Source: Lentinus brumalis (Eukaryota; Basidiomycota; Agaricomycetes; Polyporales; Polyporaceae). Taken from it: a DNA stretch of 64,000 nt. Position 1 is the stretch's first letter. Each line of letters opens with the position of its first letter. Positions 1 through 64,000 of this stretch are shown in pieces. The stretch is from NCBI GenBank assembly GCA_001792895.1, contig MARA01000001.1, positions 1,984,001-2,048,000 on the forward strand, given 5' to 3'. The notes beneath the pieces were generated by a model. That model did no database searches, was not told where the DNA came from, and worked only from the letters and a program-made list of their open reading frames with translations. Both the position numbers and the translations under genes were made by a program.

Positions 1-2
1 GC

Positions 3-335
3 TGGACAGCGGTCGTGTCTCTCGGTCGGTATGACCACACGCGCGGTGGCCACATCGTGCTGTGGGATCTTAACGCCGTCGTGGAGCTGCCTCCGCGGTC
101 AGTCTTCTTCTTCCCGGCAGGCGTCCTGCGATACTCCTTCCTTCCAGTGGAGGCCGGCGAGCATCGGCGTTCGATCACCTTTCATAGCGGCGGGGGTATG
201 TTTCTGTGGGCGGCATGCGGGTACGGCCCTTTCGCCGCCCACGGCGGGGAGTTCAGTACGCCGGGATGGGAGCGTTGGCAGGATGCTTATGACTTGTTCA
301 GCAATGTCCCCCTCCTGGCCATGGATCGTTGGTAG
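3..335 (+). CDS. Tet/JBP-like dioxygenase family C-terminus (partial)
   Basis: The last part of a gene that begins before the window; the frame is open from base 3 to a TAG at 333-335. The peptide reads LGRYDHTRGGHIVLWDL and then a run like the conserved C-terminal segment of Agaricomycete proteins that I associate with the Tet/JBP 2-oxoglutarate/Fe(II) dioxygenase fold. Family members usually have Arg-His-Ser just after the proline-rich strand. Here it is Arg-Tyr-Ser (GVLRYSF), so a possible iron-binding His is replaced. If the assignment holds, the intact enzyme would oxidise 5-methylcytosine in DNA, and such genes are known to travel with fungal transposons. The upstream catalytic part is outside the window, so activity cannot be judged. 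The assignment rests on a recalled signature. Confidence 0.45.
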   Translation, partial: WTAVVSLGRYDHTRGGHIVLWDLNAVVELPPRSVFFFPAGVLRYSFLPVEAGEHRRSITFHSGGGMFLWAACGYGPFAAHGGEFSTPGWERWQDAYDLFSNVPLLAMDRW

Positions 336-1167
336 TGCTCCGTATTTGCCATGCCATATCTCCGAGTCAGACTGTCTATCTACCCGCCACAACCTATCGT
401 CCAGTCTTGTACCCTCCGCGCACTCGTCTGCGTGCACCTGGCCGGGGCAGCGTTGGCTTCACGGTCTGCCCGCCCGCCCGCCCGCCCGCAAGGTCTCCAG
501 TCTGCGCAAAAGACGTCACAGTAGGCCTGATATGTCCGCCCTGGCGCCTACACGCCAAGAAAAATCAATTCAGCCAGAGGCTCAACAATGACCGGCAGGC
601 CCCCGCCCCCCGCTGTCACGGCTGAGCGAAGGCGCCATATCGTACGGTAAGTATGCCATAGTTAATTTAACATTGCAGCGCGAGTTGTGTCAAGTCTATC
701 CCGCGCAAGATCGTGCAGCTATCCTCCGCCTTGCCCCAGTGACTCTCTCACCCCTGCGTGCCCAGTGGCCCTCCCAACATTGGACTGCCTGCCCTGCTTG
801 CCTGGTTCCATCGAAACCGCAGCCTCCTGCCACGAAAAACCCGGGGCGATCCGCAATCGGCACAGTATACCTCTAGGTGTACTCACAGGTGCGCCCGCAG
901 AGTTTCTCGGATCCGTTCCAAGCCCTCATACCCGCGACATATACACAGTCCACTCTGTCCACTCCCCGCCCGAGCCTATTACTGCTCCTCCATCGGCTCT
1001 TCTTCCTCTCGTTCATTCCTTGCTCCGCCGACAATCAGTGAACGCGTGCACGCACCCCCCAAGACTCCCGAGGACCAGTATGGCTGAATTGTCAACGTTG
1101 TGGCACCGGTGAGCACCATGCTGTTTATCTTGAGGTATAATCATGTTAATGAGCTTGCAGCCTTCCT
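336..1167. other. Intergenic, no gene recognised
   Basis: No convincing coding sequence. A short CCCG tetranucleotide run lies near 468-490. Several overlapping open frames exist, but none shows a family signature or intron structure. Confidence 0.5.
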
Positions 1168-2163
1168 TTGGAGGTGATCTCCATGATCGTAGACTGGTCC
1201 GATATAGGCACCTTGTCTGCCTGGAGGCGCACATCGACCCTATTCGAAGCCCAGGTCCATGACATTCTCCTTCGCACCATTCACGCTATCATCACACACT
1301 ACTTCTTGGATCCCTTGCACATCATCGGCGTGCTGCGCCGCTGGAACGCGATCATCGTCGAGGAAGCAGCTCTGGCCTTCATCCTGCGGGATATCGACAT
1401 CCTACCCTGGACTCTCGTCATCTGTGTTCATCCGGACAACTTCGAGAGCCTGCGCGACGACATCCGCCGTCGGTATGTGCTATCAGCAGTTGACGAGTTC
1501 CCAGACGTTGTCGATCCGCCTCCTATCGAACTCTTCCGCATCAGCCATCGTCGTTTTCTTCGCTTGCGGCGCATGAAGGTGCCTCGCACGTCCCCGCCTA
1601 TCAGCACGCCTGCGTCAGATGTTAGTTGGGCCGAGCACACTGGCACGATGAATTTCGTGGGCGCGGATATGTACGGATGTGCTTATCCTTCCCTCACACT
1701 CCGACGTCGAGCCCTTTTGAGAACGGCATGGCGTTGTTATCCCCACCAGTCCTCTACGCGCAAGCAACTCTTGTACCTCACACTTCGAGCTCGGTTTACG
1801 TTCTCTTCCGACCCGTATGCTCTGTTAGATATCCCCATCACCCCCGTGCGTCTCTGCTCCTTCCAACTACCATGCCTGCGTACGATGTATTTTTGTGACT
1901 GTCGCCCTCGTTACTTCGGTGATGGGGGTAGTTTAGTGGACTTCTTTGAGCTGACGGGCCCAACGTCGCTGCAGCTCGTGCATGAGCGTGGTGAGCACGG
2001 GCGGGGCGGGTTCGTCCCGGCGTGGAGATTCCCTGGGAGCTCTAGGCGATGCCCGCACCATGCAGCTATCCGATTCCCCAGCGGTATAGGGGCATGGCCC
2101 CTCTCGAGGCCGGCCTCGTCGCTACGTATGACCGGTGTATACCAAGATTTACATAGAATATGA
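1168..2163 (+). CDS. F-box-family / nucleotidyltransferase-like hypothetical protein
   Basis: An uninterrupted 331-residue frame. The N-terminal part (DIGTLSAWRRTSTLF, then AIIVEEAALAFILRD and a hydrophobic strand ending in LVICVHPDN) resembles a family common in polypores. There an F-box-like helical start precedes a segment reading 'I-x-G/E-x-A-L-x-F-L-x-R-D ... L-x-I-x-V' that looks like a degenerate nucleotidyltransferase fold. The middle segment MNFVGADMYGCAYPSLTLRRRALLR and a Cys-containing YFCDCRPRYFGDGGSLVDFF block also recur in that family. The last 60 or so residues look less conserved, so an intron or a frame break near 2000 is possible. Function is unknown. The start is the first ATG of the open frame. 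Confidence 0.55.
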   Translation: MEVISMIVDWSDIGTLSAWRRTSTLFEAQVHDILLRTIHAIITHYFLDPLHIIGVLRRWNAIIVEEAALAFILRDIDILPWTLVICVHPDNFESLRDDIRRRYVLSAVDEFPDVVDPPPIELFRISHRRFLRLRRMKVPRTSPPISTPASDVSWAEHTGTMNFVGADMYGCAYPSLTLRRRALLRTAWRCYPHQSSTRKQLLYLTLRARFTFSSDPYALLDIPITPVRLCSFQLPCLRTMYFCDCRPRYFGDGGSLVDFFELTGPTSLQLVHERGEHGRGGFVPAWRFPGSSRRCPHHAAIRFPSGIGAWPLSRPASSLRMTGVYQDLHRI

Positions 2164-2507
2164 ATGAGACTGTTACATGCGTTCGCCAAGAAATCTGTCA
2201 TGAACTGACCAACGATCACCGCCCCAGGCCACGACTCGACGAGGTGCTGTGGACCCTGTGCCACTGCTCCCGCTGCCTCATGGATGGTAGAAACGCCGTA
2301 GCACACGGCACATTATTTGCGCACGGATTCAGTACGGTAGGTATGCGAGAAGGATACAAATGTTCGTAGGGCCCTGAGACGTCATAGGATTGCGGTCTTG
2401 TCCCTGTGTAACATGGGTAGGCGGCTGCAACAGCGGTCGCGCCAAGAACAAGGTATATATCGAAGCGCGATGGGGTTATGGTGGTTGAAGACGGTGTGGA
2501 AGATGGC
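2164..2507. other. Intergenic, nothing recognised
   Basis: Lies between the end of the plus-strand gene and the 3' end of the minus-strand F-box gene, so it is a convergent spacer. No feature recognised. Confidence 0.5.
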
Positions 2508-3990
2508 CTAATCGAATTCTACGGTACAGGAGATAGTGTTCGCTCGTAACCACCCAAACCACCTGCGGTCATCGTCCACAGTGAAGCACGCTATTAATGA
2601 AATTCGCAACCGAGGAAGGGAGTGATCGTGGCGCACGCAGATATACTCCTGCATGTCGAGAGGGGAGAGACCGGCGACGGATAGCGCCTCCAACGAACGC
2701 AGCGCGCCTTCAGAGGTACAATCCAGCAGGGATATCCAGTACCGAATCTGAAGCTTGCGGAAATCTAAGCTCAGCTCTTTCAACGCGGTGAAGGCCGGGA
2801 AGAAGAATGGCTGAGGGTCGTATAGAAGTGGCATGGCGAGGTCTGCACGGCGGAGGTGAAGTGCGTGAATGCGAGACCATGGTGTGGCCGGGGTGCAAGT
2901 CGAGAGGAGAGTTAGTGCCGGGGCGAAATCTGTCCCGTCGACGGCGTTGGGCTTACTCCGCAGGTCGAGACCTACAGAGTCCAGGCGCGGGAGAGCAGTG
3001 TTGTTGACCAGCGCTATGACCTTGCCTGGTGGGATATCTCGCAGGACGAGGGTGCGTAGAGACGGTAAACAGACACCGTCAAACTTGAAGTGCTCCGATG
3101 GTACGTCCTCGCCGGCGGGGTGTCGAATGAAGTTGCCGCCTACGAGGAGCCGAACCAGGCCCTTGGAGAGGGACAAGAGGCCCAAGAACTGTGGAATACT
3201 AACAGCATCGGTCGTGGCATCTATGTTCAGCTCGAGCAAGGTGGGCACGATCGCAGCCATCGTGGCCCAGCTGACCCTGCACCTCCGCAACGTCAATGTC
3301 GTGAGCGACCGTGGCTGGAACACGACTCCGTCGGGGCTCGTGCTGTGGAGCGCGGGGGGCGGAAATGTGTGATGAAATGGAAGCAGCGCGCGTTCCGAGG
3401 ACCTGTGGTGGCCGGTGAAGACGATGTCGACTTGCGAAATGGAGTCCATTCGGACGGCCCCGTCTAGCACCTGGAGACATTCGTCCATGGTCGCAGCGTC
3501 CTCGATGACTACCACCAAGGAAGACCAGCGCGTCGACGTGGGTGCGAGACAACGGAACGCCGAGGCTACGACACGGCACTGCTCGAGGATGCTGAGCGTG
3601 AGGGGTTTCAGAGGGAAACGGGTCCGGTATCCTGAGCTGAAGACGCATGAAAGATGGAGTGGGCGTGACGCCGAGCGTTCAGTGACGGCGTGCATCGACT
3701 CGGGAGTGCTGAACGGCGTAATGTCGACATGGGACCAGATGACACTAGATCCGACGATAATGTCATTCCATGAACGACATACGAGGCACAGGACGCCTCG
3801 CTGATAGGCTGCGGTCTCTGTGGGGGATGTGATGCGAGCAGGGTTGGCTGACGGAATAGAAACGTTGACACAGGCTGGAGGGAGGCGGAGTGGAATTCGG
3901 TATAGGAAGATCTCTTGCATAATCTCCGGCGGAAAAGAGGCCAGCGTGAGCGCCCCTGCCCTGGCGTCCAGAGCAAACCGGCCCTGGAAC
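2508..3990 (-). CDS. F-box/LRR protein
   Basis: A minus-strand gene of at least 470 residues. The frame starts with an F-box-like motif: LASFPPEIMQEIFLYRIP just upstream of the nominal Met at 3920, followed by LCLVCRSWNDIIVGSSVIWSHV. A long tail follows with repeated leucine-rich segments such as LTTLTLRRCRVSW, PTLLELNID, LPSLRTLVLRDIP and LKELSLDF. This is the standard layout of basidiomycete F-box/LRR proteins, which act as substrate adaptors of SCF ubiquitin ligases. The F-box residues before 3920 are in frame, but a stop lies upstream near 4015. A splice acceptor near 3984 (ttccag) and an additional 5' exon between about 4050 and 4230 are therefore likely. The true N-terminus is not settled. 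Confidence 0.7.
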
Positions 3991-5946
3991 GAGTAGTCCG
4001 GGCCGCAGAGTCAACACGGGGGCGTGTGCGCGACGTCGGCTTGACTGCAGCGTGTGATGAAGGGCGTGACAGTGGCTTGAGAGCACTGCGAGAGGGAGGA
4101 GGACGGGGCTGAGAGCTAGGCGGACACGCTGGGCGTGATGAGCGCGGGGGTCGGGTGCGCGTGGTCCTGGACCTGGGGGAGCGGGCACAGATGCCGCTCG
4201 AGCCTGAGATGTCACACCGCCCCGGGCCATTCCTACTGACAGGAACAGTTAGTACGAAGAACGTGACAGTAGTACGTTGGCACTTCACTTGCAGGATGGG
4301 GCTCAGTTATGGTAAGGCTGTACGAAGAGACAAAGCTGGGAGAGACTCCTGCTCTATCCAGAACATGCAGAATATGAGGGATTCCATGCGTTAGGTGGAT
4401 GTTCACGCCCATCAGCGTCGGGGCGGGTAACGACAATATGGGACTGACCGATACCGACGGACTGCCCTGCAACACTGGCTCAGGGCGGCCGTATCGGCAA
4501 GCAGGAGTAGAATATTTGCCGACCTGAGTGCCGGCAGTGCGCGTGGTAGGAGGTACTAGGGGAACTGGACACCAGCTCGTTCGGCCGGAAACGCAGCCGG
4601 CGTGAAGGTAGGCCGACGCCCGACTGCAATTTGAAGAGAACCGTCATCACGGTCCCGGCAGCTGATCTGCTGGGTTGAAGTATTGGTGAGATGTATGCTC
4701 CTGCTCGAGCATATGCCCGCAAGTAGATATCCACTTACATACCGCCCCACCGCGCTCAGGCTCGTGTGCCGACCTTCGTGGGGCACGGCGCGGCTGGAGA
4801 CGCCGTCGCTGGTCTTCGAGGAATAAGCTCTGTACCGTCCGAGACCGTCCGGCACCGTTTGAGGCGCGCCAAAGCTTTCTGTCTGAGGCACGCGCGAGGA
4901 CCATTAGGGACCATTGCATGCAGGGGGTGCGATTCCAGCGCCGCGCTTCGCTGACAAATTAGGCTCGTTGGGACTAGAATCGAAATCTCGCTTGGCGCAC
5001 GCAAGAACAACCACTCCGGGATAATGCGTGGACGCAAAGATATCCAGCGAATTCAAGAGGGGGTGCGCCACCAACGAGGAGTTGGAGTAGTGACAGGGAG
5101 CTCTGCAGAGAGGGCGGGCGACACGCACGGCACGAGAGGTATACATAGTGGTTTATACCGGTGAGTTCAAAGTTTAATGATGCCCGACCGTCGCAGGCCT
5201 GGCAGGACGGACGCGCGTACACCGGTGACCGTGCCACCCCGTGATGTCACATCCGCGTATGTCACGGTCAACTTACCCGCGGCCAGGTTGATTTTGGGCT
5301 CCGTCAAGCCTGACCGCTCTAAGGTATGAAATCTTGCTAGTTTATTGGCGCGGCGACGGGGACTGACCCTATTGACAGTGCCAGGGGCTTGGTTACCATG
5401 CACCACTCCGACTTGGTGAAGAGCAACTCGCGGACCGTGTCCCCATTTGGTGACATCACAACATCATGGCCCTCAACGTTTCAGACTCCCACCTGCCTGC
5501 CCAGGACATCGCGGCCCACGCACCGCCCAAGTATCGGAGCGACAAAAACACTAGTCTGTGTAGCCTCTCGCTTGGCCGGGAAATAGACTCCGAAGAACAG
5601 CAACGCGAGGTATATCATTTTGCCCCCGCGCACAAGCGATTGCCGTGCAGACCTTGAGGCCAGTAAGTAAGCAGGACAGCAAAGCCGTAGGCGAACTCAC
5701 TTTCGAAATGGAGGGCTGGGACGACGCCTGTGGCTGGAGGTCGTTGGACGGGCCGATCAGGGAAAATTCGTAACCACGCGGGATAATGAGCTCTACGCCT
5801 CTTGGAGACTTGAGCTCGCGTTCAATTATTCAAGACCGCTCACCTTTGACCCCTGCGCCTACCGCCGCACAAGTCTGTTCTCTTGACGCACGGGGGTCAA
5901 TTGCCAGAGTTACAGCTGGCGGGGTCTCAGAGTCCGCAAATTGCGC
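3991..5946. other. Intergenic region, no gene recognised
   Basis: About 1.9 kb with many short overlapping frames but no domain signature and no consistent exon chain. The proximal 250 bases probably hold the 5' exon and promoter of the F-box gene. The distal end (5947-5950, ccgt) is the 4 bp target duplication of the LTR retrotransposon. Confidence 0.45.
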
Positions 5947-5950
5947 CCGT

Positions 5951-7309
5951 TGATACGGCAGCTGCGTCTCTGAGGGCGGAACACCCAACAAATGACAACA
6001 ACCAACCTGAAAGGGTGCGAGTGGGCTAGTCGATTCTCGGTCGAGCGGCGACGAAGTCGAGCGTCGGAGGTTCGCGAAGTCGAAGAGCTCGAAAGGGGGA
6101 GGGAAGAAGGCGAAAGTGGTGCGAGGGAAAAGGGGAATCGGCGAGGTGTCGGCGATATATAGCCTAACGACGAATAGCCGTCGGCAAGACGAAACCACGA
6201 GGCACTCCGGCCTCGATGCGAAGACTCTGCGACGCGATAGTGCGACGAATCGGCCCCGTCCTGGGTGCGCGAGACGACGAAGTCCTTCCTGGACAACTTG
6301 GGGCCACGATAGGCTGGGGAGACCACGATAGGTCGACTGGGTCACGATAGACCGACTAGGGCCACGATAGGCCGAACGCGAAGGCTCTTCTTGAGCGAAA
6401 CCGGCCCTTCCTGGGCTACCCTTCCTGGGCTACTTGCTGGGTCGACGATGCGACACTGGCCGACGATACGGCGAAACTATGAGAAGACTCTGCGACTCAG
6501 CTGGACCTTGGACTTGGAGCGACTCCGGCTCGAAACTGGCGAAAACGTCGAAGAGCGTCGAAACGACCGCGAAACGAGAGCTCGTGACGGAGAGGGGGAA
6601 AGGTTCTCTGATTCGGAGTGTAGATGGTGGGGGGAAGGGAAGGGGGCCTCTGACTAGATGCTGTACATGCTGTTCGACGATATGGTACGACGAAGCGCGC
6701 GATTCGGCCTATGACTAAGCAACAAAAACCAATCAGAGCCAAACACGAGGCTAATCGCGTGATGCGACAACGACGGCGCCGACAACGCCGAACAGGCGCT
6801 AGGCGCACGGACCAGGTCGAACGATCGCAACATAATGACGCGATCGACGAATCGCGCCGATTGACACAAAGCGAAGGGGACGAAATGAACTAAGGCAAGG
6901 TCGAACCAAACTGTATAGTAAAGGGGGAAGGGACAAGACTCAAAGGCTCAAAGGCTCGAATAGACGAAGGGTCGCAGGGTCGATGAACTGACGAATCGAC
7001 GAACGGACGAATTGCTGGCCATGGGAGTGAAGACAAAGGCTGGTCGACGACTGTCGAACGCAAAGGACTATGGTTCGACGTCGTTCGAGAGTCGAGGTGG
7101 GAGGTGATGGTCGAGCAAGGACAAATGATGACTACCAAGGCCGACTGGGGACGATATAGGCCGACGATAGCTCGCAGGTTGGCCGATGAGGCCGAAGGAG
7201 CGCAGGAGAAGGGCAGGAGGACGGCGAAATGGACGATAGTGAGGATAGGGAGTCGATAGAGGTGCAAGAGGTCGCAAAATCGGGGCACAGACCAGTATGA
7301 TGCACATCA
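5951..7309 (-). repeat. LTR, left copy (3' LTR of the element)
   Basis: 1,359 bp direct repeat of 9252-10614. It begins TGATACGGCAG and ends GATGCACATCA. Because the element is on the minus strand, this copy is its downstream LTR, preceded on that strand by the polypurine tract at about 7310-7321. Confidence 0.9.
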
Positions 7310-7321
7310 TCCCCTCCCCAC
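7310..7321 (-). other. Polypurine tract
   Basis: Minus strand GTGGGGAGGGGA directly abutting the LTR. In LTR retrotransposons such a tract primes plus-strand DNA synthesis. Its position fixes the element's orientation. Confidence 0.75.
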
Positions 7322-7555
7322 TGAGATATGGACTGTCCTCAGTCCTCGAAACATGACGATGACGATGGGCGACCGAGACGATGGACGAAAATGGGGCAAG
7401 GGCTCTAATGATGAGATGGTTGACGAAGGGACGATGAAGACGAAGGTCGAGATAGGTAGACAATGAAGGACAGGGCTGCGATGCTGAGCTTCGACGACGA
7501 AGGGGATAGGAATAGGGAAGACGATCGAGTGGGCTTCGAGCGCGATTGTCGCATC

Positions 7556-9145
7556 ACAGTGTGTAGACATAGCCATCTTGACGACGATTCGGTCGACGAT
7601 CGGGGTTCTGGTCGTAGTAGGCAAGCATCGCTTCACGAATCGTCGAGCCATCGCCTCGATGAGTAGGGATTTTGCAGTCGTTCGACAACAGCACATGACC
7701 TCCAGGACGATCGCGAACCACGAGACCTGCGCGAACATCGGCCTCGACGACTGGACAGATCGTGATGCTACAGGCCGACTCGCCACAGTAGTAGCAAGGG
7801 GACGATCTTCGGCTCGCTGTGCGACATTGGCGAATAGGGTGCCAACTTGACGATGTCCAGGAGGATAGCGAGGGGGACCATCAGGGAAGCGACCATCGCT
7901 GACCCGAGGGGGCTGCTCGACACGCTGCGACACTGCCTCGTCATCGCGAACGGTGCGAATCGCAGCTGCGACGATCTGCTCTAAGACCTCGCTCTTGATC
8001 GTCAGATCGTTCGGCTCGTTCGTGTTCGTGGCATGAGGGTGCGAAGGGGGAGCAACGAGCTTGGGGGACGAAGGACGAAGGGGCTCACGATAGAGAGGCT
8101 CGCGATAGACGACCGCAGCGAAGGCAGGCCGATCGTCAATAACATGCACAATCGCTTCGTGGACTTGATCGACTGTGTACGAGTCTTCGCGATGCTTATC
8201 GGGGACTTTCAGGCTAAGTCGAGCTTCGACAGCGGGTCGACGATCGTTGTGGATGAGACGAAGGAGTGTGTTGACGACTTGGTGATGGGTGAGCTCTGGG
8301 GGCGATTTCGACATCAGGTATCGAGCGATGGGGTAGAATTCGCCGTAGAAAGCCATGTACTCCGCGAGCGAACCGATGCCAGAGCGAACCCGCGACGACA
8401 CGACATTGTCGAACTCGCGAAGAGTGAACTTGTGATCCTTGTCAGAGCCGAGATAGAAGCTAAGGATCTGGGCACGAAAGTCGATGAACGACATCGACAC
8501 ATCGGCGAACGATGGAAGCGACTCCCAGCGCTTTGCAATGTCGATCGGTACGTAGATGAGCGCGGCTTCCTTTCGTTCGGCGTCGTCGGTGACCTGGTAC
8601 TTTGCCATCACGCGTTCGAGGTCGCGGAAGTATAGTTCGACGCCTTCACGGCTCGTCGCGATCCACTGCGGGGTGCCACGTTCGTTCGAGAGGGGCATAC
8701 TGTCGACCTTGCGCTGAGCCATGGTAGACGATGAAGGGGGAGAGGGAATGGACTGGGGAGGGACTAGGGGTGGTACTGGAGGGGCGATCGTCGATTGAGG
8801 TGTCGACGAAGAGGGGGCTTTAGCGCGCGAAGGCCGTTTCGGCGGAGGGAGATTCTTTTCGAGAGGTGGAAGAAGGGGGATGCCTTGTTCGCGTTGTTCT
8901 CGGCGAGTGATGTGCGAACCTGACGCTATGTTCGACAGCGACGGCGAACGAGGACGAGGCGAAAGATGAGGGGACAATGGCCGCGATGCTTGGGGTGAGG
9001 GCAATAGCGGTGTAAGCGACGAAGCGAACGATTTCTTCGAAGGGGATGAGGGTGCCGTGGCGAAGCCGAAAGACTCGTCGAACTGTTCGGCACGGTGGTA
9101 CTCGTCGTCTAGTTCGATGGATAAATCGCGAAGGAGCTCGGTCAC
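7556..9145 (-). CDS. Gag polyprotein with zinc knuckle, one frame break
   Basis: The main frame starts at Met 9145 and runs through a Pro/Ser-rich N-terminus into a capsid-like core: SREGVELYFRDLERVMAKY, DDAERKEAALIYV, WESLPSF, LREFDNVVSSR, LAEYMAFYGEFYPIARYL. This is the usual Gag fold of fungal Ty3/Gypsy elements. A zinc knuckle, CYYCGESACSITIC (C-x2-C-x4-C-x4-C), followed by VRAGLVVRD and ending at a stop near 7558, is in another frame. It joins the core just after AEDR. One extra C in the 4-C run near 7810 would restore one frame, so this is either a recent frameshift or a sequencing error. The literal main frame continues to 7307 but looks non-homologous after the break. The third knuckle ligand is Cys where most retroelements have His. 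Confidence 0.75.
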
Positions 9146-9233
9146 TTCGGCGATGGAAGAGTCGAGGTTCGACGTGGGTGCGAAAGACGACGACGAAGGC
9201 GACAGCTTGAGCCGACGGTGTCAACTAAACCCC

Positions 9234-9248
9234 TCGCGGTGGGCTCCA
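9234..9248 (-). other. Primer-binding site of the Gag element
   Basis: Minus strand TGGAGCCCACCGCGA, three bases (TTT) in from the end of the right LTR. It starts with TGG, the complement of tRNA CCA ends. I could not assign the tRNA species. Confidence 0.65.
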
Positions 9249-9251
9249 AAA

Positions 9252-10614
9252 TGATACGGCAGCTGCGTCTCTGAGGGCGGAACACCCAACAAATGACAAC
9301 AACCAACCTGAAAGGGTGCGAGTGGGCTAGTCGATTCTCGGTCGAGCGGCGACGAAGTCGAGCGTCGGAGGTTCGCGAAGTCGAAGAGCTCGAAAGGGGG
9401 AGGGAAGAAGGCGAAAGTGGTGCGAGGGAAAAGGGGAATCGGCGAGGTGTCGGCGATATATAGCCTAACGACGAATAGCCGTCGGCAAGACGAAACCACG
9501 AGGCACTCCGGCCTCGATGCGAAGACTCTGCGACGCGATAGTGCGACGAATCGGCCCCGTCCTGGGTGCGCGAGACGACGAAGTCCTTCCTGGACAACTT
9601 GGGGCCACGATAGGCTGGGGAAGACCACGATAGGTCGACTGGGTCACGATAGACCGACTAGGGCCACGATAGGCCGAACGCGAAGGCTCTTCTTGAGCGA
9701 AACCGGCCCTTCCTGGGCTACCCTTCCTGGGCTACTTGCTGGGTCGACGATACGACACTGGCCGACGATACGGCGAAACTATGAGAAGACTCTGCGACTC
9801 AGCTGGACCTTGGACTTGGAGCGACTCCGGCTCGAAACTGGCGAAAACGTCGAAGAGCGTCGAAACGACCGCGAAACGAGAGCTCGTGACGGAGAGGGGG
9901 AAAGGTTCTCTGATTCGGAGTGTAGATGGTGGGGGGAAGGGAAGGGGGCCTCTGACTAGATGCTGTACATGCTGTTCGACGATATGGTACGACGAAGCGC
10001 GCGATTCGGCCTATGACTAAGCAACAAAAAACCAATCAGAGCCAAACACGAGGCTAATCGCGTGATGCGACAACGACGGCGCCGACAACGCCGAACAGGC
10101 GCTAGGCGCACGGACCAGGTCGAACGATCGCAACATAATGACGCGATCGACGAATCGCGCCGATTGACACAAAGCGAAGGGGACGAAATGAACTAAGGCA
10201 AGGTCGAACCAAACTGTATAGTAAAGGGGGAAGGGACAAAGACTCAAAGGCTCAAAGGCTCGAATAGACGAAGGGTCGCAGGGTCGATGAACTGACGAAT
10301 CGACGAACGGACGAATTGCTGGCCATGGGAGTGAAGACAAGGCTGGTCGACGACTGTCGAACGCAAAGGACTATGGTTCGACGTCGTTCGAGAGTCGAGG
10401 TGGGAGGTGATGGTCGAGCAAGGACAAATGATGACTACCAAGGCCGACTGGGGACGATATAGGCCGACGATAGCTCGCAGGTTGGCCGATGAGGCCGAAG
10501 GAGCGCAGGAGAAGGGCAGGAGGACGGCGAAATGGACGATAGTGAGGATAGGGAGTCGATAGAGGGTGCAAAGAGGTCGCAAAATCGGGGCACAGACCAG
10601 TATGATGCACATCA
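9252..10614 (-). repeat. LTR, right copy (5' LTR of the element)
   Basis: 1,363 bp, nearly identical to the left copy: one G/A difference (gatgcgacac against gatacgacac) and six single-base length differences in A or G runs. As the upstream LTR of a minus-strand element it should hold the promoter. It reads away from the MULE gene that starts 334 bp to its right. Confidence 0.9.
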
Positions 10615-10947
10615 CCGTGAGTGCCGCCTCTCTGAGCACGATTTTACCATGCCTGCTGACGCGCCCAACAAAAGACCACTTTGTAACGCCCCGGCATACC
10701 ATTAACGAGCCAAAAGGACAACGCACAGGCAAGTGTACAGCCATTGAGAGGCGATAGCAGGCTCACCTTTGTCTAGCCATCGACCCAAATCCTATCGTCA
10801 GTTGGTGAAACTCCCGCCTCCATCGCGCGCGACCCCGCCCAAGGTCCCAGAGGGCCAGATCCCCTTGTGGATTGGTATGTGATTCATTAGCGTCACATGG
10901 GCCTCACAGCGCCCTGACCACGCTGCAGCGACGAAACCACATCCGTA
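10615..10947. other. Upstream region of the MULE-Ulp1 gene
   Basis: 333 bp between the LTR element and the first ATG of the large transposase gene. It begins with the CCGT target duplication. The promoter should lie here. No terminal inverted repeat matching the far side of the gene was found by eye. Confidence 0.45.
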
Positions 10948-13900
10948 ATGGCGCCTCGCAAACGTGCAGCAGAAGAGGGTCCCCCCGTAGAGGGCGCCCC
11001 CAGCTATTTTCCGCGGGCGCGCGGCAGCGAAGCGCAAGAAGGCGGCCGCGGAGGCGGCGGCCGCCCCAGCGCCGCCCCCGCCCCCAGCCGTGGTTGCTAA
11101 AGCCGATGAGGCGAAGGGTATTGAACCTCTGAGTGCCTTCGGGAAATTGCGCGCCCGGCTGATGTCCGCGCGCCGCCTTGCCGAGTTTGAACCACTGCGC
11201 AAACTTCGGCGTATACCTGACTTCCTCGCGCCCGCAAAGCAAGACGGATCATGGACGCATGTGAAGGATGTGCCGACCCATGAAGTATACCAGTGGTTCG
11301 AACATGAGGTGCGCATTCACTGATGGCTCGCCAGCGATGTTAGGCTAACTTGGAAAGCAGCTCAACGACTATCTGTGTCACAGCTTCAAGCGATCCCGCG
11401 CAGCCAAGCTTACTTGGATCGGTCATCCCGGAGATTCTCCAGCGGACATCCGTGCTCGCGAGTTGATGGTAAGCTTCGACCGAGAACAAGGAATCGCGGA
11501 GGCCGATTTCCAGAAAGCAATGTCGACCAGGCGCCCCGTATTGCGATGGGTGTATCACTGCGCGGGGATTCACGATCGTGCGGTAGAAGAGGAAGAAGAA
11601 GAACCTGCGCGGGAGGAAGGGGGCGGTGGCGCAGGGGACGCCGAAGAAGAGACCGATTCAGAGGACGAAGGCGTGGGAGGGGGAGCGGACAACGTCGAAG
11701 AGGTGGATGAGGATGCTGATGGGGCTGATGAAGACGATGTGGAACTCCGGACGCGGTGGAGAAGGTGCAGCGATGGTGTGAATTTGCGTGTGAGTGAGAC
11801 GAATTGATGTCGCCACTGCGTTTCATGGACTAACAACTTCAGTTGGAGGTAACCGCGGACGACTTGTCTAAAGTGCATATATGGATTCGGCACTCACATC
11901 CCGCCGCCACACGCTCCCAGAGCAAATACCTGCAACACTCTCGTCACATACGGCTCATGGTCCTGGAACGTCTGCGGGTCGTAGGTGCGAAAGTGTCTAT
12001 CGTGAAGAAAGGTGAGACTCTGCCACTGTGCGCCACCGAAGACAGACAGTAATGGCTGATCACGGATCGCTGGAACCCATTGCAGGCCTTCAATCCTTCT
12101 TCAACGCCAAGGCCAAAGGTGATGCCGCGGCGACCCGTGCTCTGCAGGATGAGATCCCGGACATCTACGTCCCGCCTCCCCACCGCATACCGAAAGGCAA
12201 ACAGATGTCAAACATGCTGAAGATGGTGCGTCAAAGGGAGCGTCTGGACAGAAACCCTCTGTTCGCCGTGCATATCTTGGCTAGGAGAGACACGCATCGT
12301 ATTTACTGGTACGTCAATTTTGCCGGTGCGGTGACTGCTTGAGATGGTCCACTGATTGAACACCGTCTCAGCTACACCCCTCATGATTTGGAACTTCCTG
12401 ATGCCCTGTCCTCATTCATGGTCGCGCTCACAGACGATTTCTCGATGGATAGTCTGATCCTGCACGGCTCAGAACGCGGTTGGGCGTTAGACTCGAGCTG
12501 GCGGAACAAGAACGAAAATCGCGCAGCTGTGACACTACTCATTGCCGTCGACGAGCACTATCATGCGGTACCGGGTATGATGATCGTGCCTCCGAATTCG
12601 GACCAAGAACTAATGACCTTTGCGCAGGAGCCGTGTTTCTGTCGGCGAACACCCGTGCTGACACCCTGGAGAAGTTTCTAGCTGAGACGAAGATTAAACT
12701 CAGGGAACGCGCCGCGGCGATAACGAAAGGTGGGGAGATCGCGTTAACCACAGGACATTGACGTAACATTGACTTGACGATCCTGTGCAGGTGCGGAGAT
12801 AGAAGCCCGAACGCCCGAGCAAGAGCGCAAGCTGCGCGGGTTGGCGGAACGCTGGCTGAAGGACGATTACGAGCCCTCTCACTTCATGATTGACAAGTGC
12901 TGGTCGGAGCTGCACGCGATTCTTCGAGGTGAGTCAAGGTAACCTCATGTTCGGCAAGGAGTGGGGCTGATGAGCTTGGGTCACAGCGTATCCTCAGGCT
13001 GTGATTCGACTGTGTCAGTTCCACGTCGTACAGGCCATAACCCGCTTGGAGCGCGACAGCGGCGATCGAGGGTCCCCGATGCGTCTCGGCATCGAATTGA
13101 AAGCGGAAATCATCTACCACTTCCGGCGCCTGCAACGCTGTCGTCGGATGGAGGACTGGCCTGCAACGGAGAAGACCTTCTTCCGCAACGTGCAGCGCGC
13201 GATCGTCTTGCAAGGACGCAAGACCAACGAGGAGAACCAGCCGACGTCGGCCGCAGACCTCAAGCGCTACCAAGAGCAGTACGATTTCATCTACCGTTAC
13301 TTCAAGGTGAATTGGTTCACGGACGATTGGCTACGTAAGTGATACCTCCTTTCGCGACGACGAATGACGACCCTGACCGCCCACAGCGACCTTCACCGAC
13401 ATCGGCTTACCAGAAGGTCAGACTCGGGATGGCACATGGAACACGAACAACTGGATTGAACGATCATTCCGGACGTTTGACGCGATATTCCTCGAGCATC
13501 GCAAGAACAAGAGGTGCGATACCGCAACACAGATTAATATGTGATCTGAGCGCGCCAGTAGACTTGATCGCCTGGCTCTCATAATCCTTCACGACTTCCT
13601 TCCTTACTTCAAGAATTGGCCGCCGGAAGATAGGGTGATCCCGGCGGATATACGTCGACTGAATGATCAGGCTCATAATCTGTGGGAGCATGGATGCGTC
13701 ACCAAAGGCCCGAGAGACACATTCGCAGTGGAGATCCCTGGGTAAGCAGTGACCTCATCTGCACACAACTGAAGCTCACTGACTTCCGCGGTTATAGTGC
13801 TGATGACGACAGCGGATTCAGAGTGACAGGCATATCATTGAGTGTACCCACATGCCCGTGTGAAGGCTTCGAACAAACTGGTAAGATGTGCGTTCACCTC

Positions 13901-16900
13901 AAGGCGGCCTCGTTATACCATGTCAACGGACCGATCGAGGAATGGCAAGGTAATGAACATGGTCCTCGAACGCACATGTCCGAACTGATTTGATGCGCGT
14001 GGCATCACAGAGGAAGAAGTCAAGTCAGAACGACGACGCCTGCGACCATCGCGACTTTGCAAGGAGATATTGGGCCTCCCGAAAGAGAAGAGATTGTGGT
14101 CTGATGAAGTCTTGGACACCCAGCTCGATGACGTCTACAAGAGGCTGCAACGAGAAGACGAGGCCGAGTTGAAGCACGCGGAGACCGCAGAGTGGCTGCG
14201 AGACTTGCCGGTCTTGCAGGATCCGACTGGTACGCATGAGCACTCGACATCTGACGCCCTTCATCTAACCCATCCGTAATCAGTTGGCGGTGCTTCTCCT
14301 GGTCGTCCATCTGCGATTTCTCCACTCCAACCACACCGTACGCCCTCTCGCAAGACATCTTCAAAACGGTACCATGGTGCGTCGTCACCCTTGGCGCGGA
14401 AGCCAGGGAACTCGAGACCCATATTCTCAAGGCCACCTGGTCCACCGAAAGCGACACGACTCTCACGCAACAGCTTGCTCGCGGGAACACAGGCCGTGCG
14501 TACCGCGCTCCGCCAAGCGGCTGAGTATGCCAAGATTCCGGAGATGGACTTCGAGGCCGACGTACCTGCGAACACCGCGGCCCCACCGCCAATGGCCCTC
14601 GATGGCCCGTTGCGGGCGGAAGAGTTCGAGATGCAAGATTTTGACTTCACGCGTTGGATCCCGGCTACGTACATGTGGCGGCTGGACGAGGCGTTCGAGT
14701 TTCGCGAAATTCTGAACAACTCTGAAGTGGCCCGATCGCGACGGATGCTGTTCTGGCTCGCCCCTGATCCGGAGCTCGCCAGTGCTATGCAGACACTTTC
14801 GTGTCCCTCATCCAATCTGATTCCCGCAGTGAGTGAAACTATATGCATGCAGCGCGCCGGTTGAGCTGACATGGATGTTACCTTACCTAACAGCTGCGAG
14901 GGGCAGGCCAGTCCCGATTGGCGGAGTTGATTGCGAGCCGCGCGGACAGCAAAGTGGACCGCATGGTGTTTGCGCATTGCGATGGCATTCACTGGACGTT
15001 GCATGATCATGACCTCTTGAACGAACCGCTTTCAGTGCGAACCTGGAATTCCCTGCCAACTGACACCCACGTAGACCTCGCCGATCAGCTCGCTATCACG
15101 GCGTGCTTACGGAGGATCATGCACACGCCCCCTGTCTCCGAGACCTCGCCCGGCGATGCGACAACGGTCAGTGCCCTGTCCCCATGCCTACATGAATATG
15201 CGCTGATAGCGTGATGTGACCGACAGATTGATCCTCGGCTCCTGCCTGTGGGACACATGGTGCTGTCGACACCGACGGGTCTCCAAGTGGATTCATTTTC
15301 TTGTGGTTTCTGGGCGACTTTCTTCGCCTGGGCAACGCTGCTTGACTTCAACCCACACCAGGCGGAGTCTGTCGATCTGTGCGTGCCTGACCTGAAAGGA
15401 ATATACGCCGTGATATGGATCGCATACCGAACGGGTGCTGGAGGCGTGCCAACTGCATTGATCAAAGACATCTTCGCCCCGCTTGGGGCGCGCGTGGATT
15501 GGAATACTCTCGGTGCCACGGTAGGGCGACCTGCATGCCATCAGGGATGGGATACCACGATGCTGATATCCCCACTAGTTCTCCCAGCCGCCAGCTACAG
15601 ACACAGGGTCAACCACGTCGCAGATCTCACCGCCCGTCCCCGCGTTGGTCTCGGGGCCACCGTACACGATCCAACCACAGTCTGTACTCGAAGACCCATG
15701 CCTGCACGAGAAATTGAGGAAGTACAGGTCCATGCCGAGCGACACAATATGGCGGGCCGCCAACGACACATTCCACCACGTCCAGCTACTAGACTTGCTG
15801 GAACCGAAGATGGTGGTCAACGAGATCCTGGACGCCGCACTCGCTTTGGTGGTGCAAGACCTCCGCAATGGGATCTGGGATCGGGCTTTCGGCGACGGAC
15901 CAGAAGCCGCCTGCCCTGACCTGAGCAAGGTCGTTGTGAACACTTGGTCGGACGTGTTCTACATCAGGAAGGCGTCTCCACTAGATCTACCCGGCGGGCT
16001 CGTGCCTCCAAAGAAGTCCGCGTCATTTTGGTACCCTGAGGTGAGCACCCAGTCGCATCAAGCGAACAGAATGTCACCTTCGAGTGTTGACTAAACCTTG
16101 CGTCGAACAGGTCAACATCTTTGAACAAGATCAGATCATCATTCCTTACTACTGGAAGGAGAAGCAACATTTCATGTGCGCGATCATCGACTGCAGAGAG
16201 GAGAGGATATCGGTATATGATAGTCTGCATGACAAACGCCGTGCGGCCGCGATGCACAAGGTGCGAGTCTCACTCTGATCAGGTGGGAAGGAGTGGCTGA
16301 CAACGATCGAACAGCGTCTGGTCCAAATGGTGGAGTTTGAATACCGTGCGCGTATGGGCGCGAACTTCCAAGAGACGCGGTGGGTACAGAGGAGAGTGGA
16401 CAACGTAAGTGTCCCGTGCCATATAAGCGAATCTGCGCAATGCATTTACTCCGTAGCAGGAAAGCGCGCCGCAACAGAAGGACACGTACAATTGCGCGGC
16501 TTACACCCTGAAATTCGCCCTAGAGAGCCTATGCGGTCGCAAGCCTGAGCGACCCGGGTGGACGTTCAATGGTGATGATGCCAGACAATTACGGAAAGCG
16601 ATGGCGCTGCGCCTTTTGAAGGAATTGCCGGTGCCGAACGATGTGAGCACGAACGATGGTGCACTCTCGGCCAGCAATGAACATCCAACGGGCCGCGAGA
16701 TCGCAGCGGCGGCGATCTCACAGCGGTCATCTAGCGTGCGGGCGGACGCTCATGGAGCATGCGAGCCGAGCGCGAGTGCATCCACACTGCAAGCGACGGC
16801 CCTGGAGTGTGACGACGTGGATGCAGAGTGGTGGAGCGGCGAGGGAGACGTGAACATCATGGCGTCGCCCTTCTCGCCGCGGAAGATGGGACCGTCGCGA

Positions 16901-18771
16901 ATGACTCCTTCGGCGGGCGGTCTCCCTGGCGAATTCGACCACCATCACGTTGGGGAAGAGACTCCTGCGGGTGCGTCCGAGCCTCCGCCTTCCATCGCCC
17001 AGAGTCATCCCCGCGACTTGCAAACTCCAGAAGGGGGATCAGTCGGGCGACATCAGACACGAAACCCGGGCGGCAAAGGTACGGACCATAATTCTATGTC
17101 AGAGGAGAGATGGCTGACGGGATGCCTTGCACTGTGCGCAGGTTGTCTACTCCCCACGGGCGCCGCGTCACAGAACGGTGCCACATTGCTTGACACGTCT
17201 TCAGGAGGCGCACGAGGGCTCGGTTCGGCAAGCCCCAATCCTTCCACGAGCGATATGGAGCAAGGATCCAATCCGATTCCGAGCACCGCTGAGGTGAAAG
17301 CACCCACTGTCGGTCCCGCCCAACGCGACCCGGGACCAGACGTCCATACCACGGAGGTAGCGGAGGAGGGTACACAGCTCCCGTCGCCCATGGACGGAGA
17401 GGCTGACATTCGTGCGGAGCGAACTTCGGTGCATCTCGTGTCTGCGCCAGAACTGGCCAGACACGACAGCCTGGTGGCCGCCGAATCCTGCGCGGAGGTT
17501 GGAGACGCGCAGCTACCTGTGCTTCCAAGCGAGGTAGCATCGTCGTTGATACAGGACGTGGACACGACTATCGGCAAGGAGTCAGTCTCTGCAACTCGTA
17601 GACGATCTCAAGTGACCGTGCAGCCGTCGACGCGAACTCTACGCTCGTCTATATCCCGAGGCCGCGAGAGTTCAGGAGGGGGCGTGGAAGATAGTACATC
17701 CGCGATAGCGGAGGATGCGCAACAAGCCGAGGGTGGAAGGTACGTGGTGCCCCTCATAGGGTCTTGTGACGAACTACTAATGAGGTCGGAGTAGTATACC
17801 CGCGGTGGGAGAGTGGCACCTACTCGTGTACGAGGAGGAAATAGCCCCTGGTTGTGCATATAGGGCAGTACCTGGTCTCGTCACCTCGGTAAAGGCTTCC
17901 AGACAGAGCGTGTGGATCGTGTTTCAACCAGACGCGGATCTCCTATGGCTGCAAGGAGAAAACATAACAGACACGGCAACCGCCCAAGCGAGGGAGTTGT
18001 TGAAGAAGTCCGCGACGATGAAATGGGAGACGTACATGCAGCACGTGGAAGGCCTTTGCGAGGACGAGGTGATTGATATGCGCATTGCCCGGAGATGTCA
18101 TGCTGATCAGTATACAGATCGCACCTATGGTATGGCCAGCAGACTTGGAATACCACGTTTCGTACCGCCAATATGTCGCCGGGTGGCTACCTCGCCGACG
18201 AGCGCTGGGTGAACATCTGGAGGCGTTGTTGCCTGTGATGAGCAACGTCATTGCTGGCCAAGCCCATGCAGACGTCCTCTTCAGCGGTCTGATTCGCGAT
18301 GGCATGAGGGCGCATGGATACGATGAGGACGGCGAACGCATACCTGGAGCATCCCAAAACGCCATGACATGCCAAGAATGGTTCGACTCGCGGACCGCCC
18401 ATGGCGCGGCAGATCACCCTCGAACGAAGCGCAAACTCCTCGACGCGGGTGACGAGGCTCTGGTCGCGTTCCTAGCGAACAAGCTGGGAGACCTGCAGCC
18501 AATCGGAGGTCCATTCGATCGCTTGTATGTGAAGACTGCTACTGCGGGAAGAGTCTACTTGGCTTTTGCAGCGCTGGAATGGTACACCGGCATATCGAGG
18601 ACCGAAATGGCACAGGCGATCGAGGACGGATGTGTGGGGAGACCGGAGAGTCGGTGGGAGCAGGCATGGGAGGCGTACGCTCGACTCGGTAACCTGTCGC
18701 TGGAGTGGAGCCACCGAGTACTTACGCCGAGGCTGGAGGTGCCAGTGCCCATTAATCGTGCAATGAAATAG
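10948..18771 (+). CDS. MULE DDE transposase - SWIM - Ulp1 protease fusion (21 exons)
   Basis: Exons: 10948-11308, 11361-11789, 11843-12011, 12050-12308, 12372-12574, 12628-12729, 12791-12928, 12987-13334, 13387-13513, 13559-13741, 13798-13949, 14011-14229, 14284-14828, 14894-15166, 15227-15520, 15588-16040, 16111-16260, 16315-16404, 16457-17739, 17795-18068, 18118-18771. All junctions keep frame, giving about 2,234 residues. Domains: basic Ala/Pro start; acidic stretch near 196-247; MULE-type DDE core with Asp446 (WALDSSW), Asp542 (MIDKCW, then LCQFHVVQAI) and Glu694 (NNWIERSFRTFD); SWIM finger C792-P-C794...C804-V-H806; Ulp1/C48 peptidase with His1438 (KQHFMCAII), Asp1455 (VYDSL), Gln1505 and Cys1511 (QQKDTYNC); a disordered Ser/Thr/Glu linker; a C-terminal block (1926-2234) I do not recognise. 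Likely role: DNA cut-and-paste, with a protease that may act on SUMO- or ubiquitin-like tags. One excess C in the run at 10997-11001 puts the first ATG out of frame. Confidence 0.8.
12372..13513 (+). other. MULE DDE catalytic core (exons 5-9)
   Basis: Holds all three presumed metal ligands. Asp446 is followed by the usual strand (RAAVTLLIAVDEHYHAVPG). Asp542 sits in FMIDKCWSELHAIL before the hallmark YPQAVIRLCQFHVVQAI. Glu694 is in TNNWIERSFRT, matching the 'TNN-x-x-E-R' end of MULE cores. Nothing is missing, so the enzyme could be active. Confidence 0.75.
16111..16580 (+). other. Ulp1/C48 cysteine peptidase core (exons 17-19)
   Basis: His, Asp, Gln and Cys of the C48 catalytic site appear in the expected order and spacing. 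The last intron before the Cys ends in tagcag, a NAGNAG acceptor, so two isoforms differing by one Gln (exon start 16457 or 16460) are possible. Confidence 0.7.
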
Positions 18772-21383
18772 GGACTAATCATGTATTGCCTGGAACTCGT
18801 CTCTGGTGTCCTGACATGAAAGGACTAAAGGCTGTGACTGTACGTGCAACGATCGTCGTGGTGACATTGGGGAGTATTCATCGTCGTGGTAGGGTGGAAC
18901 GTCCTTAGGAATGTGATGGGGGAATAAGGATGGGAGCTATGTAATGCATAATGCACCGGGACAGGGAATGGTACGCCGAACAGTCGGGTGCGGCGTGAGC
19001 ACTAAGACATATGTGCCGGTGACAGGCTTGATGAGAGATAGACACGGTGGCGAGGGCCTGTGCTTCCCGGTACCAACGACCGCATGCATCGCAGCTACGG
19101 AGATGACATGCACATGGCATAACCAGGAACGGCGATACGCACCTCGGGAACTGTGTGTGTACACCGTGCGGCCGTGATTGAGGTTTGAAACACCAAGGCC
19201 ATGTATACGCGGGCCTGAGACCGTGTAAGAACACTATTCTCGTCGAAACACGCTGGTGCAACAGTGGGCGGCGAAGGCTCGACCGGTCGTGGGTCTTTAC
19301 TTTGCGCGAGCGAGGTGGGAGGTGGTGACGTTGCCGATATCGAGCAGAATCGCGGCCGATCATACGACTGGGCGCGCAGCTGAGGAGGTTCACAGTGACG
19401 GCGAAGGAAATGAAGGAGTGCGGGGTGATAATTACAGTTCCAATAAATGGCCAGGGATGCGCGGGGTCGGTGGTGGTGGGACGACGGATTCAAGCGCGTC
19501 CTGATTCTGCAGTTACCACGATGACTCTCTTCTGGCGAAACCTTGCGGTAAGTACTACTTCGGCCATCGTGGTCTGTCGCGGACTCATTATCACTCCTGG
19601 AGTTGCATCACCCGCCCCTTCTACTGGCGACTTGAACCTCTGAGCCCTCTGATGCTCTTACAAGACCTTCCCTCGGATAGGCGTAGTTGGGCCGCGCCTG
19701 CATGTGCTGTAGGTCACCCGCGACTGCGGCTCCAAGCGATGGAGGGAGGCAGCCACCGAGGGCTCCCAGGTATGTACGTATGGCTATACTACACGGTCGT
19801 CTCCCATTTCGAAGACAGTCCTCGAGGCTTTCCTGTCCACGACCATCGCCTTGTCCTCTTCACTGTCTGCTCAATTCAAGATCCGACGAGCCGCGTGCAT
19901 CCCAAATCTGAGGAGCTGCAAGAACCAATCTTGTCCCTATCTGGCTAGACGGCGCAGAGGCTGAGGAGGGAGTAGCGAGACATGTTCGGAACTGTCTCGG
20001 CGCGGGGCAGGCATACAGGTACATCTTCGACGATCATCCGAAACGACATAGCCTACTGACCTGCTCTAGTAGATACAGCTTCCTGGTCAATCGCGATAGG
20101 TCCGACCTGCCGAGGTAGGAGACGCAGCGCTGCCGCGTTACGCATTCAGGGGATGGCTCAAATTCCCCCGAATTGGACGAAACCCTGCGCTCGACAATGC
20201 AGGGCCTGAGAGACGCGCACGCGCATGTACGTGTCACTGTTCGCTCTCGCGCCCACGGACTCCAGTGTCCCATGCCCCCATGTCCTCTTCATGTACTCGT
20301 ATACGTCGCCGGTTGCGCCCCGTGGTCTCTCGAACTCCTACCTCTGTTACAGCCGCTTTCGAACCCGACCTCGTGGAGGAGGACCCACCGCAAAATGGAA
20401 GGCTATACTCGCCGAGCTGAACTGTGAGCATCCGCTGTGAGTGTGACGGCACGTTGGGCTGCGCGCGTCTTAGAAGTCCCGTGGACTGACGTGCTATCCG
20501 TGTGTGCACAGGAGGAACGGAGGGAACACACGAGGGGATCTCGAACGGATTGACCGGAGCTGCGTACGTGGAAGGACCTGCGTACATGGAATATTCGGGC
20601 ACGAATACTCTGCATGGGTCCGCTCAACCGGGGCTGTACTCGCGCCTGGCACTGTGTGGAGTTACGCAATATTGCTAGCCCAACGGAGTGCGCCCTATAC
20701 ATGCCGACCCGCTTGATCGAGGAGATCGTGCGCACTCAGCCTCCCCCGCCGCACGCTGCCAGCGTACCCATGGCTCGCGCAAATAATGGCACCAAACGGG
20801 CGGGTGGCGTGTCGGTAAGTGTGCATAGAGCAATTTGCGTGCCAGTGTTCATACATTTTGTAGCACCTGCTGCGGGCGGATTCCGTAGAGGACCGTTGGA
20901 TACTTACGGCCGCTCAGAGCTTGGAACACATCGTCGTCCGCCCGTGGTCCGGAGCGATGATACCATTGCGGTCGATTCTCACATGCGCCTCACGTATGTG
21001 ATCGGGATCGTGTATGAGCTGGGTGGACAACTCCAGCAGCCCTGCCACGACGGGCTGGTAGCCATCGGGGAAGGAGGGGCAATCTCCGCTGTGACCGTAG
21101 TGGATCACCCTCCGGCGCGTGCTGCTGGCACGGCACGCCAACGGCGCCAGGCCAACGTGGTCATGGAGTTCAACGCGGTCGTGGAGTTCCCTTGGCTAGG
21201 CCATGGGAAGTTACTTGGACTGACCAGGTGTTGAGCACAACGTGCGAAGTGGCTTGCAAGGGAATTTCGTAGCCATTGCGAGGATGGCACTTGACGAACA
21301 GGGTAGAGGGTGCACGCGGGTTTCACAGGGTGAGGTTGGATCCTCGAAGTACATAAGTTATGACTGGTATATATATAGGCGGA
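18772..21383. other. Intergenic, no gene recognised
   Basis: 2.6 kb after the MULE gene. Many short frames occur on both strands, none with a recognisable family. The transposon's far terminus should be here but I could not identify a terminal inverted repeat. A frame ending near 21,230 contains FNAVVEFP, vaguely like the Tet/JBP-like strand at the window start, but this is too short to use. Confidence 0.4.
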
Positions 21384-21388
21384 GGCCG

Positions 21389-21534
21389 TGTTGAAATTTG
21401 GAAGTGGCAGAAGTGGCCGACTTATAGTGAAAATGTTAATTGGACACGCCGGGAGTCGAACCACGGGTCTCGTCACAAGTTCACAAGTGCGTGTGTTATG
21501 CCATTACACTACGCGCCCATTACATACTTCAACA
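21389..21534 (-). repeat. TRIM LTR, left copy
   Basis: 146 bp, identical to 21681-21826. Terminal inverted heptamer TGTTGAA/TTCAACA. Confidence 0.9.
21441..21518 (-). tRNA. tRNA-like sequence in LTR (degenerate, His-like)
   Basis: Read on the minus strand: acceptor arms GGGCGCG and CGTGTCC pair over all seven positions (two G-U), with discriminator A. The A-box region is TAGTGTAATGG, with D-stem GTGT/ACAC. The B box GGTTCGACTCC is perfect. The T-stem CCGGG/CCCGG is complete except for one bulged U. The anticodon arm is abnormal: CGCAC, then TTGTGAA, then an 8 bp tandem duplication (tcacaagt twice on the plus strand), so it is longer than normal. The loop suggests GUG (His), but that is a guess. 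It is 78 nt and probably not a working tRNA, though the Pol III promoter boxes are intact. Confidence 0.6.
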
Positions 21535-21667
21535 CGCGCCCTCAGCCAGTGTAAATCTCAAGTTTACACCTGGATGAACCACTTTACGCAGGCTTTCAAC
21601 GGGCCTAACCATCAGTCTGTCACCCATACCACAGGGTCCGTAAGACTGCATACAGTAGCACCCCGCA

Positions 21668-21680
21668 GGCATGTCCACCA
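21668..21680 (-). other. TRIM primer-binding site
   Basis: Minus strand TGGTGGACATGCC, directly at the LTR end. Its complement GGCATGTCCACCA matches, in 12 of 13 positions, the 3' end of the LTR's own tRNA-like sequence (GGCGTGTCCA) after addition of CCA. The one difference still allows a G-U pair. Confidence 0.7.
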
Positions 21681-21826
21681 TGTTGAAATTTGGAAGTGGC
21701 AGAAGTGGCCGACTTATAGTGAAAATGTTAATTGGACACGCCGGGAGTCGAACCACGGGTCTCGTCACAAGTTCACAAGTGCGTGTGTTATGCCATTACA
21801 CTACGCGCCCATTACATACTTCAACA
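21681..21826 (-). repeat. TRIM LTR, right copy
   Basis: 146 bp, identical to 21389-21534. It is the upstream LTR in element orientation, followed directly by the primer-binding site. Confidence 0.9.
21733..21810 (-). tRNA. tRNA-like sequence in second LTR
   Basis: Identical second copy of the tRNA-shaped module, 292 bp from the first. Same intact A and B boxes and same disturbed anticodon arm. Confidence 0.6.
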
Positions 21827-21831
21827 GGCCG

Positions 21832-24500
21832 GACGAGGAGGTGCGACATGTCGAGAGGAACGTCATGTAGCCCGTTCCTGCGCAGTCATGTCATGTCCGA
21901 CTCCGACCGGATGACATGAATACGGGAAGACAACGCGCACGGGTCGCTGCGCCGTTTTGTCATACTAACTTCTACACTCTGTGTGTATGACAGTGGGCGG
22001 ATTCAAGGTAGAAGACGGTAGTTACCTGCCTGAAGGTCTCTCAGCGTGAGATAGCGGTCGAGCGAGCCGCACCGACAAGCCCGGATTCGGGGACTGGCCT
22101 TCGCAAGGCGACACGGTCTATAAGTTGCGGGCATCACCCCACGCGAGTGTTCAAGAAAAGAATGATGATTATGGGGTCCATGTTCAGGTATACTTAGAGT
22201 GGACGCGCCGCGGGGGTAAGTATGCGCGAGCACATCGCCTACCATGAAGTACTCGCAGTGTCGCATTGCTGGATGACGTCGAGCCACAGGTACCTGACGG
22301 CTTTCCAGGTGAGCACGAAGGCCCATGCAGTACCGATATCCGTGCGCACCTCCGTCACTAAGCTCGTGTCGCCAGTGGAGGTTCGGCAACGCAGCGAGGA
22401 GGTCAGGGAGGTGGCATCATAACAATGCCATATGTCGAGCACGAGGGTTGAGAAGTTGGGGAAGCAATGTTGAACATTGTGTGAGTCGTACAAAAAGGCG
22501 AAGGTTTATAGGTACAGTGTTTCCAGTGTCGGGGCGCAATGGAAATGGACCGAGAATGACACACGGCGGCGATCCATACGTCAGGAAGGTTCGAGCTCGC
22601 CGAAGGGAGCCCCGAGTGTACGTATCTGGGAAAGCGCATGGATGTTGGTGAGTTTTGGCCGCGACAGATATGTGGGCGAAGCGACGGCTGGGAGCAAGGC
22701 TTCACCGTTGCTGCGTCTGAACGAATATACGGCTGTCTCAACTGACAGGCTCCCTGGTCCTGAGAACTGCTCGAGGAGATCTGGAAACATGCGGGAACCT
22801 CTCAGGGGTCCGTGGGATAAGTACGCGCAGGTAGGAAGTGCGGATTGCGTCCTCTGGGAGACAGCACTTGACGATGGAGGGAAAACGACACCCGAGTGAA
22901 GTTCAGCCCTGCCCGGGTTTCGGGGAGTGGCCTTAGCGATGAACACGTTGAGGGAGGGGATTCACGAAGTGTGCTGTTGGACGGCATGTCTGGAGAGGAG
23001 CTTTGGAGACGGTGGGTGTGGTCGATAACGTGACGGGCTGCGAAAGATACTGATTGAATGAGAATCAATGTCAGTTGGGATCGAGCGGCGGACAGGGAGC
23101 GTTGGAGATGACCCCACCTGTGCGTGTCGGGCGACCGAGGGCGGTGGCGTCTTGCGTACGGATGAGTCCGGCGGATACTGTGAGGCAGTCGGAGGCTGCT
23201 AGTTTGTTAGTCATCGTGGCGTAGGGCGAGGTGGATGGGACGCCTTTATGCCTTACATGATAGTGCAATACCTCCCGATCGGGCCCGAATGGGGTTCGTG
23301 TACAAGGTGATCACCACGGGGCAATGGAAAGCTTTCGCGGGGTGTCAAGTGACGACCAAGGGTGGCCTGTTGAGCGTGCGTGCGACTGAGTACGATGCGG
23401 GAGATGAAGGTGCAGGCACAAAAGCCTGGTTCTTAAGGCGGATAGACGGTCGTTTGGTTCATATTTGTCGATCACACCACAGCAACTTGTACGTTGGCTC
23501 TCTATGAGGCTGGAATGTGGGGTTGCAGAGCATGGTGATGGACAAGGTGGGAGAGAGGTGGCGCACCGAGAGGACGACCTACACCGAGACAAAGGGGAAT
23601 GGAGTAAAGTTATGAATTGAAGGGAATGTTCCCTTCGGGGTACAGCGAGAAGATCGGTACTGCTAGAACGAAACATATTGTGCGGACACGATGTGTCAGG
23701 GGACGGAAACGCTCAGTGATAATGGACGAAGGGAGGAGGAGAGGAAGATAATACTGGCGTGGTGAGGGGCATGACAGATGGCTAGGAGAAGAACCGAAGA
23801 AGCAAGGTTGGTGGTGGTGAACATGATGCAGACAGAACGGGCGGTTGGACGAGGTTGAGTCGTTGTACAACACGAAGGAGCATCTCGGTTGGGGGACAGT
23901 GGGAAGTTGGTGCAGAGCGCTTCGGTAGTTGACCGCGACCAACGAGCGCTGGTGGTAAGTGCGCGAGATGTCGGGAGATTCGACGGATGGCGGTAACCGA
24001 GGACAGGGCGTGCGGCGACGCGCGGACAATGGGCGCATTGGTAAAGATGGGCCGCGCCCGCCGGCCCGGAATAGGTTACCAGGGCGCCACGGAAATTGGA
24101 GGACGCGGGGAGAGACGCTGGAGGGAAAAGCCAGGGAGGCGCTCACTGGTCGACCAAATTTTGAACGCGACTACATCGACATGGAAGCATGCTATGGTGA
24201 AAATGGCATTTTTCTCGTACTCGGGGACAGTGAAAGGTGTAGTGTACCAAGTAGTGCAGTGGTGGGATGAGGAGGGGAGGAGCTGTAAAACGGGGTTGAC
24301 AGATGCTTCATAGGGGAGGCAAGAGCAGCAATTTGGATGACCGATGATTCATCGCGGGTGACAATATACCATTTTGCTCTTTGTGCCGCCGCTATGACAT
24401 CACGCGTCATTGCTGCTGCCTCCCTTTCGACGCGAGAGTTTGGCGAGAGTCCCGACAATACCGCTGACCATGTTCTGCAGAGCCATACATCCAGTCTATC
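21832..24500. other. Intergenic, no gene recognised
   Basis: 2.7 kb. A minus-strand frame at 22239-22493 contains hydrophobic stretches (GTAWAFVLTWKAVRYLW) faintly like seven-helix fungal membrane proteins, but no exon chain could be built. Nothing is supported. Confidence 0.4.
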
Positions 24501-25917
24501 ATGTCGAATAAGAGGAAAGCTGACGACATTGCCCACGACTACGCGGAGATCTCCACGCCTGAAGCCGACCGCGAGACATACTGGCCTGCTCCTCCAGTCG
24601 ACACAGATTGGTGGACGACGCCCCTACCCGATGACTCCAAGGTTCGCACCCTCTCTGATGTTTTTCTCGCTGTAGTATGTCTACTATTCGACCTGACGAC
24701 GCCTTCATCAGGTATCCAAGTCTGCGGCCTTGACAGAGTATTTATTGATTCAAAGTGAGATCGAGGCCTTCCCATTCAAAAGGATACGGTAGGTAGCCTC
24801 ATTGTCTTTGCTACCCCAGCTCAACCTGGATATCGTCAGATATCTCGACAGCTACGCTAACATGTACAATGAGCAGCAAATCGAACGGAAAGCATGGCAA
24901 GTTCATGGCGGACCGGATGCCCTGTGGCAGGCGTGAGTGCCGCGTCCGACCCACTACATCCACTTTACTGAGACCTTGGCTCTGAACAGGTTGAGACATG
25001 CTCGGGAGAAACAGAAAGCGAACGACCCGCAGAAGATGTTTCGACTCCCTTACGAGTACAGACAAGGCGGCAAGTTCGACCTCGACGCAAGCTCCCCACC
25101 TCCCTGCCGCTACCTCATGGGTCATCCCACCATGATGGCGGCCAAGATTGAGCTACCGCACTGGTTCTGGGTCGAGTGCAATCTCATTCTCAACCGCGCC
25201 CTGCGCGATGGTGCCAAAAAGCGCTGCGTCGGGGAGCCGGCCTCTCCCACTCCTGAGCGGGTGGACGCCATCCGCACCGCGCACAAGTTCTTCCACCGAC
25301 ACAGTGCACGTTACTCGCACCGACCCACTCGCCCGCTGGACCTGGAAGACATGCTGGGACTTAGGAAAATCGCGCTCGGGGAACTTCGGAGGCTCTTGAA
25401 CAAGTCCCCGACCATCTCTGCCGGCCTACGAGTCACCGACGCGTGGGGCTCTCCCAAGGATGGCCTTCAGTTTGCCAATGGTTACTACGAGTGGGACCGC
25501 GAGTACCTTGACAAGTTATTTGGAGAGCTCTGTCAGTGTATGGTGCTTCTCGGGTTTGAGGACGCCGGCTGGAAGAGCATCCGCTGGGAAATCTACTACA
25601 AGGTACGGACATCGCGGTCAACTTCTCTTGTGGTCCGTAGACTGATTCTCGTCTCTCAACAGTTCGCCAGTTCTGTCGATGGCGGGCTGTGGTACGACGT
25701 ACACCGCAAGGTGTGGATGGACCCCGCGGGGGAATGGCTCGAGGGTCAGATTCAGTCACAGTCACTTCCTGGAACCATGCGCGGTCGATGTGTGGGGGGC
25801 ATCGAGTATAACAGCGTACTGCCCAACTTGGATGCTGATCACCCGACTTCGTCGCATGTATCGTCTCGAGTTCCGCATCTCATCGGTGCGCCCGTTGCTG
25901 GACCGTCTTCGGCGTGA
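24501..25917 (+). CDS. XPA-C-like family, paralogue 1 (5 exons)
   Basis: Exons 24501-24641, 24712-24788, 24840-24932, 24990-25602 and 25663-25917 give 392 residues. Exon 1 is a Lys/Arg-rich start (MSNKRKADD, a possible nuclear signal) ending near a Trp after PPVDT. Exon 2 reads ALTEYLLIQSEIEAFPF. Exon 3 reads YNEQQIERKAWQVHGGPDALW. Exon 4 holds LPYEY, HWFWVECN, HKFFHRHSARY, RPLDLE and ends RWEIYYK. Exon 5 holds GLWYDVHRKVWMDPAGEWLEG and a short Ser/Pro tail. The 'L-x-E-Y-x-L ... Y-x-E-x-x-x-E-x-x-A-W-x-x-H-G-G-x-x-x-L' pattern faintly recalls the DNA-binding C-terminal domain of XPA/Rad14, without the zinc finger. Function is unknown. First of five plus-strand copies, with all frames intact. 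Confidence 0.7.
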
Positions 25918-28164
25918 GGACAACTAAACCCTCTCTGACCATTTCTTGGTACGTCGGCCTTAACGACAAGTCATGCATGCCGCGATGCTGACCACGTTTT
26001 GGTTGTCTGCAGGTTTACCGATCTGTAATTATCCTATCATATCTTCCGGGCCCGCGACTTATCTCTCTCAGTTGTTCCCAACGCTCTACATACCTATTGC
26101 TCTGATACTTACGTGTTACTTGGAAATCATGTACCTGCTATGAACCCTCCGTATGTACCCGCGTTCTGTATTGATCTCTATCCCTGACGCTCTGCAAGAC
26201 CTTGCTACCAATATATGCCCTCCGGCGCATGTTCACTCACTACTCAGTACTCCCAATATTATTTCCCTATCTTCATGTTGTACCAAACCCTGATGTTGCT
26301 GATTATAGCAAGGCTGTATGGTTGAGCTGTGTGATTCTGAGGCTCCACAGTACTCAAGTACCATGTACTCTAGTACAAGAGAGTAAGTAAGTCCGCACGA
26401 GCCGTCCTTTCAGCGCCTGCATGCGATAAGCGCCTCTCATGCTCCTTATCTTGAACTTCATCGACCACGACTACCACGACCACGACTACCGACTCTTTTT
26501 CCTCCCTTGCTCCTTGTATGATTGAATTACATTGATAAGATGACCACAGGTATACGGCCATGGCTCCGCCAGCTGGTCGAGGCGCAGATCAGCCCGCTTT
26601 AAGTTCAGCAGTGCCCAGCGGTCAAGCGGTCACGACTCACGAGCGGTGTGTTCCGATTGTTCTTCGCTGGGTTCCCTGGACGGCCCCGCCCTCGTCTTCT
26701 CCTCTTCGCTACACCACACCACACTCTGGCTTGAACGTGCGCGACTCGCTGGCTGCCGACCGTCCTCCTATGTACGTTCTGTACAAGCTTTCTGGCGGGG
26801 CTCGGGAGAATACTACTCATCGCGCAACCTACTCCCCGCTACAGAATTTGAGGATGTCTGCTTCCATTTCAATGCCACGATGTTGACCGAGCTTCTGGTG
26901 CACTGCACTATCAGACGTCATTGATGCGATGAGGCTGCTGAACGACTCCTAGCGTGACTGGACTCGGACATTGTGCTAGACCTCGACCCCCGGGATCATG
27001 GTATGTCCTTCTGAATCTCCGAGGAATCCGCCGCACACATTCCTGGTCAGTCACGTCCGATATCATGTCTACGCTTCCTAGGAACTTAGGAAGCCTTAAG
27101 GACTCGGCTCCTGCTCGAACCCTCGGCGGCCGTGCGGCAGAATCAAAGGCTGTCAATCGCTCTGCTGAGAGCTCGCCAGCACTGCAGTGTTCGATATAGA
27201 CCCGCCCACGTGTCGTCCCGTTGCAGCACACCCCTCCAACCCCTTGAGGACCCTGGGCCCTGGGGTCTACATACTGCGGCTGATCGAGACACTGCGCAGC
27301 GCTGCAGGAGACATCGCGGTACGTACAGCCACTTGATCGACCATGTCATCCTTTTTAGCACTCTTAACTTTAGCTGACAGATCGCCGCGAAATCATTCGT
27401 TCGGAGCGCTGCAGGAACAGGCTGTAGGAGGCATCTTTGCCGGTCTGATAGTCTGCTCGAGCCCACCCCAAGAGCTCCTGGCGTCTCCGTCCAAGCGGCA
27501 GCAATGATTCAGAGGGTCCGGAATGCTGGAGAAGTAGGTATGGGCCGTATGTATGGCAAGGTACGCCTTTCTGTATGCCGGTGTCCCTCAAGAAGACAAG
27601 CTGATAAGTAATCAGAGCCAGTAAGTATCGGCCTGACAACTTGCTTGGTATCGGGCTGAACTGGGAAGCTAGCGTCACCCGTGTAGCAGCACCAAACGTA
27701 GGAATGATATACATTCAAAGCTTCAGACCTGCAAGAAGGATATCGAGGTGAAATATCGTGTCGACGACGTGCCGGCGGGTCCGAGGGCACCTCGGAGGCG
27801 TGAATGTTCCTAGACGCGCGGGTTATATGAGCGCGTTGTTTACACACGTCCGTTCCCACGCACTCCTTGCCTCTGACCTCTCTTCTCAGTCTTCTGCTCT
27901 CGCTGCACGCCGGATACTCGCCATCCATTCGTGAATCCACTCTCGGGAGGAGGACATCGATTTCCACGGAGGTGAGTGCTCGTTCGAGGTGTTTGCCGTA
28001 ATATCCCACGTGTCGATCTGTTCCAGAATCCAAACAAGCATGGGCGCTCGACGCCGCCGGCACAGTGTTGCCCCCGCACGCATCTCTTGTTGCCATTTCC
28101 ATTGATCGATTCAACGCATAAGTTACATCATGCTGATTGTGCTCCGCAGACAAATACATAAATC
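25918..28164. other. Spacer between paralogues 1 and 2
   Basis: 2.2 kb. Contains a short CCACGACTA-type tandem repeat at about 26461-26495. Open frames on both strands show no family signature. A plus-strand stretch near 26,760 (VLYKLS) has a weak counterpart after paralogue 2 near 30,187 (VLYKLS). Duplicated downstream DNA, perhaps the remains of a second gene, is therefore possible. Confidence 0.35.
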
Positions 28165-29605
28165 ATGTCGAACAAGAGGAAAGCCGACGACATACTAGCA
28201 GGCGGCCCGGAGAAGATGCCGAAGATGTATGCAGCCATCCGAGAGGCAACTTGGCCGGCTCCGCCGGTCGACACATACGGATGGAACACGGCTCTCCCCG
28301 GGACTGCAAGGTGCATTTCAGCCTTCCGTATCCCTGGCATCCGACCTCACCGGCCTCCATCAGCTACACAAATCTGCGGTCCTGGCTCAGTTGGCTCAGT
28401 ATCAACTGACGTATGAAGACATCGAGGACTTCGACTATGAGACCAAAAGGTATGCGTTAGCATCATCTATCAAGTTACCGCTCCAGCTCAACCGGATACC
28501 ACAGGCGCGGCGATGGCTACATGCACTTGTATGATGAGCGGGAAATTGAGTGGAAAGCATGGGAGGTGCATGGCGGACCAGACGGGTTATGGCACCTGTG
28601 AGTACCGCCTTCGGATAACTTCACCTCACATCCCCGACGTCTTTCCTCGGACAGGCTCAGGCTCAGTGCTCGAAAACAACACGCCCACAGCGGCTCGAGG
28701 AAACCGTTTCCATGTCCATACGAGTATACCAAAGGCCGCCCCTACGACCTCGACCTCCGCTCTTCACCTTGCTGCGACCGGTATCTTGCCGGAAACCCGA
28801 TCATGTTCGCGGCGAAAGCAGACCTCCCGTCCTGGTTCTGGCTGGAATGTAATGTCGCTATCGACCGCGCCCTGTACAACGGAGAGCGGCCGTCCGGGGA
28901 ACCTGGCTCTGCTACCCGGGAGCGACTTTATGCCATCAGCGCCGCACAGAAGTTCTTCCATAGACACAGTGCACGCTACTCCGGCCGTCCTGCTCGTCCG
29001 ATGGACCTGGGACATAGGCTGGGACCCAAGTCGTACGCGCTCTGGACCTTCCGTGGGCTCTTGCAAGAGGCCCCGACCATCTCTGCCACCCTCCGAGACA
29101 CGGACGCGTCGGGTCCGCCCAGGGACAGGCTCCTGTTCCATGCTGCCAGTGCGGACTGCCAGTGGGGCCGCGAGTACCTCGAGGAGCTCTTCGGCAAGTT
29201 GTGTCGACTTGTCAAGGAACTCGGGCTTGAGGACGACGGGTGGAAGAGTCTCCGCTGGGAGGTTTATCACAAGGTATAGTAGTACATCCCGCGCTCCGTC
29301 CGCTCTCGGCATGAGTATTGATCCTCGTGTCTCAACAGTTCGCGAGCTCCGTTGATGGGGGTCTGCGCTACGACGGCCGGCGCAGGTACTGGACGGACCC
29401 CGCTGGGGAATGGCTCGAGGGCCAGATTGAGTCCCAGTTTGTCCCTGGGACCATGCGCAGCCAGTGCGCGGACGGCTACGAGTATAACAAGCTCTTGTCC
29501 GTGATAGGTGGCACGTTCAGGACGCCGACGCCGGGCTCCGCGCGCGGGTCGTCTGGTACTCCCAGTCCTATCCGTGCGCCTGTCGCTGGGCCGTCGTCCG
29601 TGTGA
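28165..29605 (+). CDS. XPA-C-like family, paralogue 2 (5 exons, one base missing)
   Basis: Exons 28165-28310, 28364-28449, 28505-28597, 28655-29273 and 29339-29605. The start MSNKRKADD and all motifs match paralogue 1: TYEDIEDF, YDEREIEWKAWEVHGGPDGLW, SWFWLECN, QKFFHRHSARY, RWEVYHK, GLRYDGRRRYWTDPAGEWLEG. About 403 residues if intact. Exon 1 is 146 nt where the frame needs 147. Alignment with paralogue 1 (CTACCCGATGACTCCAAG) puts the missing base in the G run of CCCCGGGACTGC near 28298-28302. This is either a fresh frameshift or a homopolymer error. Exons 2-5 are intact and phase-consistent. With paralogue 1 it forms the MSNKRKADD subgroup. Confidence 0.65.
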
Positions 29606-31651
29606 GCGACAGCTGCCGATGAAGTATCTTATGCGCTCTCTCGTTAATCTTCGGTACGTCCCCTCTGTTCTTGCTTGTGTGGCGTCGCTGACCATGTCTT
29701 GGCTGTGCGCAGCGGCAGGTATATAGATCCCGTCGGCCCTTCCGATCAATTCTGTTCTTCGTCCTCGTCCCCGAGCCCACTCTCATCTACACTGTCCCAA
29801 GTCCTCGATCTCGCTTATGTATCTCTTAGCCATCTCTCGCTGCTCTATCTATGTCTTGTCTTGTTCTGTGTACCTACCTTTCGTCATGTGTTGTCGTTCC
29901 GCTGTCCCTTGTCCCCTTGTTCTCGCGATCCTTCCAAGTCGCTATCACATATCGTATAATGCAATTACCCATGTCGATGACGAACTGCGTCCATGCATTA
30001 CCACACGGATTCTGGAGGGCAAAGTGGTAAGCTCAGGTAAGTAAATCTGATTATCACCTGATAAGAAAAGCCTTCTATCGCGCGCTTCCTGTCTTGAGCC
30101 TTGACCCACTCCTCCACCACCACCACGACCCTCACTGGCGGAACTCTCTTCTCTCCATCTCACTCGAATTGCGTTTCGATGTACTCTACAAGCTCTCTCA
30201 TGACTCGCAATATACGATGGGTTTTCTGTCCGTCATTGACGGACCCTCGCGCGCGCTCCGTGGACGACTCGAAGCTGGCCAAGACCACGGTAGCTGAGTG
30301 GCCTGAGAGGGAGCTTATGGGGGATCCAAGGATGCCGTCGCAGCTCTAGACTGATACTGGACCACCCGTCGTTCGTAAGCTCACTTTTTCTCTGACACAC
30401 TTGCAACCTCAGGCCGATCAACTGCGCTCGATTTTCGTGTCTGCCGGTTCTACTCCTGTGACCCTCTGGCTTTGGCTGGTACATTCGCGTCTCTACCCAG
30501 CGGATTCTGCTTCGTGGCGAGAGGGCAGTCCCGCACCATATGCACCCCTCCGTCCCATTCGCTCTCAGCTCTGAGGACCCTGTGGTTCGTGTCTTCCGTT
30601 GTCCAAGATCCGTGCTCCCGGTTCAGCCATCTTCCTCACACCCTCTAAGAATACCTGGCATGCCTTCGTTATCACAGAACCCTTGGACTGACAGACAAGC
30701 TCAAGTCTAACCTGAAGAGGGCTCACTGTGATAAGCCTGACTCGCAGTGCGGTACGTTCTTCTGACTCTCCGAGCGGTCGGACCCATGGCACCCACGTTC
30801 CCTGAGCATTCTCTTCCGTACCTAGGACCTCCGCACCCACATATGTTGGACAAACATTGCTGCTTAGGTCCCAGGAGTTCTCATGAATGGTCCAATCGAC
30901 GGTGAGTGATCTCCGCCGCCAGCCATAGGGCTCACCGCGCAAGACGCACCCGCGCCCCAACTTGTCGTCTTCGCGCGGCTTATTGTCATGCTTCTTGAGT
31001 GCGCCACGGCCCCTCAAGGCCTCACCCGCCCGCCGTGTGCAATCACTTCCTTCGGCAATGTCACCACCCTCTGCACCTGCAATTGACGTATCGTCTTCTT
31101 AGATGCGTCGACCGTGCGGCTTGCGCTTGAAGATACAGGCTCCGAGTTGTAGCGCCTCGAACACGGAGAGGCCGCATACATGCATCCGTCGTGAGGACTT
31201 CGCGTCGCAACTGACGATTGTGAGATTGCTCCGCTCTTCCGAGGCCTCAAGTTCTCTGGGAGGTTCTGCGCGATATCTTAGAGCATCATCTGATTACGGC
31301 TCGAGCTCCCGTCGGCGGTCGTATCTAGCAGATTGCTACCGAGACATTCACACTTTTTAGGTTTCAAGCAACTTACCAGAGGCTGGGTTCTGCCGGTCCC
31401 GGAGCGCCCGACGAATTCATTTAGAACGGGGCGTGGACGCGGCACATTCCGTCGACGGGAGACACGCGCAGTCCGCGCGCAGTGTGACTCCAGCTTCACT
31501 CATATTGTCTTTTAAGACTCACCTCGATCACTCATCTTCTCCAGTACCCCGTACGCACCCACTCCCCTTGAACAACCATCGCGTATCCGCCCCCTCTCGT
31601 TCATCTCATATCGTCTGAAGGGGCATTCTTTTCATCCAGTCAACAAGCACC
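29606..31651. other. Spacer between paralogues 2 and 3
   Basis: 2 kb without a recognisable gene. The first 450 bases are pyrimidine-rich. No exon chain or family signature was seen. Confidence 0.4.
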
Positions 31652-34600
31652 ATGTCGAAGGCTCCTGCAAAGAAGCCGTCTGCCGCCGGTGGACGCAAGC
31701 GCAAGAAGTCGGCAGTTGAGCCGCCTGCCGCGCGGTGGCCTACGATCCCCGTGGACATGTTCGGCTGGGATTCGGACGTAGCGGCGACTTCTAAGGTGAG
31801 TAGGTGGTCGTATAGTGACGATGACGGGTCCTGATCCCATGCTCCCAGATAACTAAGGAAGATGCGGTCGAGCTGTACCGCCTGGACGATAAAGAGCTCG
31901 AAGGTTTGGGCTTTGAGAGGAAACCGTAAGTTGTCCTTCAGATGCTACTGCATACCGAAACGTCTCACCAATTGACACGACGGGCAATCCATCAGGAAAA
32001 ACCTCCCGTGCGAATTTGCGCTAATTGACAGACATTATCAGCTACTCCGCTATCGAGTGACACAGTGTTGCCAATTAGTGCTAGCAGATTGAGTTGTGAA
32101 TGCTCACTTGACGGGACTTCTGAACTGTGTTGATGATATGAGATCATTTGTCGACAAACGTTCACTATCAGAAATGTGCATGTTGATATAGTCATCTATG
32201 TACATGCATATCACTATAAATTCTTCACTGATGCTCCTGTCCTGATTCACGAGAGCAGATTCACTGACAAAAAGACATTCTGCCAGCCTGGATCATCTTG
32301 GCACGGAGGTGCGCTTTCACCCAGTGCAAGGAGCACGGACGCTGTACATCTTCATAGCCCTCTTCTGTATCGCCCCTTCGCCACAGCAAACCAGCAGCTG
32401 GGACAGCCGCCACCGTGGTCCATTCCACCGGGAGAGAGTAGTAGTGTGCCCGTTGAATAGAACCACGCCAGACGGGGGCCTGGGGCCGTGACCATGCAGA
32501 CTAAGTAGGTGAGACTTACCTCGAGTTCGTGGCACATCACCCGTACCCCATCCCAATTTATACCAACAGATCTCAATCCTCGAACGTAGCTGATTGGCGT
32601 TCGTTGGTCGTTCAGAGGGCTGCGAGGCCAGCTGAGCAGACGGGAGCTCCGAGTAAGTGGTTGCACTACTTGGGGGACCCGAGCACGTAGAGAGTGCGCG
32701 TTGCCAGGTGTGTCAATTCCGTTGGGCTTCCTGAGTGTGTGGGTCGGACAGAGGGCAAGGAACAAGCTAAGGTAAGTAAGTACTCAGTGGAACGCGGAGG
32801 ACTGGCGTGAATCAGCTCAGAGAGCGATGACAAATCGGAGTGGAGACATGATGTCATCAGCGCCTGTGCTTCCGGGAAACTCCGATGGCCACTTGTATAT
32901 ATCCACGTCCCGATCCTTGTCCTCGCTCGTCCTCGTCGCTCGAGTGTCTCCGCTTGCTGTCTGTTGGCTGTTCTCTCGCGCCCAGGCCCACGGCTATGGC
33001 CTGCTCCCCAGATTCCGGCTTTGGCTCCGCATCCCCGTTCCTATGCCGTCCTCCCTCTCATGCTCCTGGTCTGCTCTCAGCTTGATTTCGCGACTCAGCT
33101 CACTCTATGCATCTCTGGCAGTGGCAGTATCCTCGGCGAGTCGGACAAGAGGCTCATCCGCTACCCAGCAAGCCTCCCACCACCCGCCGTGCGCGCGCAT
33201 CCGGGTAAGTGCTTTGTTTCCTGTGCCTTTCCTCTCACTCAGCGCCATGTTGCCAGTCTTCAATTGCTGCAGCACGCTTCGGTCACATCTGCTCGCTGCA
33301 TCCTTCATCCCACGGTGAGTATTACCAGCCCTTCGTCATTTCGCTTCATCACGCTTGTGTCAACCCCTCCATCACCACCTTCCCAACTGCATTCGTACTC
33401 GCCTCCATCCCGGCCCATTTCATTCACGCTGGCAGAATATTCGCTCTGGCCACTCGGACATCATTGTTGAAGCCTATCTCGCGCACGTCCTCGCCGCCGT
33501 GTGTGCTTACTCTCTCGCCGCTGCCCTTCCCTCGCCGCTGCCCTTCCCTCGCTGCTGCCCTTCCCTCGCTGCCGCCCTTCCCTCGCCGCCGCCCTTCCCT
33601 CGCTGCCGCCCTTCCCTCGCTGCCGCCCTTCCCTCGCTGCCGCCCTTCCCTCGTTGCCGCCCTTCCCTCGCTACCACCTTGCTCTCGTTCACGTCTTACC
33701 GCCACTACCTCTCGCCCTCTCGCCGCCACCCTTGTTTGCACGGTTCTCGCACCCTCACCCGCTCACGCCGATGCTTCCGCCCTCGTCGTTGCTTTCTTAC
33801 TTACTTTACTAGTTAAGATACTGTATTTGAGCCGTCTGTAGTAATGTACATCCGCTTATCAATGGATTTTCATTTTGTTCGCTCCCAACCTGAGTGACGA
33901 TCGGCTAGGCTACGTATAAGCGTGATTGAAAGTACAATAACCCATGGACAATGAGCCGGTATTTACTGCCACAGTACTGCTATTGTATCACAAAAATGTT
34001 CCTAAACTGCTCCGTTAGCACACCACGTTTCAAAATATCACTCATTTGCTATAGCTTGCAAATTTGCACCATTTGTGCTCATTAGCGACAATTGTCGCGA
34101 ATTCGCCAGGGAGGTTTTTCCTGATGTCGCCCGTACCACCCCCCAGAACGGGCCCCGAATATCGCCAGAATTGGTCTCCTGTTCTGGTCCAGAACAGTTT
34201 GGGAGACCGGACCGGAATCTTTGTAAGCCCTATAAGTAGCCAGTACTGATGTCTACTTTCGGAGTTACAACTTGTTGTATCCGGCGCTCCGGTCCTGTCA
34301 CCAAACTATTCTGGACCGGAACCAGGAATACATACTTACGTATATTCCGGGCCTGTTCTGGGGGTGGTACGGGCCAATGCCCGTCGTGTGAGCTGTTAAG
34401 GAGAGAGCGAGGCGGGTACTATAAGCAATATGTCGAACGTGAAGTTGAGTGGAGGGCATGGGAGAAGCATGGAGGGCCTATCGGCTTCTGGCACTTGTGA
34501 GGGTCTCTTTCCTTCTCCCTTCAAGTTCCTCGTGTGACCCTCGTATGCGCAGCTTGAAGAGGCTCCAAGAGGAGTTCGTCAAGTCCGACGCACAACAGAA

Positions 34601-35444
34601 GCATTTCGATCTTCCTCGGAGCTACACACTGCGACAGCGATACGACCTATCCAAACCCACGCCGCCCGTCCTCCCCGACCGCTACGTGGGCACACCCAAT
34701 AAGTTGCAAAGGGTCAAGGACGAGCTGCCCGCGTGGTTCTGGATTGCCTGCAACCTGGAGCTGGACAGGGTCCTCGAGAACGGCGAGCTCCCCACCGACA
34801 TCGGGGTCCAGCGTTCGACCACCATGAACCGGGCAGCGTATTTCTTCAGCAAGAACCCCCGGTATGTAGGGCGTCCTGAGCAGCCGCTTGGTGCGGGGAC
34901 GTCGCTCGCCATCGGGACGTTGCGGTCGATCTTGCGCTGCGCTCCGTCCGTTCCTGCAGAACAGTTCGAGTGGGGGGAGCCCGTACAGGGACTCGTGTTC
35001 CACCGATCCGGACCGGAAGACCGTGGTTGCTACCAGTGGGGCCCGGAGTATTTGGACAGGGTGTTCGGCGCACTGTCTCGCCTCATCCAGGAGGCTGGCA
35101 TTGGCGACAGGGGATGGCGCAGTGCGCGCTGGGAAGTTTACTACAGGGTGAGTTTATACTACCGCTCGCCCATACTTGTCTTCGACGACTGAGTACTAAT
35201 CTTCTTCGCTCGCCAGTACGCTGCGAGCCTCAGGACGGGTCTGAAGTGTGACCCCGGCATGAAAGGATGGTCTGATCCTGCAGGGATCTGGCTCGAGGCT
35301 CGCGTCACTCCGGACGAGCTGCAGAAGACCCTCCGCGACAGTCGCGCAGGTATGCAGTATAACGATCTACTTCCGTTGTCGACGTCTCCGCCGGTCATGC
35401 AGACTGCGGCGAACGAGGCCGGCCCTTCATCTGAGCCTGGCTGA
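31652..35444 (+). CDS. XPA-C-like family, paralogue 3, transposon in intron 2
   Basis: Exons 31652-31795, 31849-31925, 34401-34496, 34553-35147 and 35217-35444 give 379 residues in frame throughout. Exon 1 carries GRKRKKS, a likely nuclear signal. Exon 2 reads ITKEDAVELYRLDDKELEGLG, the clearest XPA-C-like version in the cluster. Exon 3 reads QYVEREVEWRAWEKHGGPIGFW. Exon 4 holds AWFWIACN and RWEVYYR. Exon 5 holds WSDPAGIWLEA. Intron 2 is 2,475 nt because of a 2,413 bp transposon plus its 3 bp duplication. Without it the intron would be 59 nt, normal for the family. Donor and acceptor are both kept, so the gene may work if the long intron is spliced. The tail ends AGPSSEPG. Confidence 0.7.
33518..33670 (+). 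repeat. 17 bp minisatellite, nine units
   Basis: Nine units of CTGCCGCCCTTCCCTCG with small variations at the first six positions. Because 17 is not a multiple of three, each frame gives a 17-residue repeat and stays open, which creates long false open frames on both strands here. Confidence 0.85.
34129..34374. mobile_element. Palindromic MITE-like insertion
   Basis: Two arms of about 85 bp are imperfect inverted copies (GCCCGTACCACCCCC at each end; the inner part includes GGTCCAGAA and AGTTTGG). It sits between the outer 11 bp and inner 38 bp of the right terminal repeat of the larger transposon, a break absent from the left arm. It therefore inserted later. No clear target duplication was found. 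Confidence 0.55.
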
Positions 35445-35906
35445 GGCTTGAGAAGCTGTACCTGTACCACATCAACTGACTTGGTGACTCGTGAGTGCGG
35501 GATGACTTTGCTCTTACTCTGACGTTTGCTTCTTGTAGCCGACTGCATCGTCCATGAGTTATGTTCTGTACATATCGTCCTTTGTGTTACTCGCTCTTAC
35601 ATCTTACATGGCCTGGTACTACTGCTTGAAGTACTTTCACACTGACCATTGGCTCCCGCGTCGTTGATCCACGCAGCTGATTGAGAGCGAGTCGAAGGTC
35701 TGCGGCCATTACCAATGCCCCTTCTATCTGACCGCTGCAGACCAGTAGTAATGACGTTCTTCCAAGTCTCTATGGAGAGGCACACAAGCAGATCACAACT
35801 CCAGATCCTTTATCTCATCCTCTAATATATCTGCAAGCATACATCGGTAGTACACATCCCCTCCGAGCATCCACGCTCCCCCAAAGCTACAAGTACATAC
35901 TGCGCA
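35445..35906. other. Convergent spacer
   Basis: Between the ends of paralogue 3 (plus) and paralogue 6 (minus). It should contain both 3' ends. No other feature seen. Confidence 0.5.
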
Positions 35907-37193
35907 TCATGGCAAGACGCGCTCGCCGAGCAGCCCGTCGTACCGCTGCCCGCTCGCACACGTCCCCCGCAGCCCATCGGGTGGCACCTGGACCGACAGC
36001 CACTCCGCCGCGGCGTCGGTCCAGGACTCCTGCAGCGCGTCGTACCGCACCACCGCGCGCAGCGAGACCGACGCGACGTACTGCAAGCACACACAAGTCA
36101 GCACGAATACAGACACTCGGATGCACGTACTCCCCTTGTCATACACCTCCCAGCGGACGCCCTCCCATGTGGACGGGTTCCGCTCGATCAGCGCACACAG
36201 CGCCGCGAAGACGCACTCGAAATACGCCGCGCTCCACCTGTAGTGCCCCGGGGCGGGCTCGTCCACGAACTCGAGCATCTCCGCCGCGGCACCCCACCGC
36301 GGCCGTCCCGCGCCGCGGTGCAGCGGGAGCCTGCCGGAGCACCCCCGAGCGCTCGCGCGATCGGGCGGGAGGAGCGCTTCAGCGGGCGAGCTGGACGCGC
36401 GGGGTATGCGGCGAAGAACTCGACGGCGATGGCGAGCGCGGCGTCGGCCTCTGGTCTGCGCATGACCGGGGTGGGCGCAGGCGGGACGACCGTAGCTTCG
36501 CCCGAATCGTCTGTGATCTCGACGGTGAACTGGTCGTCGGGCGAGGCAGGCCACTCGGTGTGTTCCAGGGCGTACCTCTGCGGCCCGAGTGTGTTGTATG
36601 CGCGCTGGTGTGCGGGTGGCAGCCGGTGGTAGAATTGGCCTGGGGGCGGGGTGAAGAAGTCCTCGATGATGTCGTAGAACCTGCCGCGACGGTAGTCGCG
36701 CGGGACGTGCTCGTCGAAAGCCGTGAGCTCGACAGGGTTCCTGGCGACGGCTGTGCGTCGCCGCTTGAGGCTGTAAGGAGGAGGATGAGAGAGGCGGGTG
36801 GGGAGAAGACGGAACATCTCACACATCTCAGAAGCCGCTGGGACCGCCATGCTTGGCCCACGCGCGTGCGAGTACGTCCCGCTCCTTGTACTTGTAGTAG
36901 AAGTGCCGTTCGTGTCCGTGCATGACGCTTGACGGTGCCCAACTCAGTGTCGCAGTGCGTGAACACGACAAGATGGACGTAAGTTTCCTGTGTAAGTATG
37001 CTCCAGGCCCTTGAGGTCCTTGGGACTCAGCCGGTAATCATACAGTGCGTTTCCTTGTGTTATCTTGAGTAAAGAGACCATGAGTGTCTGCTAGCCCACC
37101 CGTGGATCTGTAGTGATGACGTACCGTCCAATGTTCGCCCATGGTCGTCAGCCAGCGGTAACGTACGGGGGTCGGAGACGTATCCCTGGCCAT
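35907..37193 (-). pseudogene. XPA-C-like family, paralogue 6 (degraded)
   Basis: Minus-strand copy with the same five-exon plan: exon 1 37193-37125 (MARDTSPTPVRYRW), exon 2 from 37063 (ITQGNALYDYRLSPKDLKGLE), exon 3 36927-36823 (YYKYKERDVLARAWAKHGGPSGF), exon 4 36770-36135 (ending VRWEVYDK), exon 5 36080-35907. Lesions: the conserved Trp after GF is TGA (36828-36830); exon 4 is one base short, with the frame changing around 36310-36350; exon 2 has no consensus donor in the right phase; the exon 4 donor reads GGGAGT instead of GTGAGT. Intron 4 is 54 nt with no stop, so it reads through in frame. The sequence is markedly GC-rich. Probably a pseudogene, although the late exons remain well conserved. 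Confidence 0.65.
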
Positions 37194-37919
37194 GGGAGAG
37201 GGCCTGCGACCGGTTCCGGGGGGTGAGCTAGTTTCTTGTATAGTAGATGGCATCCTGCACCGTAGAAATACATCGGTCAGCTCAAGGACGGGACCAGAGG
37301 CAATTGAAGGAGGCACGACTCGGACGAGCGACGAGCGGGTCGCGGGAGCCGGGTAATCTAGGCACCCACGATTGATCGACGATCAATATTATCCCCGCAC
37401 TTCCGGGGGGCGAACACAGCCGAACACGGGTCTGGGGAGAACATGAGGAACTTGCGTATGCATACTCACTTCTGTAACCGCAATGCGGAGGCCGATAATG
37501 GAACGCAGAAGGCACAGTTAGCTTAGCTAGCACTCGAGGCGGAAAGAGGTACCTACTGTTTGTGTTGGGAAGAGGGAGGTCCCCGGGGACCGCACCCTAT
37601 ATATGTACCCCACACTTGCCCATGCCGACCGCAGGCAAGCCAATCGGAGATCTACACGGTCCGTGCGCTCGGAAGAAGCCGCCACAATCGAGCTCCGCCC
37701 CTTCTCCGCCCGCGTTGCGAAGACCAGCGCCGGGAGCAACACGCTCGGACATCTTGCAGGAAACACGGTCAGTATATTGGTCCTTCGTCCGCGCATGTCT
37801 ATCTGGACCCCCTCAGTGGCCAACGTCTTGCTGCCTGCATGATATCAACACCGATCTCTCAACTGCAAGCATATTGTATCCCAAGTTGCGCGCAGAGTGC
37901 AGTACTCGGCGGGATGCCC
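37194..37919. other. Intergenic, nothing recognised
   Basis: Should contain the old promoter of paralogue 6. No other feature supported. Confidence 0.4.
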
Positions 37920-38400
37920 TGATGCAACCCCACTCGTTTACCAGGAATACGACGCCGTTCAGAAGTAGCCTGCCATATGGTTGGTTCCTCGTGGAAGAAC
38001 TTCATTGTCTCTCGGCTGACGTTCGTCATCCCCTGCAGAAGTTGGTCTCCACCATCTTGCGCATCGCTGCGTCACGAGCGTTCTCTACCACCACGATGAA
38101 GCCGTACCGGCGTTGTTGACGACGACGAGGAGCCAGCTGTGCCTCTCTGTCACCGCGGCTAAGGCGCAAGTAATGCCCTGCGGCTCTGCTGGGTATTTGG
38201 CGGTAAGGTCGGAGGACGGGAAGCGGTCGCGACTGCAATGTTGCCGTTTTCGAGCACAATTTGCGTGAGGAGATGTCCGAAGCTGAGGAATACGACCGTC
38301 GAGCACTGCCGAATCTGATACCGGCTGACACCACATTCAACTCGTTGCAGCACACGCTGCGTTGGCTTCTGGACCCCCCGGTGGAGGCTTGTTACGCAAG
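37920..38400 (-). pseudogene. Short-chain dehydrogenase/reductase remnant
   Basis: Minus-strand pieces in different frames line up with one SDR protein: FGHLLTQIVLENGNIAVATA (Rossmann start), LTAKYPAEPQGITCALA, VVVNNAG (the NNAG motif), YGFIVVVENARDAAMRKMVETNF, and a trailing piece of the helix after it. At least two frame changes separate them, a stop follows NNAG, and the TGxxxGxG coenzyme loop is damaged. The C-terminal half with the YxxxK site is missing or unrecognisable. Homopolymer errors alone would not explain so many breaks, so I call it a pseudogene. Confidence 0.6.
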
Positions 38401-41400
38401 TCATCTTGTGATGCTACATGCGCGTTGTGTTCAAATCCGTCACGCCATGCGCCTGGTCGCTCCGGACTAATCCGTGCCCCAATTACTTATCCGAGTCCCG
38501 GTACGTACAGCCACCTCATGTCGCGTTCAAGGTCGAACTCGGCTGAGGAATTCTTGCGAAATCAATTGTCTCCACAGTCTAATATGTTGGAAGCCTCAGA
38601 CCGACTCAAGCCCATCCCTTGCCGAGGGTCTCCGTCGTCCGCGTTTGGGCCGCAGCCTGTGGATGACTCCGACTGGGCCTGTCTGCAGCACCGATGTCGG
38701 CGCATGCGCGGCGCACTCGATGTCGGCGCATGCGCGGCGCACTCGAGTCCAACGTGGACGGTCCGGTTGACCTGCGGAACGGGAACGTCGACGCTCTCAA
38801 ACACGTCCGCGCGGGAACCTGCTGCTGTAGATAAGCCGAGTCGGATCTTCTGACGTTATCAAGGTTGTACGCTTTCGACCTTATGCTTCATCCTCCAAAA
38901 TAGCTCATCAGCGCATTGGGATCATTCCAAGCCACCGCATTGATTTCCACCTCGTTGCATCGCCCCCGCTGTTTTCAGCCTTTGCCCCGGACCCCGGGGG
39001 CGTATCACCTGTCGCATAGCAGTGAGCATGCACCCCGAGGCGATGCTCAGAGTTCACTCGGACGCTATCTTCTGCCCAACTTGACGGAAGCCCTCGGTGC
39101 GGTTCTTCTGTCGATGGAGACTCATCATGTGTTTCACGTGCAGCTGATACATCGTCACAGGACCCTCTGGCCTTGAACATTCAACGTTTCAGGCTGGCCT
39201 GCGATGGACCATATCGATTGGGACAGCGTTCCAAAGAAGCAGGGGACACTTCAAACCATATTCGTTCACGCGCCAAGGGACTCGTCTCGTTCCTCCGCGG
39301 TTGAAGCTTGAAGATCCACTGCGGCCCCCTGCCTGGCCGCTAACCTCCTTCGGACTCGCCGGCGCAAACGTGTCGTTCACTCTGCTGCGCAAGAGATGGT
39401 CCAGCCCGTCGACGCTTCTAGCTTGCTTCTAGCGCTGTTCCCGCGTTTCAGCAACTTCCCAAAGCGTGGGCTCTCGAACACCAGACACTCCCTCCGCACC
39501 CAGCTGATAGCATATTCGTCACCTCGGAGCGTGACGACGATGCTGCGGGTGTCGTTTGGCGTCTAGCCCCGCATACGATGTTCGACCGGTCACACAGAGC
39601 GGGATATCCTGACTCTCCAGCTCCTATGTAGGACGTCCGCTGCTCGAATAGGCGGACTTGACCACCTCCGCCGGCGACCGTGAAGCACAGCCCGTGCACG
39701 TTCCCAGGGCGTACTCCGCAGCCTGCAGACCTCTTTTCAGCGCCGTCAGGATCGCAACGCTAGTCCGCGTTCGCTAAGCCGAGTCAGTCTTCACCTAATA
39801 TGGGGAGCACCATGCGGGCGGTGGTGGTTCGAAGATGCGGACAAGGCCGCATGCGTTCACACGTCCGGGTCGCGGGAGTTCGCATACCATTGGGACGATC
39901 TCTATCTCCGTCACCTAACCGGGTGCTCGCCGTGATATCGCAGGCGTTCAGCAACACATCGCTCGTGCTGCTGGGAATGTCACCTACAACGAGATGTCGA
40001 CTCGGACACAAGCTGAATGCTCTGAGACGCATCGATCTGACCTCATCCGGCGGCCGTAGTGTGCGACCATGGCTAGTACTGGAGGGCTTCTCCGCAGTTT
40101 CTCAAACCGTTGGACCCCAAAGCTCGCTGGATCTGTCTTCCCATTTGGTCAATGGGCAACATGTTGTGTCTTCGAAGCGTACCCGGACAGAAGATGGAGC
40201 GCTTGGCACTGCATCACGTCGATCGGCACCCTCTGGCGTCCTACGTCCCATGTTCAACGGTCAACGCACGCCCAACTGAGGTCAACATGTGTCGAATCTC
40301 TATGTGGTGTTCCGTTTCCGTCCTGACAGGCATCTCGTCGCTCCGGACCTCAGCTCTTCGACGGCTTCTCGGCTCGCTCTAGACCCGCCACGGACACAGT
40401 AGACCCTGCGGTCTGCTTCCAAGTCTGACCGTAGCCAGACATGGACAAGCCCCTAGTATGTCCCTTCGTCGACGTCGTCAATTTTCTCGTACATGACTCA
40501 CCCGTCTTCACTGAACCATCGAAGCCTAAAGGCAGCGCTGAACGAAGAAGCATGAAGAACGCTGGGATGGTGGAGCGCGCCGAAGACGCAGATCGACTCG
40601 CGGGACCCTGTCTTCCTCACTGCGCCCTCAGCCCCACGGTACAGCCATGGTGCCTAACGTCTTCCCTCACGCTCTCCCATATTAGCTGACATGCCTTCCA
40701 ATCACCTGGGTTTAGCGGGACACGGCTGCTGAACGACTCCCAACGTCGGCAGCCCCTTACTCACGAGATAGTGCGGCTCACGCCAGTGTCCGGGTCGCCG
40801 GTGAGCAACATCCATATTGCGGCAGCATGCTCTCTCATGCCATTGGCAGCCATTCACACCACCTCAGATCTGCGCCCACTGTATTGGGCGGCATTTGCGG
40901 TTTGCCGGCGCGAGTGACATGCGACGCCATTCGCACCCGGTCGCACGCCGCACGCGCAGTCGCAAGCCATCCACTGGGCTCGCATCCTACACAGCCGCGA
41001 TCGCCGCCGAGAGTGTCACGCCGCAGCGCGACCGCACCTCCACTCGAGAGGCTTCCCTTGGATAGGCGACACGAGATCGCAAGCATACTTATGTGGCCTT
41101 GTGTACATCGCATGCACTTGGCCGTTGATGTCTTCCAGGGTGTGGCGCGAAAGGCGCGGAAGGGCTCGAAGGCTCGTTGACCTCTAACGGCGGGCATGAC
41201 AGATAACCATCGAATGCGGCGTCCACATCATCAAACATAGGACTCCCGAGCGCCATCAGTACTCAGTGTTGTTGCCGTGAATGACCAATTTACCGAAAGA
41301 CTCCGAGCAAGCGTCCCACGGCCGCACCATGCTTCTTAGTATTGCCCACAGGTTCCACACCACCCACCATGCTTTCCTCCGCCCTCGCAGCCCATCCTGG

Positions 41401-42034
41401 TAGTATGACTGTACCGCGGTCACGTAGCTATCCAACCGTTGCGGCAACATGCAGGAATTGGTGCTCGCGTTACTTTTGAAGCCAGGTTCAAGCAGCTTCC
41501 GACACGCAGCCTCGAGGGTCGAATCCGAAGCAAGTTGAATTTGAACATACTGTATGGCATACTGCTTTGGTTAGACGTGTCACGGGAGGGGCTTCGATGT
41601 ATATATGTACTTGTCCGACATGATTATGAGGCTGCCGCGAACGGTCGCTCAGCTGTCTCCTCTCCCACCATCTGCTTCGCACACCTCACCCCAGTCCAGA
41701 AAGACTACTAGTACTGGTGAGTACCCGCCCGTCAACGCTGTGTGGAACTTGGAAGTTGGGGCGGAGGAAATGCCCGTCTAAAAGCGGCAAGTGCGTCCGT
41801 TGGATTGGGAGGAGGCGCCACCGCCGCCGGAACGCGTCGCTTCGCATCTCCCTCTCCTCCCCCTCCACGCAGTTCCATTTTGTTCCGTCTCTTCGAACAC
41901 TGTACAATAACAGGGCGGTCGGAGCTCGAACGCTTCCTGGCAATGCGACCGATGAATCTGTCCGACATCACAGTAAAGCTGACAACGACGACACTCACCC
42001 CGGTGCTGTGTAGATCGTTGACACCAGCCATCCA
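38401..42034. other. Degraded tract, possible F-box/LRR remains
   Basis: 3.6 kb without an intact gene. A 26 bp unit (GATGTCGGCGCATGCGCGGC plus CGCACTC) is tandemly duplicated at 38693-38744. Plus-strand fragments between 39,100 and 40,400 in shifting frames (for example NRVLAVISQAFSNTSLVLLG, LNALRRIDLTSSGG) look like decayed F-box/LRR coding sequence, but I cannot align enough of it to be sure. Confidence 0.3.
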
Positions 42035-43590
42035 ATGCCGAAGGACGCTTCTCCCAATAAGAGCAAGCAGACCAGTCTCGGAGGATGGCTGAGTACGCCC
42101 GGAGGCAAGGACCCCAAGGCGCCACGGCGCGACACTTTTGGTTGGAACACGGGGATTACAGACGATATCATGGTGAGTCTACCTCTACTTATCGCATGTC
42201 CGCCGGACCGCCATGGCTCATTCACTGTTCTTCAAGCTGCGCCAAGAACTTATTGAAGAGCAATATGGATTGAACTGGACCCAACTTAAGGGAGTCAAAT
42301 GTGAGGAGACTATACAGTGAGTACCTTCACGTCTTTCAGGAGAAGCGTCTGCCCTGCAACACTCAGCGACCCTTCTGCCGTCCGTGTCGTTCAAATTTGT
42401 GTACGACTTTTCCACATGCCGCTGCTGTCATCCTACGCATGCCTTTCTGAACTGGAAATTGGCCGTCCAAGTAGACGCAGCGAGTGATCGCTCTGAGTCT
42501 CGTCATAGGACGTCGGCTGACTTCCTCCCTTTACCAGCCGAGGCATCAAAGGTCGTCGCTACTACGAGAAAGCGGTTGAGTGGCGCGCTTGGGAGATACA
42601 TGACGGGCCAGTCGGCCTCTGGAATTAGTGAGTGTTCTACGTTGCTCCTTTCCCAGTAAGTATCACACTCCTCAACGTGCCCAAGTTTGAAAAACAGGCT
42701 TGAAGAGCAAGGAGAGGCGAACTTTCATCCACCGTTCGACTACCGGAGCGGGAAAATCTACGACATCTACCTCGATAACCCCCCAACCCTCCCAGACCGC
42801 TACTGCCACGGCTCATCGATCCTCGAGAGTTGCAAGTCTCGGCTCCCGGCGTGGACCTGGGGCAAGTGCAACGACGCGCTGGACGACGCGCTGTCGCAGA
42901 GCAAGTTTGAGTTCACTCTGGAGGGCGAGCGTGAGCAGGCAATGCTCCGCGCCGTCGACTTCGTCCGTGCTTACCCCGAGTACGCCGCGCGGCCCGCGGA
43001 CACACCCACAGAGGAGCATACCCCGCGCGTTCAGGCTCTCCTTGCGACGCTCCGTTGCGCGGTGGCGCCGCCCCCGGATCCGGAGGATTGGGATGTGGTC
43101 GTCCAGCCCGCCTCGCACACGCTCGACGTCCGTGCGGACCGCTTCGACTGGAGTGCGAAGTACCTGGAGGAGGTGTTTGCCGCCCTCTTGGAGGCCATCA
43201 GGGAACACGGGAACGGAGCGGAGTATTGGAAGACTATCCGCTGGATGGTCTACGACAAGGTGCGTCGTCTCTCGATCCGCCCGACCCGCCGGCTCACGCA
43301 TGTATGCGCGTTCGCAGTATGCGAGCATCTTCGCGCGCGGCCTGCGGTACGACCGGCTCTCGAAGACGTGGAGCGATGGGGCTAGGGAGTGGTTGCGGGG
43401 TAGGATGCACGAGGACGCGCTGAGAGGCAGCTTGCGTGGGTTGTGCGAGTCTGGCAGGAGGTATAACGAGCTCCTCCCGGATCCGCGTGCCAGTGCGCCG
43501 CCGTCGTCTGCTTCGCCCGCACCGATTGCGGTACCGTGGGCGGCGTCGAGCTCCACGGCGGTTGCTGGGCCGTCGTCTGCTCCGTATTGA
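42035..43590 (+). CDS. XPA-C-like family, paralogue 4 (5 exons)
   Basis: Exons 42035-42172, 42237-42316, 42538-42627, 42686-43259 and 43318-43590 give 384 residues. Exon 1: MPKDASPNKSKQTSLGGW, then RRDTFGWNTG. Exon 2: LRQELIEEQYGLNWTQLKG. Exon 3: YYEKAVEWRAWEIHDGPVGLW. Exon 4: PPFDYRSGKIYDIYLD, LPDRYCH, AWTWGKCNDALDDALSQ, AVDFVRAYPEY, RWMVYDK. Exon 5: GLRYDRLSKTWSDGAREWLRG, RRYNELLPD. For exon 4 the obvious acceptor (aacag, 42696) would create a TAG across the junction. The upstream ccaag at 42685 keeps the frame and is used here. Intron 3 should be checked with RNA. Closest to paralogue 5, with which it shares exon 1-3 lengths (138, 80, 90). Confidence 0.7.
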
Positions 43591-44661
43591 TCTTGGTTGG
43601 TCGGCCGGATCGCTGTAAAATAGGTGAGTTGGTTCTTCCCGGCGCGCATCGAGCTACAGGCTGACGCTCTGTTATGTCCTGCAGTCTCTCTGTATATCTG
43701 CTCCTCCTTGCTTTCATGTCCTCCTCTATCATCGACATGCTGCTGTACATGTCTCACGCATATCCCCTCTCGCCGTCCTTGCCATCCGTTTTCTCCTCGC
43801 TCTTCCGGCCATCGTGTACATATTGTAGCTGTATCCTTGCAATGCCTCACGTGCAACATACCTCGGAGCCGTGCGATGCGCATCCAACCGACTTCAAGGG
43901 CAAGACTGCTCGTGCGTTCTCACTCTGTGCTTGCAACAGCGTCGTCAGAACTCACGTTATCTCCACTATGTAGAACATCATTGGCACGTCGACGTCTGCT
44001 CGATGCTCCCGGCTCCGTCTTTCCTTGTCCGCTCCCACCGTGCGCTCCTCCGTCCGGTACGTCACCTTCTCTCATGAAACCACTGCTGACATACTTGCTC
44101 CGTTACCAGTATTTGCGCATTCGAATCAGACCTGGCCGTATGGCATGTGCGCCGTGCTCAATGCCTAGAAGGTCATACATCGTTACGGTGCGTATGCTTC
44201 GTCGCTCCTTCCGCTTGACGCGCATCGACTTCTCTACTCATTTGTCCCGCGCTACTCCGTCTATAGCCCGTGTCTATGAAGCGCGAACACTCTGGACTCT
44301 GACTCTGCCCTACAGGCAGAATCAACCTGACGGCGGTTCGAGGTGTCAAAGGCGGTGACTGCGTGCCTGGCTTGACAAATACGCTGTCACTATCGACGTC
44401 GTCATTGCCCCGCTGTCCCACTTAGCTGTCGTTGTCAAGTACGACTTCACATCGACAGATGTACGCTGTTCATGATAAGAGGTGGGTTGTTGCTGGAGGC
44501 TGTTCCATGACGGTACTTATACTAATTGCGCGCCGCCGACAGTAGACGCTTTTGACGTCCATATCTGCCAGACCGCTGCGGATACTCATGGGCCGCTCAT
44601 CGCTCGTCCATCATCCCCTCACGTACTCTCATATTACCGCCTCCGACTTGCCTGTGGCCCG
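43591..44661. other. Spacer between paralogues 4 and 5
   Basis: 1.07 kb, no gene recognised. Pyrimidine-rich, with the promoter of paralogue 5 presumably at its end. Confidence 0.4.
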
Positions 44662-45977
44662 ATGCCGAAGGACGCTTCACCGAAGAAGCAAACCAACCTC
44701 GATAAGTGGATGCCGCTGGGCAGGCCCGCAGGCAAGGCTCCGAGGACGCAGCAGCGGGACACATTTGGCTGGGAATCGCGTATACCAGAGGGAATCACGG
44801 TACGCTAGCTGCGACATAGCCCCTGCTATGATGTCTTCTCAATCCTTGTGAAGCTGGGCAAGAAACTGATTAGGGAACAATATGGCCTCATGGCATCCCA
44901 GCTGAATGGGGTCGCACGCAAGGAGGTGATCGTGTGAGTACTGTCTGAGTTCGAGTCGTACGTCGTTTACTGACATGCCTTTAACTCTTGCCAGTTACGG
45001 GAACAAAGGTCACGTCTATTACGAGCGCGGGGTCGAGTGGCGGGCTTGGGAGACATACGGCGGCCCGGTCGGTCTTTGGCATCGGTGAGTTATAAATCGT
45101 AATCATCATCTGCAAGACATATCCTCATGATACATGGAGATTAAGGCAGGACCTCTCGAAACATATCGATCAGCACGGCGACACTTCCGACTTCCTGCCG
45201 CCGTATGACTACCGGAGCGGGGAGCTCTACGACGTGTTCCTTGACGACCCACCGCGCCTCCCAGACCGCTACTGCCATGAGTCGCCGACGCTCGTACACT
45301 GCAAGTCCCAGCTCCCAGCCTGGGTCTGGGATGAATGCAACAAGGCACTGGATGATGCGCTCTCGCAAACCAAGTTCAGTCTCTCCCTCTCCGGCGAGCG
45401 CGAGACGGCGATGCTCCGCGCCGTTGACTTCGTGCTGGCCTACCCAGAGTACGCAACCCGGCCTGCCCGTCCGCTCGAGATGACTTCGCGCGTCCACGCC
45501 GTTTTTGCGACGGTCAATTGTTCTGTGTCGCCGCCCCCAGACTCTTGCGACTGGATTAGTACGACCTCCGAAGTCGGCTCGTACACGCTCGAGGCCCGGG
45601 CGCACGGCTTCGACTGGAGTGAGGAGTACCTCGAGGAGCTCTTCGCCGCCGTTCTGGACGCGATGCAGGAGCACGCAGACGAGCCCGACTTTTGGAAGAG
45701 CCTCCGGTGGCTGCTGTACGATAAGGTGCGTCGCCTCCCTCCCACGTCAACCGTCAATCAGTCGCCGCTCACCTATAACGCATGTCAGTATGTCGGCGTC
45801 TTCGCCCGCGGTCTCCGGTACAACCGTGCATCCAAGACTTGGAGCGACGGGGCTAGGGAGTGGCTGGAGGCGAAAATGCACGGGGACGCGCTGCAGGCGA
45901 GCTTGCGCACCACGTGCAAGTCCGGGATGAAGTACAACGAATTACTGCCAGATTCGCCTACCGCTGCGCTGCCATAG
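44662..45977 (+). CDS. XPA-C-like family, paralogue 5 (5 exons)
   Basis: Exons 44662-44799, 44854-44933, 44995-45084, 45146-45725 and 45789-45977 give 358 residues with no breaks. MPKDASPKKQTNLDKW start, RDTFGWES, KLIREQYGLMASQLNG, VYYERGVEWRAWETYGGPVGLWH, LPPYDYRSGELYDVFLDD, LPDRYCHES, AWVWDECNKALDDALSQ, AVDFVLAYPEYATRP, FDWSEEYLEELF, RWLLYDK, FARGLRYNRASKTWSDGAREWLEA, MKYNELLPD. Exon 1, 2 and 3 lengths equal those of paralogue 4, a clear recent tandem duplicate. The C-terminal tail is shorter than in the others. The rows of charged residues and the Lys-rich N-terminus suggest a nuclear or DNA-associated role, but that is inference. Confidence 0.75.
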
Positions 45978-46712
45978 TCTGCGCCTCCCGCTTCTTCCTC
46001 GTCGCGGCCGCCATCGAGCCCTGGCTTTATTGACCTTGGTTCGTCTGTGTCCGGCGGCTGGAGGCGTGTACCTGAGTGAGTTGTGCGCGTCCCTCCTAGA
46101 TTTCGATGCCGTGCTGACACGATGTTGTTTCGAGATGCAGTCGCCTGTTTGTCGTGGTCGAGGGCTTCGTGCTAGACATATATGTCGCTGTTCATTGTCC
46201 GAAAGCAATGTCACGCCGCTCGAAGACGGCACGTCTGGAGACAAGTGTCAAGTGGTCTCAGGTCCTCAAGGCCATCAAACCGCAGGGCCGCAAAGGCCGC
46301 AACGTTCAGCGGGGACGTCTGAGAGCTCATACGATCCACTAAGGTACATTGTCCGCCCCTGCTCTGTTCTGCGCTTTGTCTTTCCTCGTGTACTCCCTCA
46401 CCGCTAAGACATCTGCCCACAATGCCAGGTGTATGTAACTCGGACCTGACTGCGCTGTCGTATGCTCGATCCGCGTGCTCTACAGAGTTTTGGCTTGTCA
46501 TTCACAGCGCATCGAAGTCTGTAATTCTCGGCCAGCCTGCGTGAGAGCCGAAGTTCGAGATGTTACAGCGCTGCAGCTGACGACGGGCGCAGCGCCCGGA
46601 CGATGTCGTCCGACTCTGGTTTCCTCCCTCCCTCTCAATCCGCCACGTCTTCTTACCCTACTTCGCGCACTCTCAAGGTGGTTCAACTGTCCGTTGAGGA
46701 ATGACCATTGCG
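45978..46712. other. Intergenic upstream of the DUF6535 gene
   Basis: A small plus-strand frame near 46,154-46,342 encodes a basic peptide (KTARLETSVKWSQVLKAIK). I do not recognise it and do not call it a gene. Confidence 0.4.
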
Positions 46713-49115
46713 ATGGCAGATATGGATCCGGGGTTCGCTGGCATACCCCGACCGAATCCCATGGACAGCGGGGGAGGGGGCACCGGGACAGCGCTGCCGC
46801 ATCTGGTGAGCCAATTCTAGACTCCTTGTGACATATGTGATTCTAAGCTACCACAGCCCATGCCGGAGTCTCAGAATGATACAGATGACCCGTGGTCTCG
46901 TGGCGCGAAGCTCAGGGCATACTGGGAGTCGCGGAAGACCTTCTTCACCGAAGAGCAGCACAGGCAGGCCTGGGAGGCAACCGCTGACATTGTGAAGAAG
47001 GCTAGCGATGAGATGGTAGAACGATGGAACAAGGAGATCGATACTCTCCTTGTCTACGTGCGTCTGTCACAATCTTGGTATCAACGTACATAGCTCATTC
47101 ACTCAACAGGCCGGACTTTTCTCCGCAATCCTCACCGCATTCAACGTCCAATCCTATCCGCTCCTCACTCCTCCTCCTCCGGATCAAGTCCTTCTGGCGT
47201 TGCAGCAGATATCCTCCCAGCTCAGCAGTTACTCCGTGAGCTCGTCCTCCGTCAACGCCACCTACCCTGCCTTCAACCTGCAACCATCCTCCCTATCCCC
47301 TCCCCCGGAGCGATGGGTCGTCTGGCTCAACGCAGTATGGTTTGCAAGTCTCATACTCAGCCTGTCGGCGGCCTCCGTCGGTATCATGGTGAAGCAGTGG
47401 CTTAACCAGTACTCCTCCTGCCTCTCCGGGAGCTCGCAGCACATCGCGCGTCTGCGTCAGCACCGCCTGAACAGCTTGCTGAAGTGGCGTGTTGGCAGGA
47501 TCATCGCATTTCTGCCTATCCTTCTCCAGATGGGCGCGGTGCTCTTCTTCGCCGGCCTTCTTGTCCTCCTGTGGGCTCTTCATCACACCGTGGCGATCGT
47601 TGCAAGCACTCTGGTCGGCGCTCTGGCATCCTTCTTGGTGGGGACCATCGTCATACCGGCATTCACCAGTGATTGTCCCTACCTCTCTCCAGCATCCTTT
47701 GCTGTCTGTGAGACCCTGCATCCCATATTCCGTTTATGGTATCGTTTCCGGAAGTGGTTGTACGACTGGTATTTGGGCACTATCGATGTGCGCTGGTATA
47801 GAACCACTCGGAGAATGCACCCCCTCATCTCGGCCGCTAAGAAGACTCTGGATAGCTTGTGCAGCTATCCGTGTGACCTCTCCCTCGGTCTTCCCACTCG
47901 CGGCAGAGAGTTACGTGCTGTCACCCGGGAGAAAACCCGGTTAGACGGAGATATGGTGGCCACTGCCTACAGCATCGTCATGGATTCCCGCTATCTGGAC
48001 ATGGCCGCGGTCTGCTTCACTGGTATCAGCCTCGGTGACACAGTCGTGTGCTTTGATAAAATACGAACGCAGGACGCGAGACATTCGGAGGGACAAAGGT
48101 GTTATCCCTCACGCATGTGGAGCGGTGTCGTAGTGGGATTGCTGTGCTGTCGCTGGCCTTCGCCTGTCCCACATCCGATAGGCGACCCCCGCCTTTGGTC
48201 ATCAAACAGACTGAAGAAGGCAATTCGTTGCCTATCCGAATCCGTTCTTGACCTCGAACGGTTGGACGGTCCGCCATCGGCATGGACACGTCTGTCGTGC
48301 GCCGACTATCTTCATGCTATACGCAGCAGCAACTCCCCCTTGACTACCAGCCCACAGGCCGACAGCCGTACGGTACCGAGTCTCCTGCTGCAGTCATTTT
48401 ATTCATGGATGACAAGAATCGATCCCGACCATGATTGGCTTAGCAGTGACCGGGACCTATGCATAACCAGTAGGTTTTCGTCTTCTGGCCTCTCAGTGTC
48501 GTGCTGACTTCGGAAACATTCCTTAGTTGTTGTTGTAATGGCCGATGTTGCCTCGTGGTCGGGTCCATGCTCGGGATGGGAAGCCCAAGGCTATGCACTT
48601 CGCTGTCTTCTTGGGTGCATTCCCCGCCCCGACGCTCGAGACTTCGACGCAGAGACCTTTTGGGAGATAATACCCCATGCCAACAAAGCATTGCTGTACT
48701 TCGCCGATGCTTTGTTCAAGTTGATGAACAATGGAGAGGAAGCCGACTCGGATCCTGTCCTCCTGGCGGTATTGGGTGTCTGCAGCGAGTTATGGCGCTT
48801 TGAGATAGTGCCAGAGTACGGAAAGGTGGCTGGATTCCCCCCTTCGCAGTTCGTGGAGGCCGTACATAACTATCTCTGCCTTCGGGAGAACGAGGGGCTG
48901 GAAGGCACACTCGAACGGCTGTGGTCTGAACCAGCACTGTTTTGGAAGGTTCGAGAGCAAGTCGACGCTTATCGGTGCGGCGGCGATAGGCAACAAGTAC
49001 GCACATCTCAGTCACATCTCCTTGCTTTGTAGGACTGACATCGTTCTTTCCTCGTTAGAACGCCGTAAATCCTGGAATATCGGTCCTTCCTGTATACGAG
49101 GACGACAGCCTCTGA
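46713..49115 (+). CDS. DUF6535 membrane protein (5 exons)
   Basis: Exons 46713-46805, 46857-47057, 47110-48469, 48527-48996 and 49059-49115 give 726 residues, all phases consistent. The Gly-rich start (DSGGGGTGTALP) precedes a soluble helical part with KASDEMVERWNKEIDTLL. The family hallmark follows: AGLFSAILTAFNVQSYPLL, VVWLNAVWFASLILSLSAASVGIMVKQW (about 167-195) and HIARLRQHRLNSLLKWRV. Further membrane helices lie near 229-255 and 258-282, then SDCPYLSPASFAVC. This is the Agaricomycete DUF6535 family, probably plasma- or endomembrane proteins of unknown role. The cytosolic C-terminal half is helical and unassigned. The exon 3 donor at 48470 (gtaggt) was chosen because it alone gives the right phase for exon 4. 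Confidence 0.85.
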
Positions 49116-49219
49116 GGATCTGAGGCCTGATGTTCCTTCCGTACGGACATGCAGCCTAGGAGTGGCCGGCCGAAGGCCTCAGCTGCACTATCCGGGTTGA
49201 CCGCGGTCCCCAGCTTGAT

Positions 49220-51014
49220 TCAGACGGTAGACGGCGGGCACGGTGACGCATCCGAGAATGTGAGCCTAGTGTTGATCTGTAAGGCACCGTCCCTACTACA
49301 AAGTCCGTAGTAACTCGTAACAGTAAATAGAGAAGCCGTCGTGACAGTCCATGCCTTCCTGTGGGATCGAAGGGTTGGATCTGCTCGATCCCCGCCAATG
49401 TCAGCATCAAGGTCAAACCGCTTCTGGAGAGCCGGCCACCGCGACGTGATCCTCAAGACAGTCATGTGCAAGTCGTTCGAGAACTCCATGAGCTTCTCCT
49501 CCGGAGGCCACAAGGCCGGACTGATGGCGCTGACCATCGCCCATACGTGCGCGGGATGGGGGTGATCATCGCGTAGCCCGTCCAAGCGGTAACACTGCCC
49601 GACCTTGATGACTATTAACAAACACGCCCTCGAGCCCGTCGACGAACGCATAAGTCGCCGGGAGGTTCGACTGGGCAACTCGGCATTGCGAACCTCCAGG
49701 CGGTCCGCGCGAGACTCACGTAGGAACCTCCGGATGCTAGCCTCGTCGAAGCGATAGGGCGCGTCGAGGGCGAGCTGCCTCGGCATAGCTGGAATGAAGG
49801 TGAGGCGAGAATCGGAGAGCTGGCCAGGGAGTCGACGATCGTGCGGCGAAGGTGCTGGTCTTATGAGGACTTCTCGCCAGGAGGCGCGTCCTGTGTGTCC
49901 GGAGATGATGTATTCGCCGCCTTCCGTGGGACGTCTCATCTGTAGGATACGAGGACTGCAAACACGGTACGAAGGATGGTGAGACGAAGCTGCCTGGCTG
50001 TCGGGGTCTTCTTCGAGGCAAAGCAGACCACAGAATCTGCCATCGCGCCAGTAGAGATCTCCGAAGATGGCGTCTCCGCACGCGACAATGGGAGTATTGG
50101 CCAGGATGCCATGCGGGGCCACGGCGAACGTGATCTCGTTCAGATCTCCCTCCGGCATCTCGCGGGCTGAATTCTGTTTGTCCGTCAGCAAGACGCACTA
50201 CTCAGCTACACTCAGCTCACGCTGTATACAGTTCAAACGGCCTGCATTTGCGCGAGCCGTGGAGGTGCGTACACGATTTTGCTGATTGTAAATGAGGGTG
50301 AGGGCGCGAACAAACACGACTGTATACGATCATCCAAGAGCTCATCGTCCCACGCGAAAAGCGTCGTGTCCGAAGACTACTTCATGATATTCTTCTGCAG
50401 TCGACGAAACGCGTTCCTCCCCTCTCCAGAGAGCGGAGGCATGTGAATATCGAAGAGCCCGAGCAGGCAATACGCTTCGTCCTCGATCCGCGGCGTCTTC
50501 CGCCTTCCGAACCACGACATCCGCTCGACAATGCTGAACATCGCGTGGCTGACCTCCAATCGCAGCAAAGCTGCAGGGATGGGATGCCGAGCTCGCACTC
50601 AAATTTTAGCGAAGTCTGACTTCGTCGCGAGTACTTGCCACTGGGAGGAGAGGAAGAGAACGAAGCGGGGAGCGATGAGCTCATAGAGCGTCCCCCCTCG
50701 CTGAAACCAGATGTTCTGCATGAAGGCTTCGGCATCTGCTTCATGACCATCGCAAAGGCCGGGCAGGAAGAGGACTTCCCGGAGATATCCATAGCAGATC
50801 CGTGCGACGGCGTAGTAGCGGAACATGGCGTTGATCGCCTCGAGTCGCGGGGGTTCGTGCCGTCCCTCTCGCATCGCTCTTGAATCTTGCGGACGTCCTG
50901 GAAGGACTGTTCGTGCGTGTCTCAGACGTGCGAGAGAGCTGCATAGCCTTCCTCGATGTCCTCGGGGGAGGAGAAGAAGTGGAGCTCGGCGCGGCTCGTG
51001 CTCAGGACCCACAT
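49220..51014 (-). pseudogene. HET-domain protein, inactivated
   Basis: Minus-strand remains of a heterokaryon-incompatibility (HET) gene, the fungal self/non-self death family. Recognisable in order: MWVLSTSRAELHFFSSPEDI, YAALSHV, EQSFQDVRKIQERC, EAINAMFRYYAVARICYGYL, TLYELIAPRFVLFLSSQWQVLATKSDFA, VERMSWFGRRKTPRIEDEAY, CLLGLFDIHMPPL, GEGRNAFRRLQKNIMK, SSDTTLFAW, then a C-terminal exon to 49220. Lesions: the Trp of the SHVW motif is TGA (50922-50924); the DTCCIDK block is deleted with a frame change near 50838-50850; paired frame changes and a TGA occur near 50590; TAG at 50377-50379 lies after IMK. Several independent lesions make it a true pseudogene. Intact proteins of this type are 600-700 residues, and the remaining span fits that. 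Confidence 0.75.
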
Positions 51015-52145
51015 GGGGAGTGCTGCGCATTATGGTCACGAACGGTGCTTTGCGATGACGGCAGAGATTAAAACACACCTCGACGAAGTCAGATGTAGCG
51101 AGAATCGGGGACTGACTCGATGGCCACGGACGAAGGACACAAAAGAGAATGAGTACATGGACGTTAAGTCGGCCTGTGACCAGTCGAACGTAATGACGGG
51201 GACGAGAGCCAAGAACCGAAAGTGCTAAGACTTGGACGGGTGCCGGCACAGATGTGCGAGAGGTGGAGAGAGGGGACGGAGGGGCAGAAGAAGAGGAAGA
51301 GGAAGAGGTCGTGGCGACACACAGGAATACCGCGGCATGTTGCTGCGCATCCTATTATCGCAGGACCGTCAGTTAACGTTCAACCAGATATCGATCCAAC
51401 TGCGCGCTGCTCGTGATCACGACCCGGCCCTGGATCCTGTACGACAGGTTCGTGAGCCACGGGCGAAAAGACCAAGCAAGCACCCGCCGTCCATCCCTCG
51501 CGTACGCAGGCACATTGGAGGTACATGCCGGCCCCGGACGTGAGTCGCTCTACCCACGTCCGCATGTTGCTTCGGATATTCATCGAGTGGTGGTACTCAC
51601 AGTCTGTCGAAGTAGATCCTTGGCCGTCGTGCGAGGTGACCGAACACGTCCCCGACGTGGCCGCCTTCTGCGTCCGGGTGCCTTTGCGTCCTTCCTGTGC
51701 TAACCTCTTGCGATGACTCCAGAGACCGCTGCACGATTGGTTCCACATGGTCGCTGTCCTGGAATCCGCGTCACATGGTGGCTGGCTGTAGTGTCTTGAT
51801 GGCAGCTCGCGGAGATTGACATAGTGCAGTAAAAGGCTGTCGAAGCGGCCCAGAAGTACGTGGTACTCGTGCTGAAAGCTAAGCAGTTCACATATCGTCG
51901 GAAAGCAAAGGACTCGCAGGTGGTGGTGGTGGCCGTGGTGGACAAAGCGTTACTGTCGCTGATTCTCGTTACTTACTTACTACTTACTGCGGCACTCGGC
52001 CCGGCGAGCTGATAAGAACAACATACTTGATCACTTACTTACACACAGGAAGTAAAATTTCCATAGAGTCAGAGTCGCTGCACAATGTACTGTCATTGAC
52101 AACTAGGTCCGTCGGATACGAGAGAACACCTTCCGAATCCCTTCG
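51015..52145. other. Intergenic, nothing recognised
   Basis: A purine-rich GAAGAGGAA run lies at about 51,283-51,310. Repeated 'cttactta' strings near 51,970-52,045 are low-complexity. No gene supported. Confidence 0.4.
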
Positions 52146-53768
52146 TCACTTCTCTTCTCGTTCTACGACCTGCTTAGCTGTGTAGGAATCCAGTCTTCGC
52201 AGAATTTGCCTCTCGTCACCTCGATCCACTGTCCAGACCGACCGCTCCCGACTCGCTGGGGATAGGGCAATCGTACGGAGGAAGGGGCCGTTCTCCGCCA
52301 AGGCGGAGACAAGATCGGCAATGTGGATCCTTTCCATGGCCTGCTGCACGCTCGCACGCACGGGCAGTATTTCGCGCAACAAGTCGGACCCCTGGTCGAA
52401 GAAGGACTCTCCTATTTTGAGGTGCAGATATTCGAGTTGGGACGAACTCAAAAGGGGACGGAGCACCTCCTGTGCAATTGATCATACAGGCTGTTGAGCG
52501 ATGGTCTCAAGGAGTGAGGGAAGGATGCTTACGGCGAGAGCTTGGGTGGAGACATCATACTCATACGCTGTGATCGACACGTCGAGGCACATGTGCGAGA
52601 CCGCGCCAAGCTCGATCAACTCCATACCTTGCACGAAGAGGCCCGGCGCAGCAGAGAAGGTCGTGCTCGACCACTGTCTAGTACAGCATATCTCCATGTC
52701 CAGTCTGCGGGGGCGTGTCCGCGAGATGACGTCGGAGCAACTGGAACACCAGTTGGAAAAATATCGCCCTAGACTCACCCGACGCACGGGGCAGGTCACG
52801 CACAGCGTGTAGAGGTCCCAAATCGAGCCCGAGAGATGGTCCAAGGACTTCCAACCACCTCCGTCCTCCTGGAACGCGATGGAAGCGTTCCGCGTGGTCA
52901 TGATAATGGGGTTACTCAAGTCGACCGCGAACAAGTGCGCTGACATGGAGAGCTCGCGCAAGTTGGGGAAGAGGATCGAGATGAGTTGCAGGTTGCTTAT
53001 CTGATCTTCTACGCGGAGTGCCAGAACGCGGAGCGATGGATAAGGGGTCCACGTCCAGTTCGGAGTCAACGTCGGATAGCAGATGCGTAGCTTGGCGAGC
53101 TGCGGCTGGCATTCGGCCACTTGGTTAGGGAAGTGATCGCCCAGCGTGCGGTAGTAGTCGTATTCGGGCACTTCCAGCGTGTTCAGCGTTGAGCGTAATT
53201 GTCTCAACATGGGAAGGATGCGCCCATGAAGATGCCGATACACCGTCCTAATTTTCAGCAGACGGAGATGTTCGAGTTGAGCAACCGCATCGGCAAAGTG
53301 CGTATCCAGCAGTATGAAGTATGGTCCGAGGTACAGGTTGCGAAGCTGGCTCGCACGCCTGACAATAACGAGGAGCATGCTAGCGACTTCGTCTGTAACG
53401 TCCGGGATTTGGTCGAGGACAAGGGTTTGAAGGTATTGAACACGCGAGCCGTCCGGATCGTCGGCGAACATCAGATGGTAGAAAGAATGAACCTGGCGAT
53501 TGCTCTGGAGGTAGATGGGTCGCGATAGGAGCTCCCGTACGGCTTCCTTCCGGGTGGTACTAGATGCATAGCCAACTTGCAACAAGTCGGCGACAGCGCA
53601 GGACTGCAAGATCGTCCGGAAGACGTCGAGGTTCAGAACAGGTGTTCCTCTCGTTCTGGGGAGCTCAGCTGTTATCCGTCTGCTCGTCCATCCCTGGTCA
53701 GTTTCACTGATCAGAAGAAAACTGTCGGACATACAGTGTGTCCATACCAGCCTCTTGTCGGAATCCAC
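52146..53768 (-). CDS. F-box/LRR-type protein, minus-strand paralogue
   Basis: Exons 53768-52533 and 52469-52146 give 519 residues. The core starts LNLDVFRTILQSCAVADLLQVGYASSTTRKEAVRELLSRP, a degenerate F-box-like helix set. Leucine-rich strands follow (VQYLQTLVLDQIPDVT, LEHLRLLKI, LRSTLNTLEV, AKLRICYPTL, SLRVLALRVEDQI, NLRELSMSAH), then a second exon beginning EVLRPLLSSSQLEYLHLKIG and ending SPASRERSVWTVD...VVEREEK. The intron (gtaagc...cacag) lies after TQALA. It is about half identical by eye to the plus-strand gene at 58.5-59.9 kb, in inverted orientation around the GMC gene. The region before residue 45 has no counterpart and may be mis-started. Confidence 0.75.
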
Positions 53769-55042
53769 GACGCGGCGGTCTGTGGTGGTTTGAGTCTACG
53801 TAATTAGGCGCTATCAAGTTGGATCTTGGCGAAGTTGAAGCGCCGGCTCGCCTCTTTCCCGGATCCACCACGTTGCCTCGTCGACCACACAGCAGTAACT
53901 TGTAAGTCTGCCTCAAAGCCTCAGGCACTCTGAATAATATTCATCGTCATATTATAGCTCGGCCCTACCGACTGTACCATACGTACAAAGCGAGAACCTC
54001 CAGTGAGAATAAGTATCCCATGGTGTGCGCGCCCTGTTTACGGCGGCGCAGTCGTATTCGCTGATACATTCTCACCAGTGCCTAGACGCGACCTTTTCAG
54101 CTGAGATTGATGCTGTCGGTTATGGTTCGCACACCGCCCACATGAACTCGTAGGCGTACTTGTCGCCCTGCTTCCGACGCAGCGCAAGATTTGGTTGAAC
54201 TCGGAATACTGAAAAGACAGCGGCCGCTATGTAAGCCTTCTTTCATGTATCGTGATGGTGCTGCTGCTATGGCCATGCAGGCACTGAAAGTCGAAGCCAT
54301 CCGAGTAACAATTGACGCGATGTAGCACGCGCGTCGCGTACGGTGATTTCGACGTTCAGACGCTCTTCGAGCTTCAAGCTGGGCGATTGTTCCGAGACTA
54401 CATCGCCATTACATCTCAACAGGTCAGCAAGGACGTGTAAGTAGTCGTACTCTTCAGAACACCCTCCTCTCCTCTCGGCTGCATTCACACAATGACGGCC
54501 AAACTGACAGCGGATCAGGCGTATCCTGTGGAGGCCTTGCGTCAGCTGTCTACCGCGCCGATCTCTTGCGGCTATCGGAGTCGCCCAACCTCATGCCAAG
54601 CCCGTGAACCGCCCACAGACACCTGCCGCGCTGGCTTTGAACTTGGATGCAAGGATATCTCACATGAACTACTGCGCTCTGCAAGACTCATCACCAACAA
54701 GCTTCTTGCTGCCAGGGTAGCCTGACGATATGATGTGCAGCAGTGACATGCGGCATCGATCTGTCAGTGTCATTCCACCGCGGTGGCCGTCTAGGGCCCG
54801 CATTGTGCGGCTATGTAGGGCATGCGAGACTGATTCTCTTGCTCTTCCGCGCCAGTGGCACGATGGACTTAGGTGATCCCGCTCACTCAGGGCCGCCCAA
54901 GCTCCGAAGCCGCAGTCAGCGCGGGCGCCAGTCGACTTGTTAACATCCCGGCAGAGAATAAAAACGACACCCTCTGACACACCATGCCCACCACACCTCT
55001 GCTTAAGTGTCCAATCATTGGCGACCGCAGAGAACTCCTAAT
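53769..55042. other. Upstream region of the GMC gene
   Basis: 1.3 kb between divergent genes. At 54492 a frame begins MTAKLTADQAYP, close to the start of the GMC protein (MTAHLTAEQFAST), but the FAD-binding motif does not follow. It may be a relic of a duplicated first exon. Confidence 0.4.
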
Positions 55043-57922
55043 ATGACTGCTCATCTCACTGCGGAACAGTTCGCATCGACTACCTTCGACTACATCATAG
55101 CCGGCGGCGGAACTGCGGGGCTCACTCTAGCGGCTCGGTATGGCACCATTCTCTCCTGAGAAGCGTTCTCTGCCAAACCACTGACGAACACCTTTCAGCC
55201 TCTCCGAGGATCCTGCGATTACGGTCGGTGTCCTCGAAGCTGGAGATTGGGATCCTAACGTTGTCGCGATCAACATCCCTGGTGAGTCGTGATACCTTCC
55301 AAGTTCGATCCTCATGGCTCATCCAGTCCGGTATCTGACTTAGGTCTGGCTGGTACTCTCATTGGGAGCGCGAGCCATGACTGGGGTTTTACGACGGTCC
55401 CTCAGAAGTATGCGAATGGGAAACAGGTGCCGCAGCCTCGGTACGTACTTGCGAGTCCCGTCTCATACTCACGTTTCAAGTGCAATGCTTGACCGTCATA
55501 CCGTAACGTAGAGGCAAGGGATTAGGGGGATGCTCACTGGTGAAGTTCACCACGCTCAGTTCCCGTATCCATGCTGAACGATCTGCTCATTGCAGATCAA
55601 TATCGTGATCTTCGACCGGTTAGTACTCCATGAAATCGACATCTTTGCTGGCATGCTGAACGACGTAACAGTGGATCCGCAGCTGATTATGATGGTGCGG
55701 CTCACCAATCAGTTTGGTTGGCGAACACTCGTTGATCTGCAACGGCGTATAGCTATCGAAGCTCTGGGGAACCCGGGATGGGACTGGAACGGACTCCTGC
55801 CGTACTTCAAGAAGGTGTGTAACCGGGCTGGTGCATCGACAGCGGAATTGAATGACATTGATGACATGTGCGTCGTAGTCCGAGACTGCCCTCTCCCCCG
55901 AGCCGGACCACACCGCCAGATTCCGAGCAGCGAAGGTAGACTCTCGGTGGCATGGAGACTCCGGGCCGATTGTCAAGAGCTACGCACGTACCTTCGCTTT
56001 TGGCCCCCTCTTGGAACGTGTAATAGACGCAACCGCGGAGTTAGGCGTGCCGTTCAACGGAGACAGCGTGCGTGCTAGTCTGGTCCGACTCATGCTGCTA
56101 GCTGACCTACAATACGTGCACTTTCCCACGTAGGATGATGGGAACAAGATCGGAATGTCAAACTTGTTCACAGCTGTTGACTCACGCACTGCGACGCGCA
56201 GCTATGCCGGTAATGTGCGTGCATTCCTCTCTACCACAGTACAGATACATTGATTTTTGCACAGGCATATTTCGAAGCCAACGCTGACCGCAAGAATCTC
56301 TTCGTTCTCACGTCGGCGACAGTCTCCCGGATCACATTCCGTGACGGATCGTCTCCTTTGCAGGCCACTGGAATCGAGTTTCTGCATGGCGGCAAGTTGT
56401 ACTATGCGGCAGTCCACAAGGAGGTTATTCTCTCTGCCGGTGTGTAGCACAGTGCGGGTTCAAGCTGAGCAAGGTCTGAGCAATCCTCCCTAGGTTCCCT
56501 CAAGACACCCCAGATCCTCGAGCTGTCGGGAATTGGAGACGAGAAGCTTCTCCGCAAGTTTGGCATCACAACACTCGTCGACCTCACATCTGTTGGTGAA
56601 AACTTACGTGTGTAGTCCACCTTGACATAGCCCATGTATGATTGGCTGACGCTCATGACAGAGGTAAAGGTGTTCATAGAATACAAAGGACAGTTCGATG
56701 CTAATCCGAGCAGGACCATGTACACGCGCCCGTAGTCTACGAGATAGACCCGAAGTACGACACTCTGGATACGGCGGCGGAACCTGAGGTCGTCGCCTCC
56801 TACCAGCAGATGTAGTAAGTTTTAAACTGGCAGTTTATGAACTCGCTCAGGCTCGGCTCACGTCCATCATAGTCAGACCCGACAAGGACCACTCGCGTCT
56901 TCAGCCGCGTCGACGTTCGCCTTCCTTCCTTCGAAGATATTCATGTCGGCGGACCAGCAGCAGGCGTGGAAGGACAGTGCGCTGTCAGCCGCAGAACACG
57001 CTCCCAGCGGTCTGAAGAAGCAGTACGAGACGCAGATCAGGCTGTTCTCCGACCGGTCTTCCCCGGAGGCAGAGTACGTGCGCGCGCTCTTCAGACGCTC
57101 TTTGACTGCTATGGAACTGAAAGTACCTCAGAATCATCCCGTTCCCGGGGATGATTCCCTTCCTAGGTCTACCGCCGATGCCCAAGACGCGCTACATGAC
57201 TGCGCTTGCGGCCATCATGCACCCGCTCTCGCGGGGCACTGTGCACATCACGTCTGCGGATCCCACAGCCGCACCGGCAATCGATCCAGGTACGTTGTCT
57301 CTGCCTCCTTCTCATCATGCATGGCGTCTCATCACGGGCGCAATATCGCTCAGCATATTTCTCGAGATCGGAGGACCTCGATGTTCTCCTCGCTTCCGTC
57401 AAGTTCTCCCTCGCGTTCTTCAAGACGGGCCCGCTCGCAGATGTTGTGCGAACGCAGGTTTTCCCGACGCCCGAGGAGGCCTGCTCGGACGACGCGCTGA
57501 AAGAGTATATCAAGAACACACTCGGCTGCGTCTTCCATCCTGTCGGCACCGCGTCGATGCTTCCGAGAGAGGACGGTGGGGTCGTAGATTCAGAGTTGAG
57601 GGTGTATGGGACTGCCAATGTTCGCGTGGTGGGTGTCGAATTGCTCTTCCTACTGCTCTCTCGAAACTCATGACCACGGACAGGTCGATGCGTCGATTTT
57701 GCCCTTGGTAGGTCCTCCCTGCCTCTTGACGTGTGAGGCCTCTGTATTTACTGACACTTTTTACCATAGCAAATTGCGGCGCATACGCAGGCGACGGTGT
57801 ACGCTATAGCCGAGAAGGTGCGTCTCGTTCTGTTGAACTCAGAGACGCAAACTCACGATACACTGTCGTAGGCTGCGGACATTATTCGTGGAACTCTAAG
57901 CCCTCAACAACTACCGGTTTAA
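55043..57922 (+). CDS. GMC oxidoreductase, aryl-alcohol-oxidase-like (16 exons)
   Basis: Exons 55043-55137, 55199-55281, 55344-55440, 55512-55539, 55596-55814, 55879-56067, 56134-56214, 56265-56439, 56494-56609, 56714-56814, 56873-57077, 57124-57289, 57354-57628, 57684-57707, 57770-57817, 57872-57922: about 650 residues. FAD-binding FDYIIAGGGTAGLTLAARL; RGKGLGG; ALGNPGWDWNGLLPYFKK; HGDSGPI; TPQILELSGIG (GMC signature 2); the C-terminal FHPVGTASMLPREDGGVVD with the presumed catalytic His; YGTANVRVVDAS; AAHTQATVYAIAEKAADII with the second active-site His/Asn position. Flavin-dependent alcohol oxidation that often makes H2O2. No signal peptide is seen, so it is probably intracellular. Exon 5 carries about 45 residues more than expected between INIVIFDR and IEALGNPGW; an unrecognised intron or insert lies there. 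Confidence 0.8.
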
Positions 57923-58457
57923 AGTCATGTACATCAGCGCGTGTAGGATACCGCCCATGTGCCCTGTCTTCTGTCTCCGGAGATCCCATACTGCATAATG
58001 TCCGTGGAGCTCCTCAGCGTGCTGCGTGTCCTCTCGCAGTACGCAGCCATCTCGCAGTACCGTCGTACCACTGGGATTCACTTGAGTGCTCTGACATCCT
58101 TTGCTGTATGAAGGTAAAGACGCGCTCAGTGACGAGTCCAGGATAGCAAGTATTGTTTGTGAACATGCGACCCGACGGCGCTTACCGTCTGTGGGTACAT
58201 GCCACCACCCGTGGCTGCTCGCCACTTGCTCTCTCGCCCTCTCGCTTTGTCAAGACCACCACTCACATCGCTTCCGGGTGCATTCGCTGCACCACTTCCA
58301 TTGTGTCTGATCTAAGACCCACACTACCGTCTTGTCATTGGAAAACCGACATCATCCGGCGTACATACCCCGGTGCCAAGTACTTCCGGGATGTCAGAAG
58401 AAAGTTCCAAACCCTCGGAGTACGTGACGGTTTGACCCTTGTTGACGCAGTTGAGTA
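57923..58457. other. Spacer between the GMC and F-box genes
   Basis: Contains the 3' end of the GMC gene and probably the first exon or promoter of the F-box gene. A plus-strand frame from 58,153 is open through here (GAKYFRDVRRKFQTLG) but runs out of frame with the F-box core. Confidence 0.4.
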
Positions 58458-59941
58458 CTTAAATGACTACATAGGGACAAACGAGACAGCGAGGCCGCAG
58501 CGATTTCTCGTGCGAGTGGCGCAAGGGCCTCAGGTCTCGATCTTGACGTCTTCCGGCTCATCTTGCAGTCCTGCGCCGTCGCGGACTTGTTGCGAGTTGG
58601 TTATGTCTCTCGCATACTTCGGGAGGAAGCCGTGCAAGAGCTCCTCGCTCATCCGGTCCACCTGGCGCGCAACATCCAGATTGAGTCGTTCTGTCATCTC
58701 ATGCACTCCGGCGACCCCTCCCGCTTCCGGTATCTCCACACCCTCATTATCAACCACGCCACGCACATCACTCCGGATTCAGCTGAAATGCTTCTGCAGG
58801 TTATCAGTGGAACCAAGCAGCTTCGAAGACTGCACCTTTGCCGATGCGAGGCACTCTTCACCCAGATGGATACACGATTCGCCGATGCGGTCTCCCAACT
58901 CGAACATCTAAGTCTGTTGCAATTCCGGGTGGGAAAGGAGTTATTCGAGTACATCCGTCCTATGGTGTTGCGACTACGCTCTACCCTGAAGACACTGGAC
59001 GTGTCCTATGAAGAGGATGACGAGCTCGGTTTGAAGTTCACCGACGAAGTAGCCGAACGCCAGCCGCAGCTCCACCAGCTGCGCATATGCTATAGCAGTC
59101 TGTCCCCGAGCTCGAAGTCGAGATGGATGCCATACCCTTCCCTCCGCGTCCTGACGCTCAGCATTGGTGACCAGATCGTCGATCTTCGGTGCATCTCCCA
59201 GACCTTCCCCAATCTGCGAAAGCTCTCCTTCACCCCGCGCCACGCCTTGGAGGAGGTCGACTTCGTGAACCCGAGCGACCAGATCGTCGCCATGCGGAAT
59301 ACTTCCATCGCGCTCCAGAACTTGGACGGTGGCGGCTGGAAGTCGTTGGAGTACCTCCATGGTTCGGTTCGGGACCTCTATGCACTGGGTTTGACTTGTC
59401 CCGTGCGCCGAGTAAGACTCGGACAGTACGACGTCAAATCCCACCGCGCATATATTGAAATATTCGCTCGGACGCGACCTCGCACAGTCGAGATGACAGC
59501 CTACTGTGCTCCCTGGGTCAAATCGATTGTCCTCCCATCCCCACGCCTCTTCGTATATGGCACAAAAGCAAACGTGCTTGATGCCGCCTCGCACCTGTGC
59601 CTCCGTGTGACTGTTCCGGTCCAAGAGGTGGTCACCATCGAAGACCTTATCGTAAGTAGCGAAACTCCGAGCTCCATGACTGCAACTTACGCTGAGCACA
59701 GCTTACGATCTCGTCGTTCGTAGCGGCGTCCCGACTCGAGTATCTTCGAGTCGAGATAGCGGAATTCTTTGGCATCGTGGACGACTCCGACTATTCATAC
59801 GAGCCCCTGCCCGTGCATCCGAAGCTTAGAGAGACCATGGCCAGTATCGACATCGCGACGCTCACCTATGCCTTGGCGAATAGCGGCCCCTTCCTCCGTA
59901 CAATCGTCCTGTCCCCTGCGAGTCGCGAGCGGACAGTCTGA
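58458..59941 (+). CDS. F-box/LRR-type protein, plus-strand paralogue, early stop
   Basis: Exon 1 is open in frame from about 58458 to 59651 and exon 2 is 59702-59941. The true start is unclear because no in-frame ATG precedes LDLDVFRLILQSCAVADLLRVGYVSRILREEAVQELL, so an upstream exon is likely. Leucine-rich segments follow (YLHTLIINHATHIT, QLEHLSLLQF, LRSTLKTLDV, HQLRICYSSL, SLRVLTLSIGDQI, NLRKLSFTPRH), and exon 2 reads SRLEYLRVEIAEFF...FLRTIVLSPASRERTV. It stops at TGA (59939-59941) exactly where the minus-strand paralogue has TGG. The next 28 codons, to a TAA near 60031, still match that paralogue (LDPFTAKRVVEREEQ). The protein has thus lost its tail by one base change. Confidence 0.7.
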
Positions 59942-61151
59942 ACGGTAGATCACAGGGACAGGTGGCACATAGGGTTGCAGAGACTGGATCCCTTTACTGC
60001 TAAGCGTGTTGTAGAGCGGGAAGAGCAGTAAGATACGAGATCTGACGGGGGAGGAGTTTGGAGGCGCTGCTGCAGTAGCGTCTGGACATCTCAATTCGAA
60101 CGATGCTGACTGCCACTACTTTGACTTACTTACATGCTCTCGAACTGCTCTGTCTTGAGACGGGTCGCTTTCTTTATCTCAGTCTTCTGTTATCGCTCGG
60201 GGAGAGTTAGTGTCCGTGTATTTGAAGATTACAGTGTAGAGTACATGGTCGACAACTTACTAAGTTACCGTTGTCCCGAGCGGTATCGTCGACTCACGCC
60301 AACACCATGGGTCAGTAAAACCCGTCCGCCTCTTTGCTTTTTGTCGAGCGCGGGTGTTGAGTACTGATAGAGCTAGAGCAAAAAACGAGAGGAGGAGGAG
60401 GAGGAGAGCAAGAGGAGAGAGTCATTGCAGGTCATTGCGCGGACGGTCTCCCGGGCCGAGTCCCGACGCGTCGGGCTGGGCGTCTCCAACAACACCTTCT
60501 CTTCAGCTCTCTTCAGCCACCACCTGCCACCCCACCTCGCTCCCTCTGAGGCCTAGCTTACATACTCTAGTCTATCCTCGTTGTCTCACCGTGTCTACAA
60601 CCTCTGTTTCTACGCTCGAGTCTTGTTCTCGCTGGCCGACCCTCACATAGCACAGGTCTCTCGACACGTTGTACGAGTACCTTCAAGGTTCGTGGTGCTA
60701 TCACGATTCAGGTGCATGGACGGAGACCGCAGGCAGCCGTCGCGTTGACGGTGCTGTAATTACGGTTAGGGGATAAGGTGCGCTGTCAGTGTATGATTTT
60801 CCATTCGACAATCCGCAAGCACGACCGGATGGGCGCGGTGTCACGCTGGAGCTGTCAGTCTTCTACACACGAGGCTCAGTCCGAGTCATGCAAATCTGTC
60901 GTATTGATGCCGTCCGCATGTCATAGAACGACGACATGCGGAGCGTAGCAGTATACATGTGCGAGTCTCAGAGAAAGAGATCATCGGGCGAACATGGCAG
61001 AGGCCGTTGCTGGGAGGACCGAGGAGGAGGTATGAGCCGTTGGGCCAGAGTACGAGGGCGCCGCTTTGCGGGTCGAGGAGACAAGGCATGAGTGTCCTGC
61101 GTGCTGACCGAAAGCGAGTGCACTCACCGTGGGGGATCACGTCGTCTGCGA
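59942..61151. other. Intergenic, nothing recognised
   Basis: Begins with the former C-terminal codons of the F-box paralogue (to about 60031). A GAG/AGG purine run lies at 60,391-60,420. No gene is supported in the rest. Confidence 0.4.
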
Positions 61152-62057
61152 CTACTTGGCGGACGGGCCTGCGCCGTCGCTTCGCGCGTTCGACGGACTC
61201 GGCTTGTCGTCATCGTATCCCCGCGTGCTATTCAACACGGTCAGACCCTGGGATACACGCGTAAGTCTAACCTGCACGTACAACGCGTATATCGGCGTGC
61301 CATGACGCTTCCTGACCGCCTGCTGCAGATCGCTCTCCTTGTAGACCTGGCCGGTGCGGCGCCGCCCGTTGGCTGCGGTGACTATGCGCTCGTCGTGCGG
61401 GATGGTCTCGAAGTCCCACTTCCGGCGCAGGAACTGGCCGTACTTCCTCCTCGCCTCGGCCCTCGTCAGGACCCTGGCGGAGTCGCGGGGGAAGGTCTCC
61501 CGAGGCTCGGGGAGCGCCTCGTCCACGCTGCTCATACCATCGCTCCCGCCTTCCGGCGTGGGGAGCTTGTCCGCAGCGCCCTCAACGGCAGCGAGGGCGG
61601 GCGGCAGAGACACCGACTGAGCGACCGTGACCGTGAAGGCCGCATTTGCAGCGGCCTCCCTAAGCCTGGGCTCATGCACGTCAGACGTGAGGTGGCCCGG
61701 TCTAACGGTCTCCGCGGTACTGATCTCATTCACTAGACTGGTCTCATCATGCATTATACTCGCTACGGCAGCATCATCTTTCATTACGACAGGCTCGACA
61801 TGCTCGACAGGTATAACAGATATATTCGTGCATTTAACGTCATTATCATCATTGTTATTCGATTTCAGTTTCAGTGAGCACACTACACCAGCCTGGCCTG
61901 ACGGCACAGAGCAAGGAGTGGCTGGGTGGTAGGTATAAATGTCAGCATATGTGTGAGTGCGATGGGGGAGAATGAACTCACTCTCAGAAACAGGCCGGAT
62001 GGACGGGGTTAGAACAGACGGGGCAATAATGGTAGCCGGATTGGTTGGTTCGATCAT
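61152..62057 (-). CDS. Hypothetical protein with XPA-C-like module
   Basis: Minus strand. The start is taken as Met 62057 (MIEPTNPATIIAPS), not the longer frame from 62126. A GTGAGT donor after PVSES and an acceptor before QAGVVC (about 61987 to 61899) suggest an in-frame intron. The N-terminal two thirds are low-complexity and acidic. The C-terminal part reads LTRAEARRKYGQFLRRKWDFETI, then RTGQVYKESDLQQAVRKRHGT. This has the same order as exon 2 and exon 3 of the paralogue cluster (ITKEDAVELYRL..., then YVEREVEWRAWEKHGG), suggesting the same XPA-C-like fold. The end GYDDDKPSPSNARSDGAGPSAK resembles the Pro/Ser tails of that cluster. A last intron near 61,260 (gtgcag...gaatag) is possible. 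Function unknown. Confidence 0.5.
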   Translation of the reverse strand: MIEPTNPATIIAPSVLTPSIRPVSESEFILPHRTHTYADIYTYHPATPCSVPSGQAGVVCSLKLKSNNNDDNDVKCTNISVIPVEHVEPVVMKDDAAVASIMHDETSLVNEISTAETVRPGHLTSDVHEPRLREAAANAAFTVTVAQSVSLPPALAAVEGAADKLPTPEGGSDGMSSVDEALPEPRETFPRDSARVLTRAEARRKYGQFLRRKWDFETIPHDERIVTAANGRRRTGQVYKESDLQQAVRKRHGTPIYALYVQVRLTRVSQGLTVLNSTRGYDDDKPSPSNARSDGAGPSAK

Positions 62058-62126
62058 GGTGGTTCGGTTTGAAGAGGAGAAAGACGCTTGAAAGTTCGCC
62101 CGCTTATATAGGTGGGGCCAAAACAA

Positions 62127-62449
62127 TCACGTGTTTGATGACTAGCTCCCGATTTTCGCCGATCGGGGAAGTTGATTCGCCGATGACAATGCCGAATCAA
62201 CCCGAGAGAGACCGAATCAACCCGCGAATCAACCTGAGATAACCGAACCAGTTCGTCTGCCTGCTCCTTACATAGGTTCGGATTGAACGCCTCCACTACT
62301 TACTTGCTTCCGACCAAACTCTGACATTGCTTCATTTGCAACCTGGTCTCCCTGCTGTCACTATTAATTGCTACTGGTCAGTGTGGTTTGTTGATTGTCT
62401 TCTTGATGACCGCCCTAAAGCTTACACTTGAGTACTAGCAGTAAACTAG
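62127..62449. promoter_or_regulatory. Divergent promoter with repeated CGAATCAACC boxes
   Basis: Shared upstream region of the minus-strand gene and the plus-strand F-box gene. Three direct copies of CGAATCAACC start at 62193, 62213 and 62225, and one reverse copy (GTTGATTCG) starts at 62171. Such clustering in a bidirectional promoter suggests a transcription-factor site. I do not know the factor. Confidence 0.45.
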
Positions 62450-63833
62450 ATGGTTGGTGTGAAGACATGGAATTATCTTCCGGTCGAGCTCCTGGATATG
62501 GTCCTCGAAAACACGGAACCCGAGACCCAAAAATTATGCAGTCTCGTGTGCCGCGAGTGGTTAGAAGTTAGCCGCAGACATATTTTCGACGCCGTCGCTG
62601 TCCGGTCGGACACGTCATTCGACACCTTCCTCCAGTTTCTGACCACGCACCCCCACATCAGTCACCATATTCGCAAAATGCACCTCCTTGGGCCTGAACA
62701 TAATCCCCCGATGTCACCTAACCCGTTTCCTTCCATAGAGTCCTCTAACGCTTGTCGATCTTGCGACATCCGCGCCGAACGTCTTCTGCATCAAGCTCAA
62801 AACCGTACGGCTGGTCGATGTCCGGCAGATGAGAGGGCCCGCCTCGCATCCCTGCCAGGCCCCATCCAGCTCACAGACATCAGTCTCACTTCATATTCTC
62901 TCGGGCCCACATTCGACCATTGCCCCTTCGCGATTGTGCGCCTGTTCTACCTGTTCGAGGCGGAGATGATGCAGATTGAGCTATCCAGCCGCTGGGGTTC
63001 ATCTCCTTTGAAAGAAGCCGACGACAAACCCCCTGCAGTCGTGGTGCCATGATACGTCCATCAGCAGGGCCTCTGCTTGAAGAAGATTCGCGACACACGA
63101 CCGACGTATCTCTTGGCCCTCACCGGATTCCTTGTCCCCGGCTCCCTGCACCTGCTGCACCTTGCCTTCGAAAATTGGTCGCACTGCGAGGAGATGGGCC
63201 GCTTTCTCAAGCACGTTGGCGAGTTCATCACCGACTTCACGATTACCTTTGGTCATGCGCTGAGCTACTTCGAGTTTCGGCAACATATCCGTGCGTGCTC
63301 TTCCTCCGGTTCTGCCGTGTGGTGGTTCATAGAGCTTGTCGCTGACTGGCGATCATATCTCCGATGAGCAGCGACCGAGGAGGAGTGGGCGTCGTACGGT
63401 TTCTCCCACCTCAGGAACCTCTAAGCTCCGCTTCGACCTCGATGAACCGCTGACATGCAACTTCGCCAATGAGCCCAAAAGCTGGCTGGACAGCGCCGGC
63501 ATCCCGCGGTTCCTCGCCTGCTTTCCGCGCACCTTGCCTCTGCGCGACGGGGTCGACATCGACCTTCGATACGTGGGCGACATCGTGGTCCACGGCTACG
63601 GCATGGTGAAGCCGCGCCCGGAGATCGACGACGCGCTCCTCCGCTTCGAGAACTTGGACCTGGTGGCACTCTGCCCCAGCTCAAGCTATGGCTGCGACCT
63701 AGCTGTGGACATCGGCGCGGAGGCGTTTCCGAGGCTGTGGGAGACGCGCAAGCTGGCGTGCATGGACGAGGTGGAGGAGAGCTGCTGGTGCGTGCTTGTC
63801 TCGCTGTCAGACCTCTTCTGTTCTGACCCATGA
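62450..63833 (+). CDS. F-box protein with apparent frame breaks
   Basis: Starts MVGVKTWNYLPVELLDMVLENTEPETQKLCSLVCREWLEVSRRHIF, a clear F-box. The homologous protein continues in a second frame (TLVDLATSAPN, then IKLKTVRLVDVRQMRG), returns to the first (LASLPGPIQLTDISLTSYSLG, FDHCPFAIVRLFYLF), then changes again to LALTGFLVPGSLHLLHLAFENW and finally FDLDEPLTCNF...LRYVGDIVVHGYG, with a stop near 63833. Each change can be met by one-base indels or short introns. It is therefore either a decaying gene or one hit by several sequence errors. It probably acts, if intact, as an SCF adaptor. Confidence 0.5.
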
Positions 63834-64000
63834 ACGCTAGTCCGTAGATCCGTTCATGCTCAAATACACTCCCGCCTCTGTGCTGGGGCGCCTTCTAGGA
63901 ATAGGGTCTCGAGGGTCGCTACGGCGGACGCGGCGATACAGTAGGGCAGTCTATACCCTCACGGCTCAGGGGGTACTTTTGCGTGTACAAGACCGAACCA
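63834..64000. other. Window end, nothing recognised
   Basis: No feature supported in the final 167 bases. Confidence 0.4.

Follow-up and report, generated by a model that had tools for sequence, protein, structure and literature searches.

A 438-bp Helenus-type TRIM element whose tRNA-like LTR module matches its own primer-binding site

TRIM elements with small-RNA genes in their LTRs

The primer of most LTR elements is a tRNA taken from the host, and in Tf1 the 5' end of the element's RNA pairs with the primer-binding site (PBS). Two kinds of TRIM element are known to carry a small-RNA sequence in the LTR, namely Cassandra with 5S rRNA and Helenus ('TRIMp3') with a tRNA-like sequence (Kojima 2024, PMC10886601). 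Helenus was described from fungi (113 families in rusts, as well as Agaricus, Coprinopsis and Amylostereum), animals and a lycophyte; its A box reads TRGCY..YGG in most cases and its B box GGTTC, and tRNA-derived SINEs (SINE2) were proposed as the source of the module. The primers named for fungal Helenus are tRNAs for Tyr, Ile, Asp, Asn and iMet, most of them used by the anticodon loop, and the fungal partners are Copia elements. According to section 3.6 of the same paper, the LTR tRNA and the PBS were not found to be complementary, and it was concluded that the LTR tRNA therefore takes no part in priming (PMC10886601).

The element considered here was found in a 64,000-nucleotide stretch of the Lentinus brumalis genome (the window) and, as judged by its structure, is a member of Helenus. 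It shares with this group the size class (311–1263 bp), the tRNA-like sequence in both LTRs, the GGTTC B box, the PBS behind the 5' LTR, the 5-bp duplication of the fungal families, shortness without coding capacity and the occurrence in Agaricomycetes. Where most Helenus A boxes have TRGCY..YGG, the element reads TAGTG..TGG. The type itself is not new, having been described in 2024. There are two differences. The primer type is the 3' end of tRNA-Ala, unlike the fungal primers listed above, and the LTR module pairs with the PBS over 13 of 13 bases, so by its sequence the element is an exception to the printed absence of such complementarity in Helenus.

Other known systems resemble the element in part. 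Cassandra likewise has a small-RNA gene with a Pol III promoter in both TRIM LTRs, but its captured RNA is 5S rRNA rather than tRNA and has no link to the primer; no 5S rRNA was found in the LTR here, and at the curated cut-off nothing but tRNA is matched by Rfam in the window. Self-priming of the Tf1/Sushi type (PMC6317226) would be similar in that a primer from the element's own RNA pairs with its own PBS; in contrast to Tf1, the stretch that would pair here is an inner, tRNA-acceptor-like one, at 69–78 of the predicted transcript. With SINE2 elements the locus shares a tRNA-derived Pol III promoter, but it differs from them by its LTRs, its PBS and its 5-bp duplication, and its route of movement would be that of LTR elements. 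In the literature searched, mostly open-access, no other report of an LTR tRNA matching its own PBS was found.

Structure of the element and of its tRNA-like module

The features are collected in the table. The proposal of a TRIM with two identical 146-bp LTRs, an internal part of 146 bp and a GGCCG duplication was borne out in full, the complete element measuring 438 bp. The LTR termini TGTTGAA...TTCAACA are exact. Since the PBS comes after the LTR on the minus strand, this strand is the element's sense, and the tRNA-like module has the same sense. No stop-to-stop reading frames of at least 220 codons were found within the element.

Table. Coordinates of the element and its parts in the window
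Feature	Position	Strand	Remarks
Target site duplication GGCCG	21384..21388	.	exact copy
3' LTR, 146 bp	21389..21534	-	identical to other LTR
T4 run 8 nt behind 3' LTR module	21430..21433	-	possible Pol III terminator
tRNA-like module, 3' LTR	21441..21518	-	RF00005, 35.8 bits
Internal part, 146 bp, non-coding	21535..21680	-	single copy in genome at the search's sensitivity
Weak polypurine-like stretch TGAGGGCGCG before 3' LTR	21535..21544	-	weakly purine-rich, at polypurine tract position; read from sequence
PBS TGGTGGACATGCC	21668..21680	-	pairs with module 3' end + CCA, 13/13
5' LTR, 146 bp	21681..21826	-	identical to other LTR
T4 run behind 5' LTR module	21722..21725	-	possible leaky terminator
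tRNA-like module, 5' LTR	21733..21810	-	RF00005, 35.8 bits
Target site duplication GGCCG	21827..21831	.	exact copy

Some observations concern the surroundings. The last seven letters of the internal part, GGGCGCG (21535–21541, minus strand), are also those of the module's 5' acceptor strand, perhaps by chance. An inverted repeat with 14-nt arms, 86% complementary, lies 50 bp past the element (21881–21924). Elsewhere in the window there are a long reading frame, gag-like by eye (7307–9145, minus strand), for which no Pfam family and no match to the proteins compared were found, and a reading frame with DUF6535 (47020–48504, plus strand; PF20153, E 4.4e-42). A protein encoded in the window shows 52% identity to a Polyporus arcularius protein.

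The 78-nt module of each LTR matches the Rfam tRNA model RF00005 at full model length (35.8 bits against a cut-off of 29; E 0.00082 in 64 kb), in agreement with what had been noticed from the letters. The B box GGTTCGACTCC is perfect, and the acceptor stem, as read from the sequence, has seven pairs, two of them G-U; it contains G3:U70 and A73, known as alanine identity elements. In the anticodon arm ACTTGTGA is doubled, the T stem has a bulged U, and ARAGORN called no tRNA at either module of the element. The module looks more like a promoter-bearing relic than like a working tRNA.

The supposed Pol III transcription is suited by the layout of A and B boxes and T4 run, and it stays a prediction. 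There is one T4 run per LTR and none in the internal part, although the absence of T4 elsewhere in the element is no more than chance would give (P about 0.71). In a survey of 30 rows, in which one gene appeared twice, the first T run behind the host tRNA gene was T4 in 11 of 29 distinct genes and at least five T in the other 18; for this reason, the T4 behind the module may stop some transcripts and let others pass.

In the genome searched (53.4 Mb, 136 contigs), no second copy of the internal part was found at the sensitivity of the search. Two further LTRs of about 80% identity, both single LTR units, are located on contigs C64 and C115. Both keep the LTR ends, which read TGATGAA...TTCAACA, and their tRNA part is recognisable but damaged: the doubled anticodon stretch is kept in altered form, the B box reads GGTTCGCC, the A-box region is shortened in C115, and neither copy was reached by the Rfam tRNA search at E 10. 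The T4 run behind the module is present in the window element and in C64, and C115 reads CTTC at this place. No 5-bp duplication was seen by eye at these solo copies (L002 and L003); their flanks are 78–87% alike, so we regard both as descending from a single old insertion that was duplicated afterwards.

The parentage of the module was sought among 14 host tRNAs, five of which entered the full-length ranking without the 5' acceptor strand; the host set itself was drawn from 63 scored of 1265 candidates, from two D-arm types and, for one pattern, from the first among its 113 places. At full length, a tRNA-Ala(AGC) gene at C81:230746 came first (z 13.0), followed by the common form of tRNA-Ala(AGC) (z 8.1) and Glu (z 7.8), and the acceptor of the module is identical to that of the first gene at 14 of 15 letters. 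Without the acceptor stem, alanine fell to fifth place (z 5.9), behind Gln, Asp and Glu (7.0) and Gly(CCC) (6.2). The alanine-like character, as far as the letters go, is limited to the acceptor stem, the core having no alanine specificity, and, because of this fall in rank, descent of the module from tRNA-Ala is not established.

The suggestion that the element captured its primer by copying through it is not supported. In the established replication scheme, such copying leaves the tRNA in antisense orientation, next to the PBS and not within the LTR, and the actual module stands in sense orientation inside the LTR. Among the places listed, there are also repeated tRNA-like sequences, provided with A and B boxes, that cannot readily be taken for host tRNA genes, namely C47:113885 with C2:1303937, C46:829122 with C47:801523, and C49:1390214, C83:70039 and C22:27636, along with further pairs on C23, C56, C57 and C76; these could be SINEs or additional LTR-borne modules.

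Pairing of the primer-binding site with the module and with host tRNA-Ala

The PBS adjoins the LTR directly, and all 13 of its bases pair with the encoded module 3' end GGCGUGUCCA plus CCA, by 12 Watson–Crick pairs and one G-U, as the initial annotation had stated. The complementarity exceeds chance. When the ten encoded 3' letters were shuffled, the duplex energy was equalled in 1 of 20,000 trials. Among 2,000 shuffled LTRs, 4 contained a site with equal complementarity to the encoded part of the PBS. Besides the PBS, the internal RNA has two runs of 8 with other parts of the module, which is unremarkable; with tRNA-Ala(AGC) it has two runs of 10, rich in G-U, in a comparison made with no control.

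None of 19 host tRNA 3' ends tested equalled the duplex energy of the module, the best being tRNA-Ala(AGC), and among the tRNA 3' ends found there was none that fits the PBS much better than the module. The 3' ends to be compared are GGCGTGTCCA for the module and GGACATGTCCA for host tRNA-Ala(AGC). Identity to the PBS complement is 12/13 for both on 13 letters and 14/18 for both on 18 letters. The duplex is stronger for the module than for the host tRNA, by 3.4 kcal/mol over 13 nt (-24.9 vs -21.5) and by 1.9 kcal/mol over 18 nt (-26.1 vs -24.2). The common tRNA-Ala(AGC) 3' end pairs over 11 consecutive bases, with a mismatch next. As the identities are equal and the two candidates are favoured by one base each (the module by PBS position 12, the host tRNA by position 10), the candidate primers cannot be told apart by sequence alone.

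The genome has 20 sites at which RTGTCCA, free of mismatches, stands suitably spaced behind a B box, against 8 for the reversed-pattern control. They comprise 10 tRNA-Ala(AGC) genes, 6 tRNA-Ala(CGC) genes, 2 LTR copies and 2 sites of neither kind, the isotypes being read by eye and confirmed by ARAGORN for one of each kind. By eye, the introns of the tRNA-Ala(AGC) genes L053–L062 and L048 vary in length and sequence between copies.

An alanine-type PBS is also found in another LTR element of this genome, a 9,682-bp stretch that has 521-bp LTRs of 99% identity at its two ends (L086, C35:1118160–1127841). Its PBS TGGTGGACACGTCCGGGA is perfectly complementary, over 18 nt, to the 3' end plus CCA of the tRNA-Ala(AGC) gene at C81:230746, and this makes it likely that tRNA-Ala serves as a primer of LTR elements here. 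L086 and the TRIM share the CAACA end and the PBS type only, the PBS of L086 starting one base (T) behind the LTR end and that of the TRIM directly; L086, known here from its LTRs and PBS, is a possible partner of the TRIM. Primers of the tRNA-Ala type were reported for plant Ty3/gypsy non-chromoviruses (PMC6317226). A genome search with TGGTGGACRTGYC gave 19 places (reversed-pattern control 6), at which an LTR upstream was shown for the TRIM only, with CA upstream at L067 and L068. CAACA followed after 0–3 nt by TGGTGGACR occurs at nine places (control 2), namely the TRIM, L086, L083, L088, L091, L085, L087, L089 and L090, among which an LTR pair was confirmed at L086. L083, L088 and L091 share CAACA and the PBS-like stretch TGGTGGACGCACTGGG and have frames that are gag-like by eye; the frame of L083 has nine related proteins, two of them named in UniRef for a retrotransposon gag domain, and Trametes and Laccaria are represented among these nine matches. 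No Pfam family was found for the three frames submitted, from L083, L088 and L086.

Possible routes of priming and their meaning

In our opinion, with about as much doubt as confidence, the locus is best explained as a 438-bp Helenus-type TRIM whose LTR module and PBS carry matching alanine-type acceptor sequences, whose transcription is predicted to be driven by Pol III and whose likely primer is host tRNA-Ala. The A and B boxes of the module would start transcription near LTR position 17, and the T4 behind it would be read through in part in the 5' LTR and would end transcription in the 3' LTR. The read-through RNA would have 381 nt, including a repeat of about 89 nt at either end, a layout that suits strand transfer. 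Enzymes of a tRNA-Ala-primed LTR element could copy this RNA in trans from the tRNA-Ala 3' end on the PBS, with integration generating the 5-bp duplication. The module would be foremost a promoter; by matching the PBS it would imitate the primer end, and it may compete with the host tRNA or take its place. Host priming is supported by the ten tRNA-Ala(AGC) genes and the 11 consecutive pairs; the stronger duplex of the module counts against it, as do, for a tRNA-Ala-primed partner, the other primers and Copia partners of fungal Helenus in PMC10886601.

The sequence match itself is plain; as to its function, it is in keeping alike with coincidence, with priming by host tRNA-Ala and with an element that supplies its own primer. 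It is possible, although we incline against it, that a Helenus promoter and a PBS are each of the alanine type by chance, with no functional link. Modules like tRNA-Ala(AGC) and tRNA-Ala(TGC) occur in the LTRs of high-copy rust Helenus (table 2, PMC10886601), a tRNA-Ala PBS is present in L086, and with well over 100 Helenus families described one chance match would be unremarkable. Against this stand the absence of Ala from the fungal Helenus primers named in that paper and the fifth place of alanine without the acceptor stem, so that a simple origin from tRNA-Ala does not account for the match in the acceptor. Such a coincidence is compatible with priming by host tRNA-Ala, so its likelihood overlaps that of the favoured explanation, and the likelihoods given here need not sum to one. 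Tandem tRNA-derived, SINE-like repeats with a chance spacer, instead of an LTR element, seem very improbable: the module is SINE-like and the copies elsewhere are single LTR units, but the 146-bp repeats are identical, have TG...CA ends and an outer 5-bp duplication, the PBS follows directly behind the LTR, and the two other copies share the ends of the unit.

Rather unlikely is the idea that the element carries its own primer, either as LTR-module RNA, trimmed and provided with CCA, that is used in trans, or as a module 3' end that folds back onto the PBS and primes after cutting. The 13/13 pairing gives the strongest duplex of 20 ends compared, and the T4 run stands at the place expected for the end of a tRNA gene. 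When the predicted 381-nt RNA is folded to minimum energy, PBS and module 3' end are paired (probabilities 0.73–0.77 at nine PBS bases, 0.42–0.49 at the other four of the 13), the partners of the PBS being partly other than CCA. By parsimony over an alignment of the three LTRs, the older module 3' end would also have been CGTGTCCA. On the other side, the ten host tRNA-Ala(AGC) genes equal the module by identity, one PBS base prefers the module and one the host tRNA, and processing and CCA addition of the module are doubtful owing to its faulty anticodon arm, bulged T stem and lack of an ARAGORN call. We are similarly doubtful of a variant in which the LTR serves as promoter, as terminator and as the gene of the primer tRNA, the Pol III output being split by a leaky T4 into a short tRNA-like primer and a full-length template. 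A primer supplied in cis, as first proposed, is conceivable but unneeded, host tRNA-Ala(AGC) fitting about equally and being matched by the PBS of L086.

Host tRNA-Ala would thus be the more likely primer than the LTR module, with a self-supplied or mimicked primer as a possibility. A TRIM whose own PBS is matched by a sequence encoded in its LTR would demonstrate a way for an element to become independent of the host primer, and the present one provides a concrete exception to the printed statement that Helenus shows no such match. Even with the host tRNA as primer, the alanine type shared by promoter and primer bears on the origin of tRNA-bearing LTRs.
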